Assembly: GCF_029688845.1 (NCBI RefSeq)
Contig: NZ_JARUKW010000003.1
Coordinates: forward strand, 1 to 64,000
Length of the DNA: 64,000 bases
DNA from: Natronococcus sp. A-GB1
GTDB lineage: Archaea > Halobacteriota > Halobacteria > Halobacteriales > Natrialbaceae
Direction: 5' to 3'
Positions 1 to 64,000 of the stretch are shown piece by piece; within the stretch, counting starts at the first letter, position 1, and the number at the start of each line of letters is the position of its first letter. A model generated the notes under the pieces. It ran no database searches, was not told the DNA's origin, and worked only from the letters and a program-made list of their open reading frames with translations. Position numbers and translations under genes: made by a program.

Positions 1-688
1 TGGGGCGGTCGTCGACGCCCCCCCCCGGCCAGTCGTACTCGCACTCCAGCGAGATGACGGTGCCGCCGGGCTCGAGAACGGTGTCGAGAAACTCCTCGTA
101 GGCCTCCCCCAGGGTCCGGGATTTGACCCGGAAGTACGCCAGCTTCCGGACCATCAGCCGATCCTGGTTCGGGTCGTGCATCTGGGCCAGCGAGACGTCG
201 GGGTTGTTCTCGAGGAAGTCGGGCGCGTGTTCGGCGCCCCACTCGATGTCCTCGCGGATCTCGTCGGCGCCCATCGAGCGTCGGATCGGCAGGAGGAACG
301 TCTGGGGCAGAAACGGCACTCCCAGCAGGGCCGCGAGATGGACCGCCGCGCCGTTGCTCGAGCCGACGATTACGGCGGGATAGCCCCGTTCGGGGTACTG
401 GTCGACGACCCACTCCCGGAAGCGCTCGACGTCGATGTCGCCGAGGTCGTCGGGGTCGATCCCCTCGTTGGCGCCGCCCGTCGTGTAGATCTTGGCGCGG
501 GTCTCCCTGGAGAGGCCGTTGACCCGCTTTGCGAGCGGCGTCAGTTTGGGGTGGATCATCCCCAGTCGCGGGAACGGCTCACCCCGAAGGGAGCTGGCGG
601 CCGCCCGGACGAAGACCGTCGTCGAGTCGAAGTTCGGCAGTCCGTAGGGGGTCGACTCCTCGTCGGCGAACAGCCGCGAGAGCCTCAT
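1..688 (-). CDS. Uncharacterised protein with GxSxG motif, partial
   Basis: The frame opens at ATG 688 on the minus strand and runs off the left edge, so its C-terminus is missing; about 229 residues are visible. It begins MRLSRLFADEES. Near residue 125 a hydrophobic strand leads into VIVGSSNGAAVHLAALLG, which has the GxSxG form of the alpha/beta-hydrolase nucleophile elbow (GSSNG). I do not recognise the family. A nine-C run at 18-26 lies in the coding sequence (W-P-G-G-G-V) and the frame stays open across it. The gene is divergent from the MATE exporter to its right. Coding status is well supported; hydrolase function is only a suggestion from one motif. Confidence 0.75.
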   Translation of the reverse strand, partial: MRLSRLFADEESTPYGLPNFDSTTVFVRAAASSLRGEPFPRLGMIHPKLTPLAKRVNGLSRETRAKIYTTGGANEGIDPDDLGDIDVERFREWVVDQYPERGYPAVIVGSSNGAAVHLAALLGVPFLPQTFLLPIRRSMGADEIREDIEWGAEHAPDFLENNPDVSLAQMHDPNQDRLMVRKLAYFRVKSRTLGEAYEEFLDTVLEPGGTVISLECEYDWPGGGVDDRP

Positions 689-912
689 CGGTCGCTCACC
701 TCGAACCGTCGCACCGGTTCTGCCGTCTGCGGCGGAACCGGTCGTCGACCGTCGTCGATCATCGGTTGGTCGGAATACCACGGATCGGCGGATAGTACTG
801 TGGCCGGCAGGGTCGACCGCTGCGGGACCCGAGCAGTCCGAGCTTGAGACAACAACCCTCGAGCGGGCGGTGGTACCGGACCTCAACCGGGCCACGTTTC
901 CGCCAACTCAAC

Positions 913-920
913 CCTTAATC
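913..920 (+). promoter_or_regulatory. TATA-like box of the MATE gene
   Basis: The sequence CTTAATC lies about 27 bp before the GTG start at 943, the spacing expected for a leaderless haloarchaeal transcript. It supports GTG 943 as the true start. Confidence 0.5.
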
Positions 921-942
921 GGCAACCGCGAGAACCGCGACC

Positions 943-2370
943 GTGTTCGTCGTTCTGTTCTCGCTCGCCGACCGTCGGCTCTGGCGGGTCTGGAAGCGCG
1001 TGTTCGGCCTCTCCTGGCCCGTGATGGCCGAGCAGGTGTTGCGGACACTGATGCGGACGACCGACATGATCGTCGCGGGCCTCTTCTCGCCGGCGGCGGT
1101 CGCGGCGGTTGGCCTCGCGGACATCTACGCTCGCTTTCCGCTGCGGTTCGGCATCGGCATCGGCGACGGCGCGATCGCCCTCTCGAGTCAGGACACGAGC
1201 GCCGATGCCACCGCGAACCGGGACGAGGCGGTCTCGCAGGCGCTGTTGCTCGGCCTGCTCGGGGGGATCCCGTTCATCGTCTTCGGGCTGTTGGTCAACG
1301 AGTACGCGATCTCGGTACTGGGCGCGCTGACCGAGGAGGGGGCGATGGAGGCGGTCGTCGAGTACGGCAGTGTCTACCTGATGGTGATCATGATCTCGGC
1401 GCCCGCGATCCACGTCAACTTCATCGCGGCTCGCTCGATCCAGGGCACCGGCGACACGAAGACGCCGATGTACGTCAACGGCGTCGTCAACGCGCTCAAC
1501 ATCCTCGCGACGATCGGGCTGGCGTTCGGTCTCGGCCCGCTGCCGGAGCTCGGCGTTATCGGGATCGCCGTCGCGACCGCCGCCGCGGACACGCTCGGCG
1601 CAACCGCCTTCCTCGCGATCCTCGCCACGCCGCGCAGCGGGATTCAGTACGTCGTCCCCCGACAGCTCGTCATCACGAAGCAGCTGATCCTGATCAGCTG
1701 GCCCCGGATCGCCGAGGGAGTGACGGAGATGTTCGCCGAGTTCCCGTTCAACGCGATCCTGCTGGCGTTCGGCACCGAGGTCAACGCCGCCTATCACATC
1801 GGCCGCCGGATGTACCAGCAGATCGCCTCGCCGCTCGCGCGGGGGTACGGCGTCGCGGCGAACATCATGGTCGGCCAGTCCCTCGGCCGGGGCGAGGGGG
1901 CGACCGCCTACTACAACGGGCTGGCCGCGACGGCCCTGAGCACGCTCACCGTCGGCGGGCTCTGTGCCCTGCTGTTTACGTTCGCCGAGGAGTTCGTCCT
2001 CGTGTTCACGCGCGATCCCACGACGGTCGGGTACGCGGTCGGCTTCGCGCAGGCGTACGCCATCACTGCATTGTTGATCGCCGCCTACATTACGCTCGCT
2101 GGCTCGCTTCGGGGCGGCAGCGAGACGGTCGTCCCGTTCGTCTCGCGGGTCATCGGGACGTTCGTGTTCCTGCTCGGGTTCACCTACGTCGTCGGCGTCG
2201 AACTCGGCTACGGTGTCGTCGCCGCCTACGCCGCCATCATCCTCGACTTCGCGTTTCGGGTCGTCTACCTCGGCGTCGTCTTCTACCGACGGCGGTGGGT
2301 CGAACGGGGTACCTCGATGATGCGCGAACGGGGCAGCTTCGGCGAGGGCTCGACGGACGCGGACGACTGA
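943..2370 (+). CDS. MATE family multidrug/cation antiporter
   Basis: A 475-residue polytopic membrane protein, the normal size for a MATE (multi antimicrobial extrusion) exporter with 12 helices in two six-helix halves. Typical N-half features are WPVMAEQVLRTLMRTTDMIV near residue 25 and the loop ARSIQGTGDTKTP near residue 165. The second half repeats the pattern (LAGSLRGGSETVVP near residue 390). The start is GTG, chosen because a TATA-like box lies 27 bp upstream and no better start precedes the first helix. The family exports drugs or organic cations in exchange for Na+ or H+; the substrate here cannot be read from the sequence. trpB follows after 48 bp with its own promoter-like box. Confidence 0.9.
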   Translation: MFVVLFSLADRRLWRVWKRVFGLSWPVMAEQVLRTLMRTTDMIVAGLFSPAAVAAVGLADIYARFPLRFGIGIGDGAIALSSQDTSADATANRDEAVSQALLLGLLGGIPFIVFGLLVNEYAISVLGALTEEGAMEAVVEYGSVYLMVIMISAPAIHVNFIAARSIQGTGDTKTPMYVNGVVNALNILATIGLAFGLGPLPELGVIGIAVATAAADTLGATAFLAILATPRSGIQYVVPRQLVITKQLILISWPRIAEGVTEMFAEFPFNAILLAFGTEVNAAYHIGRRMYQQIASPLARGYGVAANIMVGQSLGRGEGATAYYNGLAATALSTLTVGGLCALLFTFAEEFVLVFTRDPTTVGYAVGFAQAYAITALLIAAYITLAGSLRGGSETVVPFVSRVIGTFVFLLGFTYVVGVELGYGVVAAYAAIILDFAFRVVYLGVVFYRRRWVERGTSMMRERGSFGEGSTDADD

Positions 2371-2418
2371 CTGCCGGGCCGCGGAACTTACTTTACTGTC
2401 TCCGAGAAACGGTCGATC

Positions 2419-3570
2419 ATGTCCGACGGAGAGTTCGAGGGCTACGGGGGGAGACACGTTCCGGAACCGCTTCGCGAGCCGCTCGAGAAGCTCGCGACGG
2501 CCTACGACGAGGTCGGTTCGACCGCGGCGTTCCAGGCCGACCTGCGGGACCACCTCGAGGAGTTCGCCGGCCGCCCCACGCCGCTGTACCGCGCTGGAAA
2601 CCTGAGCGAGCGCTACGGCGCCGAAATCTACCTCAAACGCGAGGACCTGCTCCACGGGGGCGCCCACAAGATCAACAACGTGCTCGGGCAGGCGCTGCTG
2701 GCAAAACGGGCCGGGCGCGAGCGGCTGATCGCCGAGACCGGCGCGGGTCAACACGGCGTCGCGACGGCGATGGCCGGCGCGCTGCTGGGCCTCGAGACGG
2801 AGATCTACATGGGCGCGAAGGACGTCGCCCGCCAGGAGATGAACGTCTTCCGAATGCGCCTGATGGGCGCCGAAGTCAACGAGGTCGAACGCGGCGACGC
2901 GGGGCTGGCCGACGCCGTCGACGCCGCCCTCGAGGACTTCGCCGAGAACGTTGACGACACCCACTACCTCGTGGGCAGCGTCGTCGGCCCCGACCCGTTC
3001 CCGCGGATGGTCCGGGACTTCCAGTCGGTGATCGGTCGGGAGGCCCGCGAGCAGTTCCGCGAGCGGACCGGCGACCTGCCCGACGCCGCGGTCGCCTGCG
3101 TCGGCGGCGGCTCGAACGCGATCGGACTCTTCCACGCCTTCCGCGACGATCCCGTCGAGTTCTACGGCGCCGAGGGCGGCGGCGAGGGCGCAGACTCGAG
3201 CCGACACGCGGCGCCGCTGGCGAGGGGGAGAGACGACACCCTCCACGGGATGCGTACCAGGGTAATCGACGACGACGTCGAGGTCCACTCCGTCTCCGCG
3301 GGGCTGGACTACCCCGGCGTCGGCCCCGAACACGCCATGTTCCGTGCGGTCGGGCGCTGTGAGTACACCGGCGTCACCGACGACGCGGCGCTGGCGGCGT
3401 TCAGAGAGCTGAGCGAGACCGAGGGGATCATCCCGGCGCTGGAGTCGAGCCACGCGGTCGCCCGCGCGATCGAACTCGCCGAGGACGGCGCCCACGAGAC
3501 GATTCTCGTGAACCTCTCGGGACGGGGCGATAAGGACATGGAGACGGCGGCAGCGAAGTTCGACCTCTGA
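2419..3570 (+). CDS. trpB: Tryptophan synthase beta chain (stand-alone copy)
   Basis: A 383-residue PLP enzyme of the TrpB family, which condenses indole with L-serine to make tryptophan. The PLP-binding lysine is K84 in GGAHKINN. Other family signatures are [12 protein letters not shown], the phosphate-binding loop [25 protein letters not shown] and the C-terminal NLSGRGDKD. The start ATG has a TATA-like box (CTTACTTTAC) about 28 bp upstream. No trpA or other trp gene lies next to it, so it is probably a second copy outside the trp operon, perhaps acting on free indole or as a serine deaminase; that is inference. The motif set resembles canonical TrpB1 rather than the longer TrpB2. Confidence 0.92.
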
Positions 3571-3696
3571 GACGGTCACCGCAGCCGACTCCGACAGTGT
3601 CGCGACTCGCCGCGGGCCCGCCCGGATCACGGCCCGGACGAGCCCGCGAGGTCACAGTTCGTAATCGTCATACCGACTCGTCGCCAACCGACGCGT

Positions 3697-4095
3697 ATGC
3701 GGATGGAACTGCGGGTGTGCAAACACTGCTACACCGGGGAGCACGGGAACGAACAGAAAACCGCGATCACGACGGACATGGTCGCCTGTGCCGAGGCCGT
3801 CCGGGAGTACAAGGACCTCCTCTCGCTCGACGCGGTCTACATCACCAAGGTCGAGGCCGGCGACGTCGGCGGCTCCGAGGAGCTGCCGATCAACGTCGCG
3901 GGGATCGAAGACGACACGATCACGCTGCGGGACACCCAGCTCGTGATCGAGGATGAGGACGGGAGCGTCCTGGTCTACCCCGAGCCGGCGGACATCCTCG
4001 AGGTGTTGACCCGGAACCTCGACCAGATCAACGAGCGAACCCGCCAGGACGTCGTCGTCGACATCTCGGCCGACAGCGCGGAACTGATCACCTAA
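3697..4095 (+). CDS. Conserved haloarchaeal protein of unknown function
   Basis: A 132-residue acidic soluble protein starting MRMELRVCKHCYTGEHGN. The N-terminal CKHC could bind a metal ion, but no second pair is obvious. The middle (residues 45-105) has alternating beta strands, and there is no signal peptide or membrane helix. The start could also be the second ATG, two codons on. It is followed 163 bp later by the HdrA/MvhD-like gene, which has its own promoter-like box, so a shared operon is not certain. I cannot assign a function; its position at the edge of the redox island is the only hint. Confidence 0.8.
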   Translation: MRMELRVCKHCYTGEHGNEQKTAITTDMVACAEAVREYKDLLSLDAVYITKVEAGDVGGSEELPINVAGIEDDTITLRDTQLVIEDEDGSVLVYPEPADILEVLTRNLDQINERTRQDVVVDISADSAELIT

Positions 4096-4225
4096 GGTCG
4101 ACGTCCGTCCCTCGCGACGAAGCGCCGCGCCGTCCCGTTCGCTTCCCGAACACGGCCACGGACCCGGTTCCGACCGTTCCCGGCGGGTCCGAAGCCGCTG
4201 CCTCCAAATCGTTTTCGTCACGACA

Positions 4226-4234
4226 GCTTTACAA
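4226..4234 (+). promoter_or_regulatory. TATA-like box of the HdrA/MvhD-like gene
   Basis: CTTTACAAC lies about 28 bp before the ATG at 4259, suggesting a leaderless transcript that starts separately from the upstream gene. Confidence 0.45.
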
Positions 4235-4258
4235 CCGTGCCATCGCTACCTGTTCGCG

Positions 4259-6391
4259 ATGAACGAGGGCGCGTTTGTCTGTTCCTGCGCCGGAACCTGC
4301 GACATCGATCTCGAGGAGGCCAGAGAGGGGATCGAGGACGTCGAGGTCGCCGCGAGCTCGCAGCTGCTCTGCCAGGACAAGCTCGAGGCGTTCGAGCAGG
4401 TAATCGAGGAGTACGAACTCGACGAGATGATCGTCACCTGTCCCGAGGCCAAGGCCCAGGAGAAGATCGAGGCCGCGGCCGAGCGACAGGGGCTCCGGGC
4501 GGACGACATCGAGTTCGTCGACCAGCGGGAGGGGGCGGGGTGGGTCCACGACCGCGAGGCCGCGACCGCCAAGACCGCGCGGCTGGTCAACGCGGCGAAC
4601 GCGGGGCGCGAAACCGAGCGGCGCCCTCGATCGAGCATCCACCGGGCCGGCTACGACGTCGTCGTCGTCGGCGATCCGAACGCGGCCGCGGCGATCGCGG
4701 ACGCCGCGGACGTGACGCTGCTCGCGGACGGCGAGGAGCTGGCGACGGCCGACGCCGACCTCGAGAACGTCGACGTCGAGCGGGGTCGCGTCGTCGACGT
4801 CGACGGCAAGTACGGTGAGTTCGAGCTGACCGTCGAGGCGCTCGTCACCGACGACTGCGTCTCCTGTATGAAGTGCGTCCACGAGGGCCCCGACGGGATG
4901 GTCACCCGCTACCCGGTCGACATCCACCCCGAGGCCCCGGTCGGCGAGTGGGTGACGGTCTGCCCGACCGACGCCATCGAGATGGAGGGCGTCGAGCGGA
5001 CGATCGAATGCGATCAGGTGATCCACCCCGGCGGCGAGGGGCCGATCGGCGGCCAGCGCGGCTATCACACCAAGTTCGACCCGGCGACGGTCAACGAGGT
5101 CGAACGCCTGCTCGGCGGGTTCGAGGGGATCGACTTCCTCGACCTCGAGATGGAGGTCTGTGCCGCCGGCACGTCCGGCGAGATGGGCTGTAACGAGTGC
5201 GTCGAGGCCTGTCCCCACGACGCCGTCGAGCGGGCCGCGATCGACGAGGTCGAGTTTCACCTCGACAGCTGCCAGAACTGCGGCGCCTGTACCAGCGCCT
5301 GTCCGACCGGCGCGACCCGGCTCCAGGAGCCGAACAACGAGCGTCTCGCCCGCGAGGTCGAGGCGCTGCTGGCGCCGACGGGCGATGACGGCGGGTTCGT
5401 CAGCGGACTGCTCGGGGGCTCGAGCGCGAGCATCGAGACGCCGATGATCGCGTTCGTCTGTTCGGAGCACGCACAGAGCGCGCTCCGGGAGTACGGCCGC
5501 CTGGCGGCCGCGGGACGTGCCGACGTTGAGTACCCGCCGATCCTCCCGGTCTCGGTCAACTGCGCCGACACTGTCGGCGAGGCCCACGTCCTCCACGCGC
5601 TGGCGGCCGGCGCCGACGGCGTCGCGATCGTCGGCTGCGGCGGGAGCTGTCTCCACTCCGGCCCGGATCCGAAAGCCGAGCTCGTCGAGCGGGTCAACCG
5701 AGCGACAGCCGATCTGGGACTGGGCGAGCGAGTCTCCTTCTTCGCGCCCGATCCCGACGAGCCCGAGGCGTTCGTCGAGGAGGTATCCCAGTTTGCCGTC
5801 GCGGAGCTCGAAGCGTCGCCGATCCCCGCCGGCGAGCACGAGGCGGACGGCGGGATCGACGACCCCGAGCGGGAGAACCCGCCGTTCGACAGTCACGGCT
5901 GGACCCTCGAGAGCGTCCGCGCGATCCTCGAGCACGTCGAGCCCGAGCGGGAGGTGATCCGCGGGCTAAAGGACTTCGGGATCGTCGAGGTCGCGGAGGG
6001 CTGTACGCTGACGCCGACCTGTACGAGCTACTGTCCGACCGACGCGCTCCGGCGCACCGAGAACGGCCTCGACTTCAACCACGAGCGCTGTGTCAACTGC
6101 GGGCTCTGCGAGGAGGTCTGCGTCGAGAACGTCATGAACGTCGAGGACGGGCTCGACCTGTCGCTGCTGCCGGAGAACAAGCCGGAGGAGCCGGATCCCG
6201 CCTGGGAGCGGGTGTACGAGGGGTCGATGCTGTCGTGTGCCGGCTGCGGAAAGCAGTTCACGAGCGAGGCGACAGCCGACGCGATCGAGGACCGCATCGG
6301 TGACGTCGTCGCCGATCTCGCCCCCGAGTCCGAGGAGAGTATCTTCCAGTACTGTCCGGAGTGCCGAGCGCGGCTGCTTCACGATGTCTAA
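4259..6391 (+). CDS. HdrA/MvhD-like multi-cluster iron-sulfur protein
   Basis: A 710-residue cytoplasmic electron-transfer protein. The N-terminus (FVCSCAGTCDI, C8/C10/C14) resembles the start of heterodisulfide reductase HdrA. A Rossmann-like stretch at 131-157 reads VVVVGDPNAAAA, so the GxGxxG needed for FAD is missing. Cysteine clusters follow: C200-x2-C-x2-C with C235-P, C311-x2-C-x3-CP, C338-x2-C-x2-C-x3-CP, and near residues 580-625 CTSYCPTD with CVNCGLCEEVC. An MvhD-like domain at about 395-520 includes VCSEHAQSA and GCGGSCLHSG. The C-terminus has CAGCG and CPEC pairs. Next to formate dehydrogenase it may pass electrons between a cytoplasmic carrier and another partner. The FAD-less architecture is unusual. 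Confidence 0.82.
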   Translation: MNEGAFVCSCAGTCDIDLEEAREGIEDVEVAASSQLLCQDKLEAFEQVIEEYELDEMIVTCPEAKAQEKIEAAAERQGLRADDIEFVDQREGAGWVHDREAATAKTARLVNAANAGRETERRPRSSIHRAGYDVVVVGDPNAAAAIADAADVTLLADGEELATADADLENVDVERGRVVDVDGKYGEFELTVEALVTDDCVSCMKCVHEGPDGMVTRYPVDIHPEAPVGEWVTVCPTDAIEMEGVERTIECDQVIHPGGEGPIGGQRGYHTKFDPATVNEVERLLGGFEGIDFLDLEMEVCAAGTSGEMGCNECVEACPHDAVERAAIDEVEFHLDSCQNCGACTSACPTGATRLQEPNNERLAREVEALLAPTGDDGGFVSGLLGGSSASIETPMIAFVCSEHAQSALREYGRLAAAGRADVEYPPILPVSVNCADTVGEAHVLHALAAGADGVAIVGCGGSCLHSGPDPKAELVERVNRATADLGLGERVSFFAPDPDEPEAFVEEVSQFAVAELEASPIPAGEHEADGGIDDPERENPPFDSHGWTLESVRAILEHVEPEREVIRGLKDFGIVEVAEGCTLTPTCTSYCPTDALRRTENGLDFNHERCVNCGLCEEVCVENVMNVEDGLDLSLLPENKPEEPDPAWERVYEGSMLSCAGCGKQFTSEATADAIEDRIGDVVADLAPESEESIFQYCPECRARLLHDV

Positions 6392-6530
6392 GCGGTTCCG
6401 CGGGAGGCGACGACAGCCGCAGTCTTCAAGCGGCGTCGTCTCGGCTCTCGAACGATTTCCCGTGTCGAATTTTCGGATCGACCCCGAGCTGTCCTGCGGT
6501 CGCTCCAGAACTGATGGATAGTAGTTCGTA

Positions 6531-7271
6531 CTACTCCGGATGTTCGATCGTCCAGTCGGCCTTCTCGGCGGCCGTCGCGAGCGGAACGAACTCCCAGCCG
6601 GCGTCGTCGGCGATCCACTCCTCGTCGCTGCAGCCGACGACGACGGTCCGATCGGCGTAGAACATCGAGTCGGGCGTGACGTCCGCGAGGCGCTCGGCCG
6701 GACCGGTCTCGGACCCGCCGAAGAAGTCGAGTTCGATCCGCTCGTCGCGCTGGAACTTCCGGATCGCCGGCGTCGACACCGTGCCGACGATCCCGATCCA
6801 GTCCGCCCACCCCCTGGCGTCGCCGACCACGAACTGTGGATCCTCGAGCCGGTTGATCGCCTGGTAAGTAAAGGCGAGGGTCATCTCGTCGGCCGTCGTC
6901 GCCTCGCCGTGATCGGTCGTTCGGGGCGTGGAGTCGGCCGACGTCGACTCGCCCGTTCCCGATTCGGCCTCCGACTCTGCGTCCGAGCTCCTGCCGGCGC
7001 CACCGCCACCGCGGTCCTCCGGAACGCCGACCGGTCCCTCCGTCGCTCCCGGCACCTGGGGAACGCGTCGGGACGGTTCGGCGTCGTTCCCGCTGTCGCT
7101 CTCGGAGTCGCCGTTGGCCGCCCCGTCGACGGGCGCGTTGCTCCGCACGGGATCCGATTCGTCTTCCGGATCGCCCTCGCCTCGCCAGAGCCAGTCGCCG
7201 TGGTTGGTGGTCTCGCCGTCCTCTTCATCCTCGCCGACGTCCATCTCGTCAAGGTCGATGCTGTCGGTCAT
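6531..7271 (-). CDS. Acidic protein of the formate dehydrogenase region
   Basis: A 246-residue protein from MTDSIDLDEMDV. Residues 1-120 are a low-complexity acidic stretch rich in D, E, S and G, likely disordered. The folded C-terminal half starts at TLAFTYQAINRLEDPQFVVGDARGW and ends DWTIEHPE. A longer upstream reading exists but is basic and unlike a halophilic protein, so ATG 7271 was chosen. Its start overlaps the stop of a 54-codon frame by 4 bp (ATGA), suggesting translational coupling. I cannot name a function. It sits between the HdrA/MvhD-like gene and the formate dehydrogenase operon, convergent with the former and divergent from the latter. Confidence 0.8.
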   Translation of the reverse strand: MTDSIDLDEMDVGEDEEDGETTNHGDWLWRGEGDPEDESDPVRSNAPVDGAANGDSESDSGNDAEPSRRVPQVPGATEGPVGVPEDRGGGGAGRSSDAESEAESGTGESTSADSTPRTTDHGEATTADEMTLAFTYQAINRLEDPQFVVGDARGWADWIGIVGTVSTPAIRKFQRDERIELDFFGGSETGPAERLADVTPDSMFYADRTVVVGCSDEEWIADDAGWEFVPLATAAEKADWTIEHPE

Positions 7272-7432
7272 CGGCGACGGACGACCTCCTCGAGCGGCCG
7301 GCAAACGGTCGAGCATCGGCGGCTGTGGCTGGCGAGTGCCGCCCTCGTTCCGGCGGCTGCTGACCGTTCCTCGGCGCAATCGTCCGTCCGGGTGCGGAAC
7401 GCCCGGTCGATCGGCAGTGTTGTCACGGCCAT
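7268..7432 (-). CDS. Possible 54-residue upstream ORF
   Basis: The frame starts at ATG 7432, about 25-30 bp after a TATA-like sequence (TTAATCCC on the minus strand, near 7455-7461), and its TGA overlaps the ATG of the following gene as ATGA. That layout is typical of a leaderless first gene coupled to a second. The product begins MAVTTLPIDRAFRTRTDD and is Arg-rich with three Cys, unlike most halophilic proteins, so it may be a short coupling frame rather than a functional protein. Confidence 0.35.
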   Translation of the reverse strand: MAVTTLPIDRAFRTRTDDCAEERSAAAGTRAALASHSRRCSTVCRPLEEVVRRR

Positions 7433-7781
7433 CGTCGGTAGTTCGCGGTGTGAAGGGATTAACTTTTGCGGGCTGCGTTCTCCCTGGGGGCGCGACGCAG
7501 CGAGCGTGGTGGACGAGCAGCAATGGTAAGAGCGAGGCTTCCGCTTACTCGGCAGATCGCTTCGTCTTCTAAGCACACGACGGAACGAGAAGCGGCGTCT
7601 GCCGCTCCGTTACGGTCGCCAGCGACGCGGAGAACTTCGCCACCCCAGCGTCCATCCTAATGTCGTACTACTGATTGATTATTAACTTATCATCCGACTT
7701 GTTGGGAGTTAGTCAGGAAGTAACCTATTTTAGTTACCAGTATCCCAAGGATTAATAACTCGGGACCACTTTCGCGTTTCT
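7433..7781. promoter_or_regulatory. Divergent intergenic region with formate dehydrogenase promoter
   Basis: This 349-bp gap has no convincing gene. Bases 7660-7760 are strikingly AT-rich. ATTAATAA at 7751-7758 lies 24-31 bp before the ATG at 7782 and is the likely TATA box of the formate dehydrogenase operon. Just upstream, 7720-7737 is an inverted repeat GTAAC-N8-GTTAC, placed where an archaeal regulator could help or block the basal factors. Confidence 0.55.
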
Positions 7782-10754
7782 ATGTCTCGGTCATCACTCG
7801 ACCTTGATCGTCGAGGGTTCCTGAAAGCCGGCGCCGGTGGAACTCTCGCAGCTGCGGTCGGGGGACGAACACTGCTTCAACAGCGCGCCGCCGCCGACGA
7901 GGACGACGTCGTCGATCCCGAAGCGGGGGACGAACTGGTAAAGACCGTCTGTACGCACTGTTCGGTCGGCTGCGGGATACAGATGTCCGTCGAAGAGGAC
8001 GCAGTCGTCGGCCAGGAAACCTGGGAGGACAGTCCGGTCAACCGTGGGGGACTCTGTTCGAAGGGAGCATCATTAACCCAGTCGGTCAACTCCGAACAGC
8101 GCCTGAAGAAGCCGTTGAAGCTCGAGGGCGGGGAGTGGACCCAGATGGAGTGGGACGAGATCCTCGAGGAGATCACGGGCCGACTCGACGACATCCGCGA
8201 GGAGACCGGTCCCCACTCGACGATGTGGGTGGGATCGGCTAAACACAGCAATGAGGCCGCCTACCTGATTCGGAAGCTGGCCGCGTTCTACGGAACGAAC
8301 AACATCGACCACCAGGCGCGGATCTGTCACTCGACGACCGTCGAGGGGATCGCGAACGTCTGGGGCGTCGGCGCCATGACGAACAACTCGAACGACATGC
8401 GCAACGTCGACGTCAACCTCATCATCGGGCACAACCCGATCGAGAGCCACCCCGTCGCCTGGCAGTACTTCCAGGAGGCCCAGGAGCGGGGCGGCAAACA
8501 CATCGTCGCCGAGCCACGGTACACCAAGACCGCGGCCGCGTCCGACGACTTCTACCAGTTCCGTTCGGGCACCGACGTCGCCTTTATTTACGGGCTGATC
8601 TACCACATCGTCGAGAACCTCGAGGCCCACGACGAGGAGTTCATCGAGAGCCGCGTGATGGTCGACACCTGGGAGGAGTTCCGCGACGACGTCCTCCCTG
8701 AGTACGACCTCGAGACCGTCGCCGACATCTGTGGCATCTCCGAGGAGGAGCTGATGGAGCTCGCCGAGGAGCTCGCCGATGCGGAGGTCAGCTGCGTCGA
8801 GTGGGCGATGGGCGGCACCCAGCACAACAACGCGACGGGGAACGTCCGGGCCTACGCGATGCTCAACCTGGCGCTTGGCCACGCCGCCCAGTCCGGCGGC
8901 GGCACCCCGATCTTCCGGGGCCACGACAACGTTCAGGGGGCGACCGACCTCGGCGTCGACTCGAGTACGCTGCCCGGCTACTACGGGCTCGACGAGGACG
9001 CCTGGGAACACTGGGCCAACGTCTGGACTCAGACTCAGAGCACCTCCGGGGAGGTCAGCTACGAGGATCTCCACGATCGGTTCCACGACACCGAGCTGAT
9101 GGAGAAAAACGGGTTTACCGTCGCCCGCTGGTACGAGGGCGTCCTCGACGACGAGTGGGAGATCTACCAGCCCGACCCGCTCCGGGCGGCGATCTTCTGG
9201 GGGCACGGGCTCGCCTCGCTCACCGAGTACAAGAAGGTCAAGCGGGCGGTCAACGAGCTCGACTTCATCGTCAACGTCGACGTCTTCCCGAACCAGGTCG
9301 CCGAGCTCGCCGAGGACGACACCGACGTCTACATGCTGCCGGTCTGTACGAACGTCGAGGAAGCCGGCAGCGTCACCAACACCGGCCGACAGGTCCAGTG
9401 GCGTTCGCAGGCGATCGAACCCCGCCACGACTCCCGAACGGACTGGGAGCTGATGTGTGACTTCGCCGAGCGACTCGGCTTCGGCGAGCACTTCGACTAC
9501 GACGAGGTCGAGGACGTCACCCGGGAGTGGAACCTCGGAACGCGCTCGGTCGGCTACGTCGGTCAGACACCGGAGCGGCTCAAGGCCCACCAGCAGAACT
9601 CCGGAGTGTTCAGCGCCGAGGACATCCAGGCCGAGGTCGACGAGGATCACGAGCTCCACGGGGAGTACTACGGGCTGCCGTGGCCGTGCTGGCACGAGGA
9701 CCACCCCGGAACGCCCATCCTCTACGACGCCTCGCTGCACCCCTCCGAGGGCGGGATGGACTTCCGGGCGAACTGGTGGGACGAGGACGATCCCGACGTC
9801 GACCCCGAGGATCAGCTCCGGGATCCGTACGAACCCGAGTGGTGGGACGGCGAGATCGAGGGCGTGCCCCAGTATCCGATGTTCTCGACGGTGCTGCCGG
9901 ACCCCGAGAACCCCGCTGCGGCGACGATCCCGATCGAGGGCGCGTTCGACGAGGACACCTCGGTCGCCGACGTCGCCCAGCAGCTCGACGACGAGGGGTA
10001 CGACGTCGACCTCGACATCTACGAGGAGTTCGACAACCCACAGCCCGACGCTCCGTGGGGCCGCGGTCGGGCCCGGATGAAGGCCTGGAACCTCACCGAC
10101 GAGATCCCGGTCCACCGCGAACCCGCGGTGACGCCCCGGCCCGACCTCGTCGAGGACTTCCCGTGTAACGAACGCGTCGAGGACCACTGGCGCGTCGAAC
10201 TCGACAACGCCGGCGTCCAGCAGGACAACATCGACGCCATCGACGAACTCGTCGAGGTCGGCGACGTCGACCCGCTGGTGCTCACCTCGGGTCGACAGGT
10301 CGAGCACAAGGGCGCGGGCGCGGTAACCCGCAGTACGAAAGGAACCGCCTCGCGGGCCCCGATGATGTATCTCGAGATCCATCCGGACGTCGCAGCCGAG
10401 ATCGACGTCGAGGAGGGCGACTGGATCGTCGTCACGACGCCACACGCCGAGATGCTCGTCCAGGCCAGGCCGACCGGACGGGTCGCATCCGACCACGCGT
10501 TTGCCCCCTATCACTGGAGCGGTATCCTCGAGGGCGAGCGAGTCATGGATAGCGTCCCCGACGGGATGGAGCCCCTGGTGATCGGCGAGTCGATCAACTG
10601 CGGCACGGCACCGGCCTACGACCGCGAGACCCAGATGCAAGAGACCAAGACGACGCTGTGTAACATCAGGGTCGCCGACGACGGCGAGATCCCCGAGCTG
10701 TCGGATCGACAGATCAGGTGGCAGGAACAGCGCATGGATCGGAACAAGCGATAG
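7782..10754 (+). CDS. Formate dehydrogenase catalytic subunit, Tat-exported
   Basis: A 990-residue molybdopterin oxidoreductase. A Tat signal (RRGFLK at 10-15, then an Ala/Gly-rich core) implies folded export with bound cofactor. The [4Fe-4S] ligands are C57, C60, C64 and C92. The active-site stretch ARICHSTTVEGIANVWG carries C182-H183, matching the selenocysteine-His pair of formate dehydrogenase N with Cys in place of Sec; this favours formate dehydrogenase over nitrate or DMSO reductases. The C-terminal dinucleotide-binding domain starts around residue 830. Acidic insertions between about 600 and 780 may be halophilic adaptations. It is the first gene of an operon with iron-sulfur and membrane subunits and a chaperone. 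Formate is the most likely substrate, but not proven. Confidence 0.88.
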   Translation: MSRSSLDLDRRGFLKAGAGGTLAAAVGGRTLLQQRAAADEDDVVDPEAGDELVKTVCTHCSVGCGIQMSVEEDAVVGQETWEDSPVNRGGLCSKGASLTQSVNSEQRLKKPLKLEGGEWTQMEWDEILEEITGRLDDIREETGPHSTMWVGSAKHSNEAAYLIRKLAAFYGTNNIDHQARICHSTTVEGIANVWGVGAMTNNSNDMRNVDVNLIIGHNPIESHPVAWQYFQEAQERGGKHIVAEPRYTKTAAASDDFYQFRSGTDVAFIYGLIYHIVENLEAHDEEFIESRVMVDTWEEFRDDVLPEYDLETVADICGISEEELMELAEELADAEVSCVEWAMGGTQHNNATGNVRAYAMLNLALGHAAQSGGGTPIFRGHDNVQGATDLGVDSSTLPGYYGLDEDAWEHWANVWTQTQSTSGEVSYEDLHDRFHDTELMEKNGFTVARWYEGVLDDEWEIYQPDPLRAAIFWGHGLASLTEYKKVKRAVNELDFIVNVDVFPNQVAELAEDDTDVYMLPVCTNVEEAGSVTNTGRQVQWRSQAIEPRHDSRTDWELMCDFAERLGFGEHFDYDEVEDVTREWNLGTRSVGYVGQTPERLKAHQQNSGVFSAEDIQAEVDEDHELHGEYYGLPWPCWHEDHPGTPILYDASLHPSEGGMDFRANWWDEDDPDVDPEDQLRDPYEPEWWDGEIEGVPQYPMFSTVLPDPENPAAATIPIEGAFDEDTSVADVAQQLDDEGYDVDLDIYEEFDNPQPDAPWGRGRARMKAWNLTDEIPVHREPAVTPRPDLVEDFPCNERVEDHWRVELDNAGVQQDNIDAIDELVEVGDVDPLVLTSGRQVEHKGAGAVTRSTKGTASRAPMMYLEIHPDVAAEIDVEEGDWIVVTTPHAEMLVQARPTGRVASDHAFAPYHWSGILEGERVMDSVPDGMEPLVIGESINCGTAPAYDRETQMQETKTTLCNIRVADDGEIPELSDRQIRWQEQRMDRNKR

Positions 10755-10764
10755 GTGAGATCAA

Positions 10765-11367
10765 ATGAGTACACAAGAATCTAACAGCGGACCGGCACGA
10801 GTCATCCCGAACTGGGAGTCATGTATCGACTGCGGGGCCTGCGAGGTCGCCTGTCAGCGGACCTGGGATCTCCCCCCGGAGAGCGACCGAATCCAGGTCG
10901 TCGCGCTCGGTCACGGGACCGAAGAGGAGGCGAACAAGCCGATGCAGTGTTACAACTGCGTCGAGGCACCCTGCGTCGAGGTCTGTCCGACCGACGCGTT
11001 GCGCATCCGGGACAGCGGCAGCGTCCGTGTCAAAGCCGACATGTGTATCGGCTGTCACTACTGCGGCGTCGGCTGCCCGTTCGGCGCACCGCAGTACCCG
11101 GACGCCGAGGTTCCCAATGCCGAGGAGGCCGAGCCGATGGGATCCCGAAGCGGCGGCCTGATGGACAAATGTACGACCTGCGAGCCGCGTCAGGAGGAGG
11201 GGCTCGAGCCCGCCTGCTCCTCGGAGTGTCCGACCGACGCCTTGCTGTTTGGCACGCCCGAGCAGCTCTCCGAGAAGCTCGACGAGGACGGCGTTTCGAC
11301 GCCGTTCAACGACGAGGCCGCCGAGATCGTCTTCGGCGAGGACGCGGACGAGATCATGGGGGACTAA
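10765..11367 (+). CDS. Formate dehydrogenase iron-sulfur subunit
   Basis: A 200-residue ferredoxin-like protein that should wire the catalytic subunit to the membrane subunit. Four Cys groups are visible: CIDCGACEVACQ, CYNCVEAPCVEVCP, CIGCHYCGVGCP and a last one formed by CTTC with CSSECP, enough for four cubane clusters as in FdnH/DmsB/NrfC. It has no signal peptide of its own, so it is probably carried out with the Tat-dependent catalytic subunit. It starts 10 bp after the catalytic gene's stop and is followed 6 bp later by the membrane subunit, which makes a tight operon. Confidence 0.9.
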   Translation: MSTQESNSGPARVIPNWESCIDCGACEVACQRTWDLPPESDRIQVVALGHGTEEEANKPMQCYNCVEAPCVEVCPTDALRIRDSGSVRVKADMCIGCHYCGVGCPFGAPQYPDAEVPNAEEAEPMGSRSGGLMDKCTTCEPRQEEGLEPACSSECPTDALLFGTPEQLSEKLDEDGVSTPFNDEAAEIVFGEDADEIMGD

Positions 11368-11373
11368 CCGCCG

Positions 11374-12480
11374 ATGGCAACCGAAGTCACGTTCGACCTG
11401 CCGTACTCCCAGTGGAATTGGCAGATCGGCGTCTACATCGCGATGATCGGGATCGCCAGCGGGGCGTACCTGATGGGGTACGTCGCCGACCTCCTGGCCT
11501 CGCGGCGAGATGCCCATGGGCACGGCCAGGTCGCGAAGTACGGCTACCTGGTCGGACTGCTCGGACTGGTGATCGGGCCGCCGATCCTGCTGTCACACCT
11601 CGCAACGCCGTTCCGGGCGATGCTCATCCCGCTGACGATGACGAACTTCGACTCGTGGATGACCATCGGTGCGTACCTGCTCGGCGGACTCGGGCTGGGT
11701 GCGTTCCTGATGTTCGTCTGGGTCGCGTTCGGACGGAACCGACCGCACGCACCCGAGCGAGCCGACTCCGGCGCCGTCGCCGCCGACGGCGGAACCGAGC
11801 GCGACGCCGCCAGGGCCGCGACCACCGACAGGACCGACGGACTGCGCGGCGTCGCCGACCGCGTCGGACTGCTCGATCTCGTCGACTCGCTCGCCGACAC
11901 GACCCGTCCCTCGGAGACGGTTCGGCTCGCGCTTGGCGGCGTGTTCTCGATCGCCGCGGCCGGCGTCCTGATCTACTCGGCGATGGCCTACGGCTCCGGA
12001 ATGACCGAGCGGGTCGCGCTGTGGGACAAGACGTTCCTGCTCCCGGTCCAGATCTTCAGCGGCCTCGGCGTGGGACTGGCGGGAGCGGTCGGGCTGGCGG
12101 CGGTGGCTGGCCGAAACCCCGGCCGTGCGGTTCGGCAGTACTCGCTCGTGATCGCCGGACTGCTAGCAGCGACGCTGGCGATGGTCGTCGCGACGATCGT
12201 CCTGTTGCCCGGGCAGAGCCCCGCAGCTGAGCCGGGGATCAACAACCTGCTCACCACCTACGCCGTTCCGTTCGTCGGTCTCGCCGTGATCGGCGGGCTG
12301 GTCGTCCCGATCCTGCTGTCGGTCGGCGCGGTCGTCGGCCAGCGACGCGACGCGCTCTCGCCGACGGCGGCGACGGCGACGTACGCTACCGTTGCGCTCC
12401 TCGCGGTCGTCGGCAAGATCTCGCTGGCGCTGAGCTACCTGCTCGCCGCCGAGTTCGAACCGCTCATCCTTCCGCTGTAG
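11374..12480 (+). CDS. NrfD/PsrC-type membrane anchor subunit
   Basis: A 368-residue integral membrane protein with about eight hydrophobic helices, the NrfD/PsrC pattern of quinone-interacting anchors without haem. The N-terminus (QWNWQIGVYIAMIGIASGAYLM-like helix, residues 14-35) and the PPILLSHLATPFRAML loop are family-like. A hydrophilic, acidic loop at about 125-185 separates two groups of helices and is longer than usual. It should take electrons from the iron-sulfur subunit to menaquinone at the outer face of the membrane. It is the third gene of the operon, and the TorD-like chaperone follows after 49 bp. Confidence 0.86.
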   Translation: MATEVTFDLPYSQWNWQIGVYIAMIGIASGAYLMGYVADLLASRRDAHGHGQVAKYGYLVGLLGLVIGPPILLSHLATPFRAMLIPLTMTNFDSWMTIGAYLLGGLGLGAFLMFVWVAFGRNRPHAPERADSGAVAADGGTERDAARAATTDRTDGLRGVADRVGLLDLVDSLADTTRPSETVRLALGGVFSIAAAGVLIYSAMAYGSGMTERVALWDKTFLLPVQIFSGLGVGLAGAVGLAAVAGRNPGRAVRQYSLVIAGLLAATLAMVVATIVLLPGQSPAAEPGINNLLTTYAVPFVGLAVIGGLVVPILLSVGAVVGQRRDALSPTAATATYATVALLAVVGKISLALSYLLAAEFEPLILPL

Positions 12481-12529
12481 GCGGGCTCGAGCCAACTGTT
12501 TTAACCCGAACTACACCCTCGTACCCAGT

Positions 12530-13165
12530 ATGACACGGACCAGCGACCCCACGAACGAGCTCGCGGATCTATACGCGTTCCTCTCGGGCGTTCTCGCGGA
12601 TCCGCCCGACGAGACGGCCGTTGAACGGCTCAGCGCCGAACAGCTTCCGCGGCAGGCGTCGCCCCAGGCGCTCGACACCGGCTACCAGCTGCTCGACAAG
12701 TGGCGGGCCAGAGTCGACGATCCCGAGGCGGAGGCGGCCGAGCTGAATCGGGTCCACACCCGACTGTTCGTCGGACCGCGTCCGCGAATGCAGATCCACG
12801 AGTCCTGGTACGCCGACGACTACCTCGGCGAACCGCTCGCGGCCGTCAAGAGTTCCTACCGCGACCTCGGCATTCGGCCGTCGACGGAGCTCCGCGAGGA
12901 AGCCGACCACGCCGCCGTCGAACTCGCCGCCCTCGAGATCCTGGCCCGTGGAGGCAACGACGAGTACCGACGAGCCTTCCTGCAGGCCCACGGCTGGTGG
13001 CTGCGGGAGCTGGCCCGCGACATCCAGGAGATGACCGACAACCCCTTTTACGAGGGCGTCGGCTGGCTGCTCGAGGGGGTCTTCCAGGCCGACACCTACC
13101 TGCTCGGCCTCGACCCCGACGACCTCTCGCCGGGCTACGGACAGCTCTCCACGAACGGCGAGTAG
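12530..13165 (+). CDS. TorD/DmsD-family molybdoenzyme chaperone
   Basis: A 211-residue, mainly helical, acidic cytoplasmic protein. It matches the TorD/DmsD pattern in size and in the stretches LYAFLSGVLADPP, EYRRAFLQAHGWWLRELARDI and NPFYEGVGWLLEGVF. Such chaperones bind the Tat signal of a molybdoenzyme and hold it until the cofactor is inserted; the client here should be the catalytic subunit encoded upstream. It may be transcribed with the operon, or from a separate start, since a TTTTAACCC-like box lies near 12499. It is convergent with the AOR-like gene, with only 53 bp between the two stops. Confidence 0.85.
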   Translation: MTRTSDPTNELADLYAFLSGVLADPPDETAVERLSAEQLPRQASPQALDTGYQLLDKWRARVDDPEAEAAELNRVHTRLFVGPRPRMQIHESWYADDYLGEPLAAVKSSYRDLGIRPSTELREEADHAAVELAALEILARGGNDEYRRAFLQAHGWWLRELARDIQEMTDNPFYEGVGWLLEGVFQADTYLLGLDPDDLSPGYGQLSTNGE

Positions 13166-13218
13166 CGCCGCTTTTCTCCGATCGGCACGGCACCCGCTAC
13201 AGCGCACAGTAGCCGATG

Positions 13219-14958
13219 CTACAGCTCCTCGAGGTCGAGTCGCTCGAGGGTTCGGTCGGTCGGGATGCCGTCGTCCCACCCCCGGCGTTCGTAGTACCGC
13301 TCGAGGGTCTCCTCGAAGCTGGCCGCGTCGATCGCCACACCGTCGTTGGGGCCGCCCTCGAGCGGCTCCGTGAGCCGCTGGGGGAGCGTGTCGTCCTCCC
13401 GCGTAAAGCCCTCGCGACAGTTGAACAGTCGGATCAGCGTCCAGATGCGCTCGCCGACCCGACGCAGCTCCTCGGGCTCGTACTCGCGGTCGACGGCCGC
13501 GAGCCAGTCGGCACCCAGCGTCGCCGAGAGCGCCTCGCCGAAGAAGTCGTCGGCGATCAGGCTCCAGAGCACGGCGCGGCGGTCCTGCTCGGCGATCACC
13601 CTGTTCACGCGGTCGACGGCGTTCCAGTCGGTGCCGCCCAGCGCCTCGACCTCCACCGGTCGTGCGCGGCGGTGACAGGCCCCGCGATCGCTGGTCGCGT
13701 AGGCAAGCGCCATCGCGGACGCGCCGCGGGGGTCGTAGGCCGGTAGCGCCATCCCCTTCACCGAGGGGATCAGGTCGTCGCCGCCGTACTCGGCCGCGAC
13801 CGCGTCGACGCCGTCGGCCAGCGTCTCGCCCAGCGGGCTCGAGCGGTGGGTAATCTCCTCGATCAGCTCGCGGGCACCCTCCTCGTCGCCGAACTCGAGG
13901 TCGCGATCGATCAGCCCCTCCTGGCTCGCGCGGATCGCCCAGGCGACGGCGTTGCCCCCCGAGATGACGTCGAGCGCGAGCCGATCGCAGACCGAGCCGA
14001 GGGTGGCGACGGCGTCGAAGTCGTCGATCCCCAGGCCCGCGCCCAGCGAGATCGGGGTCGATCCTCGCGGAACGCTGTCGCCGTCGTCGCTCTCGACCTG
14101 GAACCCGCCCGGAACCGGCTCGTCGGATCGCTCGCGGTCGTGGGCGGCGTCGCGGACGGCCTCGATCCCGATCCCGTCGGCGCCGTCGAACCGGCCTTCC
14201 TGCCAGCCGCGGGTCGGCAGGACGCCGACCTCGTTCGCGAAGTCGAGCGTCTCGACGGTCTCGCTGGCGGCCTGCCAGCGGCCGGTGTCGTCGGTCGCGA
14301 ACGCCTCCTCGTACCGCCGGTGGAGCTCGCGGAGATCCGCGTCGAGTTCGGGCGGATCGCCGCGGGCGACCAGCGCCTTCAGCCGCTTTGCACCCATCAC
14401 CGCGCCCGCGCCGCCCCGGCCGGCGTGGTGGTCGCCGCCGTCGGAGGCGATCGTTGCGTAGGAGACGCCGTTCTCGCCCGCGGGGCCGATGCAGGCGACC
14501 GCGGCCTCGCCCGCTCGCTCGTCGGTCTCGCGGGCGTCGAGCCCCCACCAGTCCTCGGCCGGCTCGATGAAGACCTCGCCACCTTCGATCTCGAGTCTGA
14601 CGGGGCGGTCCGCCCGACCGGTGACGAGGATCCCGACGTGGTCGCCCAGCGAGCCCGCGAGCCGATCGGCCATCGAGCCGCCCGCGTAGGAGTCGAGAAA
14701 GGCTCCGGTCAGCGGCGATTTGGTGATGACGACGGAGCGTTGCTCGCCCGGCAGGAGACCGGTTAGTGGGCCGGTGAGAAACAACAGGACGTTGTCGTCG
14801 CCTAACGGATCCGTCCCTGGCTCGAGCTCCTCGTAGAGGTAGCGGGCGCCGAGTCCCTTCCCGCCGACGTACTTTCGGCGCCACGATTCGGGTACCGGTT
14901 CGGACGCGACGGACTCGGCCGCGAGATCGACGCGGACGAGAGTCTCCCCCGTTTCCAT
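13219..14958 (-). CDS. Aldehyde ferredoxin oxidoreductase family protein lacking Fe-S ligands
   Basis: A 579-residue AOR-family protein, near the usual length. The N-terminal pterin-binding domain is recognisable (YVGGKGLGARYLYEEL, GRGGAGAVMGAKRLKAL at 180-196), as are LPTRGWQEGRF, CDRLALDVISGGNAVAW, SDRGACHRRA and LFNCREGFTREDDTLP. The C-x2-C-x3-C expected between residues 271 and 310 is absent, as is the fourth ligand in the DxxGLC motif, here LWSLIA at 465-470. The protein has only four Cys, none in those places. Start ATG 14958 was chosen because a TATA-like TTTAACTA lies about 30 bp upstream. Oxidation of aldehydes by a tungstopterin is known for the family; activity here is doubtful. 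Confidence 0.85.
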   Translation of the reverse strand: METGETLVRVDLAAESVASEPVPESWRRKYVGGKGLGARYLYEELEPGTDPLGDDNVLLFLTGPLTGLLPGEQRSVVITKSPLTGAFLDSYAGGSMADRLAGSLGDHVGILVTGRADRPVRLEIEGGEVFIEPAEDWWGLDARETDERAGEAAVACIGPAGENGVSYATIASDGGDHHAGRGGAGAVMGAKRLKALVARGDPPELDADLRELHRRYEEAFATDDTGRWQAASETVETLDFANEVGVLPTRGWQEGRFDGADGIGIEAVRDAAHDRERSDEPVPGGFQVESDDGDSVPRGSTPISLGAGLGIDDFDAVATLGSVCDRLALDVISGGNAVAWAIRASQEGLIDRDLEFGDEEGARELIEEITHRSSPLGETLADGVDAVAAEYGGDDLIPSVKGMALPAYDPRGASAMALAYATSDRGACHRRARPVEVEALGGTDWNAVDRVNRVIAEQDRRAVLWSLIADDFFGEALSATLGADWLAAVDREYEPEELRRVGERIWTLIRLFNCREGFTREDDTLPQRLTEPLEGGPNDGVAIDAASFEETLERYYERRGWDDGIPTDRTLERLDLEEL

Positions 14959-15027
14959 GCAGTCCCGTAATCGTAACCGCCGAGCGATAGTTAAAGCTCT
15001 CGGCTGCGAGCGCCGTCGCCTGGATTC

Positions 15028-15112
15028 ATACTGTCTGCTGTAAGTCATTTCCGGTGGGACCGCAGGACGGATCGCGGTCCCACCGGTAAATCGTTACAGC
15101 AAACCGTATCAG
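15028..15112. repeat. Palindromic repeat, copy 1 (at yqeC stop)
   Basis: The core is a perfect 13-bp inverted repeat, CCGGTGGGACCGC (15051-15063) and GCGGTCCCACCGG (15074-15086), around a 10-nt loop. Outer arms 15029-15044 and 15092-15107 also pair with few mismatches (TGCTGTAA with TTACAGCA). The yqeC stop codon (15109-15111) lies in its right end. Related copies are at 37129-37213 and 57903-57990. No T-run follows on the transcribed strand, so a simple terminator is unlikely. Confidence 0.75.
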
Positions 15113-15834
15113 ACGACGTCGACGACCCGATCCTCGAGCAACTGCGCGAGAACGACCCGGGGCACGTCCCGTCGCTCGCGGATCTCGTCGGCGATCTCGC
15201 GGGCCGTCTCCTCGAGTTCGGGTGTGTCGACCATGTTCACGAGCGGGATCACTGTGGCGCCGTCGGGCACGTCCTTGCAGCCGCCTCGGTCGCTCGTCAC
15301 CACGGTCGCGACGTCGCTCGCCGAGATCCGATCGCCGGGCTCGAGGTCGGTGAGCGCCGCGACCCGCTCGGGGCGGTGGACGTGCTCCTCGACGAGTCGC
15401 TCGCCGACGATCTTCGCGCTCGCGATGGGGACGACGACGTCGGTCGCGGTCGGCAGCTGCGGCTCGTCGTCGTTCGGCGCCTTGAACCAGCGGGTGCGGG
15501 CGCCGTCGGCCTTGACCACCACCGAGGTCTCCGGCCCGAGGTCGGCCACGAAGTCGTCGACCGTTTCGGGATCGTAGCCGAGGTAGCGGTCCGATCCCTC
15601 GCGGCCGGCGACGAGACCGATCGGCCACGACTCTGCCGAGTCGATCGCCTCGAGCGGACGATCCGTGACGATCACGTCCTCGACCTGTTCCTCGAACGGC
15701 GGGATGCGAACGGTGGCGGTGACGACCGCACGCTCGAGTCGGTCCGCGAGCGCGTACAGTGTCGACTTCTTGCCGCCCGCGCCGACGACGCAGGTGACGT
15801 TGCCGCGAGCGGTCAGCGCCTCGGGAAGATCCAT
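15109..15834 (-). CDS. yqeC: YqeC-like selenium-dependent hydroxylase accessory protein
   Basis: A 241-residue protein with a P-loop-like N-terminus (VVGAGGKKSTLYALADRL), VVVKADGARTRWFKAP in the middle and IASAKIVGERLVEEHVHRPE after it, the features of the YqeC family. In bacteria yqeC is linked to maturation of selenium-dependent molybdenum hydroxylases, but the biochemical step is not settled. No xanthine-dehydrogenase-like hydroxylase or selenium gene is in this window. Its neighbours are the AOR-like protein (same strand, 150 bp downstream) and the formate dehydrogenase operon, so it may serve molybdenum or tungsten cofactor handling here. A palindromic repeat overlaps its stop. Confidence 0.75.
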   Translation of the reverse strand: MDLPEALTARGNVTCVVGAGGKKSTLYALADRLERAVVTATVRIPPFEEQVEDVIVTDRPLEAIDSAESWPIGLVAGREGSDRYLGYDPETVDDFVADLGPETSVVVKADGARTRWFKAPNDDEPQLPTATDVVVPIASAKIVGERLVEEHVHRPERVAALTDLEPGDRISASDVATVVTSDRGGCKDVPDGATVIPLVNMVDTPELEETAREIADEIRERRDVPRVVLAQLLEDRVVDVV

Positions 15835-15971
15835 AGCGATACCCGAAGCATCGAAGCGGGCGCACTTGTAGCTGCGCGTTCGACCGACGCGGCGCCGACG
15901 GGAGCTGCGTCGGTTAGCTCGCGTCCGTCGCCTCGTTCACGTGATCGGCGAGGGTGCTCGATCCCCTGCCG

Positions 15972-16190
15972 TCAGTCGTCGTCATCGTCGTCGTCGTCGT
16001 CCTCATCATCATCGTCGTCGTCATCGTCATCGTCCCCATCGTCATCGTCGTCATCGTCATCGTCCTCATCGTCGTCGTCCGCTTCGTCCTCTTCGTCTTC
16101 CTCATCGTCACCATCATCATCTGCCTCGTCGTCGTCTTCGTCGTCATCCGCTTCATCGTCATCGTCGTCGTCAGTCGCCGATTCGTTCCC
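15972..16190. repeat. Asp-codon trinucleotide tract
   Basis: Runs of GTC and ATC triplets on the plus strand (GAC/GAT codons on the minus strand) fill this stretch with few interruptions. It encodes the Asp-rich tail and is a candidate for replication slippage in whole triplets, which would change tail length without breaking the frame. Confidence 0.75.
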
Positions 16191-16577
16191 GTCGGTTTCG
16201 TTGTCGGCCGTCTCGTTGCCGTCGGTCCCGTCGTCGGTTTCGTTCCCGTCGTCCTCGAGCTCGTCCCAGTCGATCTCTTCCGTCTCGTTGTCGTCGTCAT
16301 CGCCTCCCTCGTCCTCGGGGTCTTCGTCTTCGTCATCCTCGGCCTCGTCGTCCGAATCGGTGGCGTCGATCATCTCGGCGGGATCGTCCTCGAGTCCCGG
16401 CAGGTCCTCGGTCTCCGCGTCCGTCTCGGCGCTCGAGGTGTCGCCGCTGACCCCGAGCCCGAGGGTAACGCCGGCGATCGTCATCCCGAAGACGACGAGG
16501 ACGGCGACCGTCGTGACGAGCAGCGCGCCGACGGATCCCCCGTCCGGCTCCCGGTCGTACCCGCGCGTTCCCGACAT
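15972..16577 (-). CDS. Membrane-anchored protein with poly-aspartate tail
   Basis: A 201-residue protein from MSGTRGYDREPDGG. One hydrophobic helix (about residues 17-41, LLVTTVAVLVVFGMTIAG) is followed by a very acidic region: Asp/Glu-rich to residue 95, D/N/E/T-rich to 140 (several Asn-Glu-Thr units that could be N-glycosylated), and then almost pure Asp to the end. Start 16577 was chosen because CTTAACAATA on the minus strand lies about 31 bp upstream. I know no function; a surface-exposed polyanion that binds cations or carries glycans is a guess. The coding strand of the tail is a GAC/GAT trinucleotide tract prone to length change. Confidence 0.75.
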   Translation of the reverse strand: MSGTRGYDREPDGGSVGALLVTTVAVLVVFGMTIAGVTLGLGVSGDTSSAETDAETEDLPGLEDDPAEMIDATDSDDEAEDDEDEDPEDEGGDDDDNETEEIDWDELEDDGNETDDGTDGNETADNETDGNESATDDDDDDEADDDEDDDEADDDGDDEEDEEDEADDDDEDDDDDDDDDGDDDDDDDDDDEDDDDDDDDD

Positions 16578-16759
16578 CGTACTCGACGTACGCACCCTGA
16601 TCGGTATTGTTAAGCACCGCAAACCTTCGCTCGTCTGAGACGTGACGACAGCGTCGACGGGTCGGCTCCGCGTCGTCGGGCGTAGGCGGCGACTACCCGG
16701 GGCGGTCGCCGGGTTCCGGGACCGAAACGACTACCGGGTCGCGTTCGTACCACCGTCCC

Positions 16760-18592
16760 ATGGGACGCTACGACATCGAACGCTACCTCAACGTTCGCAG
16801 CGCCTACGGGGCCTCCTTCGGTCCCGACGGCGAGCGACTCTCCTTCCTGATGGACACGACCGGCACCGCCCAGGTCTGGACGCTCGAGGGACCCCGCGAG
16901 TGGCCCGAGCAGCGCACGTTCTACGACGAGCGGGTGACCTTCGTCTCCTGGTCACCCGAGCGCCCCGAGCTGATCTTCGGGATGGACGAGGGCGGCAACG
17001 AGCGCGCCCAGCTCTACCGGCTCGACGCCGACACCGGCGAGATCGAGAACCTGACCGCGATGCCCGACGCGAAACACCGCTGGGGCGGCTGGAGCCACGA
17101 TGGCGAGCGGTTCGCGTTCGCCTCCAACCGTCGCGACGAGTCCGTCTTCGACATCTACGTCCAGGATCGCGACGCGATCGGAGACGGGGCCGAGCTCGTC
17201 TACGAGGGCGACGGCTGGCTCTCGCTGGCGGGCTGGAGCCCCGACGACTCCCGGCTGCTGGTCTCGCAGGCGTACTCCAACTTCGATCAGGACCTCTACG
17301 TGCTCGACCTCGAGAGCGAGGAACTCGAACACCTCACGCCCCACGAGGGCGACGTCCGCTATCAGGGCGCGAGCTGGGCGCCCGACGGCGAGGGGATCTA
17401 TCTCGTGACCGACGAGGGCGACGCCGACACGCTCTACCTCGCGTACCTCGACCTTGCAAGCGGCGAGCTCGAAACGGTCGTCGACGACGGGGAGTGGAAC
17501 GTCGACGGGATCGCGCTGGACGACGAGACGGGCCGGTTCGTCTACTCGAAGAACGTCGAGGGCTACACCGACCTCACCGTCGGCGAGTTCGACGCCAATG
17601 AGCCGACCGAGTTCGAGACCTTCCCGGAACCGGATCTGCCGGGCGGGGTTGCCGGCGGCGTAAGCTTCGATCCCGACGCCGAGCGCTTCGCCATCTCGAC
17701 GACCGGGGATACGGTCAACACGAACGCCTTCGTGGTCGACGTCGAGACCGGCGAGACCGAGCGCTGGACGGCGGCGCCGACGGGCGGGATCCCGCCCGAG
17801 ACGTTCGACGAGTCGGAACTCGTCCACGTCGAGAGTTTCGATGGACTGGGAGTGCCCGGGTTCCTCACGCTTCCCAGCGAAGACGAGGCGAGCGAGACCG
17901 AAACCGGCGAGGGCGTCCCCGTTATCGTCGACATCCACGGCGGCCCCGAGAGCCAGCGCCGGCCGTCGTTCTCGAGCGTCAAGCAGTACTTCCTCGATCG
18001 CGGCTACGCCTACTTCGAGCCCAACGTCCGGGGATCGGCGGGGTACGGCGCCGACTACGCCGCCTTAGACGACGTCGAGAAGCGGATGGACTCCGTGGCC
18101 GACATCCGGGCCTGCGTCGAGTGGCTGCAGGGCCACGAGGCTGTCGACCCCGACCGGATCGTCGCCAAGGGCGGCTCCTACGGCGGTTTCATGGTGCTCG
18201 CGTCGATGACCGAGTACCCCGACCTGTGGGCCGCAGGGATCGACATCGTCGGTATCGCCAACTTCGTCACGTTCCTCGAGAACACCGGCGACTGGCGCCG
18301 CGAGCTGCGTGAAGCCGAGTACGGCAGCCTCGCCGAGGACCGCGAGTTCCTCGAGGAGATCTCGCCGACCAGCAACATCGAGCACATCGCGGCGCCGCTG
18401 TTCGTCCTCCACGGCGAGAACGATCCCCGCGTGCCGGTCGGCGAGGCCGAACAGATCGCCGAGCAGGCCGAACAACAGGGCGTCCCGGTCCGCAAGCTGA
18501 TCTTCGACGACGAGGGCCACGGCTTTTCGAAGCTCGAGAACCGCATCGAGGCCTACTCGGCGATCGCCGACTTCCTCGACGAGCACGTCTGA
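16760..18592 (+). CDS. S9 family prolyl oligopeptidase-like serine peptidase
   Basis: A 610-residue cytoplasmic peptidase. Residues 1-350 form a beta-propeller-like domain with repeated FSPDGERL/WSPERPELIF-type blades that limits access to small peptides. Residues 380-610 are the alpha/beta-hydrolase domain with VDIHGGPESQ as oxyanion region, GGSYGGFMVL with nucleophile S473, D555 in ENDPRVPV, and H587 in EGHGFS. These place it with acylaminoacyl-peptidase and dipeptidyl-peptidase-like S9 enzymes (subfamily S9C-like). No signal peptide is visible. It stands alone on the plus strand. Substrate preference cannot be read from the sequence. Confidence 0.92.
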   Translation: MGRYDIERYLNVRSAYGASFGPDGERLSFLMDTTGTAQVWTLEGPREWPEQRTFYDERVTFVSWSPERPELIFGMDEGGNERAQLYRLDADTGEIENLTAMPDAKHRWGGWSHDGERFAFASNRRDESVFDIYVQDRDAIGDGAELVYEGDGWLSLAGWSPDDSRLLVSQAYSNFDQDLYVLDLESEELEHLTPHEGDVRYQGASWAPDGEGIYLVTDEGDADTLYLAYLDLASGELETVVDDGEWNVDGIALDDETGRFVYSKNVEGYTDLTVGEFDANEPTEFETFPEPDLPGGVAGGVSFDPDAERFAISTTGDTVNTNAFVVDVETGETERWTAAPTGGIPPETFDESELVHVESFDGLGVPGFLTLPSEDEASETETGEGVPVIVDIHGGPESQRRPSFSSVKQYFLDRGYAYFEPNVRGSAGYGADYAALDDVEKRMDSVADIRACVEWLQGHEAVDPDRIVAKGGSYGGFMVLASMTEYPDLWAAGIDIVGIANFVTFLENTGDWRRELREAEYGSLAEDREFLEEISPTSNIEHIAAPLFVLHGENDPRVPVGEAEQIAEQAEQQGVPVRKLIFDDEGHGFSKLENRIEAYSAIADFLDEHV

Positions 18593-18941
18593 CGATCCCT
18601 TCCCACTCGTCGTTTCGACGACTGCGGATCCGCCAACACCAGTGTCCTCGCGTGAGACCGACCGCGTAGCGGTGTCTCCGGATGCGTCAAGCACACTGTA
18701 GACGCCCAACATTTCTCACCTCTGGAAGTAGCTCGAACGAAACACTGTTTTGTTAGGTGTTCGGAAATTGGGGCAATTTTCCACGATTCGCTAGATAATC
18801 AAACAACTATATTCATTCAAGCCAAACGTTTATTTTATTCCCATCGGGTTTTCCTCTCAGACGCAACGACACGGGAACCAGACAGTCCGATCCGAGAGAG
18901 GAATCGTCGCGAAACCGGCCGAGTAGACACTAATTCCAACG
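18593..18941. other. Gene-free gap with AT-rich upstream region
   Basis: No reading frame of quality was seen in these 349 bp. Bases 18745-18845 are AT-rich and include TTTATTTTATT at about 18828-18838, a plausible TATA element for the downstream propeller gene with a leader near 80 nt. Nothing else was recognised. Confidence 0.4.
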
Positions 18942-21101
18942 ATGGTTACCAGAGACGGAAACACGACGCGTCGTACCGTGCTGAAGCTGACCGGAGCGGC
19001 CCTCGTGGCCGGGGGACTCGGCGCCGGCCCCGCGAGCGCGGAGTCGGACGACGACTGGACCGAAGCGGACGTCCCGTCGGACGTGGAACTCTCGGGTACG
19101 GCGATCTCGAGCCACGGACCGGTCGCCGCCGGCGAGGGCGGCGTCGTCCTCGCTCGCCGGGTCACCGGCTGGGAGCCGATCATCGAGGTCGGTCCGACGA
19201 CGGAGTCGAACCCCCTGAACGATATCGCGGTCACCGACGACGGGCGCCACGTCTGGTTCGCCGGGGGTAGCGGCGTCATCGGCCGCTACGACGTCGAGGC
19301 CCACCAGCTCACCGACTACTCCGCGCCCGAAGTTGAGGACGAAGACGGCGACACGAGCGAGAAGACCAGCACCTGGGAAGCGCTCGACGTCGCCGGCGAC
19401 GCGGGCGAGGAACGGGTCGTTCTCGCGAACGGTTCTGGCGAGGCTCTCCCCGGCGAACTCACGGACGACGGCGGCGTCGACTGGGGTACGGTGATCGAAC
19501 CAGGAGCCGGAACGACGATCACCGGCGTCGCGCTCTACGAGCGCGACGCTGGCTTCGTCGCCGACTCCGAGGGATCGGTCTACGAGACGACCGACGGCGG
19601 CGAGTCCTGGAGCGAGGAGGGCGTGTACGTCGCCGAGGTCGGACTCGAGGACATCGCGGCCGCAGGCGAGAGCGACGCAACCGCAGTCGGCGAGAGCGGC
19701 TTCATCTACGAGTACAACGATCCCGGCTGGGACGAGGCCGACGTCGGCGAGGAGACGGTCCTCGCCGTCTCCCGGAACGACGGCGACGGGCTGGCCGTCG
19801 GCGCCAGCGGGTTCGTTTACGAGCGGACGGACGACGAAACGTGGGAAGAAACTGTACAGCCCGCCGAGAGCGACCTCCGGGGTGCGGCGCTCGGTACCGA
19901 CGGTTTCCTCGACGTCGCGGTCGGCGCGTCCGCGACCGCGATCGAGCAGGGAAGTTATCCCGAGGGGACGGACCTCCCACAGACGATCACGCTCTCGAAG
20001 GAGGTCCCCGCACCGATCGAGTACACCCTCGAGGTCAACGGCGAGATCGCGGCGCTCGATGCGGATACGGAGATCGAAGACGGCACTGTCGAGGGGACTC
20101 TCGGCAACGGCGACGAACACGAGTTCGCCTTCGACGGTCGAATCGACGACTTCGAGGTCTCTCGAGGCCCACTTCCGCAGTTGAACGTCTCGGTCAACGG
20201 GCTCGAGGTGTCGCCACTGCGTCTCTCCGACCGGGAGTGGTCGGTAGTAGACGTCCCGATCGGGAGCGCGCTGTACGGCGCTGCAGCCGCGAGTTCGCCG
20301 ATCGCCGCCGGCGAGGGCGGTCGCGTACTCCGTCGGGAGGACGGCGAGTGGTACGTCGTCGCCGACGACGGCCCGACGGGTAACGAGAGCCCGCTAAACG
20401 ACGCCGCGGCGACCGCCGACGGCGACGTCGCCTGGGTCGCCGGCGGTAGCGGCGTCGTCGGCCGCTACGACCTCGCGGACGACGAACTCGAGGACTTCTC
20501 CGCACCGATGGAGATGACGAGTACCTGGGAAGCGGTTGCCGTCGGTGGCGACGCGGGTAGCGAGCGGGTCGTCCTCGCGAACGGCTCCGGCGAGGTCCTT
20601 CCCGGCGAGTACGACGGCGAGTCCGTCGACTGGGGCGACGTCGTCGAACCCGGCGGCGGCTCCAGTGTTGGAGGAGCGAGCTTCCTCGACGACGCGACGG
20701 TCTACGTCTCCGACACGAACTCGAAAATCTACCGCAGCGACGACGCCGGGGAGAGCTGGGAAGAGATCGGTATCGACGGGGGGAGCGTCGCGCTCACCGA
20801 CGTCGCCGCGAGCGACGACGACGTTCACGCCGCAGGTGGTGACGGTTCGACGTTCCGGTACAACGGCGCCGTCTGGACGAAGAAGGCCGCCGCCGACGGA
20901 GAACTCCTCGGAGTGGACCGACGCAACGACCGCGGCGTCGCCGTCGGCGCGAGCGGAACGGCGGCCACCCGACGGCTGTACGGCTGGGAGGCCGACGAGA
21001 CGCCGACCGACGCCGAGCTACGGGACGTCGTCCTGACCGACGACTTCCTCGATATCGCGGTCGGCGGCGAGGGGACGGTCCTCGAGCGCGACCGTCGGTA
21101 A
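18942..21101 (+). CDS. Tat-exported tandem beta-propeller protein
   Basis: A 719-residue acidic protein with a Tat signal (TRRTVLKLTGAALVAGG, cleavage likely after GPASA near residue 33). Residues 36-330 and 415-719 are clearly duplicated: both contain AAGEGG-VL, NPLND/SPLND, AGGSGV-GRYD, TSTWEA, RVVLANGSGE-LPGE and an Asp-box (DGGESW, DAGESW). This repeat style belongs to the YCF48/BNR-like propellers. A shorter beta-rich linker (about 340-415) joins the two halves. It should act at the cell surface, possibly as a binding or scaffolding protein; no catalytic motif was seen. The function is unknown. A flippase-like gene follows after 168 bp with its own promoter-like box. Confidence 0.8.
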   Translation: MVTRDGNTTRRTVLKLTGAALVAGGLGAGPASAESDDDWTEADVPSDVELSGTAISSHGPVAAGEGGVVLARRVTGWEPIIEVGPTTESNPLNDIAVTDDGRHVWFAGGSGVIGRYDVEAHQLTDYSAPEVEDEDGDTSEKTSTWEALDVAGDAGEERVVLANGSGEALPGELTDDGGVDWGTVIEPGAGTTITGVALYERDAGFVADSEGSVYETTDGGESWSEEGVYVAEVGLEDIAAAGESDATAVGESGFIYEYNDPGWDEADVGEETVLAVSRNDGDGLAVGASGFVYERTDDETWEETVQPAESDLRGAALGTDGFLDVAVGASATAIEQGSYPEGTDLPQTITLSKEVPAPIEYTLEVNGEIAALDADTEIEDGTVEGTLGNGDEHEFAFDGRIDDFEVSRGPLPQLNVSVNGLEVSPLRLSDREWSVVDVPIGSALYGAAAASSPIAAGEGGRVLRREDGEWYVVADDGPTGNESPLNDAAATADGDVAWVAGGSGVVGRYDLADDELEDFSAPMEMTSTWEAVAVGGDAGSERVVLANGSGEVLPGEYDGESVDWGDVVEPGGGSSVGGASFLDDATVYVSDTNSKIYRSDDAGESWEEIGIDGGSVALTDVAASDDDVHAAGGDGSTFRYNGAVWTKKAAADGELLGVDRRNDRGVAVGASGTAATRRLYGWEADETPTDAELRDVVLTDDFLDIAVGGEGTVLERDRR

Positions 21102-21240
21102 CCGTTCCGGTCGGATCGAACCCGCCGTACCAGCCAGTGGCCCCGCGCGAATCTCATCTCCGAAGTGGGACCTCAATCAACCTCTCGAGTCACCGAACAC
21201 ACACTCGAGAGAGACATTCAGGACTCCGATTCCACCGACG

Positions 21241-21247
21241 TTTTTAG
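21241..21247 (+). promoter_or_regulatory. TATA-like box of the flippase-like gene
   Basis: TTTTTAG lies about 25 bp before ATG 21270. It would sit inside the coding region if the longer upstream reading were used, so it supports the shorter start. Confidence 0.45.
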
Positions 21248-21269
21248 CGTCGAATCTGTAGGGGCGTCC

Positions 21270-22304
21270 ATGCAGTGGCGGCGAGCGGTCGCCGGACTCG
21301 TCGTTGCAGTCGGCGTCGTGGGACTGTTTGTCACCGGCGTCGGCTGGAACGAGGTGCTCGAACACGTCCGAGCGGCGCATCCCGTCACGCTCGCGGGCGC
21401 CCTCGTCGCGGGTCTCGGGATGCTCGCACTTCGGGGCGCGCTGGTCAAACGGCTGCTGGCGCCGATCGACGGCGCGGCGAGCGGAACGACGTTCGCGACG
21501 GCGTACCTCTCGGGTTATTTTGCCCGGAGTGCCCTTCCGTGGGGTCGTTCGACCGGAACGCCTGTGATGGCGTTCCTGCTCGCGCGGGACTCCGACTCGG
21601 AGTTCGAGGACAACCTGGCGGTCGTCGCCGCCGCGGAGGGGTTCAACCTCGTCGGAAGTCTGGTGCTCGCCGGAATCGGCATCGCGATCTTCGCCACCGT
21701 CGGCGGCGGGTCGATCGATACCGTCATTGGCAGCCTCGCGGTCGCCGGCGGCGGCGGATTGCTCACCGCCGGCGCCCTGGTCGTCATGTTCAACCGCGGC
21801 GTCGCACGCCGGGTCTCGTTCGGATTCGCGGCCCGCTGCGAGACCGCCATCGGCTCCCTCCCGCGGCTTCCGAGCGTCGAGGGGCATCTCACGAACCGGA
21901 TCGACGGCTTCTTCGGAACGCTCGAGGCGATCCAGGCCTCCCGACGCACGCTCGTCGCTGCGTTCGGGATCGCGGTCGCGAGCTGGCTGCTCAACGCCTT
22001 GCCTCTGTACTTCGGACTGCTCGCGCTCGGCGTCGACGTTCCGCTGGCGCTGGTGCTCGTCTGTGCGCCGCTGGCCTCCTTCGGCGGGATCGTTCCGCTG
22101 CCCGGCGGCAGCGGCGGGATCGAGGTCGTGCTGGCGAGCCTGCTGGTCGCGACCGCCGGGGTTCCAGCCGACGTCGCGACCGCGGGGGCGATCCTCTACC
22201 GGCTGACGACCTACTGGGCACACTTCGCGATCAGCGGGGCTGTGGCCGTGCTGGTCTCGGTGTTCGGAACGAAGCCCGCGCTTCCGATCGATCGCGGCCT
22301 CTGA
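21270..22304 (+). CDS. Flippase-like membrane protein (LPG synthase TM domain)
   Basis: A 344-residue protein with about seven or eight membrane helices in the pattern of the UPF0104/AglD-like flippase family, related to the membrane domain of lysylphosphatidylglycerol synthase. Recognisable parts are YFARSALPWGRSTGTPVMAF (residues 84-103), the EGFNLVGSLVLAG segment and the C-terminal PLPGGSGGIEVVLASLL. Proteins of this type are thought to move lipid-linked sugars or lipids across the membrane. No glycosyltransferase is attached or adjacent, so the substrate is open. Start 21270 was preferred over a 35-codon longer reading because the first helix follows directly and a TATA-like box lies 25 bp upstream. 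Confidence 0.82.
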   Translation: MQWRRAVAGLVVAVGVVGLFVTGVGWNEVLEHVRAAHPVTLAGALVAGLGMLALRGALVKRLLAPIDGAASGTTFATAYLSGYFARSALPWGRSTGTPVMAFLLARDSDSEFEDNLAVVAAAEGFNLVGSLVLAGIGIAIFATVGGGSIDTVIGSLAVAGGGGLLTAGALVVMFNRGVARRVSFGFAARCETAIGSLPRLPSVEGHLTNRIDGFFGTLEAIQASRRTLVAAFGIAVASWLLNALPLYFGLLALGVDVPLALVLVCAPLASFGGIVPLPGGSGGIEVVLASLLVATAGVPADVATAGAILYRLTTYWAHFAISGAVAVLVSVFGTKPALPIDRGL

Positions 22305-22381
22305 TAGCGTCTCAAGCCCGAACTACAGTGGCGAACCCGTTGACGAGGTTCGCTTCGTCCCTGCATTCGGCGCTCAAAACG

Positions 22382-23443
22382 CTAGTCGATGACGCCCGTC
22401 TTCGTCGCAACCTCTCGAGCGGCCCGCTCGTTCATCCCGTTCCCCAGGATCGTGTAGCGGTCGCGGATCTCGTGGCAGGTCGTCAACGCCTCGATCACCG
22501 TCTCGTCGTCGATGCCGAGTTCGGCCGCCGTCGTCGGCGCGTCGATGCTGTCGAGCGCGTCCCGAATGTCCTTCCAGATGCCTCGCTCGCCGCCGTGGAG
22601 GTAGGCGGTTACGATCGAGCCGACGCCGACCTGGTGGCCGTGCAGGGCCGTTCCGGGCGCGAGACGATCGAGCTGGTGTGAGAAGAGGTGCTCGGCGCCG
22701 CTGGCGGGTCTCGAGGAGCCGGCGATGCTCATCGCGACGCCCGAGGACATCAGCGCCTTGGTGACGATCCAGGCCGACTCCTCGAGCCCGGGCCGGACGT
22801 GGTCGGCGTTGTCGACGAGGATCTCGGCGGTCATCTCCGAGAGCGCGGCGGCGTACTCGGAGTACTCGACGTTCTGGAGCCGACGGGCCAGCCGCCAGTC
22901 CATGACGGCGGTGTAGTTCGAGATGATGTCGGCACAGCCCGCCGTCGTCAGTTCCCAGGGGGCCTCCGCGAGGACGCCCGTGTCGGCGATCACGGCGAGC
23001 GGCGGCTCGGCGGCGACGCTGTGGCGGGTGTCGCCGTCGGGCACCGAGCCGCGGTTGCTGACGATCCCGTCGTGGCTGGCCGCGGTCGGCACGGAGAGAA
23101 ACCCCATCTCGAGGTGTTCGCTGGCCATCTTCGCGATGTCGATCGCCTTCCCGCCACCGATGCCGACGAGGTAGGAGACCTCCTCGGCCTCGGCGGTCTC
23201 GATCACTTCCTCGACGGCGTCGAACGACGCGGACTCAACGCTGACGACCGCGGGCTCGATGCCGGCGGCCTCGAAGTCGGCCGCGATCGGTTCTGCCGCG
23301 ACCCGACGCGGCGTCGGGCTGGTCACGAACAGCGGCCGTCCCTGCAGGTGGAGTTCGTCCACGGCGTCGACGACACCCGACAGTACGTCGTGGCCGACGA
23401 TGACGTTCCGCGGAAGGCGAATCCACGTGGACTTCTCGAACAT
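22382..23443 (-). CDS. egsA: Glycerol-1-phosphate dehydrogenase [NAD(P)+]
   Basis: A 353-residue enzyme that reduces dihydroxyacetone phosphate to sn-glycerol-1-phosphate, the stereo-defining backbone of archaeal membrane lipids. Signatures are the nucleotide-binding VGIGGGKAIDIAKM (about 93-106), SVPTAASHDGI, and metal-site His residues in SGAEHLFSHQLDRL and ALHGHQVGVGS; Zn2+ is the usual metal. Length matches archaeal EgsA. It faces the flippase-like gene convergently with 77 bp between them. A reductase of the geranylgeranyl family, which acts later in the same lipids, is encoded at 60.9-62.2 kb but is not linked to it. Confidence 0.95.
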   Translation of the reverse strand: MFEKSTWIRLPRNVIVGHDVLSGVVDAVDELHLQGRPLFVTSPTPRRVAAEPIAADFEAAGIEPAVVSVESASFDAVEEVIETAEAEEVSYLVGIGGGKAIDIAKMASEHLEMGFLSVPTAASHDGIVSNRGSVPDGDTRHSVAAEPPLAVIADTGVLAEAPWELTTAGCADIISNYTAVMDWRLARRLQNVEYSEYAAALSEMTAEILVDNADHVRPGLEESAWIVTKALMSSGVAMSIAGSSRPASGAEHLFSHQLDRLAPGTALHGHQVGVGSIVTAYLHGGERGIWKDIRDALDSIDAPTTAAELGIDDETVIEALTTCHEIRDRYTILGNGMNERAAREVATKTGVID

Positions 23444-23526
23444 ACGGTAGCTGAGTCACCACCGGGATATACGTGTTGTTGCTCGCCGACACGACCGGCG
23501 ACGAGGACTCGAGACGCAGTCGGGAG

Positions 23527-24516
23527 TCAGAAGGTGTCGAGAATCCCCAGCACGCGCTCTTCGCTCTCGCGGTCGGGCTCGTGTTCGCTCCCGTCGCGGT
23601 CGCTCTCGAGGTGGTCTTCGACCGAGCGGGCCATCGCCTCGCCGATCGGCGTCGACTCCCAGCCAAGTGCCGCGAGTTTGGCGGTCGAGAGGACGTGGGG
23701 ATACTCCCGATAGAGCACGTAGTCGTCGGGCTCGATGGCGCCCGCCTCGAGCTCGCGGGGACCGGCGGTGACGACCTCCACCGTGGTGTCCAGCTGGTCG
23801 GCGATCAGGACTACCATCTCCTCGAGCGTGACGAGCCGCCTGTCGCCGACGTTGTAGGCTTCGCCGGCGTCGCCGCGTTCGGCGACGATCCGCAGAGCAC
23901 TGGCGACGTCCCCGACGTACGCGCGGTGCCAGAGGTTCGTCCCGTCGCCGGGGACGACGACCCGATCGAAGCGGTTGACGCGGTCGATCCAGAAGTCGAG
24001 TCGCTCGGTGTAGTCGTGAGGGCCGTAGACGATGCAGGGTCGGACGGACATGGCCCGGACGCCTCGCTCCGCGGCGGCGAACACCGCACGATCACCCTCG
24101 GCCTTGCGGGGACCGTAGGTCGCGCCGGAGTCGTCGACCGCCTGCTCCGGGCTGCAGTCCGCGAGCGGGGTCTCGTCCTCCCGCTTGGGGATCTCCTCGC
24201 GGCCGTAGGCCGCCCCGCTCGAGACGAAGACGTACGCCTCGCAGTCGTCGAAGATCCGGGTCGCCGCCTGGACGTCCTTCGGGTAGTAGGCGACGCAGTC
24301 GAAGACGGCGTCGGGGTCGACCTCGAGCGCAGCCGCCTCGAGCGCCGAGTCGTTCGTTCGATTGCCCTCGATCCGACGGACGCGGTCGTCGTCGGCGAAG
24401 GGGTTCTCGTGACTCCCGCGGTTGAGGAGCGTCACGTCGTAGCCGTGTTCGAGCAGTTCCTCGACGAGGTGACGACCGATGAAGCGCGTGCCGCCAATAA
24501 CGAGTGCGTCGTCCAT
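23527..24516 (-). CDS. NAD-dependent epimerase/dehydratase family protein
   Basis: A 329-residue extended short-chain dehydrogenase. The Rossmann motif is VIGGTRFIGRHLVEEL at residues 6-21 (GGTRFIG), followed by TLLNRGSHENPF. The serine site is VSSGAAYG and YGPRKAEGDR provides a YxxxK (Y-G-P-R-K). The GGTRFIG form and W-H-R-A-YVGDVA stretch are common in the haloarchaeal UDP-glucose 4-epimerase-like and mRNA-binding-like (CSP41) branch. Substrate is unknown. Start ATG 24516 sits at the beginning of the Rossmann strand; the longer upstream frame is Arg-rich and non-coding in appearance. It is divergent from the DUF123 gene. Confidence 0.88.
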   Translation of the reverse strand: MDDALVIGGTRFIGRHLVEELLEHGYDVTLLNRGSHENPFADDDRVRRIEGNRTNDSALEAAALEVDPDAVFDCVAYYPKDVQAATRIFDDCEAYVFVSSGAAYGREEIPKREDETPLADCSPEQAVDDSGATYGPRKAEGDRAVFAAAERGVRAMSVRPCIVYGPHDYTERLDFWIDRVNRFDRVVVPGDGTNLWHRAYVGDVASALRIVAERGDAGEAYNVGDRRLVTLEEMVVLIADQLDTTVEVVTAGPRELEAGAIEPDDYVLYREYPHVLSTAKLAALGWESTPIGEAMARSVEDHLESDRDGSEHEPDRESEERVLGILDTF

Positions 24517-24641
24517 GTGCGGTCGTCGTCGCTGGAACGGAAAACGGTAGCGAAGCCGACGGTTCGGGCGAACCGTCGTGGCCGAGTGCGGCGCTCGAGT
24601 CGAGTCGGCGACGTTTTGGTCGGGGCGAGTCGAGATCGGGT

Positions 24642-25067
24642 ATGGGCGGGACCTACGTCCTCGCGATCGGCGTCGATCGACCGCTGAGCCTCGAGGTCGG
24701 CGCACTCGGGATGCTCGAGTTTGTGGCCGAAACGTACGCCTACGTCGGCAGCGCGTTCGGCCCCGGCGGGTTCGCTCGCCTCGACCGCCATCGCGAACTG
24801 GCTCGAGGGGAACGCGACGTTCGCCACTGGCACGTCGACTACCTGCTCGGTCACGAGGCGACGAGCCTCGCCGCGACCGCACGGTTTCCCGACGCCGACC
24901 GGGAGTGCGAACTCGCCGGTGTGCTTCCGGGTGAAACGGTCCCCGAGTTCGGCGCCTCGGACTGCGACTGTCGATCACACCTGCTCGAGACGCCCGGTCT
25001 CGAGGCGCTGCTCGATGCGGCCGACGAGGCAGGGGGCGTTCTCGAGACCCGGTCCCGAGCCGACTAG
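24642..25067 (+). CDS. DUF123 (GIY-YIG-related) nuclease-like protein
   Basis: A 141-residue protein with the DUF123 pattern: GTYVLAIGVDRPLSLEVGAL at the start, ETYAYVGSAFGPGGFARLDRH, HWHVDYLLGH and ECELA. DUF123 is a distant GIY-YIG relative, found alone in archaea and fused to endonuclease III in some bacteria, which suggests a DNA-processing role that has not been settled. The start was set at ATG 24642, because the upstream extension of the frame is basic and overlaps the divergent epimerase promoter. It is followed 33 bp later by the CMD-family gene on the same strand. Confidence 0.85.
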   Translation: MGGTYVLAIGVDRPLSLEVGALGMLEFVAETYAYVGSAFGPGGFARLDRHRELARGERDVRHWHVDYLLGHEATSLAATARFPDADRECELAGVLPGETVPEFGASDCDCRSHLLETPGLEALLDAADEAGGVLETRSRAD

Positions 25068-25099
25068 ACGTTATACGGGTCGCCCGCGAACCCGGAACC

Positions 25100-25693
25100 A
25101 TGTCCAAGACGGACGCCGACCCCGAACTGCGCGACGACGCGATGGATCGATTCCCAGTTCCCGACTACGAGGACCTCTCGGAGGATCTCCAGGAGCGGAT
25201 CGCCGAGGAGACCGAGCGTGCCGGCTTCACACCCAACGTATTCTCCGCGCTCGCCTACAAGCCCTCGCACTTCCGGGCCTTCTTCGAGTACCACGACGCC
25301 TTGGTCGAGGACACCGCCCTCGAGCGCGAGGAGATCGAGATGATCGTGGTCGCCGTCTCCGGCGTCAACCACTGCTACTACTGCAACGTCGCCCACGGCG
25401 CGCTCGTGCGGATCTACGCCGACGATCCGTTACTCGCCGACCAGCTGGTCGCGAACTACCGAACCGCCGATATCAACGATACCCATCGGACGATGTTAGA
25501 CGTCGCCGTGAAACTCACCGAGCGACCGACCGAGGTCGAAGCGGAGGATCTCGAGGCGCTGCGCGAGGCCGGCTTCAGCGAGGAGGCGCTGTGGGACATC
25601 GCCTCGGTGACGGCGTTTTACAACCTGAGCAACCGGCTGGCGATGTTCGCCGGGATGCGCCCAAACGACGAGTTCCACACGCTCGGGCGGTAG
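25100..25693 (+). CDS. Carboxymuconolactone decarboxylase/AhpD-like protein
   Basis: A 197-residue helical, acidic protein of the peroxidase-related CMD superfamily. The active-site-like motif is HCYYCNVAHGALV (C-x2-C followed by His three residues on), as in AhpD, where the two Cys form the redox-active disulfide and the His relays protons. Earlier residues (FTPNVFSALAYKPSHFRAFFEYHDAL) are typical of the family. It probably acts as a thiol-dependent peroxide-detoxifying enzyme in the cytoplasm, but the reductant partner is not evident nearby. ATG 25100 is the only sensible start. Confidence 0.87.
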   Translation: MSKTDADPELRDDAMDRFPVPDYEDLSEDLQERIAEETERAGFTPNVFSALAYKPSHFRAFFEYHDALVEDTALEREEIEMIVVAVSGVNHCYYCNVAHGALVRIYADDPLLADQLVANYRTADINDTHRTMLDVAVKLTERPTEVEAEDLEALREAGFSEEALWDIASVTAFYNLSNRLAMFAGMRPNDEFHTLGR

Positions 25694-25769
25694 CGGCCGC
25701 GACGCTCAAACGCACGTTTCACCCTTCTAAAAGTACTTGTTCGATCGGCCCGCAAGTCCGATATCCGAC

Positions 25770-26673
25770 ATGAACCGACGTCCCCTCCTCGGTGCAGCAG
25801 CTACGAGTCTCGTCGTCGGAGGCTGTCTCGACGCGGCCTCGAGAGCAGACAATTCCCCGACGACGGATACGGACAATGTCAAAACGGGACCGTTCCGACG
25901 ATCCCGGAATTCGGGGCGGTGAATACGCGGAGTGCAATGCGCCGTTCGTCGATTACGACGAGGTCCCCGACTACCTCGCGGCCGAGGTCGACCCCGCGTT
26001 CGAAGACGGCGCGTACGAAACCGACGGCGAACTCCGGTACCGCCGGGCCGTCGGCGACGGTGTACCGCTCTGGAAGAACGACGGCCCACACGATCACGAG
26101 GGTAAGACCCGACGGCTCTCGTTCGAACGCCGGACGGCGTTCGCCTCGCCACGAGACGTCACCGTCCGAAACGAGACCGACGAAACGATCGCGGCGACGG
26201 TAACGGTCACCGACGGTGGAGACGGCGAACTACTCCTCGAGGAGGGCACGACGGTCGCTCCCGACGACTGGCAAGACGTGCCCACGGTCGACGCGTTCGG
26301 CACCTACGACGTCGCGATCGAACTCGAGGACGGACGGCGGGAGACGAAGTCGTGGGAGGTTCCGGCACCCAAAGTCGAAGTGATGGACGGGGTCACTGTG
26401 TCGATCACCGACGACAAAATTTCGATGTCTCCGCTGGTATCCTCGTACGACTACGAGCGCTGTTCGTCGCAGTGGGACCGGCGGGAGCCCGCTTATCGGT
26501 CCGCCGAGGCCGTGCCTTCGCCCGGAATCGTCTCCGGTCGTGCGTCGCCGCGGGTTCACACCACCACGACTCGAGCCGATCGGTTCGTGGCTATCGTCAC
26601 GGTTCTCGCCGGCCTAATGGCGGTACTGGCAGCTACGCTCGACTCTATAGCCGTCGACGTCAGAGACGATTGA
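25770..26673 (+). pseudogene. Frameshifted lipoprotein gene
   Basis: ATG 25770 opens a typical lipoprotein signal, MNRRPLLGAAATSLVVGGCLDA with lipobox Cys, and the reading runs to a TGA at 25920-25922. From about 25895 the protein-like acidic sequence continues in the next frame (GIRGGEYAECNAPFVDYDEV) up to about 26440, with no good start of its own. The simplest reading is a 1-nt insertion near 25885-25910. After about 26440 the sequence becomes Arg/Ser-rich and less protein-like, so the 3' end may be damaged too, before a hydrophobic segment at 26580-26670. Homologue and function are unknown. A sequencing error would give the same picture. Confidence 0.6.
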
Positions 26674-26676
26674 CGG

Positions 26677-26766
26677 GTGACCGCGACTCTCCCGAGCGGC
26701 GCCCTGGTCACGCTCAACTGCGCGCTGGTCGCCTACGCGATGTCGTACATGAACGCCGACGACTAG
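26677..26766 (+). pseudogene. Possible membrane-protein tail after in-frame TGA
   Basis: A 29-codon frame (GTG start, ending SYMNADD) lies in the same frame as, and directly after, the stop at 26671-26673. Together with the preceding hydrophobic segment it reads as two halves of a small two-helix protein split by TGA. It may be the tail of a decayed gene; as a free-standing gene it is unconvincing. Confidence 0.3.
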
Positions 26767-26789
26767 AGAAAAAGAGGCTCGATCGCGGA

Positions 26790-31337
<4,548 letters not shown>

Positions 31338-31722
31338 GCACTCTCCTTTGGAGATCTCCTATAAGAGGGTGCTCCATAATGACTAAGTGTATTATAAACA
31401 CATATAAGGGAGTATAATCTATAATGGAATGATTTATACTGCACGACCCGGCAGGTGTCATTCGTCCGATGACAGGTTCGAAACGGCGTCAGCTGGGAGA
31501 TTCGGTTTTCGGGCGATCGGACGAGGACCGTTCGAACGACGGAGAAATCAGTCGCTATCGTCGGACGGGTAGCACGGAAAGGTGTCAGAGGCACGTAGTG
31601 TTCACCCACCAGAGTGAACACCACACTCGTACATCGTTCCTGGACGGTAAGGACTATTTGGTTAAAGAGTTAGGCATCCAGAGACGGACGGACCGGGCAA
31701 TCGCCCGAAGACGGGGTGTTCG
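31338..31722. promoter_or_regulatory. gltB upstream region with palindromes
   Basis: This 385-bp gap between gltB and the proS 3' end holds no convincing gene; a weak 86-codon plus-strand frame at 31469 is not protein-like. Bases 31345-31440 are AT-rich. GTGTATTATAAACAC (31387-31401) is a near-perfect palindrome with a TATA core. GTGTTCAC (31598-31605) and GTGAACAC (31614-31621) form a perfect 8-bp inverted repeat with an 8-nt spacer. These could be regulator sites for gltB. Confidence 0.5.
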
Positions 31723-33204
31723 TCAGTAGCTCTTCGCGAAGTAGGCGACCTCATCGGCGGACTCCCCGCAGACGCCACACTCGTCGTCGTCGGGTTCGAC
31801 GACCTCGCCCGCAGATTGGCCGCCCTCGTCCTCGAGCGGTTGCATGACGATCTCGGCGGCGATCTTCTCCTTGATCGCCTCCTCGCAGGCCTGATCGCCA
31901 CACCACGGCGTTTTCACGTAGCCGCCGTGTTTGCCGATCGTGCCGAGGATGTCCTCGGGGCTGTGGGCTTCGCGGACGTTCTCCGCGAGGTTCTCCTCGG
32001 CCGCGTCGTACAGCTTGTCGAAGACGGTGTCGAGGTGGTCGTCGACGGTGTCGACGATCCCCTCGCGGTCGGCGACGGACTTCTCGCTGTCGGGGCGGTG
32101 AACCAGCGTCACCTCGCCGTCGTCGGCCTCGTTGGGGCCGATCTCGAGTCGCAGCGGGACGCCGTTGAGTTCGTGCTCGTTGAACTTGAAGCCGGGGTTG
32201 CGCTCGTCACGGTCGTCGAGTTCGACCCGAACGCCGGCGTCCTCGAGCTCGTCCGCGATCTCCTGGGAGTACTCGAGGACGTCCTCCTTGGTGTCGGCCT
32301 GCCAGATCGGAACGATCGCGACCTGGGTCGGCGCGATCGTCGGCGGGAGCACGAGGCCCTGGTCGTCCGAGTGGGTCATGATCAGGGCACCGATCGCGCG
32401 CCAGGACAGCCCCCACGAGGTCGTGTAGGCGGTCTGTTCGTCCTCGTCCTCGTCGGCGAAGGTGATGTCGAACGCCTCCGCAAAGGACTGGCCGAGGTTG
32501 TGGCTCGTCGCCCCCTGGACCGACTTCCCGTCGGGCATCAGCGCCTCGACGGTCGTCGTCGTATCGGCGCCGGGGAACTTGTCGTGTTCGGGCTTCTTGC
32601 CCCGCAAGACCGGGATCGCCAGGACGTCCTCGTACACTTCTTCGTACTGGTCCAGACGGGTCCAGACCTCCTCCCAGGCGCCCTCGTCGTCGGCGTGGGC
32701 GGTGTGGCCCTCCTGCCACATGAACTCCTTCGTCCGGAAGAACGGCTTCGTCTCGGTGGCCTCCCACCGGACGACCGAGCACCACTGGTTGATTCGCAGC
32801 GGCAGGTCGCGGTGGCTGCGGGTCCAGTCGGCCATGAACGGGGCGATGATCGACTCGCTCGTGGGCCGGACGGCGAGTCGCTCCTCGAGTTCCTCGTGGC
32901 CGCCCTGGGTGACCCAGGCGACCTCGGGGTCGAAGCCCTCGACGACGTCCTTCTCGCGCTCGAGGAAGCTCTCGGGGATGAACATCGGGAAGTAGACGTT
33001 GTCGACGCCGGTGGCCTTGAATCGGCTGTCGAGTGCGTCCTGGATCCCCTCCCAGATCGCGTACCCGCGCGGTTTCGTGACGATGAAGCCGCCCATCGGG
33101 GCGTAGTCGGCGAGGTTCGCCTTCTGAACGACCTCGGCGTACCACTCGCCGGGCTTGTGCGATTTCGTCTCGGTAATCCCGAGCTCCTGACTCTCGTCGC
33201 TCAT
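31723..33204 (-). CDS. proS: Prolyl-tRNA synthetase
   Basis: A 493-residue class II synthetase that charges tRNA-Pro. It is the short archaeal/eukaryotic type: YAPMGGFIVTKPRGYAIWEGIQ near the start, the class II motif 2 region (INQWCSVVRWEATETKPFFRTKEFMWQEGHTAH-like, residues 140-172) and motif 3 in TSWGLSWRAIGALIMTHSDDQG. The anticodon-binding domain follows (VAIVPIWQ), then a C-terminal zinc-binding-like region with CGDQAC and CGVCG. The start MSDESQEL was chosen because the upstream extension is not protein-like. It is divergent from the amylase gene. Confidence 0.95.
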   Translation of the reverse strand: MSDESQELGITETKSHKPGEWYAEVVQKANLADYAPMGGFIVTKPRGYAIWEGIQDALDSRFKATGVDNVYFPMFIPESFLEREKDVVEGFDPEVAWVTQGGHEELEERLAVRPTSESIIAPFMADWTRSHRDLPLRINQWCSVVRWEATETKPFFRTKEFMWQEGHTAHADDEGAWEEVWTRLDQYEEVYEDVLAIPVLRGKKPEHDKFPGADTTTTVEALMPDGKSVQGATSHNLGQSFAEAFDITFADEDEDEQTAYTTSWGLSWRAIGALIMTHSDDQGLVLPPTIAPTQVAIVPIWQADTKEDVLEYSQEIADELEDAGVRVELDDRDERNPGFKFNEHELNGVPLRLEIGPNEADDGEVTLVHRPDSEKSVADREGIVDTVDDHLDTVFDKLYDAAEENLAENVREAHSPEDILGTIGKHGGYVKTPWCGDQACEEAIKEKIAAEIVMQPLEDEGGQSAGEVVEPDDDECGVCGESADEVAYFAKSY

Positions 33205-33387
33205 ACCGCCATCTTCGTGACCGGAGCAATAAATGGGCCCCGTTTGGGACCGCCCGCCGCCGATCGCGTCGGTTCGTTCGACCGGGCGTATTCGTTCGAT
33301 GAAGTATTTCGGCCGTTGATAACTGTCGTTCGAAACCGAATTAAAATCATTATGTATTATTACACCATAGATTATAGCAGGGAACGA

Positions 33388-34896
33388 ATGCGACGGAATC
33401 ACAGCCACACGAGCGATGCGGCAGGTATCGACCGACGGAGCGTCCTGCGCTCGAGCGCCGCCGTCGGCGCGCTCGCCCTTACAGGGGTAACGATCGGGTC
33501 GACCAGTGCGGCCGCCCGCTCCGAGGGGGCGACGGCCCCCGATGACGGCGTCGGCTACCAGTACTTCCACCGCGAGTGGACCGAGATCGAGGCCGACCTC
33601 GAGCGCGTCGCCGAACTCGGAGTGAGCGCGATCTGGATCCCCCAGCCCGCCGTCTCGAAGCTCAGCTGGGAAAATCTAACCTACGAGGACCAGGAGGGGT
33701 TCTACGAGGGGGAGGAATCCGTCTACGGTCGCGAACGGGACCCCCATCCGCCGCTGGGCTACCAGCCCGTCGACCTCCGGGACTTCGACTCCGCCCACGG
33801 CACCGAGGACGAGCTCGCCTCGCTGATCGAGACCGCCCACGACCACGACATCGACGTGATCGTCGACATCGTCCTGAACCACATGGCCAACCCAGACGGC
33901 CCCGACGGCGAGGTCGAGTACCCGCAGTTCGACCTCGACGAGCACTTCCACGACTACGGCACCTTGGGTGACGGCTGCGAACTCGAGGGCGAGGAGGCGG
34001 AGATGTACGAGTGCGATCTGCTCGCCCTACCGTCGTTAGACGTCGAGCACCCCGAGGTACGAGAGGCCCACGAGGCCTACCTCCGGAAGATCGCCGACCT
34101 CGGCGCGGACGGGCTGCGGATCGACGCCGCGGCCCACGTCTGGCCGTGGTACTTCGAGGAGTACGTCAACCGGTGGGCAGACGAACTCGATCTCTGGCGG
34201 GTCGGCGAGGTCTGGGACGACGACGTCGGTCACCTGCTCGAGTTCGCCGACACCGGGATGACCGTCTTCGACTTCCCGCTGTACAACGCGATCATGGAGG
34301 CCTTCGAGGACGGCAGCATGGAGGAGCTCTCACAGGAGACCGCGCGTGGCGTCGTCCACGAACGACCCGAGGCCGCCGTCACGTTCGTCCAGAACCACGA
34401 TACGGTTGGTCCCGAGGTCGAACCGAACGAGCCCGAGGGACGGGCCGTCGAGCTCGCCGAGGCGTTCGTCCTCGCGTATGCCGGCATGCCGATGCTCTAC
34501 CGCGGCGGCGCCGAGGACCGACCGGAACTCGAGGACGACGACCTCCGGGCGCTCGTCGAGGTCTCGCGAACCCTCGCTCGAGGCGACGTGATCGACCGTC
34601 ACGTCGACGAAAACCTCTACGTCTTCGAGCGCGAGGGGAACCTGCTGGCCGGAATCAACACGACCGACGAGGATCGCACGGTGACCGTCGAGACCGACTG
34701 GCGAAACGAGCGACTCGCGGATTTCGCCGGCGACGGCGACGACGTGCGGACCGACGCCCGGTGTGCGGTCGAGATCACCGTCCCCGCCGAGGGGTGGGTA
34801 ATGTACGCGCCCGATGACGGTGTGCCCGCGGATCCCAACCCACCGGGCGAGCCGGCGCCACCCGCCGATCCGGAGCCCCTGTCCGACGACGACTGA
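33388..34896 (+). CDS. Tat-exported GH13 alpha-amylase
   Basis: A 502-residue secreted glycoside hydrolase for alpha-1,4-glucans such as starch. The Tat signal includes DRRSVLRSS at about residues 15-23 and a hydrophobic core ending near STSAAA. GH13 regions are visible: DIVLNHMAN (region I), GLRIDAAAHV with nucleophile D246 (II), VGEVW with acid/base E274 (III) and QNHDT with D338 (IV). Aromatic and acidic substitutions suit a halophile. The C-terminus ends in a Pro/Asp-rich tail (PGEPAPPADPEP). Start ATG 33388 was preferred because the Tat motif follows closely; an ATG 36 bp upstream is in frame. An AT-rich stretch at 33340-33375 could be its promoter. Confidence 0.93.
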   Translation: MRRNHSHTSDAAGIDRRSVLRSSAAVGALALTGVTIGSTSAAARSEGATAPDDGVGYQYFHREWTEIEADLERVAELGVSAIWIPQPAVSKLSWENLTYEDQEGFYEGEESVYGRERDPHPPLGYQPVDLRDFDSAHGTEDELASLIETAHDHDIDVIVDIVLNHMANPDGPDGEVEYPQFDLDEHFHDYGTLGDGCELEGEEAEMYECDLLALPSLDVEHPEVREAHEAYLRKIADLGADGLRIDAAAHVWPWYFEEYVNRWADELDLWRVGEVWDDDVGHLLEFADTGMTVFDFPLYNAIMEAFEDGSMEELSQETARGVVHERPEAAVTFVQNHDTVGPEVEPNEPEGRAVELAEAFVLAYAGMPMLYRGGAEDRPELEDDDLRALVEVSRTLARGDVIDRHVDENLYVFEREGNLLAGINTTDEDRTVTVETDWRNERLADFAGDGDDVRTDARCAVEITVPAEGWVMYAPDDGVPADPNPPGEPAPPADPEPLSDDD

Positions 34897-34984
34897 GGAA
34901 TCGAGGTCGAGGTCGCGAAGAAACGCTCGACATCCCGTTTCCTGTTCTCGGACGTTTATACGCGCTCGTTACGAGTGGTAACCT

Positions 34985-35956
34985 ATGAAGGCCATCGAGG
35001 TAACGGAGTACGGCGACAGCGACGAACTCGAGTTCGTCGATCGGGACGTACCCGAGCCCGACGCCGGCGAGGTTCGAATCGAGATCGAGGCCGCGGGGAT
35101 CAATTTCGCCGACGTCATGCAGCGACGCGGCGTCTACCCGGGCGGCCCCGAGGCGCCCTACGTTCCCGGCATGGAGGCCGCAGGGACAGTTGATGCAACT
35201 GGCGAGGGCGTCGATCTGGACGAGGGCGACCGGGTCGTCACGATGCTCGACCGCGGCGGCTACGCGGAGTACGCCACCGCGAACGCCCAGATGCTGTTCC
35301 CGATCCCCGAGGGAATGAGCTTCGAGGAGGCCGCCGGCTTCCCCGTCCAGTTCCTCACCGCCCACTCGTGTCTGTTCGGGTGGGGCGAACTCGAGGAAGG
35401 CGAATCAGTGCTGATCCAGGCCGCCGCAGGCGGGGTCGGCACGGCGGCCGTCCAGCTGGCGTCGAACGCCGGCGCGGAGGTGTTCGGCACGGCCAGCAGC
35501 GAGGAGAAACTCGAGGTCGCGGCCGATCTGGGCTGTGACCACCCGATCAAGTACACCGAGACCGACTTCCGCGAGACCGTCGAGGCCGAGACCGACGGCG
35601 AGGGCGTCAACCTCGTCCTCGAGTCGGTCGGCGGCGACGTCTTCGAGCGCAGCCTCGACGCGATGGCACACTTCGGTCGCATGGTCACCTTCGGCGTGGC
35701 GAGCGGCGAGCCCGCGAGCGCGGAGAATAGGCGCCTGCTGTTCGAGAACAAGAGCGTCCGCGGCTTCCACCTCGGCCAGGCCGCGATGCACGACCCGAGT
35801 CGGATCATGCAGGCCGTCCCCGACCTGACGGAGGGATTCGCGAGCGGCGACCTCGAGGTGATCGTCGGCGAGTCGTTCCCGCTCGAGGAGGCCGCCGACG
35901 CCCACCGGTACATCGAGGATCGCAAGAGCTCCGGAAAGGTCCTGTTGAAGCCGTAG
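34985..35956 (+). CDS. Quinone oxidoreductase (MDR superfamily, zeta-crystallin-like)
   Basis: A 323-residue medium-chain dehydrogenase/reductase. The N-terminal half has INFADVMQRRGVYPGGPEAP and PGMEAAG, and lacks the Cys/His/Glu zinc ligands, as is usual for NADPH-quinone reductases. The Rossmann motif is AAAGGVGTAAVQLA near residue 150, followed by GTASSEEK. The family reduces quinones or alpha,beta-unsaturated carbonyls with NAD(P)H. A likely TATA-like sequence (GTTTATACG) lies at about 34953, 25-30 bp before the ATG. It has no operon partner. Confidence 0.88.
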   Translation: MKAIEVTEYGDSDELEFVDRDVPEPDAGEVRIEIEAAGINFADVMQRRGVYPGGPEAPYVPGMEAAGTVDATGEGVDLDEGDRVVTMLDRGGYAEYATANAQMLFPIPEGMSFEEAAGFPVQFLTAHSCLFGWGELEEGESVLIQAAAGGVGTAAVQLASNAGAEVFGTASSEEKLEVAADLGCDHPIKYTETDFRETVEAETDGEGVNLVLESVGGDVFERSLDAMAHFGRMVTFGVASGEPASAENRRLLFENKSVRGFHLGQAAMHDPSRIMQAVPDLTEGFASGDLEVIVGESFPLEEAADAHRYIEDRKSSGKVLLKP

Positions 35957-36249
35957 TTACCAACGAGCTGTAGCCGGCGAGCCGTCGACCGCGCCCTACT
36001 CCGGGAGCGATACCGTTGAGTAGTCAGCGACGACCGTATCGACCACGTACCGACACACCTGGATCGTCGATAACAGAGGTCGGCAGTACTATCGAAACAT
36101 CTGCTCTGGAGAGTATCCGGCTCGGCGACCTGTGTGATTCATCGTGGCTGGAGATGGTACTGACCAGTGAGAGGAGTGAATTGACGCTACAATAGAAGGC
36201 CGGACTCGCCGAGCGCGTTCCGTTCGGTGCGTTCACTTCGGCAGGAGCG

Positions 36250-36477
36250 CTACTCGTCGTCTTCGTCCGGATCGTCGTCAGTTTCGTCGCCCTCGGTCCC
36301 CTCGTCGACGTCGTCCATCGGGTCGTCGTCCTCCTGTTCGGTCTCGTCCGGCGGTGCGTCGTCGAGGTCCTCGTCGCCCTCGCCTTCCTCCTCGTCGCCC
36401 TCGGCACAGCCGGCGATCGCACCGACCGCTCCGACGGCCGCGACCGAGAGCAGTCGTCGACGGTTTCTGTCGATCAT
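36250..36477 (-). CDS. Small highly acidic lipoprotein
   Basis: A 75-residue protein with MIDRNRRRLLSVAAVGAVGAIAGC, a Tat-like twin-arginine followed by a lipobox (AIAGC, Cys near residue 24). The rest is almost only D, E, G, P and T, so the mature part is a disordered acidic tail tethered to the outer face of the membrane. No domain is recognised. There are 293 bp without a gene between its 3' end and the quinone oxidoreductase. A role as a surface spacer is only a guess. Confidence 0.65.
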   Translation of the reverse strand: MIDRNRRRLLSVAAVGAVGAIAGCAEGDEEEGEGDEDLDDAPPDETEQEDDDPMDDVDEGTEGDETDDDPDEDDE

Positions 36478-36557
36478 CGTAATCGGTCGTGCTACCCGTC
36501 GGCGTCGAAAGTGGGTTGCCGTTGCGATACAATGCCGCAACCCGAGCGAACCGACAT

Positions 36558-37070
36558 CTACCGGGAGCGACCGATAGCGTCGAAGTCGACGCCCCGCTCG
36601 AGGTCGTGGCCCGCGAACTCGGCCTCGTCGAGTGGCTCGCCGCCGACGAACCGGAACTCGCCGACGACCGTCTCGCCCGCGAGGACGGCGGGCAGCCAGA
36701 GCCGGTCGTCCTCCCACATCCGGTCGTAGGGGACGTCCTCGACCGGGGTCCACTCCGGGTAGGCCTCCTCGGAGGGGTGGGGTTCGCCGGCGAACGCCCG
36801 CGTACGGAAGACGTGACAGAAGGTGTGCCGATCACCGTCGAGGCGAAACTCGAGCTCACCCGCCTTCTCGAGATCGCCGGGATCGATCTCGAGACCGACC
36901 TCCTCGCGAGTCTCTCTGACCGCACACTCTCGAGGCGTCTCCTCGCCCTCAAGTTTCCCGCCTGGGCCGTTGTACCAGCCCTCGCCGAGCCCGCGTCGCT
37001 TCTCGATCAGGAGCACCTCCTCGGTTCCGCCGACGTCCCGGAGGGGAAAACACAGCGTCGCCTCGATCAT
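36558..37070 (-). CDS. Nudix hydrolase (MutT/8-oxo-dGTPase-like)
   Basis: A 170-residue hydrolase of nucleoside diphosphates linked to another moiety. The Nudix box runs from GPGGKLEGEETPRECAVRET to REEVGLE (Gx5Ex7REUxEExGU; REE at about residues 52-54). MIEATLCFPLRD at the start and GLGEGWYNGPGGK resemble the MTH1/8-oxo-dGTP diphosphatase branch, so nucleotide-pool sanitation is likely. Start ATG 37070 has a TATA-like GTTTATCC on the minus strand about 25 bp upstream, which argues for a leaderless message. The helicase-nuclease gene's 3' end is 140 bp upstream, separated by a palindromic repeat. Confidence 0.88.
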   Translation of the reverse strand: MIEATLCFPLRDVGGTEEVLLIEKRRGLGEGWYNGPGGKLEGEETPRECAVRETREEVGLEIDPGDLEKAGELEFRLDGDRHTFCHVFRTRAFAGEPHPSEEAYPEWTPVEDVPYDRMWEDDRLWLPAVLAGETVVGEFRFVGGEPLDEAEFAGHDLERGVDFDAIGRSR

Positions 37071-37128
37071 GGCCGCAGGTTCGTCCGGCACGGGATAAAC
37101 GAGTTCGGTATCCGCCTCGAACGTCGCG

Positions 37129-37213
37129 TCAGACGAACCGCTGTTGTCGGTTCCGACGCGACCGCGAGCCGTTCTGCGGTCACGCCGGTAAATCGGTACA
37201 GCGGTCCGTCTCA
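37129..37213. repeat. Palindromic repeat, copy 2 (at helicase-nuclease stop)
   Basis: Left arm about 37129-37165 and right arm 37176-37213 pair imperfectly (GACCGC with GCGGTC, ACCGCTGT with ACAGCGGT) around the 10-nt loop 37166-37175. The right arm reads CCGGTAAATCGGTACAGC, nearly identical to copy 1. The stop codon of the helicase-nuclease gene (37211-37213) ends the right arm. Confidence 0.65.
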
Positions 37214-40200
37214 GTCGTCGTCCGCGGCGACGTCGGGCACGTACTCCGCGGGCGCACAGCCCAGCGACCGGTGGGCGCAGTGACGACAGTGCTCTCCGGG
37301 CGTCGTCTCCCGATAGGAGGGATCGTCGACGCCCTCGAGAGTCTCGCGGACCGACTCCCAGGACGGCAGCGCCTCGGGTTCGAACAGGTCGACCCGGGGG
37401 CCGTCGACGCCGCCGACGTAGACGTAGCCGACGGCCGCGATCGGCTCGTCGAATCGGCTGTCGCAGGCGCGGGCGTACAGCGCGAGCTGGGTCGCCTTCT
37501 CGGGATCGATCCGAGTCGCGGTCGCCTTGTAGTCGAGGACCGCGAGCCCGCCGCCCGCGGAGTCGGGCAGTCGCCGGATCGTGTCGACGTAACCGACGAC
37601 GTCGCCGTCGATCCCGGCGACGTCGGCGAGGGCGAACGGCAGCTCCGCCGCGAGCGTCTCCCAGTCGGCGGTCGGCGAGTCGACCCCCGGTGCGGTCGCC
37701 TCGAAGTACCGATCGACGCAGGCCAGCACCGCCTCGCGGTGTTCGAGCAGGTCCCGGGCGGTCAGCTGGCGGACCGCGGCCTCGCGCCAGTCGGCTCGAC
37801 TCTCGTACCCGCGGTGGAACGCCTCCTCCGCGACGTCGTGGAACACCGAGCCGACGACCCGCGGGGCCGCACCCGACTCGTCGATTCCGCCCCCGCCGGC
37901 GGGCGGATCGTCGATCGCCCGCACGACGTGCTCGAGGTAGTGTTTCCGAGTGCAGGCCTCGTAGCTCTCCATGGCCGTGTAGCTGTGGCGCATCGCGACC
38001 GGGAGCCGACCGTCGCCAGAGAGCGCCTCGAGCGGGAATCGACTCGTGTCGGCCGTCAGCGACCCGGCCCGTCGTTCCCTCGGCACCCGGATCGACGGCT
38101 CCTCGCTCGAGGCGTCGGCCGCCGGAAGCAACGTTCCGTTCCGCAACAGCCGGCCGAGCTCGTGGACGGTCTCGATCGCCTCCCGTGTCTCGAGGGGTTC
38201 GACGGACCGGTCCTCGTAGCCGGCGTAGTAGGTGATCGTCCCCGGGCGCTCGTCGGCCGCGACGGCGAGTTCGTCGGTTCGGTCGACCACGGTACGGGGA
38301 TAGGTCTCCCGGACCGACTCGAAGCTCTCGGACAGGGTCGACCACAGCTCCATGCGCTCGCCGGCGACCGACCACTCGATGGCGGGATCAAGACAGGCGT
38401 CTGCGGTGGAAACCGCCAGCTCGCCCTCGTCGCCGTCGTAGTCGTACTCGCTCCCGAAGACGAACAGGTGGTTCTCCGCCCGCGTGAGCGCGACGTGGAG
38501 CACCCGCCACTCCTCGCCGACCGTCTCGGCCGCGATGTCGGCAGACAGGGGCGAGGCGACGTCTTCCTCGAGGGTCGCCGCGAGCAGCCGGGTGCGGGCG
38601 CGACGGGCGTAGTCGTGCTCGACACACCACTCCTCGTCGGAGAGGTAGGGGACGAGAACGATGTCGAACTCCAGGCCCTTCGCCTGGTGGACCGTCATGA
38701 CGTCGACGCGGTCGTCCGAGCTGGTTCCCCTGTCGCGTTCGGCGCTTCCGCCCCGCAGCGTCGACTCGAGCGCGTCGACGAACTCCGTTGAGAGGGTGCG
38801 AACCACGCTCTCGGCGTCGTAGCGCTCGACGAATCGGTCGATCCGCTCGAGCTGGCGTCGCTCCTCGCTCGTGAGGAACCACTCGAGACGGGTGAGCTCG
38901 CGGAGCCTGGTGAGCAGTCCCGACAGCGGGTAGACGTCCCGAAGCGACGCGAGACGCTCGAGGTGGGTCCGGGCCTGTTCGAGTTCGGTCGTCGCCTCGA
39001 GGTCATCGGCGTCGACGTCGAAGACGGCGTCGTACAGCGATCCCGACCGGCTCTGGAGGGTCGCGAGGTCGGTCTCGGGGAGTCGGTAGCGGTAGAGCAA
39101 CACCCGGCGAAGGTGGACGTCGGCGTCGGGTTCGACCAGCACCCGGAGGTACGACAGCAGCGTCCGGGTGCCGGGGGAGATCTCGCCCCGGGGTGAGCCC
39201 GAGACCTCGTGGGGGATCTGGCGATCCCGAAGCTCGTCGGCGACGAGGCGGGCGTGGCGGTTGGTCCGGACGATCACGGCGATATCTCCGAGCGATCGTT
39301 CGGGAACGTTCTCGCAGGCGCCGTTGAGCAGCCGCGAGACGGTGGTCGCGACCTGGTCGGCCGTCGGGTCGTCGATCTCATCGCTCTCGACCTTGACGAC
39401 CCGATCCGGGGGGTTCTCGCGGTCGTACGTGCCGGGCTCGCGGCCGTCCTCGCGCAGTGTCTTCGAGCCGTCGGCGTACGCACAGCGGTTCGTCAGCTCG
39501 AGGATCTCCTGGCGTGACCGGAAGTTGAGCTCGAGTTCGATCCCCGCGTGGTCGTCGTAGCGCTCGGCGAGGCGGTCGAGTCCCCGGCGGTCGGTGCCCC
39601 GCCAGCCGTAGATCGCCTGGTCCTTGTCCCCGATCGCGAGCAGGTCGGGCCGATCGGGTCCGTCGGTGAGTTCGGCGATGAGCTCGAACTGCGTCGCGTC
39701 AGTATCCTGGAACTCGTCGCAGTAGACCTGCTCCCACTGGCCGGTGATCTCGTCGGCGACGGCCTCGTCGGCGAGCAGGTCGGTCGCGGTGCGAACCAGC
39801 TCGTCGAAGTCGAACGCGCGCTCGCGCTCGAGGGTCGCGTGGTAGTCGGCGTACACCTCGGTGTAGTGGCGGGCCAGCCGGAGGAACTCGACGTAGTGTT
39901 TCAGCCGGCCGAACGGGGTCTGCTCGATCCGTTCGGTTCCCGTGCCGCCGATCCGGTTGCCGAACAGCGCCCGCGGCAGCTGTTTCGTCGTCGGCTCCTC
40001 GAGGGAGAGCGCCTCGTAGGCGTTGGTCACACACCGCTGGAGGATCCGCAGGTAGGCGTCGATATCCCGGACGACGTCGTCCTCGCGGAACACCGCGGGC
40101 GCCTCGGCGATCTTCTCCCGGCAGTAGCTGATGAGCGTGCCGTACTCGACGAGCCCCTCGCGGGCCGCCTCGAGGTGTTCCTCCCGGTTGAAGTACCGGA

Positions 40201-40825
40201 GCGCCTCGTTGTCGAAGGAGAGCTCCGCCTCGGCCCGGCGCTCGAGCCAGTGGACGAACTCCTGGCAGAGCTCGAGGGTTCGGGTCTCGGGAAGTCGGTT
40301 CCTGAGATCGTCGGGGGTGACGTCCTCCCGGCTCATCGTCGCCACGAATCGATCGACGGCGTCGGCCAGGTCGGTCGGCGAGCCGTCGCCGACGCTGGTC
40401 GCCGCGAACGCGTACTCCCGTTCGGCGAGCAGCCGGCCGACGATCCGGCGACGTTTGCGCTCGGTCACCACCTCGAACTCGGGGGAGTAGCCGAGGTAGT
40501 AGGCATACTCCCGGACGAGCCGGTGACACAGCGAGTGATACGTCGAGACGGTGATCGCGGCTGCGACGTCTGGCTCGAGCCGGTCGGCGACGGCCTCGCG
40601 GATGCTCGCGGCGGCCTCGTTGGCGAAGGTGACGACGAGCACGTCCTCGGGATCGACGGCGCCGCGTTCGATCGCCCGCTCGATCCGCATGAGCATCGTC
40701 GTCGTCTTCCCCGTTCCGGCGCCCGCGTCGACGGACGTACAGGCTCGATCGCTCTCGATGACCGCTCGCTGACTACCCCGGGGCTCGAGCGTTTCGGGGT
40801 CGCCGGGCGGACTCGAGCTATCCAT
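37211..40825 (-). CDS. AddA/UvrD-like helicase with C-terminal Fe-S nuclease
   Basis: A 1204-residue SF1A DNA helicase-nuclease, the third gene of the operon. Helicase motifs are complete: Q19 in GSQRAVI, Walker A DAGAGTGKTTT (K40), motif II YCDEFQDTD, motif III AIGDKDQAIYGWRG, ELNFRSRQEI, motif V MTVHQAKGLEFD and motif VI VALTRAENHLF. The C-terminal PD-(D/E)XK domain has SYTAMESYEACTRK, GSVFHDVAEEAF, GYVDTI and AVLDYKAT. It ends with C1180-x2-C1183-x6-C1190; with the earlier Cys these could bind an AddB/Cas4-type [4Fe-4S] cluster. It should unwind and cut DNA ends for recombination. ATG 40825 overlaps the previous gene by 8 bp. Confidence 0.92.
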   Translation of the reverse strand: MDSSSPPGDPETLEPRGSQRAVIESDRACTSVDAGAGTGKTTTMLMRIERAIERGAVDPEDVLVVTFANEAAASIREAVADRLEPDVAAAITVSTYHSLCHRLVREYAYYLGYSPEFEVVTERKRRRIVGRLLAEREYAFAATSVGDGSPTDLADAVDRFVATMSREDVTPDDLRNRLPETRTLELCQEFVHWLERRAEAELSFDNEALRYFNREEHLEAAREGLVEYGTLISYCREKIAEAPAVFREDDVVRDIDAYLRILQRCVTNAYEALSLEEPTTKQLPRALFGNRIGGTGTERIEQTPFGRLKHYVEFLRLARHYTEVYADYHATLERERAFDFDELVRTATDLLADEAVADEITGQWEQVYCDEFQDTDATQFELIAELTDGPDRPDLLAIGDKDQAIYGWRGTDRRGLDRLAERYDDHAGIELELNFRSRQEILELTNRCAYADGSKTLREDGREPGTYDRENPPDRVVKVESDEIDDPTADQVATTVSRLLNGACENVPERSLGDIAVIVRTNRHARLVADELRDRQIPHEVSGSPRGEISPGTRTLLSYLRVLVEPDADVHLRRVLLYRYRLPETDLATLQSRSGSLYDAVFDVDADDLEATTELEQARTHLERLASLRDVYPLSGLLTRLRELTRLEWFLTSEERRQLERIDRFVERYDAESVVRTLSTEFVDALESTLRGGSAERDRGTSSDDRVDVMTVHQAKGLEFDIVLVPYLSDEEWCVEHDYARRARTRLLAATLEEDVASPLSADIAAETVGEEWRVLHVALTRAENHLFVFGSEYDYDGDEGELAVSTADACLDPAIEWSVAGERMELWSTLSESFESVRETYPRTVVDRTDELAVAADERPGTITYYAGYEDRSVEPLETREAIETVHELGRLLRNGTLLPAADASSEEPSIRVPRERRAGSLTADTSRFPLEALSGDGRLPVAMRHSYTAMESYEACTRKHYLEHVVRAIDDPPAGGGGIDESGAAPRVVGSVFHDVAEEAFHRGYESRADWREAAVRQLTARDLLEHREAVLACVDRYFEATAPGVDSPTADWETLAAELPFALADVAGIDGDVVGYVDTIRRLPDSAGGGLAVLDYKATATRIDPEKATQLALYARACDSRFDEPIAAVGYVYVGGVDGPRVDLFEPEALPSWESVRETLEGVDDPSYRETTPGEHCRHCAHRSLGCAPAEYVPDVAADDD

Positions 40826-41828
40826 CGAAGCGCACCTCCGCGGCGAGGCAGTCCTGGCAGCCGACGGCGTACTCACAGTCGGGGCACGATTCCGAGGCGA
40901 TCTCGTCCCACCGTGGGGTCGGATCGAACGACCCCGCGAGGACGTCGCCCGCCACGTCGACGAGTTGCGAGTCGACCGTCTCGTTGCGGTGTTCGTGCGT
41001 CATCGCGTAGGTGTGGTGGTCGATGTAGACGTCGGTGAGGTCGGTGGGCTCGACGGTCGCGTCGACAGTGTCTTGAACCCAGTTGACCGCGGTTCGGTGC
41101 CGATCGGCGAGAGGGACCTGCACGTACCGGCAGGTCTTCGCCTCGAGCCCGAGGCGCTCCCGGAGCCGGCGGAGCCCGTCGACGACGACGCTCGTCTCGA
41201 GCAGGGCGCCGACCGCCCGCGGTTCGAACGCGTCGGACCCGGAATCGAAGTGGTCGACGAACAGCGCGGCGACGTCGCCCTCCCAGTCCGAGCGGTAGCG
41301 CAGGAGTCCGAGCGGCGCGAGCGTCGGGACGAAGTTGACCCCGACGAGGCTCGCCTCCTCGAGGGTGACGTAGTCGACGGTCGCGTCGATCCGGACCCGT
41401 TCGCGGTCGCTTTCCTCCGGCAGCGAGCGTGTACTCGCGAGCGGAAGCGCGGGTCCGACGAGTTCGGTCGCGGACGCCTCGAGGCGCTCGATTCCGGTTG
41501 CGTGGTCGGTGCCGACCGCCTCGAGGTACCCCTCGAGGACCGCATCCAAAACCGCCCGCTCGTGGTTCCGCTGGCTCCGCGAGTGGAACGGCTCGTCGTG
41601 GCCGGCCCACAGCTCCAAGAGCCGATCTCCGGCGATCTCCTCGAGTCGCTCCCGATCGGTCGCACCGGAGCGCAGCGCCGTACAGATCGCCTCCCGAAGG
41701 AGGTCGACCCGATCGCGCGAGGCGTCGTCGGTCTCGCCCTCGAGCCCGTGAACGTGTGCGAACTCGTAGCGTCGGGGACAGTGCAGGTACGTCTCGAGGC
41801 CGTCGGCCGTCAGCGTCGGCTCACTCAT
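40818..41828 (-). CDS. Cas4/AddB-like Fe-S protein with degenerate nuclease site
   Basis: A 336-residue protein. LETYLHCPRRYEFAHV near the start (C17) and SCPDCEYAVGCQDC at the end (C315, C318, C324, C327) are the cysteine arrangement of Cas4 and AddB nuclease domains, binding [4Fe-4S]. The nuclease core shows RIDATVDYVTLEE, but the strand where DYK or DxK should stand reads SLVGVNFVPTLAP, so the catalytic pair seems lost. It overlaps its upstream neighbour (41821-41828) and its downstream neighbour (40818-40825) by 8 bp each. It probably gives the complex structure and DNA binding. I see no cas genes, so a CRISPR role is unlikely. Confidence 0.78.
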   Translation of the reverse strand: MSEPTLTADGLETYLHCPRRYEFAHVHGLEGETDDASRDRVDLLREAICTALRSGATDRERLEEIAGDRLLELWAGHDEPFHSRSQRNHERAVLDAVLEGYLEAVGTDHATGIERLEASATELVGPALPLASTRSLPEESDRERVRIDATVDYVTLEEASLVGVNFVPTLAPLGLLRYRSDWEGDVAALFVDHFDSGSDAFEPRAVGALLETSVVVDGLRRLRERLGLEAKTCRYVQVPLADRHRTAVNWVQDTVDATVEPTDLTDVYIDHHTYAMTHEHRNETVDSQLVDVAGDVLAGSFDPTPRWDEIASESCPDCEYAVGCQDCLAAEVRFDG

Positions 41829-43983
41829 TGCGAATCACCTCGCCCGCCGCGAACTCGAACTGCGAGCGGATCGCTTCCGCGAGTACGGGGTCGAGATCGT
41901 CGTCGGCGAGCAGCAGGGCGATCTCCTCGAACAGTTCCTCGGTCTCGCCGAGGTCGGCCTGCCCCCCGGTGCTCGCCTCCCGGAGGACGCGCTCGAGCTC
42001 CCCGCGAGGCTGTGCGAGCAGCGCCTCGGTCGCGGCCGCTTCGCCGCGGATCCGCGCCGTGCCGGTGTCGGCGTCCGCGAGAGAGAGTCCCGGTGTGTCG
42101 GCGACAAGCTGCAGGTAGCGCAACTCCTCGTGGGTCCGTCGGAGCCCGCCCGAACCCCGCTCGTACGAACAGCAGTACAGCCGCGACCGGGCCGCGCGGG
42201 TTGCCAGCGCGAGCCGACGCCGCGAGCGCTGGGCGTGGTAGGCGTCGAAAGGGTTAGTCACCTCGCTCGGGTCCGCGACAGGCGCGAACGTGTCGGCGAC
42301 CGTCTCCGGGGAGGGATCCGTCACGGCGGGATAGTTCGGCATCGACTCGAGCCACGCCCGCGGGAACAGCCGCGTGAGGTGTCCGTCGCCGGGGTAGTGG
42401 TCGTCGAGCAGGTCGAGCAGGAAGACGGCCTCCCGAGAGTCGTATTTCAGGTCGTCGGCCGCACAGACGGCGACGCCCCCGGTCGGCGGACGGGTCTCGA
42501 CCGCGTGGACGTAGGGGGCGTCGTACCGAATCGTTCGACGGAGCATCCGACGGAGCCCCCGCCAGTCGGGGCCGACCAGATCCGTCTCCTCGACGAAGCC
42601 GGCGATCTCGAGTACGCGCTCGACGCTCGCGAACTGTTCGCGGGCGTCGACCCAGGACTCCTCGCGGGCGATCCGTCCCTTGAGGTCCGTGCGCTCGATC
42701 CAGCGCTCGAGCGAGGCCGCGACGCTCGAGTCCGTGCAGGCCTCGAGCAGCGACCGATCGAACTCGGGGACGCGAGCGCGGAGTCGGTTCGTCGAGTCAT
42801 CGTCCTCGAGGGGGCGGGCGCCGCGTTCCCGGCGGGCCTGGAGCGTGACGAACGCGTAGAGCTCGTTGACGACGGGGTCCTCCGCGAGCGAGGGCGTGCC
42901 GATCGTCGCCGTCGGGATTCCGGCCTCGCGGAGCCGGCGTCTGGTCTGGGGAACGCGTTCGATTCGGGGGACCGCGACCGCGAACTCGTCGTAGCTCCAT
43001 CCGTGGCGATCCCGAAGGGCCTGGATCTCCCGGGCGACAGTCCGGACCTGCTCGCGGGCGGTGCGGGTGCGGATCCGTTCGGCGCGTCCGGTCTCGGCCT
43101 CGGACGCGGGCTCGCCAGCTCCGTCGGCCGTCGGCGCCTCGCCAGTCGCGAGAAACCGCGTGATCGCGCGGTGGGGCTGGGCGTCCTCGTCGCTGGGTTC
43201 GAAGGGCTCGATCTCGAGACCCGTCTCGCTCGCGATCGACTCGACGGTTCCGGGCTCGACCCCGGTGCGCTCGACGCTGGCGTGGCGCTGGCCGAGACAG
43301 ACCAGCTCGGCGTCGTCGGTGAGGGCGGCAAGATACCGCCGATCGAGCCGGCGGAACTCCTCGAATTCGACGGCCAGGACGGCGTCGAAGGAATCGGTGA
43401 CCCGCCCGCGAACGCCGTCCGCGTCGTCCTCGAGCAGGGAGACCGCCCGCGGGACCACGTCGGCCCGCTCGACGTACCCTCGCTGCTCGAGCACCTGATG
43501 GAAGCGGTCGTTCATGGCGTACAGAAAGGCCAGACAGTCGTGGGGGTCCTCGAGGTCGTCGAGCCGAAGCCGCTGGCGGGTCGCGCCCAGCAGCAGCTGG
43601 CCGACGTCGCGGGCGAATCCGTCGCGGTCGGCCGCGCGCTCGAGGTAGTCGGGAATATCGCGGCTGGCGCCGTCGATCACCAGCGAGATGAGCTCGATCC
43701 GCTCCTCGTACTCGAGGCGGTCGAGGGTCGGATCGTAGGCCTCGATCGCCTTCGAGGCGTGTTCGGGGAGAGACTCGACGCGGGGCGAGCGGGGCGCGTC
43801 GTCGGTGCCGAGTGCCTCGGCGAGTCGGTCGAGGCCCGTCGGGTGTCGCTTGAGCACGAGGACGTTCCGATCTCCGTGGCGTGGGGCCAGCTCCGCGTAC
43901 AGTTCGGTCGCGGCCGCGAGCGGGTCGCTCTCGGGACCGGGGAGCAGCTTGCAGGAACCGGAGAGACGGGGCGGCGAAGACAT
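41821..43983 (-). CDS. AddB-like inactivated UvrD-type helicase
   Basis: A 720-residue protein and the first gene of the operon. Its N-terminus (SCKLLPGPESDPLAAATELY) occupies the place of Walker A but lacks GKT/GKS, so ATP binding there seems lost. Later parts keep a helicase shape: VAVPRIERVPQTRRRLREAG, AADDLKYDSREAVFLLDLLDDHYPG in the place of motif V, and RRRLALATRAARSRLYCCSY in the place of motif VI. This matches AddB, whose helicase part is inactive and scans for Chi. The usual AddB nuclease domain is missing and is apparently encoded by the next gene. ATG 43983 was chosen over a TTG just before it. Confidence 0.78.
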   Translation of the reverse strand: MSSPPRLSGSCKLLPGPESDPLAAATELYAELAPRHGDRNVLVLKRHPTGLDRLAEALGTDDAPRSPRVESLPEHASKAIEAYDPTLDRLEYEERIELISLVIDGASRDIPDYLERAADRDGFARDVGQLLLGATRQRLRLDDLEDPHDCLAFLYAMNDRFHQVLEQRGYVERADVVPRAVSLLEDDADGVRGRVTDSFDAVLAVEFEEFRRLDRRYLAALTDDAELVCLGQRHASVERTGVEPGTVESIASETGLEIEPFEPSDEDAQPHRAITRFLATGEAPTADGAGEPASEAETGRAERIRTRTAREQVRTVAREIQALRDRHGWSYDEFAVAVPRIERVPQTRRRLREAGIPTATIGTPSLAEDPVVNELYAFVTLQARRERGARPLEDDDSTNRLRARVPEFDRSLLEACTDSSVAASLERWIERTDLKGRIAREESWVDAREQFASVERVLEIAGFVEETDLVGPDWRGLRRMLRRTIRYDAPYVHAVETRPPTGGVAVCAADDLKYDSREAVFLLDLLDDHYPGDGHLTRLFPRAWLESMPNYPAVTDPSPETVADTFAPVADPSEVTNPFDAYHAQRSRRRLALATRAARSRLYCCSYERGSGGLRRTHEELRYLQLVADTPGLSLADADTGTARIRGEAAATEALLAQPRGELERVLREASTGGQADLGETEELFEEIALLLADDDLDPVLAEAIRSQFEFAAGEVIRNE

Positions 43984-44009
43984 CAACGGTACCGACTATG
44001 TCCGATTCC

Positions 44010-44019
44010 GTACTTAAAC
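44010..44019 (-). promoter_or_regulatory. TATA-like box of the helicase-nuclease operon
   Basis: GTTTAAGTAC on the minus strand lies about 27-36 bp before ATG 43983. It points to a leaderless transcript covering the three overlapping genes. Confidence 0.5.
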
Positions 44020-44048
44020 CTGCGCCGTCCGATCGACACGCGTTGGCC

Positions 44049-44068
44049 GGTTGGCCAACCCTTATGAA
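44049..44068 (+). promoter_or_regulatory. CBS-gene promoter with GGTTGGCCAACC palindrome
   Basis: The perfect 12-bp palindrome GGTTGGCCAACC (44049-44060) abuts CTTATGAA (44061-44068), which lies about 25 bp before the CBS-gene ATG and is a plausible TATA box. The palindrome covers the BRE position, where a repressor could act. It also lies between two divergent promoters. Confidence 0.5.
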
Positions 44069-44089
44069 TTACAGTACCAATCGCCCCGT

Positions 44090-44497
44090 ATGGACGATAT
44101 TTTCGTCGCGCGAGTGATGTCGACCGATCTGCAGATGGTAACACCGGAAACGCTCGTCGAGGACGCGGGACAGATAATGCGTGATCACGGCGTAGGATCA
44201 GTCATCGTCGTCGACGAGGAGAACCGCCTCGAGGGGATCCTGACGACGACCGACTTCGTCGACATCGTCGCCGAGAGCCAGCCGAAGGCCGAGACCTCCG
44301 TGTCGCGGTATATGACCACGGACGTCATCACGACCGACGCTCAGGCGGGGATCCGCGACGCCGCGGATCTCATGGTCGAACACGGCTTTCACCACCTTCC
44401 CGTCGTCGATGACGAGGAGGGAGTCATCGGTATCGTAACGACGACGGACCTGACCGCCTACCTCTCGCGGGTGCAGTCGCCGAGCCCCGAGGCGTAG
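44090..44497 (+). CDS. Two-CBS-domain protein
   Basis: A 135-residue protein made of one Bateman module: CBS1 at about 5-60 (VMSTDLQMVTPETLVEDAGQ, IVVDEENRLEGILTTTD) and CBS2 at about 72-128 (YMTTDVITTDAQAGIRDAAD, LPVVDDEEGVIGIVTTTD). Such modules bind adenine nucleotides or S-adenosyl compounds and sense energy state. No effector domain is attached, so it must act on a partner or as a ligand sink. Start 44090 was chosen because a TATA-like box lies 25 bp upstream; the 13-codon extension would include it. The gene is divergent from the helicase-nuclease operon, 106 bp apart, which may only be chance. Confidence 0.9.
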   Translation: MDDIFVARVMSTDLQMVTPETLVEDAGQIMRDHGVGSVIVVDEENRLEGILTTTDFVDIVAESQPKAETSVSRYMTTDVITTDAQAGIRDAADLMVEHGFHHLPVVDDEEGVIGIVTTTDLTAYLSRVQSPSPEA

Positions 44498-44776
44498 TCG
44501 CCCCCGTTTCGTTCTCGGTCGGTAGGGTACCGCCGGCGGACCGACCGGGTAGCGCCGCGACTTCCTCTCGTCTCGAACGGCCCGGTCGCTCGAGGCGTTC
44601 GCGTTACGGACCGCAGGGTACGACACTAAACTGAGTTTCGGCAGAGATGGATTTTCCGCCTCCGGCATAAATTTTGCCGAGCTTTTCAGAAATAGATGTG
44701 GGCGGCAACACGTATCGGAACGCCCGCACCTGCACTGGGTAGGGAGTCGGCACCCGCGTCGCCGACCGCTCGAACC

Positions 44777-46129
44777 ATGGACCGACGCACCTTCATCACG
44801 GCAAGCGGCGTATCGCTCGGCACCATCGCGCTCGGCTCCGTCGCGACGGCGACGGAAGCGACCGACCGGTTCCTCGTCGATCGCTCGAGCCTGCGCGACG
44901 AGGACCGCCTCGAGATCGTCCACGAGCTGGCGCCGGTGGACCTGCTGGTCGTCCGATCCAGCGAGGACGAACTCGAGAACCAGGGGGCCGAGTTCGCCCC
45001 CGACGTCCGACTCGAGACGGACGGTTATCGGCCGGCTCGACGGCGAGAGCTCGAGTCGGCCGTGGCGGGCGACGAGGACCTGTCCGACTACCAGTGGGAC
45101 AAAGCTGATCAGGGCGTTCCGGAGGCTCACGACTACACTCGCGGCGAGGGGACTCGAGTCGCGATCATCGACACGGGGATCGCCGCGGGCCACCCGGACC
45201 TCGAGGACCAGGTCAACCTCGAGCTCTCGCGGAACTTCACGGACGACGAGTACGGCGTCGGGGAGCCCTACAGCGGGAGCCACGGGACACACGTTGCGGG
45301 TATCGTCGGTGCGAACGACGACGGGACGGGGGTCGTCGGCTCGGCGCCTGGAACCGAACTCGTCGATCTGCGGGTGTTTGCCGCCAATCCGGCGAGCGCG
45401 GATCGGGCGGAGCTCCCGCCGTCGCACCTGGGCGACGCGTTCCAGAGCTCCGTGCTCGCGGCACTGGTCTACGCGGCCGAGATCGGTTGCGACGCCGCCA
45501 ACCTCAGCCTCGGCTGGACGTGGCTGATGCGATCCGAGGGGGCGGGCGAACTCTGGGGGAGGGCCCACCAGCGCGTCGGGACGTACGCGAGACGGCAGGG
45601 GACGCTCCACACCCACGCCTCGGGCAACTGGGGTGAGAGCATCCAGTTCAACCAGGACGAGACCGACTCCTCGGAGACCGCCGGCGGGATCACGACGAGC
45701 TCGACGGGACCGATCGGGTTCGCTCCAGACACCGGCGAGTACGACGCTCCGCCCTACACGCCCTCGACGTATACGACCCACGGGGTCGGCGCGATCGATC
45801 TCGCCGCACCCGGCGGGCAGGGTGGCGAGTACGACCACGACGACGTGTTGAACGCGATCGCGGTGCCGGAGTTCGACGACGACGGCGAGTACCAGGGCGC
45901 CGAGTACGGCTACGACTGGCTGGCCGGCACCTCGATGGCCGCTCCGCAGGTTGCGGGTGCCGTCGCGCTCGTCAGGAGCGTCGACGAACGGGCGAACGCC
46001 AACCAGGTGCGGACGACCCTCGAGCGTACCGCCTCGGTGCCCGACGAGTACGAGCGCAAGTACTACGGCCGGGGCTACCTCGACACGCTGGCGGCGGTCG
46101 AGGACACGGCGGGTCCGGGTCGGTCGTAG
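44777..46129 (+). CDS. Tat-exported subtilisin-like serine protease (S8)
   Basis: A 450-residue secreted protease. The signal is MDRRTFITASGVSLGTIALG, a Tat motif with a hydrophobic core. A propeptide-like region spans about 28-110 and would be removed on activation. The catalytic triad is D132 (VAIIDTGIA), H169 (GSHGTHVAG) and S386 (AGTSMAAPQVAG); N284 in HASGN is the oxyanion residue. The LAAPGG stretch near 340 is also family-like. Its similarity in plan to halolysins is clear, but it has no long C-terminal extension. It stands alone, with a 280-bp upstream region containing an AT-rich run at 44645-44695. Confidence 0.93.
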   Translation: MDRRTFITASGVSLGTIALGSVATATEATDRFLVDRSSLRDEDRLEIVHELAPVDLLVVRSSEDELENQGAEFAPDVRLETDGYRPARRRELESAVAGDEDLSDYQWDKADQGVPEAHDYTRGEGTRVAIIDTGIAAGHPDLEDQVNLELSRNFTDDEYGVGEPYSGSHGTHVAGIVGANDDGTGVVGSAPGTELVDLRVFAANPASADRAELPPSHLGDAFQSSVLAALVYAAEIGCDAANLSLGWTWLMRSEGAGELWGRAHQRVGTYARRQGTLHTHASGNWGESIQFNQDETDSSETAGGITTSSTGPIGFAPDTGEYDAPPYTPSTYTTHGVGAIDLAAPGGQGGEYDHDDVLNAIAVPEFDDDGEYQGAEYGYDWLAGTSMAAPQVAGAVALVRSVDERANANQVRTTLERTASVPDEYERKYYGRGYLDTLAAVEDTAGPGRS

Positions 46130-46436
46130 GCGGCGAGCCGAACGGCCGGAACGGTGGCAGCCGCCTCGAGCGATCACTTCGGGCGCGTCGGGACTCGGCA
46201 ATATTTGGCAAACAGCTATCGTTTATTTCTCTCGCAGAGAGAACCCAGAACGGTCCCGGCGTCAGAGATACGTAGTGTCGTCCTCCACCCACCAGCACGG
46301 GGTCCGTTCCCCGTTGTTCTCGAGCGTCGAGCCGCTGCCGTCCCGCGATCGGAGCCGACGACTGCGCTCGAGCGCTCGCCGCCCGTTTTGCCCGTGTCCT
46401 GGGATTGATACGTGTCGGCGGTAGAGGAGGACGACG
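46130..46436. other. Gene-free gap
   Basis: These 307 bp hold several overlapping frames with basic, Ser/Arg-rich composition and none looks real. AATATTTGGC and TCGTTTATTT at 46200-46225 form a short AT-rich patch that might be a promoter, but no gene starts 25-40 bp downstream. Confidence 0.3.
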
Positions 46437-46667
46437 ATGGCCGACGGTGATCACCGAGCCAGTAAAACGGGGGGTATCGAGGTCGAATTCGAACTCGAGT
46501 GGGGCGATCAGCGGGGGGAGACGCTGGTCCGAACCTTCGAACGCGTGACGATCCTCGAGTCGGGGTGGCTCCGAGGGAGCGAGCCATTCGATGGATGCGG
46601 CGTGCGGTACTATCCGTCGGATCGGGTGTTGGATATTCGCTCGGATGGGTTTGCAGGAACTGACTGA
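46437..46667 (+). CDS. Small hypothetical protein
   Basis: A 76-residue acidic frame (MADGDHRASKTGGIEVEFEL) with beta-strand-like pattern (RTFERVTILESGW, GCGVRYYPSDRVLDI) and no signal peptide. GAGGACGACG precedes the ATG and could help ribosome binding. The composition suits a haloarchaeal protein better than the overlapping frames do, but no family is recognised, so it is only a likely gene. Confidence 0.5.
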   Translation: MADGDHRASKTGGIEVEFELEWGDQRGETLVRTFERVTILESGWLRGSEPFDGCGVRYYPSDRVLDIRSDGFAGTD

Positions 46668-46793
46668 AGGAGGTCCTGCCGACACACTCGTTTTCCGTCC
46701 CGACGGAGGCCACACGTTTGTGAACGCCTTCCCGAGCCGTGTCGTCCTGGACTCGCCCAATGATCGTCCTCGCTCCGTCGCCGAAAAGCGAGA

Positions 46794-47432
46794 TCAGATA
46801 CTCCCAGGATAGTCACCGTGCGTTCGGTAGTGGGAGACGACCTTGACGAAGGCGCCGACGTGTAGAGCCACGATGACGACGATGGTAGCCGTGTACAGGA
46901 GATGGAGCGGATCTGCCGGCAGCGTTCTGTCCGGAGCGAAGACCTGATCGTAGATGTGAATCGTCAGAAGCCAGAACATAACGTACGTGCCGTGGCTCTG
47001 GTGCCATTTCCAGGCTTTCGGTCCCATGAACTGGTAGGCTGCGTTGTTCGAGGTGAGTGCCAAAATCACGGCGATCATCACCCCGACGATAGCGGCAAAC
47101 GCCCAGGCACTCATACCGACGACAAAGTCGATCACGGCCCAACCCATGGAATCGAACACGGCGACGACGTGCACCAGCGACCAGATCACGAACCAGATCC
47201 CCAGTTCGGACCGCCAGTTCAACGGGAAGTTGCCGGAGAACTGCTGGTTGATCGACGGCCAGAGCTTCATCAGCGGCCCGATGATCATGACCAAAAACAG
47301 GAGAAACCACGGGACGGCGGCGATTATCCGCGGTAAGGCGTAGCCTGCTGCCCACAGGAGTATCGCCATCGCGACGCTGATGCCGACGACGGCAGCGTGG
47401 TGCTTGCTTCGGTTGAACGGATCAACTGTCAT
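46794..47432 (-). CDS. Ferric reductase-like transmembrane (cytochrome b-type) protein
   Basis: A 212-residue integral membrane protein with about six helices. Its plan (WFVIWSLVHVVAVFDS, WKWHQSHGTYVMFWLLTIHIYDQVF, IVVIVALHVGAFVKVVSHY) resembles the ferric reductase-like/YedZ (MsrQ) domain, in which His pairs hold haem b across the membrane. His residues sit in helices near 80, 148, 160 and 190, as expected. It starts 50 bp after the lipoprotein ferredoxin gene and is surely in the same operon, which suggests that the pair moves electrons through the membrane to or from the outer surface. No methionine-sulfoxide reductase (MsrP) is adjacent. Confidence 0.8.
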   Translation of the reverse strand: MTVDPFNRSKHHAAVVGISVAMAILLWAAGYALPRIIAAVPWFLLFLVMIIGPLMKLWPSINQQFSGNFPLNWRSELGIWFVIWSLVHVVAVFDSMGWAVIDFVVGMSAWAFAAIVGVMIAVILALTSNNAAYQFMGPKAWKWHQSHGTYVMFWLLTIHIYDQVFAPDRTLPADPLHLLYTATIVVIVALHVGAFVKVVSHYRTHGDYPGSI

Positions 47433-47482
47433 CGTTCGAGTCTCGGTCGGGGTTCATCTGTCGGTGAGAACTGAACACGGTG

Positions 47483-47947
47483 TTAGGCATCGTCCGAATG
47501 CGTAACCTCGAGTTCGGCACCGTCTCGTGGATACGCAACGCAGGTCAACAGCCACCCGTCGGCGATCTGGTTCTCATCGAGGTACTCGTTTCCATCGTGG
47601 CTGACGACGTCGGTGGCGTCCCCGTCGTATCTCGCGGTACACTCGCCGCAGCTCCCGACTTCACACGAGTACGGGATGTCCACGTCCGCCTCGAGAGCCG
47701 GATACAACAGTTCCTCGGTCTCCTCGATCGTCACCTCGGTCTCCGTTCCGTCCTCGAGGAAGACGATGTCGTGTGCCGCAGCGTCCTCCGCTTCGTCGTC
47801 GGTTTCGTCATCCAGACAGCCACTGAGCGCGATACTCCCAGCGCTTCCCGCCGCGAGCAGGACGCGTCGACGCTCGAGGTCGAACCGCGCTTTCACCGGG
47901 CAGGACGAGGCGTCCGCTCGAGCGGAGCTGGGTGGTGAGTCGGTCAT
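47483..47947 (-). CDS. Lipoprotein [2Fe-2S] ferredoxin
   Basis: A 154-residue protein. RRRVLLAAG at about 27-35 is a Tat motif, and IALSGC provides a lipobox with C44, so the mature protein should be lipid-anchored outside the cell. An acidic linker (45-60) leads to a plant-type ferredoxin fold with cluster ligands C95, C100, C103 and C136 (CEVGSCGEC then LLTC). Cytoplasmic haloarchaeal ferredoxins are much more acidic and lack a signal, so this one is built for export. It is the first gene of an operon with a ferric reductase-like membrane protein and is its likely electron partner. Confidence 0.86.
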   Translation of the reverse strand: MTDSPPSSARADASSCPVKARFDLERRRVLLAAGSAGSIALSGCLDDETDDEAEDAAAHDIVFLEDGTETEVTIEETEELLYPALEADVDIPYSCEVGSCGECTARYDGDATDVVSHDGNEYLDENQIADGWLLTCVAYPRDGAELEVTHSDDA

Positions 47948-48357
47948 ACAGGGAGACACACCAGCAGGAGCCCGAAAATATCCCTCTCGAATTCTATCGA
48001 GCAGGGAACAACCTTGGTTTTGAAGAGGCCACAGCTCTCGTGCTGCACGAGAACGCGTCCTTAGTTCACGAACTGCGAGAGAGACGGTTCTCTGCTCGAA
48101 GGTGGCTGCTCGAGCATCGTAATTGGCGGGAAGACGCTGGTTCGAAGTTTTCGACGAGGGCAACCCTCGAGTCAGAGGTCTCTCCGAGGGAACGGCCGAA
48201 GTGAGCGGAAAAAGTGGACTCGCTGGGATGCTGAACTACGCCCAGACGTTCCGGGTCACTCGCTGCGCTCGCTTCCCGGGCTGCGACTGGTCTAGTTCAA
48301 ATCCCAGCATCGACGATAATTTACGCCGCTCGCGAATTTGCTCGCGGCGCAGAATTA
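47948..48357. other. Gap with tRNA-derived inverted and direct repeats
   Basis: No gene was seen in these 410 bp. The left 260 bp hold the upstream region of the lipoprotein ferredoxin gene, with an AAAATAT patch at 47976 that may be its promoter. The right 145 bp carry repeats derived from the 3' end of the adjacent tRNA, described separately. Confidence 0.5.
48215..48311. repeat. tRNA T-arm-bounded stem-loop element
   Basis: TGGACTCGCTGGGAT (48215-48229) is an exact copy of the tRNA-Ala 3' end (48358-48372). GTTCAAATCCCAGC (48295-48308) is an inverted copy of its T-arm (48365-48378). The two ends of this element also pair with each other, and the middle contains CTCGCTGCGCTCGC, a further hairpin. 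It may be a dispersed REP-like element or the scar of an integration event. Confidence 0.6.
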
Positions 48358-48358
48358 T
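48316..48358. terminator. Hairpin directly after tRNA-Ala
   Basis: ATAATT (48316-48321) pairs with AATTAT (48353-48358), and CGCCGC pairs with GCGGCG inside it. The hairpin starts at the 3' end of tRNA-Ala on the minus strand, so it could end its transcription or guide 3' processing. Confidence 0.4.
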
Positions 48359-48429
48359 GGACTCGCTGGGATTTGAACCCAGGGCCTCTTCCTTGCGAAG
48401 GAAGCGATCTACCACTGATCTACGAGCCC
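48358..48429 (-). tRNA. tRNA-Ala (anticodon CGC)
   Basis: The 72-nt minus-strand sequence folds as a tRNA: acceptor stem GGGCTCG with CGAGTCC (one G-U), D arm GATCAGTGGTAGATC, anticodon stem CTTCC/GGAAG around loop TTCGCAA, and T arm CTGGG/CCCAG with GTTCAAAT. The anticodon CGC reads GCG, so it carries alanine. There is no intron and no encoded CCA. Its 3' end is repeated nearby, as is common for tRNA genes used as integration sites. Confidence 0.95.
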
Positions 48430-48550
48430 GCGACCGTTTCTACCCGTGGTTTCTACTTGTAGCTTGCGTTTCGGAAACGACGTGGGCCGCGAGCACACGC
48501 GACGGCCCTCGAGCTCCACCTCCCACACCCGACCTCGAGCCCAACCCCGA

Positions 48551-49210
48551 TCACGCCGTCGAACCAGCTCGAGCCCTCCTCGAGCCTACGTCCAGAACGC
48601 CGGCCCGACCAGCGAGCAGGCCGAGCAGGAAGCCCGTGAAGTGGGCAATCAGGGCGACGCCGGGCGCGCCCGTCGCGATCGTGATCACGGCCGCGAGGAC
48701 GACGAAGACGGCCACGGCGGCCCACCGGGGGATCTCGACGACCGACGCGAACGCATCCGAGAGGCGGTTGCCGGCGATCAGGTAGCCCGCCAGCGCGAAC
48801 ACCGCGCCGCTGGCGCCGAGCACTGCGGTCGGGTCGCCGACGCCGATCGAGGCGAAGAAGCTGCTCGTCACCACCTGCGTGATTCCGGCGAGCGCCCCCG
48901 TCACGAGGAAGAACGTGTGAAAGCGCAGCCGCGTCGTCGCGCGGGCGATCGGCCAGCCGAACAGCACGAGCCCGACGCTGTTCGAGAGCAGGTGGCCGAG
49001 CCCGCTGTGGGCGTAGACGCTAGTGACGATCGTCCAGGGGTTTACGGTCAGCGGCGGTCCGAGGACGAACAGCCCGGCCATCAACCCGGCGCTGATAGCT
49101 GCGGTGATGGTCTGGGCGACGAGCACGACCACGAAGATCACCAGCACCTCGAGGATGGGACTCCCGGAGCGGGAGTCGGTATCGGAGCTGCGGCGCGAGC
49201 GGGTCACCAT
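48551..49210 (-). CDS. Rhomboid family intramembrane serine protease
   Basis: A 219-residue protein with about six membrane helices. The catalytic serine is in GASGAVFALAGYL (G-A-S-G) and the catalytic histidine in IAHFTGFLLGLLAG; HSGLGHLLSN is the other conserved rhomboid stretch. It would cleave membrane proteins within or near the bilayer; the substrate is unknown. The N-terminal 20 residues are basic and hydrophilic. It is transcribed toward the tRNA gene and separated from rpsJ by 108 bp. Confidence 0.92.
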   Translation of the reverse strand: MVTRSRRSSDTDSRSGSPILEVLVIFVVVLVAQTITAAISAGLMAGLFVLGPPLTVNPWTIVTSVYAHSGLGHLLSNSVGLVLFGWPIARATTRLRFHTFFLVTGALAGITQVVTSSFFASIGVGDPTAVLGASGAVFALAGYLIAGNRLSDAFASVVEIPRWAAVAVFVVLAAVITIATGAPGVALIAHFTGFLLGLLAGRAGVLDVGSRRARAGSTA

Positions 49211-49318
49211 ACTCCCGGTATGGGTTACGGTAGTAAAAGTTCACGCGGCCTACACTCGCCTGCTGTGACAGTACCGTGGCTATCGGGGCGCGAAAAAACG
49301 AAAAATCCGCGGTCGAGA

Positions 49319-49627
49319 TCAGTCCTCGAGGACGATCTCGATCGAAACGTCGTTCGGCACCTGGATGCGCATGAGCTGGCGGAGTGCGCGTTCGTCGGCG
49401 TCCAGATCGATCAGGCGCTTGTGGACGCGCATCTCCCAGTGCTCCCACGTCGCGGTGCCCTCGCCGTCAGGCGACTTCCGGGTCGGCACCTCGAGGGTCT
49501 TCGTCGGCAGCGGGATCGGACCGCTCAGGTTGACGCCGGTGTTGCTCGCGATCTCGCGGACGTCGTCGCAGATGTCGTCCAGGTCCTCTGGACTGGTGCC
49601 CGCGAGTCGAACGCGTGCCTGCTGCAT
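49319..49627 (-). CDS. rpsJ: 30S ribosomal protein S10
   Basis: A 102-residue protein of the uS10 family: [20 protein letters not shown] at the start, [19 protein letters not shown] in the middle and THEH-equivalent [16 protein letters not shown] afterwards. It contacts 16S rRNA in the head of the small subunit. It starts one base after the stop of the EF-1alpha gene, so the two are co-transcribed, as in most archaea. Confidence 0.97.
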
Positions 49628-50890
49628 TTATTCGTTGACCTCGAGGACCTTGCCGGCCGCGATGGTCTGACCCATGTCACGGATGGCGAAGCTCCCGAGT
49701 TCGGGAATCTTGCTGGACGGCTCGATGCTGAGGGGCTTCTGTGGTCGGATGGTGACCACAGCAGCGTCACCCGACTGGATGAAGTCGGGGTTCTCCTCGG
49801 CGACCTCGCCGCTTGCGGGGTCCATCTTTTTGTCGATGGATTCGATGGTACAGGCGACCTGGGCCGTGTGGGCGTGGAAGACCGGCGTGTAGCCGGCCGT
49901 GATGACCGAGGGGTGCTGCATGACGACGACCTGGGCCTGGAACGTCTCGGCGACGCTTGGCGGGTCCTCGGCGGGGCCACAGACGTCACCGCGGCGGATG
50001 TCGTCCTTGCCGATGCCGCGGACGTTGAATCCGACGTTGTCACCGGGCTCGGCCTTGGGGACCTCCTCGTGGTGCATCTCGATCGTCTTCACTTCGCCGC
50101 CCACGTCGCTGGGCTGGAAGGAGACGTCGTCGCCGATGTTCATGATACCGGTCTCGATACGTCCGACTGGGACGGTACCGATGCCGGAGATCGTGTAAAC
50201 GTCCTGGATCGGGAGTCGAAGCGGCGCGTCCGTCGGTGGCTCCGGCTCCGGCAGGTCGTTCAGGGCCTCGAGCAGGGTACGGCCGTCGTACCACGACGTG
50301 TTCTCGGACGCTTCGGCGATGTTGTCGCCCTCGAACGCCGAGATCGGGATGAACGAGGCGCCGTCGGTCTGGAACTGAACCTGCTTGAGCAGCTGGTTGA
50401 CTTCCTCGACGACCTCGTCGAAGGTGTCCTCCTTGTAGTCGACGACGTCCATCTTGTTGACGCCGATGATCAGCTCGTCGATACCCAGGGTTCGGGCCAG
50501 GAAGACGTGCTCCTGGGTCTGGGGTGCGACGCCGTCGTCAGCAGCGACGACGAGGACGGCGTTGTCGGCCTGGCTCGCGCCAGTGATCATGTTCTTGACG
50601 AAGTCACGGTGACCAGGACAGTCAACGATAGTGAACTCGTACTCTTCGGTCGAGAACTCCTGGTGGGCGATGTCGATAGTGACACCGCGCTCTCGCTCCT
50701 CCGCGAGGTTGTCCATGACGTAGGCGAACTCGAAGCCGCCTTTGCCCTTCTCTTCCGCTTCTTCGCGGTGCTGTTCAATGACGTGCTCTGGTACGCTCCC
50801 CGTCTCGTAGAGGAGGCGTCCCACGAGCGTACTCTTCCCGTGGTCAACGTGACCGATGATGGCCAGGTTCTGGTGTCGTTTGTCGCTCAT
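49628..50890 (-). CDS. Translation elongation factor EF-1 alpha
   Basis: A 420-residue GTPase that brings aminoacyl-tRNA to the ribosome. G1 is [10 protein letters not shown]2 the ERGVTID region, G3 DCPGHRDF and G4 NKMD. Domains 2 and 3 follow from about residue 220 ([22 protein letters not shown]). TATA-like CATAAGC on the minus strand lies about 30 bp before the ATG, so it heads the operon with rpsJ downstream. Confidence 0.97.
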
Positions 50891-51110
50891 TGTTGTAGCT
50901 CACGCGCAAAGGCGCTTATGTCGGTATCTTTTGCTCGTTGCGGTTAAAACCATTTCGAAAGCGTATTCGACCGAACCCGACGCCGGCTTGCGGTTTGTGC
51001 CTTGTACGCACGGTTTCGATTACCGGACGACGGCGTCGAGGTGAGGGAAGTCGAACCGCCGAACTACCGTCGACCGACGATACCGGAGTGCAGCGGCTCG
51101 CAGACGGCGA

Positions 51111-52058
51111 CTACAGCTCCGGGAGTCGGCCGACGTCCGACAGCACCGCCGTCGCGGTCTCGGGACCGCCCGCGCCCCGGCCGCTGTTGTGGAGGCTGCC
51201 CGCGTGTTTGGTCTCGAGCTGGACGATGTTTCGCGTCCCCGTCACCGCGAGCGCGCCGTTTTCGGGGACGAGCCGCGGCCCGACGCGGACCCCATCGCGG
51301 GAGGCCTCGCCGATGAGTCGGATCGTCCGGCCGTCCTCGGCCGCGAGCTCGAGCGCGCTGCCGGGAATCGACTGGATGCCCTCGACGGTCGCGTCCTCGA
51401 GCGAGAACCCGCCGTCGGCCAGCACGTTCGCGAGGATGACGAACTTCAGCGCGGCGTCGGTGCCGTCGACGTCGAAGGTGGGATCGGCTTCCGCCACGCC
51501 GAGGTCCTGGGCCTCCGCGAGCACGTGCTCGTAGTCGAGTCCCTCCGCGGCCATGCGCGTGAGGATGAAGTTCGCGGTGCCGTTGAGCACGCCTCGGGCC
51601 GCCGTCACCGCCTGGGGCGTGCAGTCCTCGATCGTCGACAGTACCGGGATAGCACCGCCCACCGTGGCCTCGAAGCGGATCGACCCCGCGCTGTCGGCCT
51701 CGAGCGCGCGAAGCTCCTCGTAGCGCTCGGCGACGGGTCCCTTGTTCGCTAACACGACGTGGTGGTCGGTCTCGAGCGCGCGCTCGACGTGGGTGAAGCC
51801 GGGCTCGGCGTCGCCCAGCGTCGTCGGCGTCGCCTCGACGAGGACGTCGTAGTCGGTCTCGAAGAGCGTGGCGGGGTCGGCGGTACCGACGGGCTCGCCC
51901 CCGGCCTTGCGCTCGAGGGCGCCCTCGACGTCGATCCCGTCGGCGTCGACGGCCGCGCCGCTCGAATCGGCGAGCGCGACAACGTCGTGGCCGTACTCAC
52001 CTGCGAGGTCGGCGACCGATCGACCGACGTCGCCGGCCCCGACGATAGCGAGTCGCAT
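51111..52058 (-). CDS. hom: Homoserine dehydrogenase
   Basis: A 315-residue NAD(P)-dependent enzyme that reduces aspartate semialdehyde to homoserine for threonine and methionine. The N-terminal Rossmann motif is LAIVGAGDVGRSVADLA. The catalytic part has VLANKGPVAERYEEL, FEATVGGAIPVLSTI, RGVLNGTANFIL and EADPTFDVDGTDAALK. It has no ACT domain of its own; the preceding gene, overlapping by one base (TGATG-type junction at 52058), encodes one. That split suggests feedback control by the partner. Confidence 0.94.
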   Translation of the reverse strand: MRLAIVGAGDVGRSVADLAGEYGHDVVALADSSGAAVDADGIDVEGALERKAGGEPVGTADPATLFETDYDVLVEATPTTLGDAEPGFTHVERALETDHHVVLANKGPVAERYEELRALEADSAGSIRFEATVGGAIPVLSTIEDCTPQAVTAARGVLNGTANFILTRMAAEGLDYEHVLAEAQDLGVAEADPTFDVDGTDAALKFVILANVLADGGFSLEDATVEGIQSIPGSALELAAEDGRTIRLIGEASRDGVRVGPRLVPENGALAVTGTRNIVQLETKHAGSLHNSGRGAGGPETATAVLSDVGRLPEL

Positions 52059-52624
52059 CAGGCCTCACCTCCGAGCAGCGGTTCGACGACGGTCAGCTCC
52101 TTGTCGGTGCCGATCGCGCGGATCGCCTCGAAGACCTGCTCGGCGCGGCCGGAGTCGATCGCGAGCCGGAGTCGCGCGCTCGCGGTCGCGTTCGTCCCCT
52201 CGGGGGCCGCAAGCGAGAGGTCCTTGACGACTGCGTCGGCCTCGTTCTCGACCCGCGAGAGCGTCTCCGAGAGGTCGGTCTCGACGAGGTCGCCGACCAG
52301 CACGACAGATAGCTCCTCGCCGTAGTGTTCCGCGCCGGCCTGGATCACGTTGATGCCGGCGTCTCGCAGCGCGTCGACGATTCCGTCGAAGCGCTCGGGC
52401 GGGCTCTCGAGGTCGACCTCGACGGGGATGTGGCCCCGCGGCGTGATATTGCCGCGCTCGTGGTGGATGCTCAGGAGATTGCCGCCGTTGGCCGAGATCG
52501 GCTCGAGCGCGCGGAGCAACTCGCCGGGCTCGTCGACCAGTTCGAGGCGGACGGTGTAGGCGCGTACGCCGCCGTCGGTCTCGGGTTCTTCCTCGTCGGA
52601 CTCGGGCTCGGGCACGTCAGCCAT
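52058..52624 (-). CDS. ACT-domain regulatory protein
   Basis: A 188-residue acidic protein with two ACT-like regions: residues about 20-95 (YTVRLELVDEPGELLRALEPIS, NLLSIHHERGN) and 100-185 (SVVLVGDLVETDLSETLSRV). ACT domains bind amino acids and control enzymes; here the overlap with homoserine dehydrogenase points to threonine or methionine control, an inference. Start ATG 52624 was chosen because GGAGGTGA lies about 7 nt before it; the longer GTG reading would start inside that site. A 15-codon ORF overlaps its start. Confidence 0.88.
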   Translation of the reverse strand: MADVPEPESDEEEPETDGGVRAYTVRLELVDEPGELLRALEPISANGGNLLSIHHERGNITPRGHIPVEVDLESPPERFDGIVDALRDAGINVIQAGAEHYGEELSVVLVGDLVETDLSETLSRVENEADAVVKDLSLAAPEGTNATASARLRLAIDSGRAEQVFEAIRAIGTDKELTVVEPLLGGEA

Positions 52625-52664
52625 CGTCGTCACCTCCGAACTGCGGGCGTCCAGGCGTCGTCAT
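52617..52664 (-). CDS. 15-residue leader ORF upstream of hom operon
   Basis: ATG 52664 lies about 31 bp after a TATA-like CTATATCC on the minus strand, where a leaderless transcript should start. It encodes MTTPGRPQFGGDDDG and ends at TGA 52617-52619, overlapping the ACT-gene ATG by 8 bp. Ribosomes finishing it would be well placed to restart. It has two Thr codons (ACG ACG) at its start. Confidence 0.4.
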   Translation of the reverse strand: MTTPGRPQFGGDDDG

Positions 52665-52759
52665 ACTCTGTGACTCCGTAATGGGCGTGTAAAAGGATAT
52701 AGGACTTCCCAAAACTCTCCGGGCGTGTCAACAGCCGGCACAGCCACTCGAGATCGGAC

Positions 52760-53122
52760 TCAGAGGTGGTCCTCGCCGGGGTTCGAGGAGCCCCAGTCGC
52801 CCCGTCCGCCCTCGGTGCGGTCGACGCCCATGATCGACTCGGCCTGGTCCGGGCCGCCGAGGCTCTCGCGGGCGTCCGGGATGCGAACCGTGACCTCGTC
52901 GATCTCGGACCACGTGATCAGTTCGGCCTCGATGTTGCTCGTCGTGATGTCGCCGACCGAACATCCCTTGCAGCCGCCGCCGAGTTCGATGATGACCTCG
53001 CCGTCGTCGGGGTCGGCCTTCCGGACCGCGCTGGTCCCCCCGTGCATCTGGATGATCGGCATCTCGCGCGTCAGCCACGCCTCGACTCGGTCTTTGAGCG
53101 GGTCGTCCTCGGAGTCAGTCAT
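52760..53122 (-). CDS. NifU C-terminal domain protein
   Basis: A 120-residue protein with the NifU/NfuA Fe-S carrier domain: MPIIQMHGGTSAVRKADPDD and the cluster-binding GGGCKGCSVGDITTS (C-x2-C). It can hold a [4Fe-4S] or [2Fe-2S] cluster between two subunits and hand it to apo-proteins. The acidic tail (RGDWGSSNPGEDHL) is disordered. It stands alone on the minus strand. Confidence 0.9.
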   Translation of the reverse strand: MTDSEDDPLKDRVEAWLTREMPIIQMHGGTSAVRKADPDDGEVIIELGGGCKGCSVGDITTSNIEAELITWSEIDEVTVRIPDARESLGGPDQAESIMGVDRTEGGRGDWGSSNPGEDHL

Positions 53123-53471
53123 CGCCCGACCTAGGGACTCGAGCGATGAATAGGTTTGGCCCGAAACCTTCACGATCGTTCGATACAGCGCCGACGGACC
53201 GGTTCCAGTTCGGACGCGCTCAGCGGGTCGAACGTCACCCCGCGGGGCCGCGTCGCCTTGCGGTCCGTGATGAACGTGCGCCGAGGTGACTCGTGGTCGG
53301 AGGGCGGTTCTCGACGTCCCTCGAGTACTGCCACTACAGTCTGGCGGGAGTTCGGATCGGGAGTGAAACGGCGCGGCCGGCGCCTCGAGCGCGCGAGAAA
53401 AATACAACCCGACCCCGGCATGTGTGGCCGACGGTCCACAAGCGCGCCGGAGTCACGGACAACGGCCGGTG
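53123..53471. other. Gap with a doubtful 89-codon frame
   Basis: These 349 bp have no clear gene. A minus-strand frame at 53170-53439 (MDRRPHMPGSGC to CIERS) has a somewhat protein-like end (RKATRPRGVTFDPLS) but is far more basic than its neighbours, so I give it about one chance in three of being real. Confidence 0.35.
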
Positions 53472-54449
53472 TCAGCTTCGCATTCGCTGTCTGTCGCCCG
53501 TCCCCTCGGTCAGGGCGCTGGCGATCGCTCCCTCGAGGACGACGTCGTCGCCGTGGTCGGTGACCCGGATCTCGGGGACGTTGTTCAACAGCATCCCCGA
53601 GACGCGTTCGCGGATCGGATCGACGACCAGCTCCTCGTTGTGCAGGGCAACGGCCCCGCCGAAGGAGACGACGATCGGCGCGAACGACTGGACGACGTTC
53701 GTGACCCCGATCGCGTTCCAGTGGGCGAGCTGCTCGATGGTGTAGTCGGCCAGTTCGTCCTCGCCGGCCAGCTCGAACACGTCCTTCGCGGTGAAGTCGG
53801 GACTCTCGAGGGGGAGTTCCGTCGAGACGGTCGGATCGTCGTCGGCCAGCAGCCGTGCGAAGTCGGGGATGCCGTTGCCCGAGCAGTACGCCTCCCAGTG
53901 GCCGTCGTGGCCGCAGCCACAGGTCAGCCGCCCTCGGGGATCGACGACGCAGTGGCCGACCTCGCCGGCGTTGCCGTCCCAGCCGGCGAGGATATCGCCG
54001 TCACAGCAGACGCCGGCACCGATCCCCGAGGAGATCGTGATGTACACCATGTCGTCGGGGTTGCGTGCGGCGTGGAACCGCTCGCCGATGACGCCGGCGG
54101 TGGTATCGTTGTGGAGGTGGACCTCATCGCTGTCGATGAGTTTCTCGATCGGGCCCGTCAGCGGGATGCGATCGATCGAGTCGGGCAGGTTCGCCGGGTC
54201 GATCACCGCTCCCTCCGCGAGGTCGAACGGACCGATCGAACCGATGCCCGCGGCGGCGATCTCCTCGGGTGCGACCCCGGCGTCGCCACACGCCTCGCGA
54301 AGCGTTCGAAGAACCCCCTCGGTGACGTCGATCCCGGTGGGACCCCGCGGCGTCCCGTTGCGACTGATGCCGATCGTCGTCGCGTCGTCGGTCGCGACGG
54401 CCGCCCGGACGTTCGTCGCGCCGAGGTCGACGCCCGCGTAGTAGACCAT
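53472..54449 (-). CDS. ROK family sugar kinase (glucokinase-like)
   Basis: A 325-residue kinase. The phosphate-binding start is YYAGVDLGATNVRAAVA; catalytic Asp lies in HLHNDTTAGVIGE; GWDGNAGEVGHCVVD and the zinc site CGCGHDGHWEAYCSG are ROK signatures. It probably phosphorylates glucose with ATP. ATG 54449 (MVYYAG) was preferred over a longer start that adds MLCCS. It is divergent from the small gene to its right and no sugar transporter is adjacent. Confidence 0.92.
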   Translation of the reverse strand: MVYYAGVDLGATNVRAAVATDDATTIGISRNGTPRGPTGIDVTEGVLRTLREACGDAGVAPEEIAAAGIGSIGPFDLAEGAVIDPANLPDSIDRIPLTGPIEKLIDSDEVHLHNDTTAGVIGERFHAARNPDDMVYITISSGIGAGVCCDGDILAGWDGNAGEVGHCVVDPRGRLTCGCGHDGHWEAYCSGNGIPDFARLLADDDPTVSTELPLESPDFTAKDVFELAGEDELADYTIEQLAHWNAIGVTNVVQSFAPIVVSFGGAVALHNEELVVDPIRERVSGMLLNNVPEIRVTDHGDDVVLEGAIASALTEGTGDRQRMRS

Positions 54450-54563
54450 ACTACAGCAGAGCACGGTCGTCGTACTTAACTACCGGTATCTTCACTCGAC
54501 CCCGAGTAGCGACCGAGACCGATCGGGCGCTACAGGTATGCCACGTGAGGTCATAGGTAACAC

Positions 54564-55016
54564 ATGGCAACCGACGAGTACGACTCCGATCCGGTGCCGG
54601 GTGCGGCGCTCACCGACGCGGAGATCGAGGCGCTCCACGAGGTCGAACTCGGCCTCGAGTGGCTCCAGCGCGCTCAGGGCTGTCTGCTCGAGTTCCACCA
54701 CGCGACGGGCCACGGGATGGACCACCTCGACGACGCCGAACGGCTGCTCAGAGAAAGCGGCCACGACGAACTCGCTGACGCGATCCGAACGACGCTGCTT
54801 CCCCACGGCGTCGTCGACGGCGACCGCTGGTCGTACGACGTCCTCGAGGACTTTCAGGGGACGCTGCTGGCCGAGACGGCCGCGCTCGAGGCCCGCGTCC
54901 GAGCGGAGCTGGTCGACGGCCGACGTCACGTTCCCGAGCGACGACAGGAACGACGGTGGAAGGAGCGGGCGGATCGGGACGGGCCGACAGAACGGACCGC
55001 GGGCGACGACGGGTAG
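54564..55016 (+). CDS. Conserved hypothetical acidic protein
   Basis: A 150-residue, mostly helical acidic protein (LTDAEIEALHEVELGLEWLQ, LLEFHHATGHGMDHLDDAERLL). The FHHATGHGMDHLD stretch carries four His and two Asp and might bind a metal. The tail (RHVPERRQERRWKERADRD) is charged and likely disordered. No family was recognised. The gene is convergent with the first UspA gene, 13 bp apart. Confidence 0.7.
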   Translation: MATDEYDSDPVPGAALTDAEIEALHEVELGLEWLQRAQGCLLEFHHATGHGMDHLDDAERLLRESGHDELADAIRTTLLPHGVVDGDRWSYDVLEDFQGTLLAETAALEARVRAELVDGRRHVPERRQERRWKERADRDGPTERTAGDDG

Positions 55017-55029
55017 CTGCCCGCTTCAC

Positions 55030-55494
55030 TCACTCCATCACGTCGAGATCCCGGTAGTAGGTGACCGGGCAGGGTGCAGCGAGAAGGATCTCCTGAGAGA
55101 CCGAGCCGAGCACCGCCTTCTCCGCGGGAGAGCGTCGACGTCCGCCGACGATAAGCCGATCGGCGTCGACCGCCCGCGCCAGTTCGACGACCTCGGTGCC
55201 GACGTCGCCGAGCGCCCCGCGGACCTCGGTCTCGACCCCCGCGGCCGAGAGACGCTCCTCGAGGTCGGGAACCGGCGGCCGGCGGGCCGCGACCGCGGTG
55301 GGGTCGACGTCCTCGACGCGCTCCTCGAAGCCCAGGTTCTCGCGGAACTCCTCGTACTCCGCCTCGGTGAAGGCGTGACCGATCACGACGGTCGCCTCGA
55401 GCGGGGCCGCGATCTCGAGGACGGTCTCGGCGAGCTCCTCGGCCCGGACGGTGTCCATCGGCCCGACAGCGAGCAGGACGGTATCGATAGCCAT
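55030..55494 (-). CDS. Universal stress protein (UspA), copy 1
   Basis: A 154-residue cytoplasmic protein with the UspA fold: DTVLLAVGPMD at the start and the ATP-binding signature IVGGRRRSPAEKAVLGSVSQEIL (G-x2-G-type, then GS). The related copy lies 156 bp upstream on the same strand; the pair share FT-EYEE/YNE and the C-terminal CPVT. UspA proteins sense nucleotides or stress; the condition is unknown. Confidence 0.92.
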   Translation of the reverse strand: MAIDTVLLAVGPMDTVRAEELAETVLEIAAPLEATVVIGHAFTEAEYEEFRENLGFEERVEDVDPTAVAARRPPVPDLEERLSAAGVETEVRGALGDVGTEVVELARAVDADRLIVGGRRRSPAEKAVLGSVSQEILLAAPCPVTYYRDLDVME

Positions 55495-55650
55495 GTGAGT
55501 ACGTGGCGGTGCTATCTGCTTAACTATTCCCGATCCCGCAACGGGTGGCACAGCCAAGCGCTCCAGGAACCACCTCCACGTAATCGACGGACCGCGAGAG
55601 CGATGAGTCGGACTCCAAGCAGTGGCCGATCGGCGTTTCGGCCGAGCGAC

Positions 55651-56118
55651 TCAGTCGCCGTTCTCCTCGTCTCCGCGAACGAACGTCACCGGACACGGTG
55701 AGGAGAGCAGGACTTCCTGAGCCGTCGAGCCGAAGACGGCCTTCCCGGTCGGCGAACGACGGCGGCCGCCGACGACGACTCGGTCGGCGGCGACGCCGGT
55801 CGCCAGCTCGACGATCGTCGAGCCGTGGTCGCCGATGTCGCCGCGGATGTCGTAATCGACGTTTGCCTCATCGAACTTCCGGCGCAGATCCCTGATCGTC
55901 GAGTGCCGGGAGGCAACCTCGTCGGGACGGACCTGGCCGCTCTCATCGTCCATCTCGAGGTTCTCGAGCACCTCGTTGTACTCGTCCTGGGTGAAGATGT
56001 GGGCCAGAACGACCGTCGCGTTCGCGGGCTGTGCGACTTCGATCACGGTCTCCGCAAGCTCGTCGGTTCGGTCGGCGTCGCCCGGACCGACGGCGAGGAG
56101 AATCGTTTGTAACGTCAT
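55651..56118 (-). CDS. Universal stress protein (UspA), copy 2
   Basis: A 155-residue UspA paralogue (QTILLAVGPGDADRTDELAE, VVGGRRRSPTGKAVFGSTAQ, SSPCPVTFVRG). It is nearly co-linear with copy 1 and probably arose by tandem duplication; divergence in the 45-75 region suggests an old event. It has its own AT-rich upstream stretch (GACTTAAATTC near 56142), so both may be expressed separately. ATG 56118 fits. Confidence 0.92.
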   Translation of the reverse strand: MTLQTILLAVGPGDADRTDELAETVIEVAQPANATVVLAHIFTQDEYNEVLENLEMDDESGQVRPDEVASRHSTIRDLRRKFDEANVDYDIRGDIGDHGSTIVELATGVAADRVVVGGRRRSPTGKAVFGSTAQEVLLSSPCPVTFVRGDEENGD

Positions 56119-56228
56119 ACCGTCCCTATGTCTCGGTGCCGACTTAAATTCGGGAGTTCCGGGGCTGGTTCTGCGCGCTGATAACCGGTTCCGGGTCGCT
56201 TTTCTCCGCTGTTGCCGACGAACGGAGT

Positions 56229-56969
56229 ATGAACGATCCTGACCTTTCGGACCGAACCGTCCTCGTCACTGGTAGCGCGCGGGGCGTCGGCCGCGAACTC
56301 CTGCTCGCGACCGCCGACTGCGGGGCGAAGACGGCGGTGCACTACCACACTAGCGCCGACGCCGCCCGTGAGGTCGCCGAGGAAGCCCGCGACCGGGGTG
56401 CGCCCGAGGCGATGACCGTGCAGGGCGACGTCACCGACCCCGAGAGCGTCGACGGACTGTTCGCGGCCGTCGAGACAGAGCTCGGCGACGTCGACGTCCT
56501 CGTGAACAACGTCGGCGACTTCGCGCCCGCCCACTGGGAAGAAATCGAGTTCGAGCGCTGGAACCGGGTGCTCGAGACCAACCTCAACGGCACCGCCCTC
56601 TGTTCGAAGCGCGCGCTCCCGGCGATGCGGGAGGCCGACTACGCTCGGATCGTCAACGTCGGCTACGCCTCCTCCGAGAAGGGCCTGGTGAGCCCCAAGA
56701 ACTTCCCCTATTTCGTCGCGAAGGCGGGCGTGTTGATGTTCACTCGGATGCTCGCTGCCGACACCCAGGACGACGGGATCACCGTCAACGCCGTCTCGCC
56801 GTACGTCGTCGAGAACTCCGACGAGTTCCCGGAGGAGCTCCCGCGGGATCGCCCCGCGAGCTTCGACGACCTGGTCAACCCGCTTCTGTTCTTCCTCGAT
56901 CCCGACAGCGGGTACGTCAGCGGCGAAAATATCGAAGTCGACGGCGGCTGGCTGCCCGAGGACGTGTAG
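56229..56969 (+). CDS. Short-chain dehydrogenase/reductase (FabG-like)
   Basis: A 246-residue classical SDR: cofactor motif VTGSARGVGRELL (TGxxxGxG), NNVG after it, the active-site region NVGYASSEKG and YFVAK (Y-x3-K), and the C-terminal SGENIEVDGGWLPEDV. HYHTSADAA follows the first strand, suggesting NADP(H) binding. It resembles 3-oxoacyl-ACP reductases but haloarchaea lack a standard fatty acid synthase, so the substrate is unknown. A fragment of a second SDR lies 149 bp downstream. Confidence 0.9.
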   Translation: MNDPDLSDRTVLVTGSARGVGRELLLATADCGAKTAVHYHTSADAAREVAEEARDRGAPEAMTVQGDVTDPESVDGLFAAVETELGDVDVLVNNVGDFAPAHWEEIEFERWNRVLETNLNGTALCSKRALPAMREADYARIVNVGYASSEKGLVSPKNFPYFVAKAGVLMFTRMLAADTQDDGITVNAVSPYVVENSDEFPEELPRDRPASFDDLVNPLLFFLDPDSGYVSGENIEVDGGWLPEDV

Positions 56970-57117
56970 CGGCACGAGCGAGCGAACCGCGGCGCGTCGC
57001 ACCGCGGGATTTTGAGCTCTTGCTGAGCGAAGCAACAGTCAGCGAGCGCGTACGCTCTCGTCGGACAGGTTTTTGCCGCGAGCGGTCGGCACCGCCGACT
57101 CGAGGGGGAAAAAGCCA

Positions 57118-57165
57118 GGTGGAGAACTCGAGGTCGACGGTGGCTGGCTGGCCAAGACCGTGTAG
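57118..57165 (+). pseudogene. Remnant of an SDR gene 3' end
   Basis: The codons read GGELEVDGGWLAKTV then TAG, matching the SDR end SGENIEVDGGWLPEDV just upstream in 9 of 15 residues and in its stop position. Nothing SDR-like precedes it. It is probably what is left of a tandem duplicate after a deletion. Confidence 0.65.
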
Positions 57166-57216
57166 GCACTCGTTTCCGGGGCGAGCTTTTTCGGTGCGCA
57201 CGTCCCGAGAGACGGT

Positions 57217-57906
57217 ATGACACTTCCGGTCGCGATGGGGTGGCGCCACCTCCTGTTCGCGAGCTGGCCGGTCGCGCCCGCGCTCGTCGGCACCCGTCTT
57301 CCGGACGGTCTCGAGCCCGACACCTACGACGGACGCGCGTGGCTCTCGATCGTTCCGTACCGCAACGTCGCCGTCCGTCCCCGCGGCGCGCCCGCGAGGC
57401 TGGGGTTCGGGCTCCCCGAACTCAACCTCAGGACCTACGTTCGCCGGGACGGGGAGTCGGGAGTCTACTTCTTCAGCCTCGACGCCGACGGCCTCCTCGG
57501 CGTCCTCGCCGCCCGACTCACCCACCGCCTCCCGTACTACAACGCGCGCATCGAGATGCGGCTGGGGTCGAGACACGTCTCGTTCGCGAGCGAGCGTCGT
57601 CACCCGGGCGCGACCCCGGTTCGGTTCGCGTGTCGATACGAACCCGTCGGCGAGCCGTTCGCGCCGAACCCCGACTCGCTCGCGGCGTTTCTCACCGAGC
57701 GCTACCGGTACTACACGACGGGGCGTCGGGGCGAACTCCGCTCCGCCGACCTCGTCCACGAGCCCTGGTCGCTCCGGCCGGCGACGGTCGCCCTCGAGAC
57801 GAACACGCTCTTCGAGGCCAACGGTTTCGACGCCCCGGCGACGTCCCCGATCTGTTACTACAGCCCCGGGGTCGACGTCGTCTCCTCGAGAAATCGACCC
57901 CGCTGA
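57217..57906 (+). CDS. DUF2071 (YqjF-like) protein
   Basis: A 229-residue protein: MGWRHLLFASWPVAPALVGTRLP at the start, RAWLSIVPYRNVAVRPRG, LPELNLRTYVRRDG and GVYFFSLDAD are the DUF2071/YqjF landmarks. The family resembles acetoacetate decarboxylase folds but function is unknown. It has no signal peptide. Its stop codon opens copy 3 of the palindromic repeat. GTATGACACT places the ATG 37 bp after an AT-poor upstream region, so its promoter is unclear. Confidence 0.87.
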   Translation: MTLPVAMGWRHLLFASWPVAPALVGTRLPDGLEPDTYDGRAWLSIVPYRNVAVRPRGAPARLGFGLPELNLRTYVRRDGESGVYFFSLDADGLLGVLAARLTHRLPYYNARIEMRLGSRHVSFASERRHPGATPVRFACRYEPVGEPFAPNPDSLAAFLTERYRYYTTGRRGELRSADLVHEPWSLRPATVALETNTLFEANGFDAPATSPICYYSPGVDVVSSRNRPR

Positions 57907-57990
57907 GACGAGCCACTGGAAGTCGGTGCCGGAGCGACCGAAACCCGCCCTGCGGTCGCTCCCGTAACCCGGGACAGCGAACCGTACGAA
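57903..57990. repeat. Palindromic repeat, copy 3 (at DUF2071 stop)
   Basis: GGAGCGACCG (57931-57940) pairs perfectly with CGGTCGCTCC (57953-57962) around a 12-nt loop. The left end reads CTGAGACGAGCC and includes the TGA of the preceding gene (57904-57906); the right arm ACAGCGAACCGTA resembles copies 1 and 2. It is the most diverged of the three. Confidence 0.55.
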
Positions 57991-58040
57991 CCCGGGCGCG
58001 AAGCGATCGATATACCTCGACGGCGTCCCTGTCGACGCCC

Positions 58041-58541
58041 GTGACTACTACCGGACGGATACATGGCATCTACGTCGCTCCCGAGCAGGGGGCGCCGACG
58101 AGATCGATCGAGACCGCTCGAGCGCTTGCCGGCCGAGGGCTCGAGGGCGACCGCTACTGTCTCGCCGACGCCGAGACCGGAACCCAGCCCGACGATCGTG
58201 CGGGAGGCACGTTCGCCGACCGCGACGGCAGCGACCTCACGCTCATCGAGACGGAGGCGCTCGAAGCCGTCGAGCGGGACTACGACATCGCGCTCGAGCC
58301 CGGCGTCCACCGGCGCAACCTGACGACGGAGGGGGTGGCGCTGAACCACCTTGACGGCGAACGGTTCAGCATCGGCGACGTCGTCTGTGAGGGTGTCGAA
58401 CTCTGCGAACCCTGCTCGTACCTCGAGCGCCACCTCGCCGAAGAGGGGGTCCGCGAGGCGCTGATCCACCGCGGCGGACTCCGGGCGCGGATCCTCGAGG
58501 ACGGCATCCTGACGGTCGGGGATCGAGTCGAGAGGCGCTGA
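58041..58541 (+). CDS. MOSC domain protein
   Basis: A 166-residue MOSC (molybdenum cofactor sulfurase C-terminal) protein: GRIHGIYVAPEQGAPTRS, ARALAGRGLEGDRY, GDVVCEGVELCEPCSYLE with conserved Cys, and HRGGLRARIL. MOSC domains handle sulfur for molybdenum enzymes or detoxify hydroxylated compounds (YiiM, mARC). The GTG start is supported by GATATACC about 30 bp upstream. Molybdoenzymes are encoded at 7.8-15 kb, but no direct link is visible. Confidence 0.88.
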   Translation: MTTTGRIHGIYVAPEQGAPTRSIETARALAGRGLEGDRYCLADAETGTQPDDRAGGTFADRDGSDLTLIETEALEAVERDYDIALEPGVHRRNLTTEGVALNHLDGERFSIGDVVCEGVELCEPCSYLERHLAEEGVREALIHRGGLRARILEDGILTVGDRVERR

Positions 58542-58650
58542 GCGTCGGCGAGCGTTCGAGGGGAGATCCCGCGGGCTCGCACACGTTCGCCCGTTCAAAC
58601 GGCGGCGGCAACATAAACGTACATTGCCGCGCGGTCCCAGAACCCACGTA

Positions 58651-59448
58651 ATGAACGAGCCCGGCGTCCAGTCGCTGATGGACCAGGAGACGCTCGACGA
58701 ACGGGTGCGAGCCGGCGACGCTCCGGCGTGGGTCGAAGCGCACTGGCGGTCGTTCCAGGACGGGTTGCTCGGCGAACGGAACGGAACGCCGTTTCCCTGC
58801 TTCTTCGGCGCGGAGTCGGTCCAGCAGGGCGAGCCGCTGTACACCGCGGTGCCGTCGACGTCCGACGCCGACGCTCTGTTGACGCTGCGCGATCGGATCC
58901 TCGAGTACCTCGAGATCTATCGCGAGCACTCGCCCCGGGCCTCACTGGTTACCTTCTTCAAACCGCCCGCGGAGCCCCTCTCCGAGCGGGAGTACCACGA
59001 TATGCTGTGGCACATTTTGCAGACGCTGCACTGCCACGATCCCGAGCCCTGGCCCGAGGAGATCCCGACGGACCCCGACGACGAGCGCTGGGAGTTCTGT
59101 CTGGGCGGCGAGCCGATGTTCCCGACCTGTCGGGCGCCGTTCTACGACGACCGCAAGAGCCGGTACTGCCCGATCGGGCTCGAGGTGACGTTTCAGCCCC
59201 GCGCACTGTTCGAGAACCTCGGCGTGACGGCCGACACCCACGCCGGCCAGCAGGCCCGCGACGTCATCCAGGATCGTCTTGAGGGGTACGACGGCGTCTG
59301 CCCCCACGCGGACCTGGGCGACTGGGGCGTCGAGGGCGACCGCGAGTGGCCCCAGTACATGCTGACGGCCGACGACGCCCAGTCGCCCGAGGAGTGTCCG
59401 ATGACGGTCACTCGAGATCATCCGAAACCCGGTGCGCAGTTGCCATGA
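58651..59448 (+). CDS. YqcI/YcgG family protein
   Basis: A 265-residue cytoplasmic protein with the YqcI/YcgG pattern: [20 protein letters not shown] near residue 45, [26 protein letters not shown] and [18 protein letters not shown]. The conserved Cys and His suggest a metal or redox site, and function is unknown. ACATAAACG about 30 bp upstream of ATG 58651 supports the start. Its stop overlaps the next start as ATGA, so the two genes are co-translated. Confidence 0.88.
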
Positions 59449-60017
59449 CGGAGAAGGAGGACGAGGCTCTCACGGAACCGGCACTGTTGCTGATCGACCT
59501 CCAGGAAGGGTTCGACGATCCGGCGTGGGGAACGCGGAACAACCCCGAAGCTGAGCAGCGCGCTGGCGAGCTGCTCGAGGCCTGGCGCGAGGCCGACCGG
59601 CCGGTCGTCCACGTCCGCCACAACTCGAGCGAGCCCAACTCGCCGCTGCGAGGCGACGGGCCGGGGTTTGCGTTCAAAGCCGAGACGGCGCCCGCGGAGG
59701 GTGAGGCGACGTTCGAGAAGTCGGTCAACAGCGCCTTTATCGGAACGGGACTCGAGTCCTGGCTCCGCGAGCGCGGGCTCGAGCGGGTCGTCCTCGTCGG
59801 CCTCACGACCGACCACTGCGTCTCGACGACGGCCCGGATGGCCGAGAACCTCGGCTTCGAGCCGACGGTGGTCGCCGACGCGACGGCGACGTTCGACCGC
59901 GAGTTCGACGGCGACAAATTCGACGCCGAGACGATCCACCGAACGGCGCTGGCCCAGCTCGAGGGGGAGTTCGCGGCGGTGGCGACGACGGCGGAGCTAC
60001 TGGACGACGGCGTGTGA
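59445..60017 (+). CDS. Isochorismatase-like cysteine hydrolase
   Basis: A 190-residue hydrolase. Its triad is D18 (LLIDLQEGF), Lys in [10 protein letters not shown] and Cys in [20 protein letters not shown], as in nicotinamidase and related amidohydrolases. Substrate is unknown; nicotinamidase is possible but the metal-binding D-x-H-x-x-H is not apparent. The 4-bp overlap with YqcI/YcgG makes joint function likely. Confidence 0.9.
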
Positions 60018-60041
60018 GGGCGGTGCGCTCAAGGAGCCGGG

Positions 60042-60857
60042 TCAGACAGTGCCGATCCCCTCGGCCGCCACGATGATCGCGAGCGTGGCGACGAAGCCGA
60101 CGAGCGCGCCTCCGAGGAGTTCGGCCCGCCCGCGGTTCTCGAGATCGGCGCCCGCGTCGACGCCGGCCGGGAGGAATTCGACGACTACGAGGTACAGTAG
60201 GGCGCCGGCCGCGACGCCGAAGCTCAGCGCCAGCAACCCCTCGAAGGTCGTGACGAAGACGTAGGCGACGACGGCGCCGATCGGCTGTGGCAGCCCGGAG
60301 AAGACGGCCCAGCCGACGACCTTCCAGCGATCCATCCCGTAGGCGATCAGCGGGATCGCGATCGCCAGCCCCTCCGGAACGTTCAGGATCGAGATCGCGA
60401 TCGCCATGAACACGGCCAACGAGGGGAGCGCGAGCCCCGCGATCTCGACGACCCCGTCGGTCGGATCGGCGAACGAGACGCCGACGGCGATCCCCTCCGG
60501 GATGCTGTGAACCGTCAGCACCGCCACGGTGAGGACGACCGTCCGGGTATCGACGTCGGAGACGGCGTTCGGCGCGAACTCGTAGCCGTCGATGGCGCGG
60601 TCGGCGAGAGCGACGAACCCGATCCCGACGAGCGCGCCGAGCGCAACGGGACCGACGCCGCCGGCGGCGAGCCCCTCCGCGAGCAGGCCGAACGCGGTCG
60701 CCGACAGCAGGATACCGGTTGCGATACCCCAGAGGACGACGAGCCAGCGGTCGCGGATCTCCTCGAGGACGAAAAACGGGAGGACGCCGAGCCCGGTGGC
60801 GAGACCGGTGACGAGCCCGACGACGAACACGAGCGAGAGATCAGAAAGCGGTGACAT
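60042..60857 (-). CDS. ZIP family metal transporter
   Basis: A 271-residue membrane protein with about eight helices. The metal-binding helices carry VHSIPEGIAVGVSF (helix IV) and ILNVPEGLAIAIPL (helix V), with His, Glu and Pro of the ZIP signature. It imports divalent metals such as Zn2+ or Mn2+ into the cytoplasm. The variable loop between helices III and IV is short and not His-rich. It is transcribed toward the hydrolase gene. Confidence 0.92.
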   Translation of the reverse strand: MSPLSDLSLVFVVGLVTGLATGLGVLPFFVLEEIRDRWLVVLWGIATGILLSATAFGLLAEGLAAGGVGPVALGALVGIGFVALADRAIDGYEFAPNAVSDVDTRTVVLTVAVLTVHSIPEGIAVGVSFADPTDGVVEIAGLALPSLAVFMAIAISILNVPEGLAIAIPLIAYGMDRWKVVGWAVFSGLPQPIGAVVAYVFVTTFEGLLALSFGVAAGALLYLVVVEFLPAGVDAGADLENRGRAELLGGALVGFVATLAIIVAAEGIGTV

Positions 60858-60915
60858 CTGGCGGGAGGGTGTACGGACGCGGGCGGTGGGTGTTAGGCAG
60901 ACAGCCGGCAGCGAG

Positions 60916-62187
60916 TTACTGTCGGAGTTTGTCGACGAGCGGGAGGTCGGGAAGGTCGACGCCGAGCTGTTGGCGTGCGAACCTCGCGAGCATCGGGATG
61001 TCGTTGGCGCTCAGCAGCTTTCGGATGGCGAGCGGGCTCCCGTTGTTTGCCCGCGCCAGCGTCTCCTCGTCGAGGCGCTCGAGATCGGCCATGAACTCGT
61101 CGTACCGATCGTTGTCCGCGAGGTAGAGCAACCGGGTCATCAGCTGTCGCTTCCTGACGTTCGGTGCGACCTTCTTGTGCCACAGCGAGTCGTACACCTC
61201 GAGGTTCTCGGCCGTGGGCTCGATGTTGCCGTGTTTGAGACAGCTGTCCGTGGCGGCTGCGGCCATCCGGCCGGACTGCATACAGGTGTGAATCCCCTCG
61301 CCCCACAGCGGATCGATCGACGGAACCGTGTCGCCGATCGCCAGGAAGCGGTCGGTGTGCATCTGCCCAGGCGGCTGGATGTGAGCCGAGCCGCGGTGTT
61401 GCTTGCCCTCGATGCGTTCGGCGTTCCGGAACCGCGGGTCGGTGTCGAGCCAGTGCGAGAGGTAGTCGTCGACGGTGAAGTCGTCGCGAGCGTACGTGCT
61501 GTGGCTGCCGTTCTGGATGTAGCAGATACCGACCTTCGCGGTGTCCTCGCCGGTGTGGAAGATCCAGGAGTAGCCCCCGGGCGCGAGGTTGTGGTCGAGT
61601 CGCAGCATCATCGCGTCGTGAAGGTCCGCGAAGCCGGGGCGGTCGATCTCGATCCCCTCGAGTTCGTACTCGATGCCGATGGCGTGGTTGTCGCGTTCCA
61701 GTTCGCTCACGCCGAGCTTTTTGGCGATCGGCGCGGCCGGGCCCGTCGCGTCGACGACGACCTCGGCGTACACCTCCTCGTCGCCGTTGTAGGTGACGCC
61801 GACGGGTTCGCCGTTCTCGACGATCGGCGCGGTGGCGCGGGCGTCGAAGCGGTACTCCGCGCCCTCCTCCCGGCCGTCCTCGACGAGAAACCGCTTGAAA
61901 TCCGCAAACTCGAGAACAGCACCGGGCTGGTTCTGGACGTAGTGGTCTGTCGGCGACTCGAGGACGACCTTGTCGGTGTACTGCATCACGACGTCGTCCG
62001 GGATCCCGAAGGAGGCCATCATGGAGGGGAACGTTCCCGCGGTGGACTTGTTGCTCTGGCGCGGGAACTCGTCTTCCGCCTCCGTTTCGAGGACGACGAC
62101 GTCGTAGCCTCGGATCGCGAGGTCGCGAGCACACTGGGCACCGGCCGGTCCGGCCCCGGCGACGACTACATCGTAACGCTCGTTCAT
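60916..62187 (-). CDS. Geranylgeranyl reductase family flavoprotein
   Basis: A 423-residue FAD enzyme of the geranylgeranyl/digeranylgeranylglycerophospholipid reductase family. VVVAGAGPAGAQCARDLA gives the FAD site; VVDATGPAAPIAKKL, LAPGGYSWIFHTGED and the AIGDTVPSIDPLWGEGI loop are family landmarks. Such enzymes saturate isoprenoid chains of archaeal lipids or menaquinone. It could also be a halogenase-like relative, but no WxWxIP is seen. ATG 62187 is the clear start. Confidence 0.88.
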   Translation of the reverse strand: MNERYDVVVAGAGPAGAQCARDLAIRGYDVVVLETEAEDEFPRQSNKSTAGTFPSMMASFGIPDDVVMQYTDKVVLESPTDHYVQNQPGAVLEFADFKRFLVEDGREEGAEYRFDARATAPIVENGEPVGVTYNGDEEVYAEVVVDATGPAAPIAKKLGVSELERDNHAIGIEYELEGIEIDRPGFADLHDAMMLRLDHNLAPGGYSWIFHTGEDTAKVGICYIQNGSHSTYARDDFTVDDYLSHWLDTDPRFRNAERIEGKQHRGSAHIQPPGQMHTDRFLAIGDTVPSIDPLWGEGIHTCMQSGRMAAAATDSCLKHGNIEPTAENLEVYDSLWHKKVAPNVRKRQLMTRLLYLADNDRYDEFMADLERLDEETLARANNGSPLAIRKLLSANDIPMLARFARQQLGVDLPDLPLVDKLRQ

Positions 62188-62331
62188 AGTGCTGAAACTG
62201 TCTCGCCCCCTAATGAGTTTGTCCAAGCAGTTGCGTCCCCGGCCAGCCAACGGAACCGCGATGCGGCGGTGAGTTCGACGTAGTTCGGGATGCTCGGCGC
62301 CGCTCGAGCGACTCGTCGGCCCCGAAATTCC

Positions 62332-62481
62332 TCACTCGCTGTATCCTTCCTGCATGAACGTCCCCTCGGTCTCGTAGATCGAGACCAGCTCCTCGACGAA
62401 CTCCTCGAGGGACTGGCCCTCGTCGCAGTGGCTGTCGAGTCGGTCCTTGAGGTCGTCGCTGATCTCGAGGGTGTGAGTCAT
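62332..62481 (-). CDS. Small ribbon-helix-helix-like protein
   Basis: A 49-residue protein (MTHTLEISDDLKDRLDSHCD, then SLEEFVEELVSIYE). The short beta strand followed by two helices resembles antitoxin/CopG-type ribbon-helix-helix proteins. No toxin gene is next to it. GTTATTTGCC about 35 bp upstream could be the TATA box. The same size class is common in haloarchaea. Confidence 0.7.
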   Translation of the reverse strand: MTHTLEISDDLKDRLDSHCDEGQSLEEFVEELVSIYETEGTFMQEGYSE

Positions 62482-62627
62482 GGGTGATCGTCGGTCGTAC
62501 TCCCACCCCCGCAGGCAAATAACTCGGGGACGCGTGTGCAGCCGGCGGTGGAAGGCGACGGAGCGAGAGGACCCCAGCCGGCACGAGACGGCACCGCGAT
62601 TATCCTCCCTCAGGAGAAAGGTGACGT

Positions 62628-62870
62628 ATGGTAGCGACACTGACCGATGACGACGTTGGGAAGAAAGTGATCGACGCGGAAGGGAAAGAACTCGGCATCG
62701 TCGCGAAGGTCGAGAACGAGCAAGCCTCGGTCGATCCGAACCCGAGCGTCGCGGAGCACCTGCTCGCGAAGATCGGCGTCGAGGGCGAGGACGACGAGGA
62801 CTACCTCGTCACCGAGGGTATGGTCGACCGAATTGACGACGACACCGTCGTCCTCCAGGGCGACATCTAG
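62628..62870 (+). CDS. PRC-barrel-like small protein
   Basis: An 80-residue acidic protein: LTDDDVGKKVIDAEGKELGIV at the start, HLLAKIGVEGEDDEDYLVTEGMVDRIDDDTVVLQGDI at the end in two parts. The pattern is that of stand-alone PRC-barrel proteins, which bind RNA or other proteins. AAAGGTGA precedes ATG by 3-4 nt and GATTATCC lies about 29 bp upstream. Confidence 0.75.
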   Translation: MVATLTDDDVGKKVIDAEGKELGIVAKVENEQASVDPNPSVAEHLLAKIGVEGEDDEDYLVTEGMVDRIDDDTVVLQGDI

Positions 62871-62955
62871 CGCTCCTCCCTGCCTCAGTCGGGATCGCCG
62901 GTTTTCGGTCCGCGATAACGTCCCGAGCGTAAGCGTCGGCGTCGACTCGAGGGCG

Positions 62956-63120
62956 TCAGGACGGATGCTGGTGGCTGAGTCGTTCGGCCACCACGTTCGG
63001 TATCGGCATGTTACAGTCCTTGCACTTCCAGCTCCGGCGCACTCCGCTTCGATCCTCGATCATGTCCTGTCTGAACTGCAGCGTCGCGCCACAGGTGCAC
63101 CTGTGGGTCGTCGGGGACAT
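62956..63120 (-). CDS. Small zinc-ribbon-like protein
   Basis: A 54-residue protein with two Cys knuckles, HRCTCGATLQF and WKCKDCNMPIP, which could hold one zinc ion. Such small CPxCG-type proteins are numerous in haloarchaea and mostly unassigned. The start MSPTTHRC was chosen over a nine-codon longer reading because it lies nearest to the first knuckle. Confidence 0.65.
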   Translation of the reverse strand: MSPTTHRCTCGATLQFRQDMIEDRSGVRRSWKCKDCNMPIPNVVAERLSHQHPS

Positions 63121-63162
63121 ACTCGAGGGTTCGCGTGCTCGACTCAAAGATCCACTGGTCGG

Positions 63163-63657
63163 TTACTCGTCCTCGCTGGCCTCGAGCGCGATCTCACAGA
63201 GCGTCTCGCGCTCGTCGAAGTACGCCGGCGCGTCGGCCTCGGCCTCGAACTCGACGATGCGGTTCAGCGCCTCCTGGCCCTCGTCGACCTCCGTCTGGAG
63301 GTCGGCTGCCAGCTCCGTGTAGCCGGCCGACAGTTCCTGGAACGCCTGGATGCGGGCCTGCTTGGCGTCGACGAGCGCCTGCTTCTCCTCGAGGTCCCGT
63401 CCCGCGGCCTCGAGGTCGTCGACATCGGTCCCGTCGACGGGTCCGGTCGCCGACGGCGGTCGCTCGGTTCGCGGGGTGTCGGTCGATCGCTCCTCGAGTT
63501 CCGAGCGCAGCTCGGCCAGCCGCTCGTCGATCTCGTCCAGCAGTTCGTTTGCTTCGTTGGTCATCGTCTCAACCCGACCGGACAGCAGGCCCGCCTGAGT
63601 GTGACAGTACTCGACGAACTCCGAGACCGACGGGGGCGCTTCGGTGTCGTCGCTCAT
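63163..63657 (-). CDS. Acidic coiled-coil protein
   Basis: A 164-residue protein with long helices. Residues 28-58 ([20 protein letters not shown]) and 80-140 ([37 protein letters not shown]) have heptad-like spacing; a T/P/G-rich linker at 58-78 separates them. No signal peptide or membrane segment is visible. I do not recognise a family. It is divergent from uvrA. Confidence 0.7.
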
Positions 63658-63776
63658 ACTCGACCCGTTCGTGCTTCCAACCGAAGTCAGTTCGGCTCGC
63701 TGAGTAGCCGAATGTTACCACACCACTCTGTGTTGGGCTTTCAGACGGGTTAAGTTCCTTCGACCCCTGGCTCGGG

Positions 63777-63829
63777 TATAATGATTCGTCCGTCAGCGCA
63801 ATCACCGTTTCACGCCCGTCTCCGGAGGG
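63777..63829 (+). promoter_or_regulatory. uvrA promoter and Shine-Dalgarno site
   Basis: TATAATGA at 63777-63784 is a good TATA box, and GGAGGG at 63824-63829 lies 4 nt before the ATG. Unlike most genes here, uvrA should have a short leader of about 25 nt. Confidence 0.5.
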
Positions 63830-63833
63830 TTCT

Positions 63834-64000
63834 ATGAGTCGGGACACGATCGAGGTTCGCGGCGCTGAGGAACACAACCTCAAGGACATCGACGTTACGA
63901 TCCCGCGGGAGGCGTTTACCGTCGTCACCGGACTCTCGGGGTCGGGGAAGTCCTCGCTCGCGTTCGAGACGGTGTACGCCGAGGGACAGCGACGCTACAT
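63834..64000 (+). CDS. uvrA: UvrABC excinuclease subunit A, 5' part
   Basis: The first 55 codons are in the window and the rest lies beyond the right edge. [20 protein letters not shown] and Walker [21 protein letters not shown] are diagnostic of UvrA, the damage-recognition ATPase of nucleotide excision repair. ATG 63834 has a Shine-Dalgarno site 4 nt upstream. Confidence 0.97.

Follow-up and report, generated by a model that had tools for sequence, protein, structure and literature searches.

A formate dehydrogenase-linked clade of haloarchaeal aldehyde oxidoreductase homologues without the iron-sulfur ligand cysteines

The locus

The window analysed here, a 64,000-nucleotide stretch of Natronococcus sp. 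A-GB1 DNA, carries a formate dehydrogenase (FDH) cluster and, beside it, a gene for a 579-residue protein of the aldehyde:ferredoxin oxidoreductase (AOR) family in which the cysteine ligands of the [4Fe-4S] cluster are missing (Cys-less AOR). The genes concerned are the following.

4259-6391, plus strand: multi-4Fe-4S protein of HdrA/FlpD type within the FDH cluster (Pfam FlpD/Fer4 on an orthologue)
6531-7523, minus strand: DUF7124 protein, a conserved companion whose true start is probably internal
7782-10754, plus strand: FDH catalytic subunit with an ARICH active-site motif, Cys182-His183 (profile matches, motif)
10765-11367, plus strand: 4Fe-4S electron-transfer FDH subunit (FDH3_beta is the top NCBIfam match, below cut-off)
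11374-12480, plus strand: NrfD-like FDH membrane subunit (assigned from its position and a weak TIGR03148 match)
12530-13165, plus strand: TorD-like FDH chaperone (PF02613, weak TorD match; conserved neighbour)
13219-14958, minus strand: Cys-less AOR-family protein, 579 aa (open reading frame, Pfam AFOR_N and AFOR_C, AF2, Foldseek)
15109-15834, minus strand: yqeC (TIGR03172, above cut-off)

The Cys-less aor reading frame runs on the minus strand from an ATG at 14958 to a stop codon at 13219-13221; an in-frame ATG further upstream, at 15048, was judged not to be the start. Pfam AFOR_N (1.8e-63) and AFOR_C (1.8e-97) cover the protein essentially end to end, and its best PDB sequence match is 9mqx_D (7e-89), with 1aor at 2e-76. 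The AOR fold is retained in the predicted structure: the AF2 model (pLDDT 82.6, pTM 0.89) superposes over its whole chain on 9MQX, 9G7J, 1B25 and 1AOR (Foldseek TM 0.84-0.90), and its confidence drops below 50 at residues 234-248 and 271-297, the site of the former cluster loop. The active-site Cys and His of the neighbouring FDH are invariant in our FDH alignment (A1). Two acidic proteins are also encoded nearby: the DUF7124 protein has an acidic low-complexity N-terminus and a conserved C-terminal domain, and a 216-aa open reading frame (15972-16622, minus strand), upstream of yqeC and on the same strand, ends in a very long, low-complexity Asp/Glu-rich tail with runs of D.

An AOR pocket without its cluster

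The residues discussed below lie in five short segments of the gene.

14101-14136, minus strand: residues 275-286 (RERSDEPVPGGF), the site of AOR C288-x2-C291-x3-C295, without Cys (alignments)
14056-14073, minus strand: residues 296-301, VPRGST, a clade signature in place of GPEYES/T, with Glu313 lost (alignment)
13969-13986, minus strand: residues 325-330, DRLALD, the first pterin motif (DxxGLD, G to A; alignment)
13672-13674, minus strand: His429, equivalent to AOR His448, kept (115/115)
13549-13566, minus strand: residues 465-470, WSLIAD, the second pterin and fourth-ligand motif, with Asp470 at the place of Cys494 (Asp in 115/115)

Residue counts refer to 115 distinct haloarchaeal orthologues, numbered as in 1AOR; carriers total 213 genomes. 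The first-pass annotation had described an AOR homologue without Fe-S ligand cysteines, a description borne out for the full-length protein and for its relatives: CxxCxxxC is absent from all 115 orthologues, the block 265-318, which in AOR holds three cluster cysteines, contains zero Cys in 114 of them, and position 295, the third cluster Cys of AOR, is Gly in 113. It had expected the first motif at about 271-310, in agreement with the alignment of 1AOR C288, C291 and C295 to about 275-286, and had found the first pterin motif preserved, as indeed it is in DRLALD. Its reading of DxxGLC as LWSLIA at 465-470 was off by one; the motif aligns with WSLIAD, and the counterpart of the fourth ligand, Cys494, is thereby Asp470 and not Ala. 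Ligands at shifted positions, the outcome that could have overturned the claim, are ruled out by where the cysteines lie. The whole protein has four (156, 324, 428 and 514), none in a CxxCxxxC; the three that are near-invariant in the clade (156, 324, 428) are not spaced as such a site, and 324 and 428 are also present in most Cys-bearing AORs.

The loss extends to a catalytic residue. E311 has become Arg and Y312 Gly in 115/115 orthologues, the AOR Glu313 position is occupied by Ala, Gly or Ser in all of them, and of the Glu313-His448 pair of catalytic AOR and WOR enzymes only the His is kept (115/115), so that the protein departs from those enzymes in this respect as well as in its Fe-S ligands. 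Because the Fe-S site and the Glu313 position are both gone, ordinary aldehyde:ferredoxin oxidoreduction is unlikely. Much of the cofactor pocket is nevertheless conserved: R186, D343, R444 and H448 never vary, 107 orthologues have Arg at R76, the D338 equivalent is Asp in 107 and Asn in the other 8, and G187/188 and G95/96 of the AOR cofactor region are strictly conserved. (The roles in AOR of R76, Glu313, His448 and the pterin motifs are those established for the 1AOR and FOR structures.) The first pterin motif is kept across the orthologues as DxxAL/GLD. In the second, D489 is replaced by Trp in 115/115; a Cys-bearing sister clade already has Tyr or Phe at this position, and most bacterial relatives have Phe. 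New invariants of the Cys-less clade near the active site are R298, G299, R430 and D470.

Distribution, selection and origin

A search for related loci returned 11 haloarchaeal orthologues (63-98% identity), none of which has the cysteines; the bacterial/Kazan relatives that it also returned (33-39% identity) keep both CxxCxxxC and the fourth Cys. Matches at E<=1e-110 occur in 219 of 391 haloarchaeal genomes, and no listed match is interrupted by a stop codon; so wide a spread rules out an oddity specific to the window or the genus. Setting aside six genomes that have only the Cys-bearing sister clade (two of them, G263 and G339, assigned to it by E-value and genus) leaves 213 carriers, roughly half of the 391. 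In one locus (L192, G354:C15), from a genome that is 87% complete, the Cys-less AOR appears in several tblastn pieces, through either a broken copy or an assembly error.

In a tree from which the cluster and fourth-ligand columns had been left out, the Cys-less proteins form a single clade (SH-aLRT 100), its sister is the Cys-bearing haloarchaeal clade (99 for the pair) and the bacterial relatives are next out. Since the Cys-less proteins form one clade, ligand loss looks, from these sequences, like one event in an ancestor within the haloarchaea; independent losses find no support in a tree with one origin. The earlier view of a preserved paralogue, not simple decay, stands up well. The check proposed for it, an alignment of the haloarchaeal AORs together with dN/dS, yields a clade lacking the ligand cysteines with dN/dS (NG86) of 0.07-0.37 between the window gene and eight relatives, and in most pairs the constraint on region 255-320 is no weaker than elsewhere in the gene; 99 columns are invariant across 68 Cys-less sequences. 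These values, along with the stop-free listed matches, rule out a decaying pseudogene.

Linkage to formate dehydrogenase

The adjacency to formate dehydrogenase and yqeC, remarked on from the start, holds and turned out to be the main clue. Of 55 Cys-less aor loci, 29 have an FDH catalytic gene within ~9 kb, and YqeC is near in 27, DUF7124 in 25, MobA in 18 and any member of the set in 43; TorD is frequent in the FDH-linked loci, and MobA often accompanies YqeC. None of the set is near the gene in 12 of the 55, nor is any of it nearby in the Cys-bearing sister clade (0/5 loci). Nearly all linked FDHs long enough to read have the Cys-His motif, and two pass the TIGR01591 cut-off. They fall into four architectures: an NrfD type, a cytochrome b561 or HdrA-FlpD type, a ~710-aa cytoplasmic type and a NuoF/NAD-linked type. 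Haladaptatus salinisoli has two Cys-less AOR copies on two plasmids (unnamed2 and unnamed6), each near a different type of FDH; at the unnamed2 locus a molybdopterin oxidoreductase with a NuoF-like partner is accompanied by YqeC and MobA. Such variety of architecture, together with the H. salinisoli pair, is easier to reconcile with a general FDH factor than with a single electron-transfer partner.

Annotated formate dehydrogenases lie near the gene on plasmids of Haloterrigena turkmenica, Halobellus limi, Halomicrococcus gelatinilyticus and Natrinema sp., and likewise in the plasmid records of Haloterrigena salifodinae, Halorientalis marina and H. salinisoli (unnamed6); the stretch around the gene contains none in the records of Halostagnicola larsenii and Halorussus vallis plasmids. 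At four plasmid loci (L209, L214, L215, L216) the Cys-less aor gene sits in clusters with a BCCT transporter, and a Rieske-type oxygenase or an SRPBCC protein; the clusters also encode FDH, a large FAD-dependent oxidoreductase, and serine hydroxymethyltransferase or formate-THF ligase. These four look like pathways that demethylate betaine/dimethylglycine and end with the oxidation of formate, and some plasmid loci, more broadly, look like clusters for betaine, dimethylglycine or formamide catabolism.

The association extends to whole genomes. FDH was scored at E=0, a practical cut-off, with a mixed profile of 10 haloarchaeal FDH sequences, because a search with close FdhA relatives, which found 29 genomes only, was by itself too narrow. 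By this measure 239 of the 391 haloarchaeal genomes have FDH, 213 have the Cys-less AOR and 199 have both, FDH being present in 199/213 carriers versus 40/178 non-carriers (Fisher p = 4e-51, uncorrected for shared ancestry). Any strong MopB match is found in 212/213 carriers, and YqeC also in 212/213 (p = 3e-51, uncorrected for shared ancestry). When the FDH threshold is relaxed to 1e-140, a single Cys-less AOR genome has no match (G316, 89% complete), and its weaker match is without the motif. YqeC follows FDH more closely still, occurring in 238/239 genomes with clear FDH versus 37/152 without (p = 1e-64, uncorrected for shared ancestry). In spot checks, weaker FDH-profile matches in four YqeC-positive genomes carried the FDH motif, and the best matches in six YqeC-negative genomes with strong MopB hits were without it; none of the strong-MopB genomes lacking YqeC carries the Cys-less AOR. 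Adjacent pairs of MopB genes occur in four YqeC-negative genomes (G031:C11, G149:C11, G121:C24, G361:C3), and in three of these pairs one member has an ARLCH-type motif and its partner does not.

The 40 FDH genomes without the Cys-less AOR, all with YqeC, rule out that the protein is a universal requirement of FDH. In the four that we inspected, a short cytoplasmic FDH adjoins MobA and YqeC.

Absence of FdhD and the place of YqeC

In E. coli, FDHs need FdhD, which binds bis-MGD and supplies the sulfido ligand (PMC6239281, PMC10609526), and some haloarchaea oxidise or grow with formate (PMC5437934). The FdhD profile PF02634 found no match in any of the 391 haloarchaeal genomes, nor did a second profile, TIGR00129, in the six haloarchaeal genomes checked with it. 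Positive controls were matched in E. coli, M. jannaschii, other bacteria, methanogens and Sulfolobus; in the six genomes searched with both profiles, this speaks against a weak profile as the reason. The window protein is itself no FdhD: it belongs to the AFOR family.

YqeC has been tied, with SelD, to selenium-dependent molybdenum hydroxylases (PMC2276186), and its role in C. difficile is uncertain (PMC11448449). SelD scored below cut-off in five of six haloarchaeal genomes checked and above it in one. One genome (G016) has two YqeC copies, the first (C5:384406-385044) beside selD (C5:385474-386400) and the second (C27:246569-247180) ~1 kb from the Cys-less AOR, as if selenium and FDH roles were held there by separate paralogues. 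Haloarchaeal YqeC may serve FDH maturation in general and not selenium metabolism and, as the more universal companion of FDH, may be the actual substitute for FdhD.

Proposed role of the Cys-less AOR

Because the cluster and a catalytic residue have been lost and the gene travels with FDH, the Cys-less AOR is probably an FDH helper rather than an aldehyde oxidase. The first-pass annotation had suggested changed chemistry, which accords with the loss of the Fe-S site and of the Glu313 position; the genomic evidence points at least equally to a non-catalytic, FDH-linked role. We regard it as an even call that the protein is a non-catalytic bis-pterin scaffold in an FdhD-independent route of FDH maturation, a reading that we prefer because the pocket is largely conserved while the cluster and Glu313 are not. 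As expected of an FDH maturation factor, the protein goes with FDH irrespective of FDH type and of the apparent source of formate at its loci (respiration, betaine demethylation, formamide); it is not found wherever FDH occurs, being absent from 40/239 genomes.

We posit that an AOR-fold protein which lost its [4Fe-4S] cluster once, in a haloarchaeal ancestor, was recruited as an FDH accessory factor. It would still bind a Mo/W bis-pterin in the AOR pocket, would perform no redox turnover, and would keep the cofactor in place or in shape during nucleotide addition by MobA; YqeC would add or exchange the terminal chalcogen ligand, and TorD would keep FdhA open for loading. Contacts with FdhA, YqeC and MobA are presumed in this scheme, as is the order of the steps. 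AOR binds two pterins without GMP and the FDH cofactor carries GMP, so that a carrier role needs either hand-over before MobA acts or an enlarged pocket. The broader proposal, that haloarchaea mature FDH without FdhD through YqeC and MobA, joined in most species by a cluster-less AOR acting as bis-pterin scaffold, is advanced tentatively.

The main rival is a Mo/W bis-pterin enzyme with changed, probably non-redox chemistry, a hydratase-, lyase- or isomerase-like one-carbon step feeding formate to FDH, in which the Fe-S cluster would be dispensable because there are no electrons to export. Retention of most pocket residues and of His448, the new invariants, and several plasmid loci that combine a BCCT transporter, a large FAD-dependent oxidoreductase, serine hydroxymethyltransferase, formate-THF ligase or formamidase with FDH all fit this idea, which we nonetheless consider unlikely: the window cluster and many others look like simple FDH clusters that contain no further one-carbon enzyme, the link to YqeC and MobA is left unexplained, and the AOR Glu313 position is lost. 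Still less probable is a pseudoenzyme that binds neither pterin nor metal and supports FDH structurally or through regulation. The missing Fe-S site, Glu313 and D489 would agree with it, as would the low confidence of the model where the cluster loop used to be (234-248 and 271-297), but strict conservation of R186, G187/188, G95/96, D343, R444 and H448 is unexpected for an empty pocket, and the FDHs that the protein goes with differ widely in their subunits. The AOR fold and possibly formaldehyde-generating neighbours in some loci would speak for an ordinary aldehyde (formaldehyde) oxidoreductase whose electrons go straight to another carrier, as in DMSO reductases without Fe-S; with Glu313 replaced by Ala, Gly or Ser in 115/115 and no single candidate electron acceptor conserved beside the gene across loci, such an enzyme is very improbable. 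A decaying paralogue or an annotation or sequence artefact, which the four missing ligands, the missing catalytic residue and the broken-looking copy in the incomplete genome G354 might have suggested, is refuted by the number of distinct Cys-less copies (115) and the signs of constraint already given.

Comparison with known systems

To our knowledge, the [4Fe-4S] cluster has so far been treated as defining AOR and WOR enzymes. A key-term search of the 2026 AOR/WOR family classification brought up no cluster-less clade, and neither cluster-less AORs nor the maturation of FDH in haloarchaea turned up in the literature that we searched. If the scaffold reading is true, this would be the first AOR-family protein, as far as we know, turned from an enzyme into a cofactor-maturation factor.

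The AOR/WorL family (Pfu AOR 1AOR, Pfu FOR 1B25, 9MQX and Hfx. volcanii WOR83 9Q1T) has AFOR_N and AFOR_C in common with the Cys-less clade and matches it with up to 300 bits; its enzymes have the [4Fe-4S] ligands, Glu313 and GPEYE, whereas the Cys-less clade has none of these and instead has VPRG and a context of FDH, YqeC and MobA. The Cys-bearing sister clade (e.g., Natrialba magadii NMAG_RS18645), at 45-47% identity, has H182, Y93 and the loss of D489 in common with the Cys-less proteins but, unlike them, keeps CxxCPVAC and Cys494 and lies near FDH or YqeC in 0/5 loci; four genomes with the sister clade have neither FDH (E=0) nor YqeC. FdhD/NarQ, an FDH-dedicated bis-pterin-binding protein, is our proposed functional analogue; the two are unrelated in sequence, and the role would transfer by analogy. 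In the YqeC/YgfJ set (TIGR03172/TIGR03310), too, YqeC and an NTP transferase of MobA/MocA type are encoded beside a Mo enzyme (PMC2276186). That set serves selenium-dependent hydroxylases; haloarchaeal YqeC tracks FDH instead. The comparison raises the questions of how FDH obtains its sulfurated bis-pterin cofactor where no FdhD is found and whether YqeC contributes, and the conservation of a cluster-less clade in about half of the sampled haloarchaea indicates that the AOR fold can be kept for another purpose.
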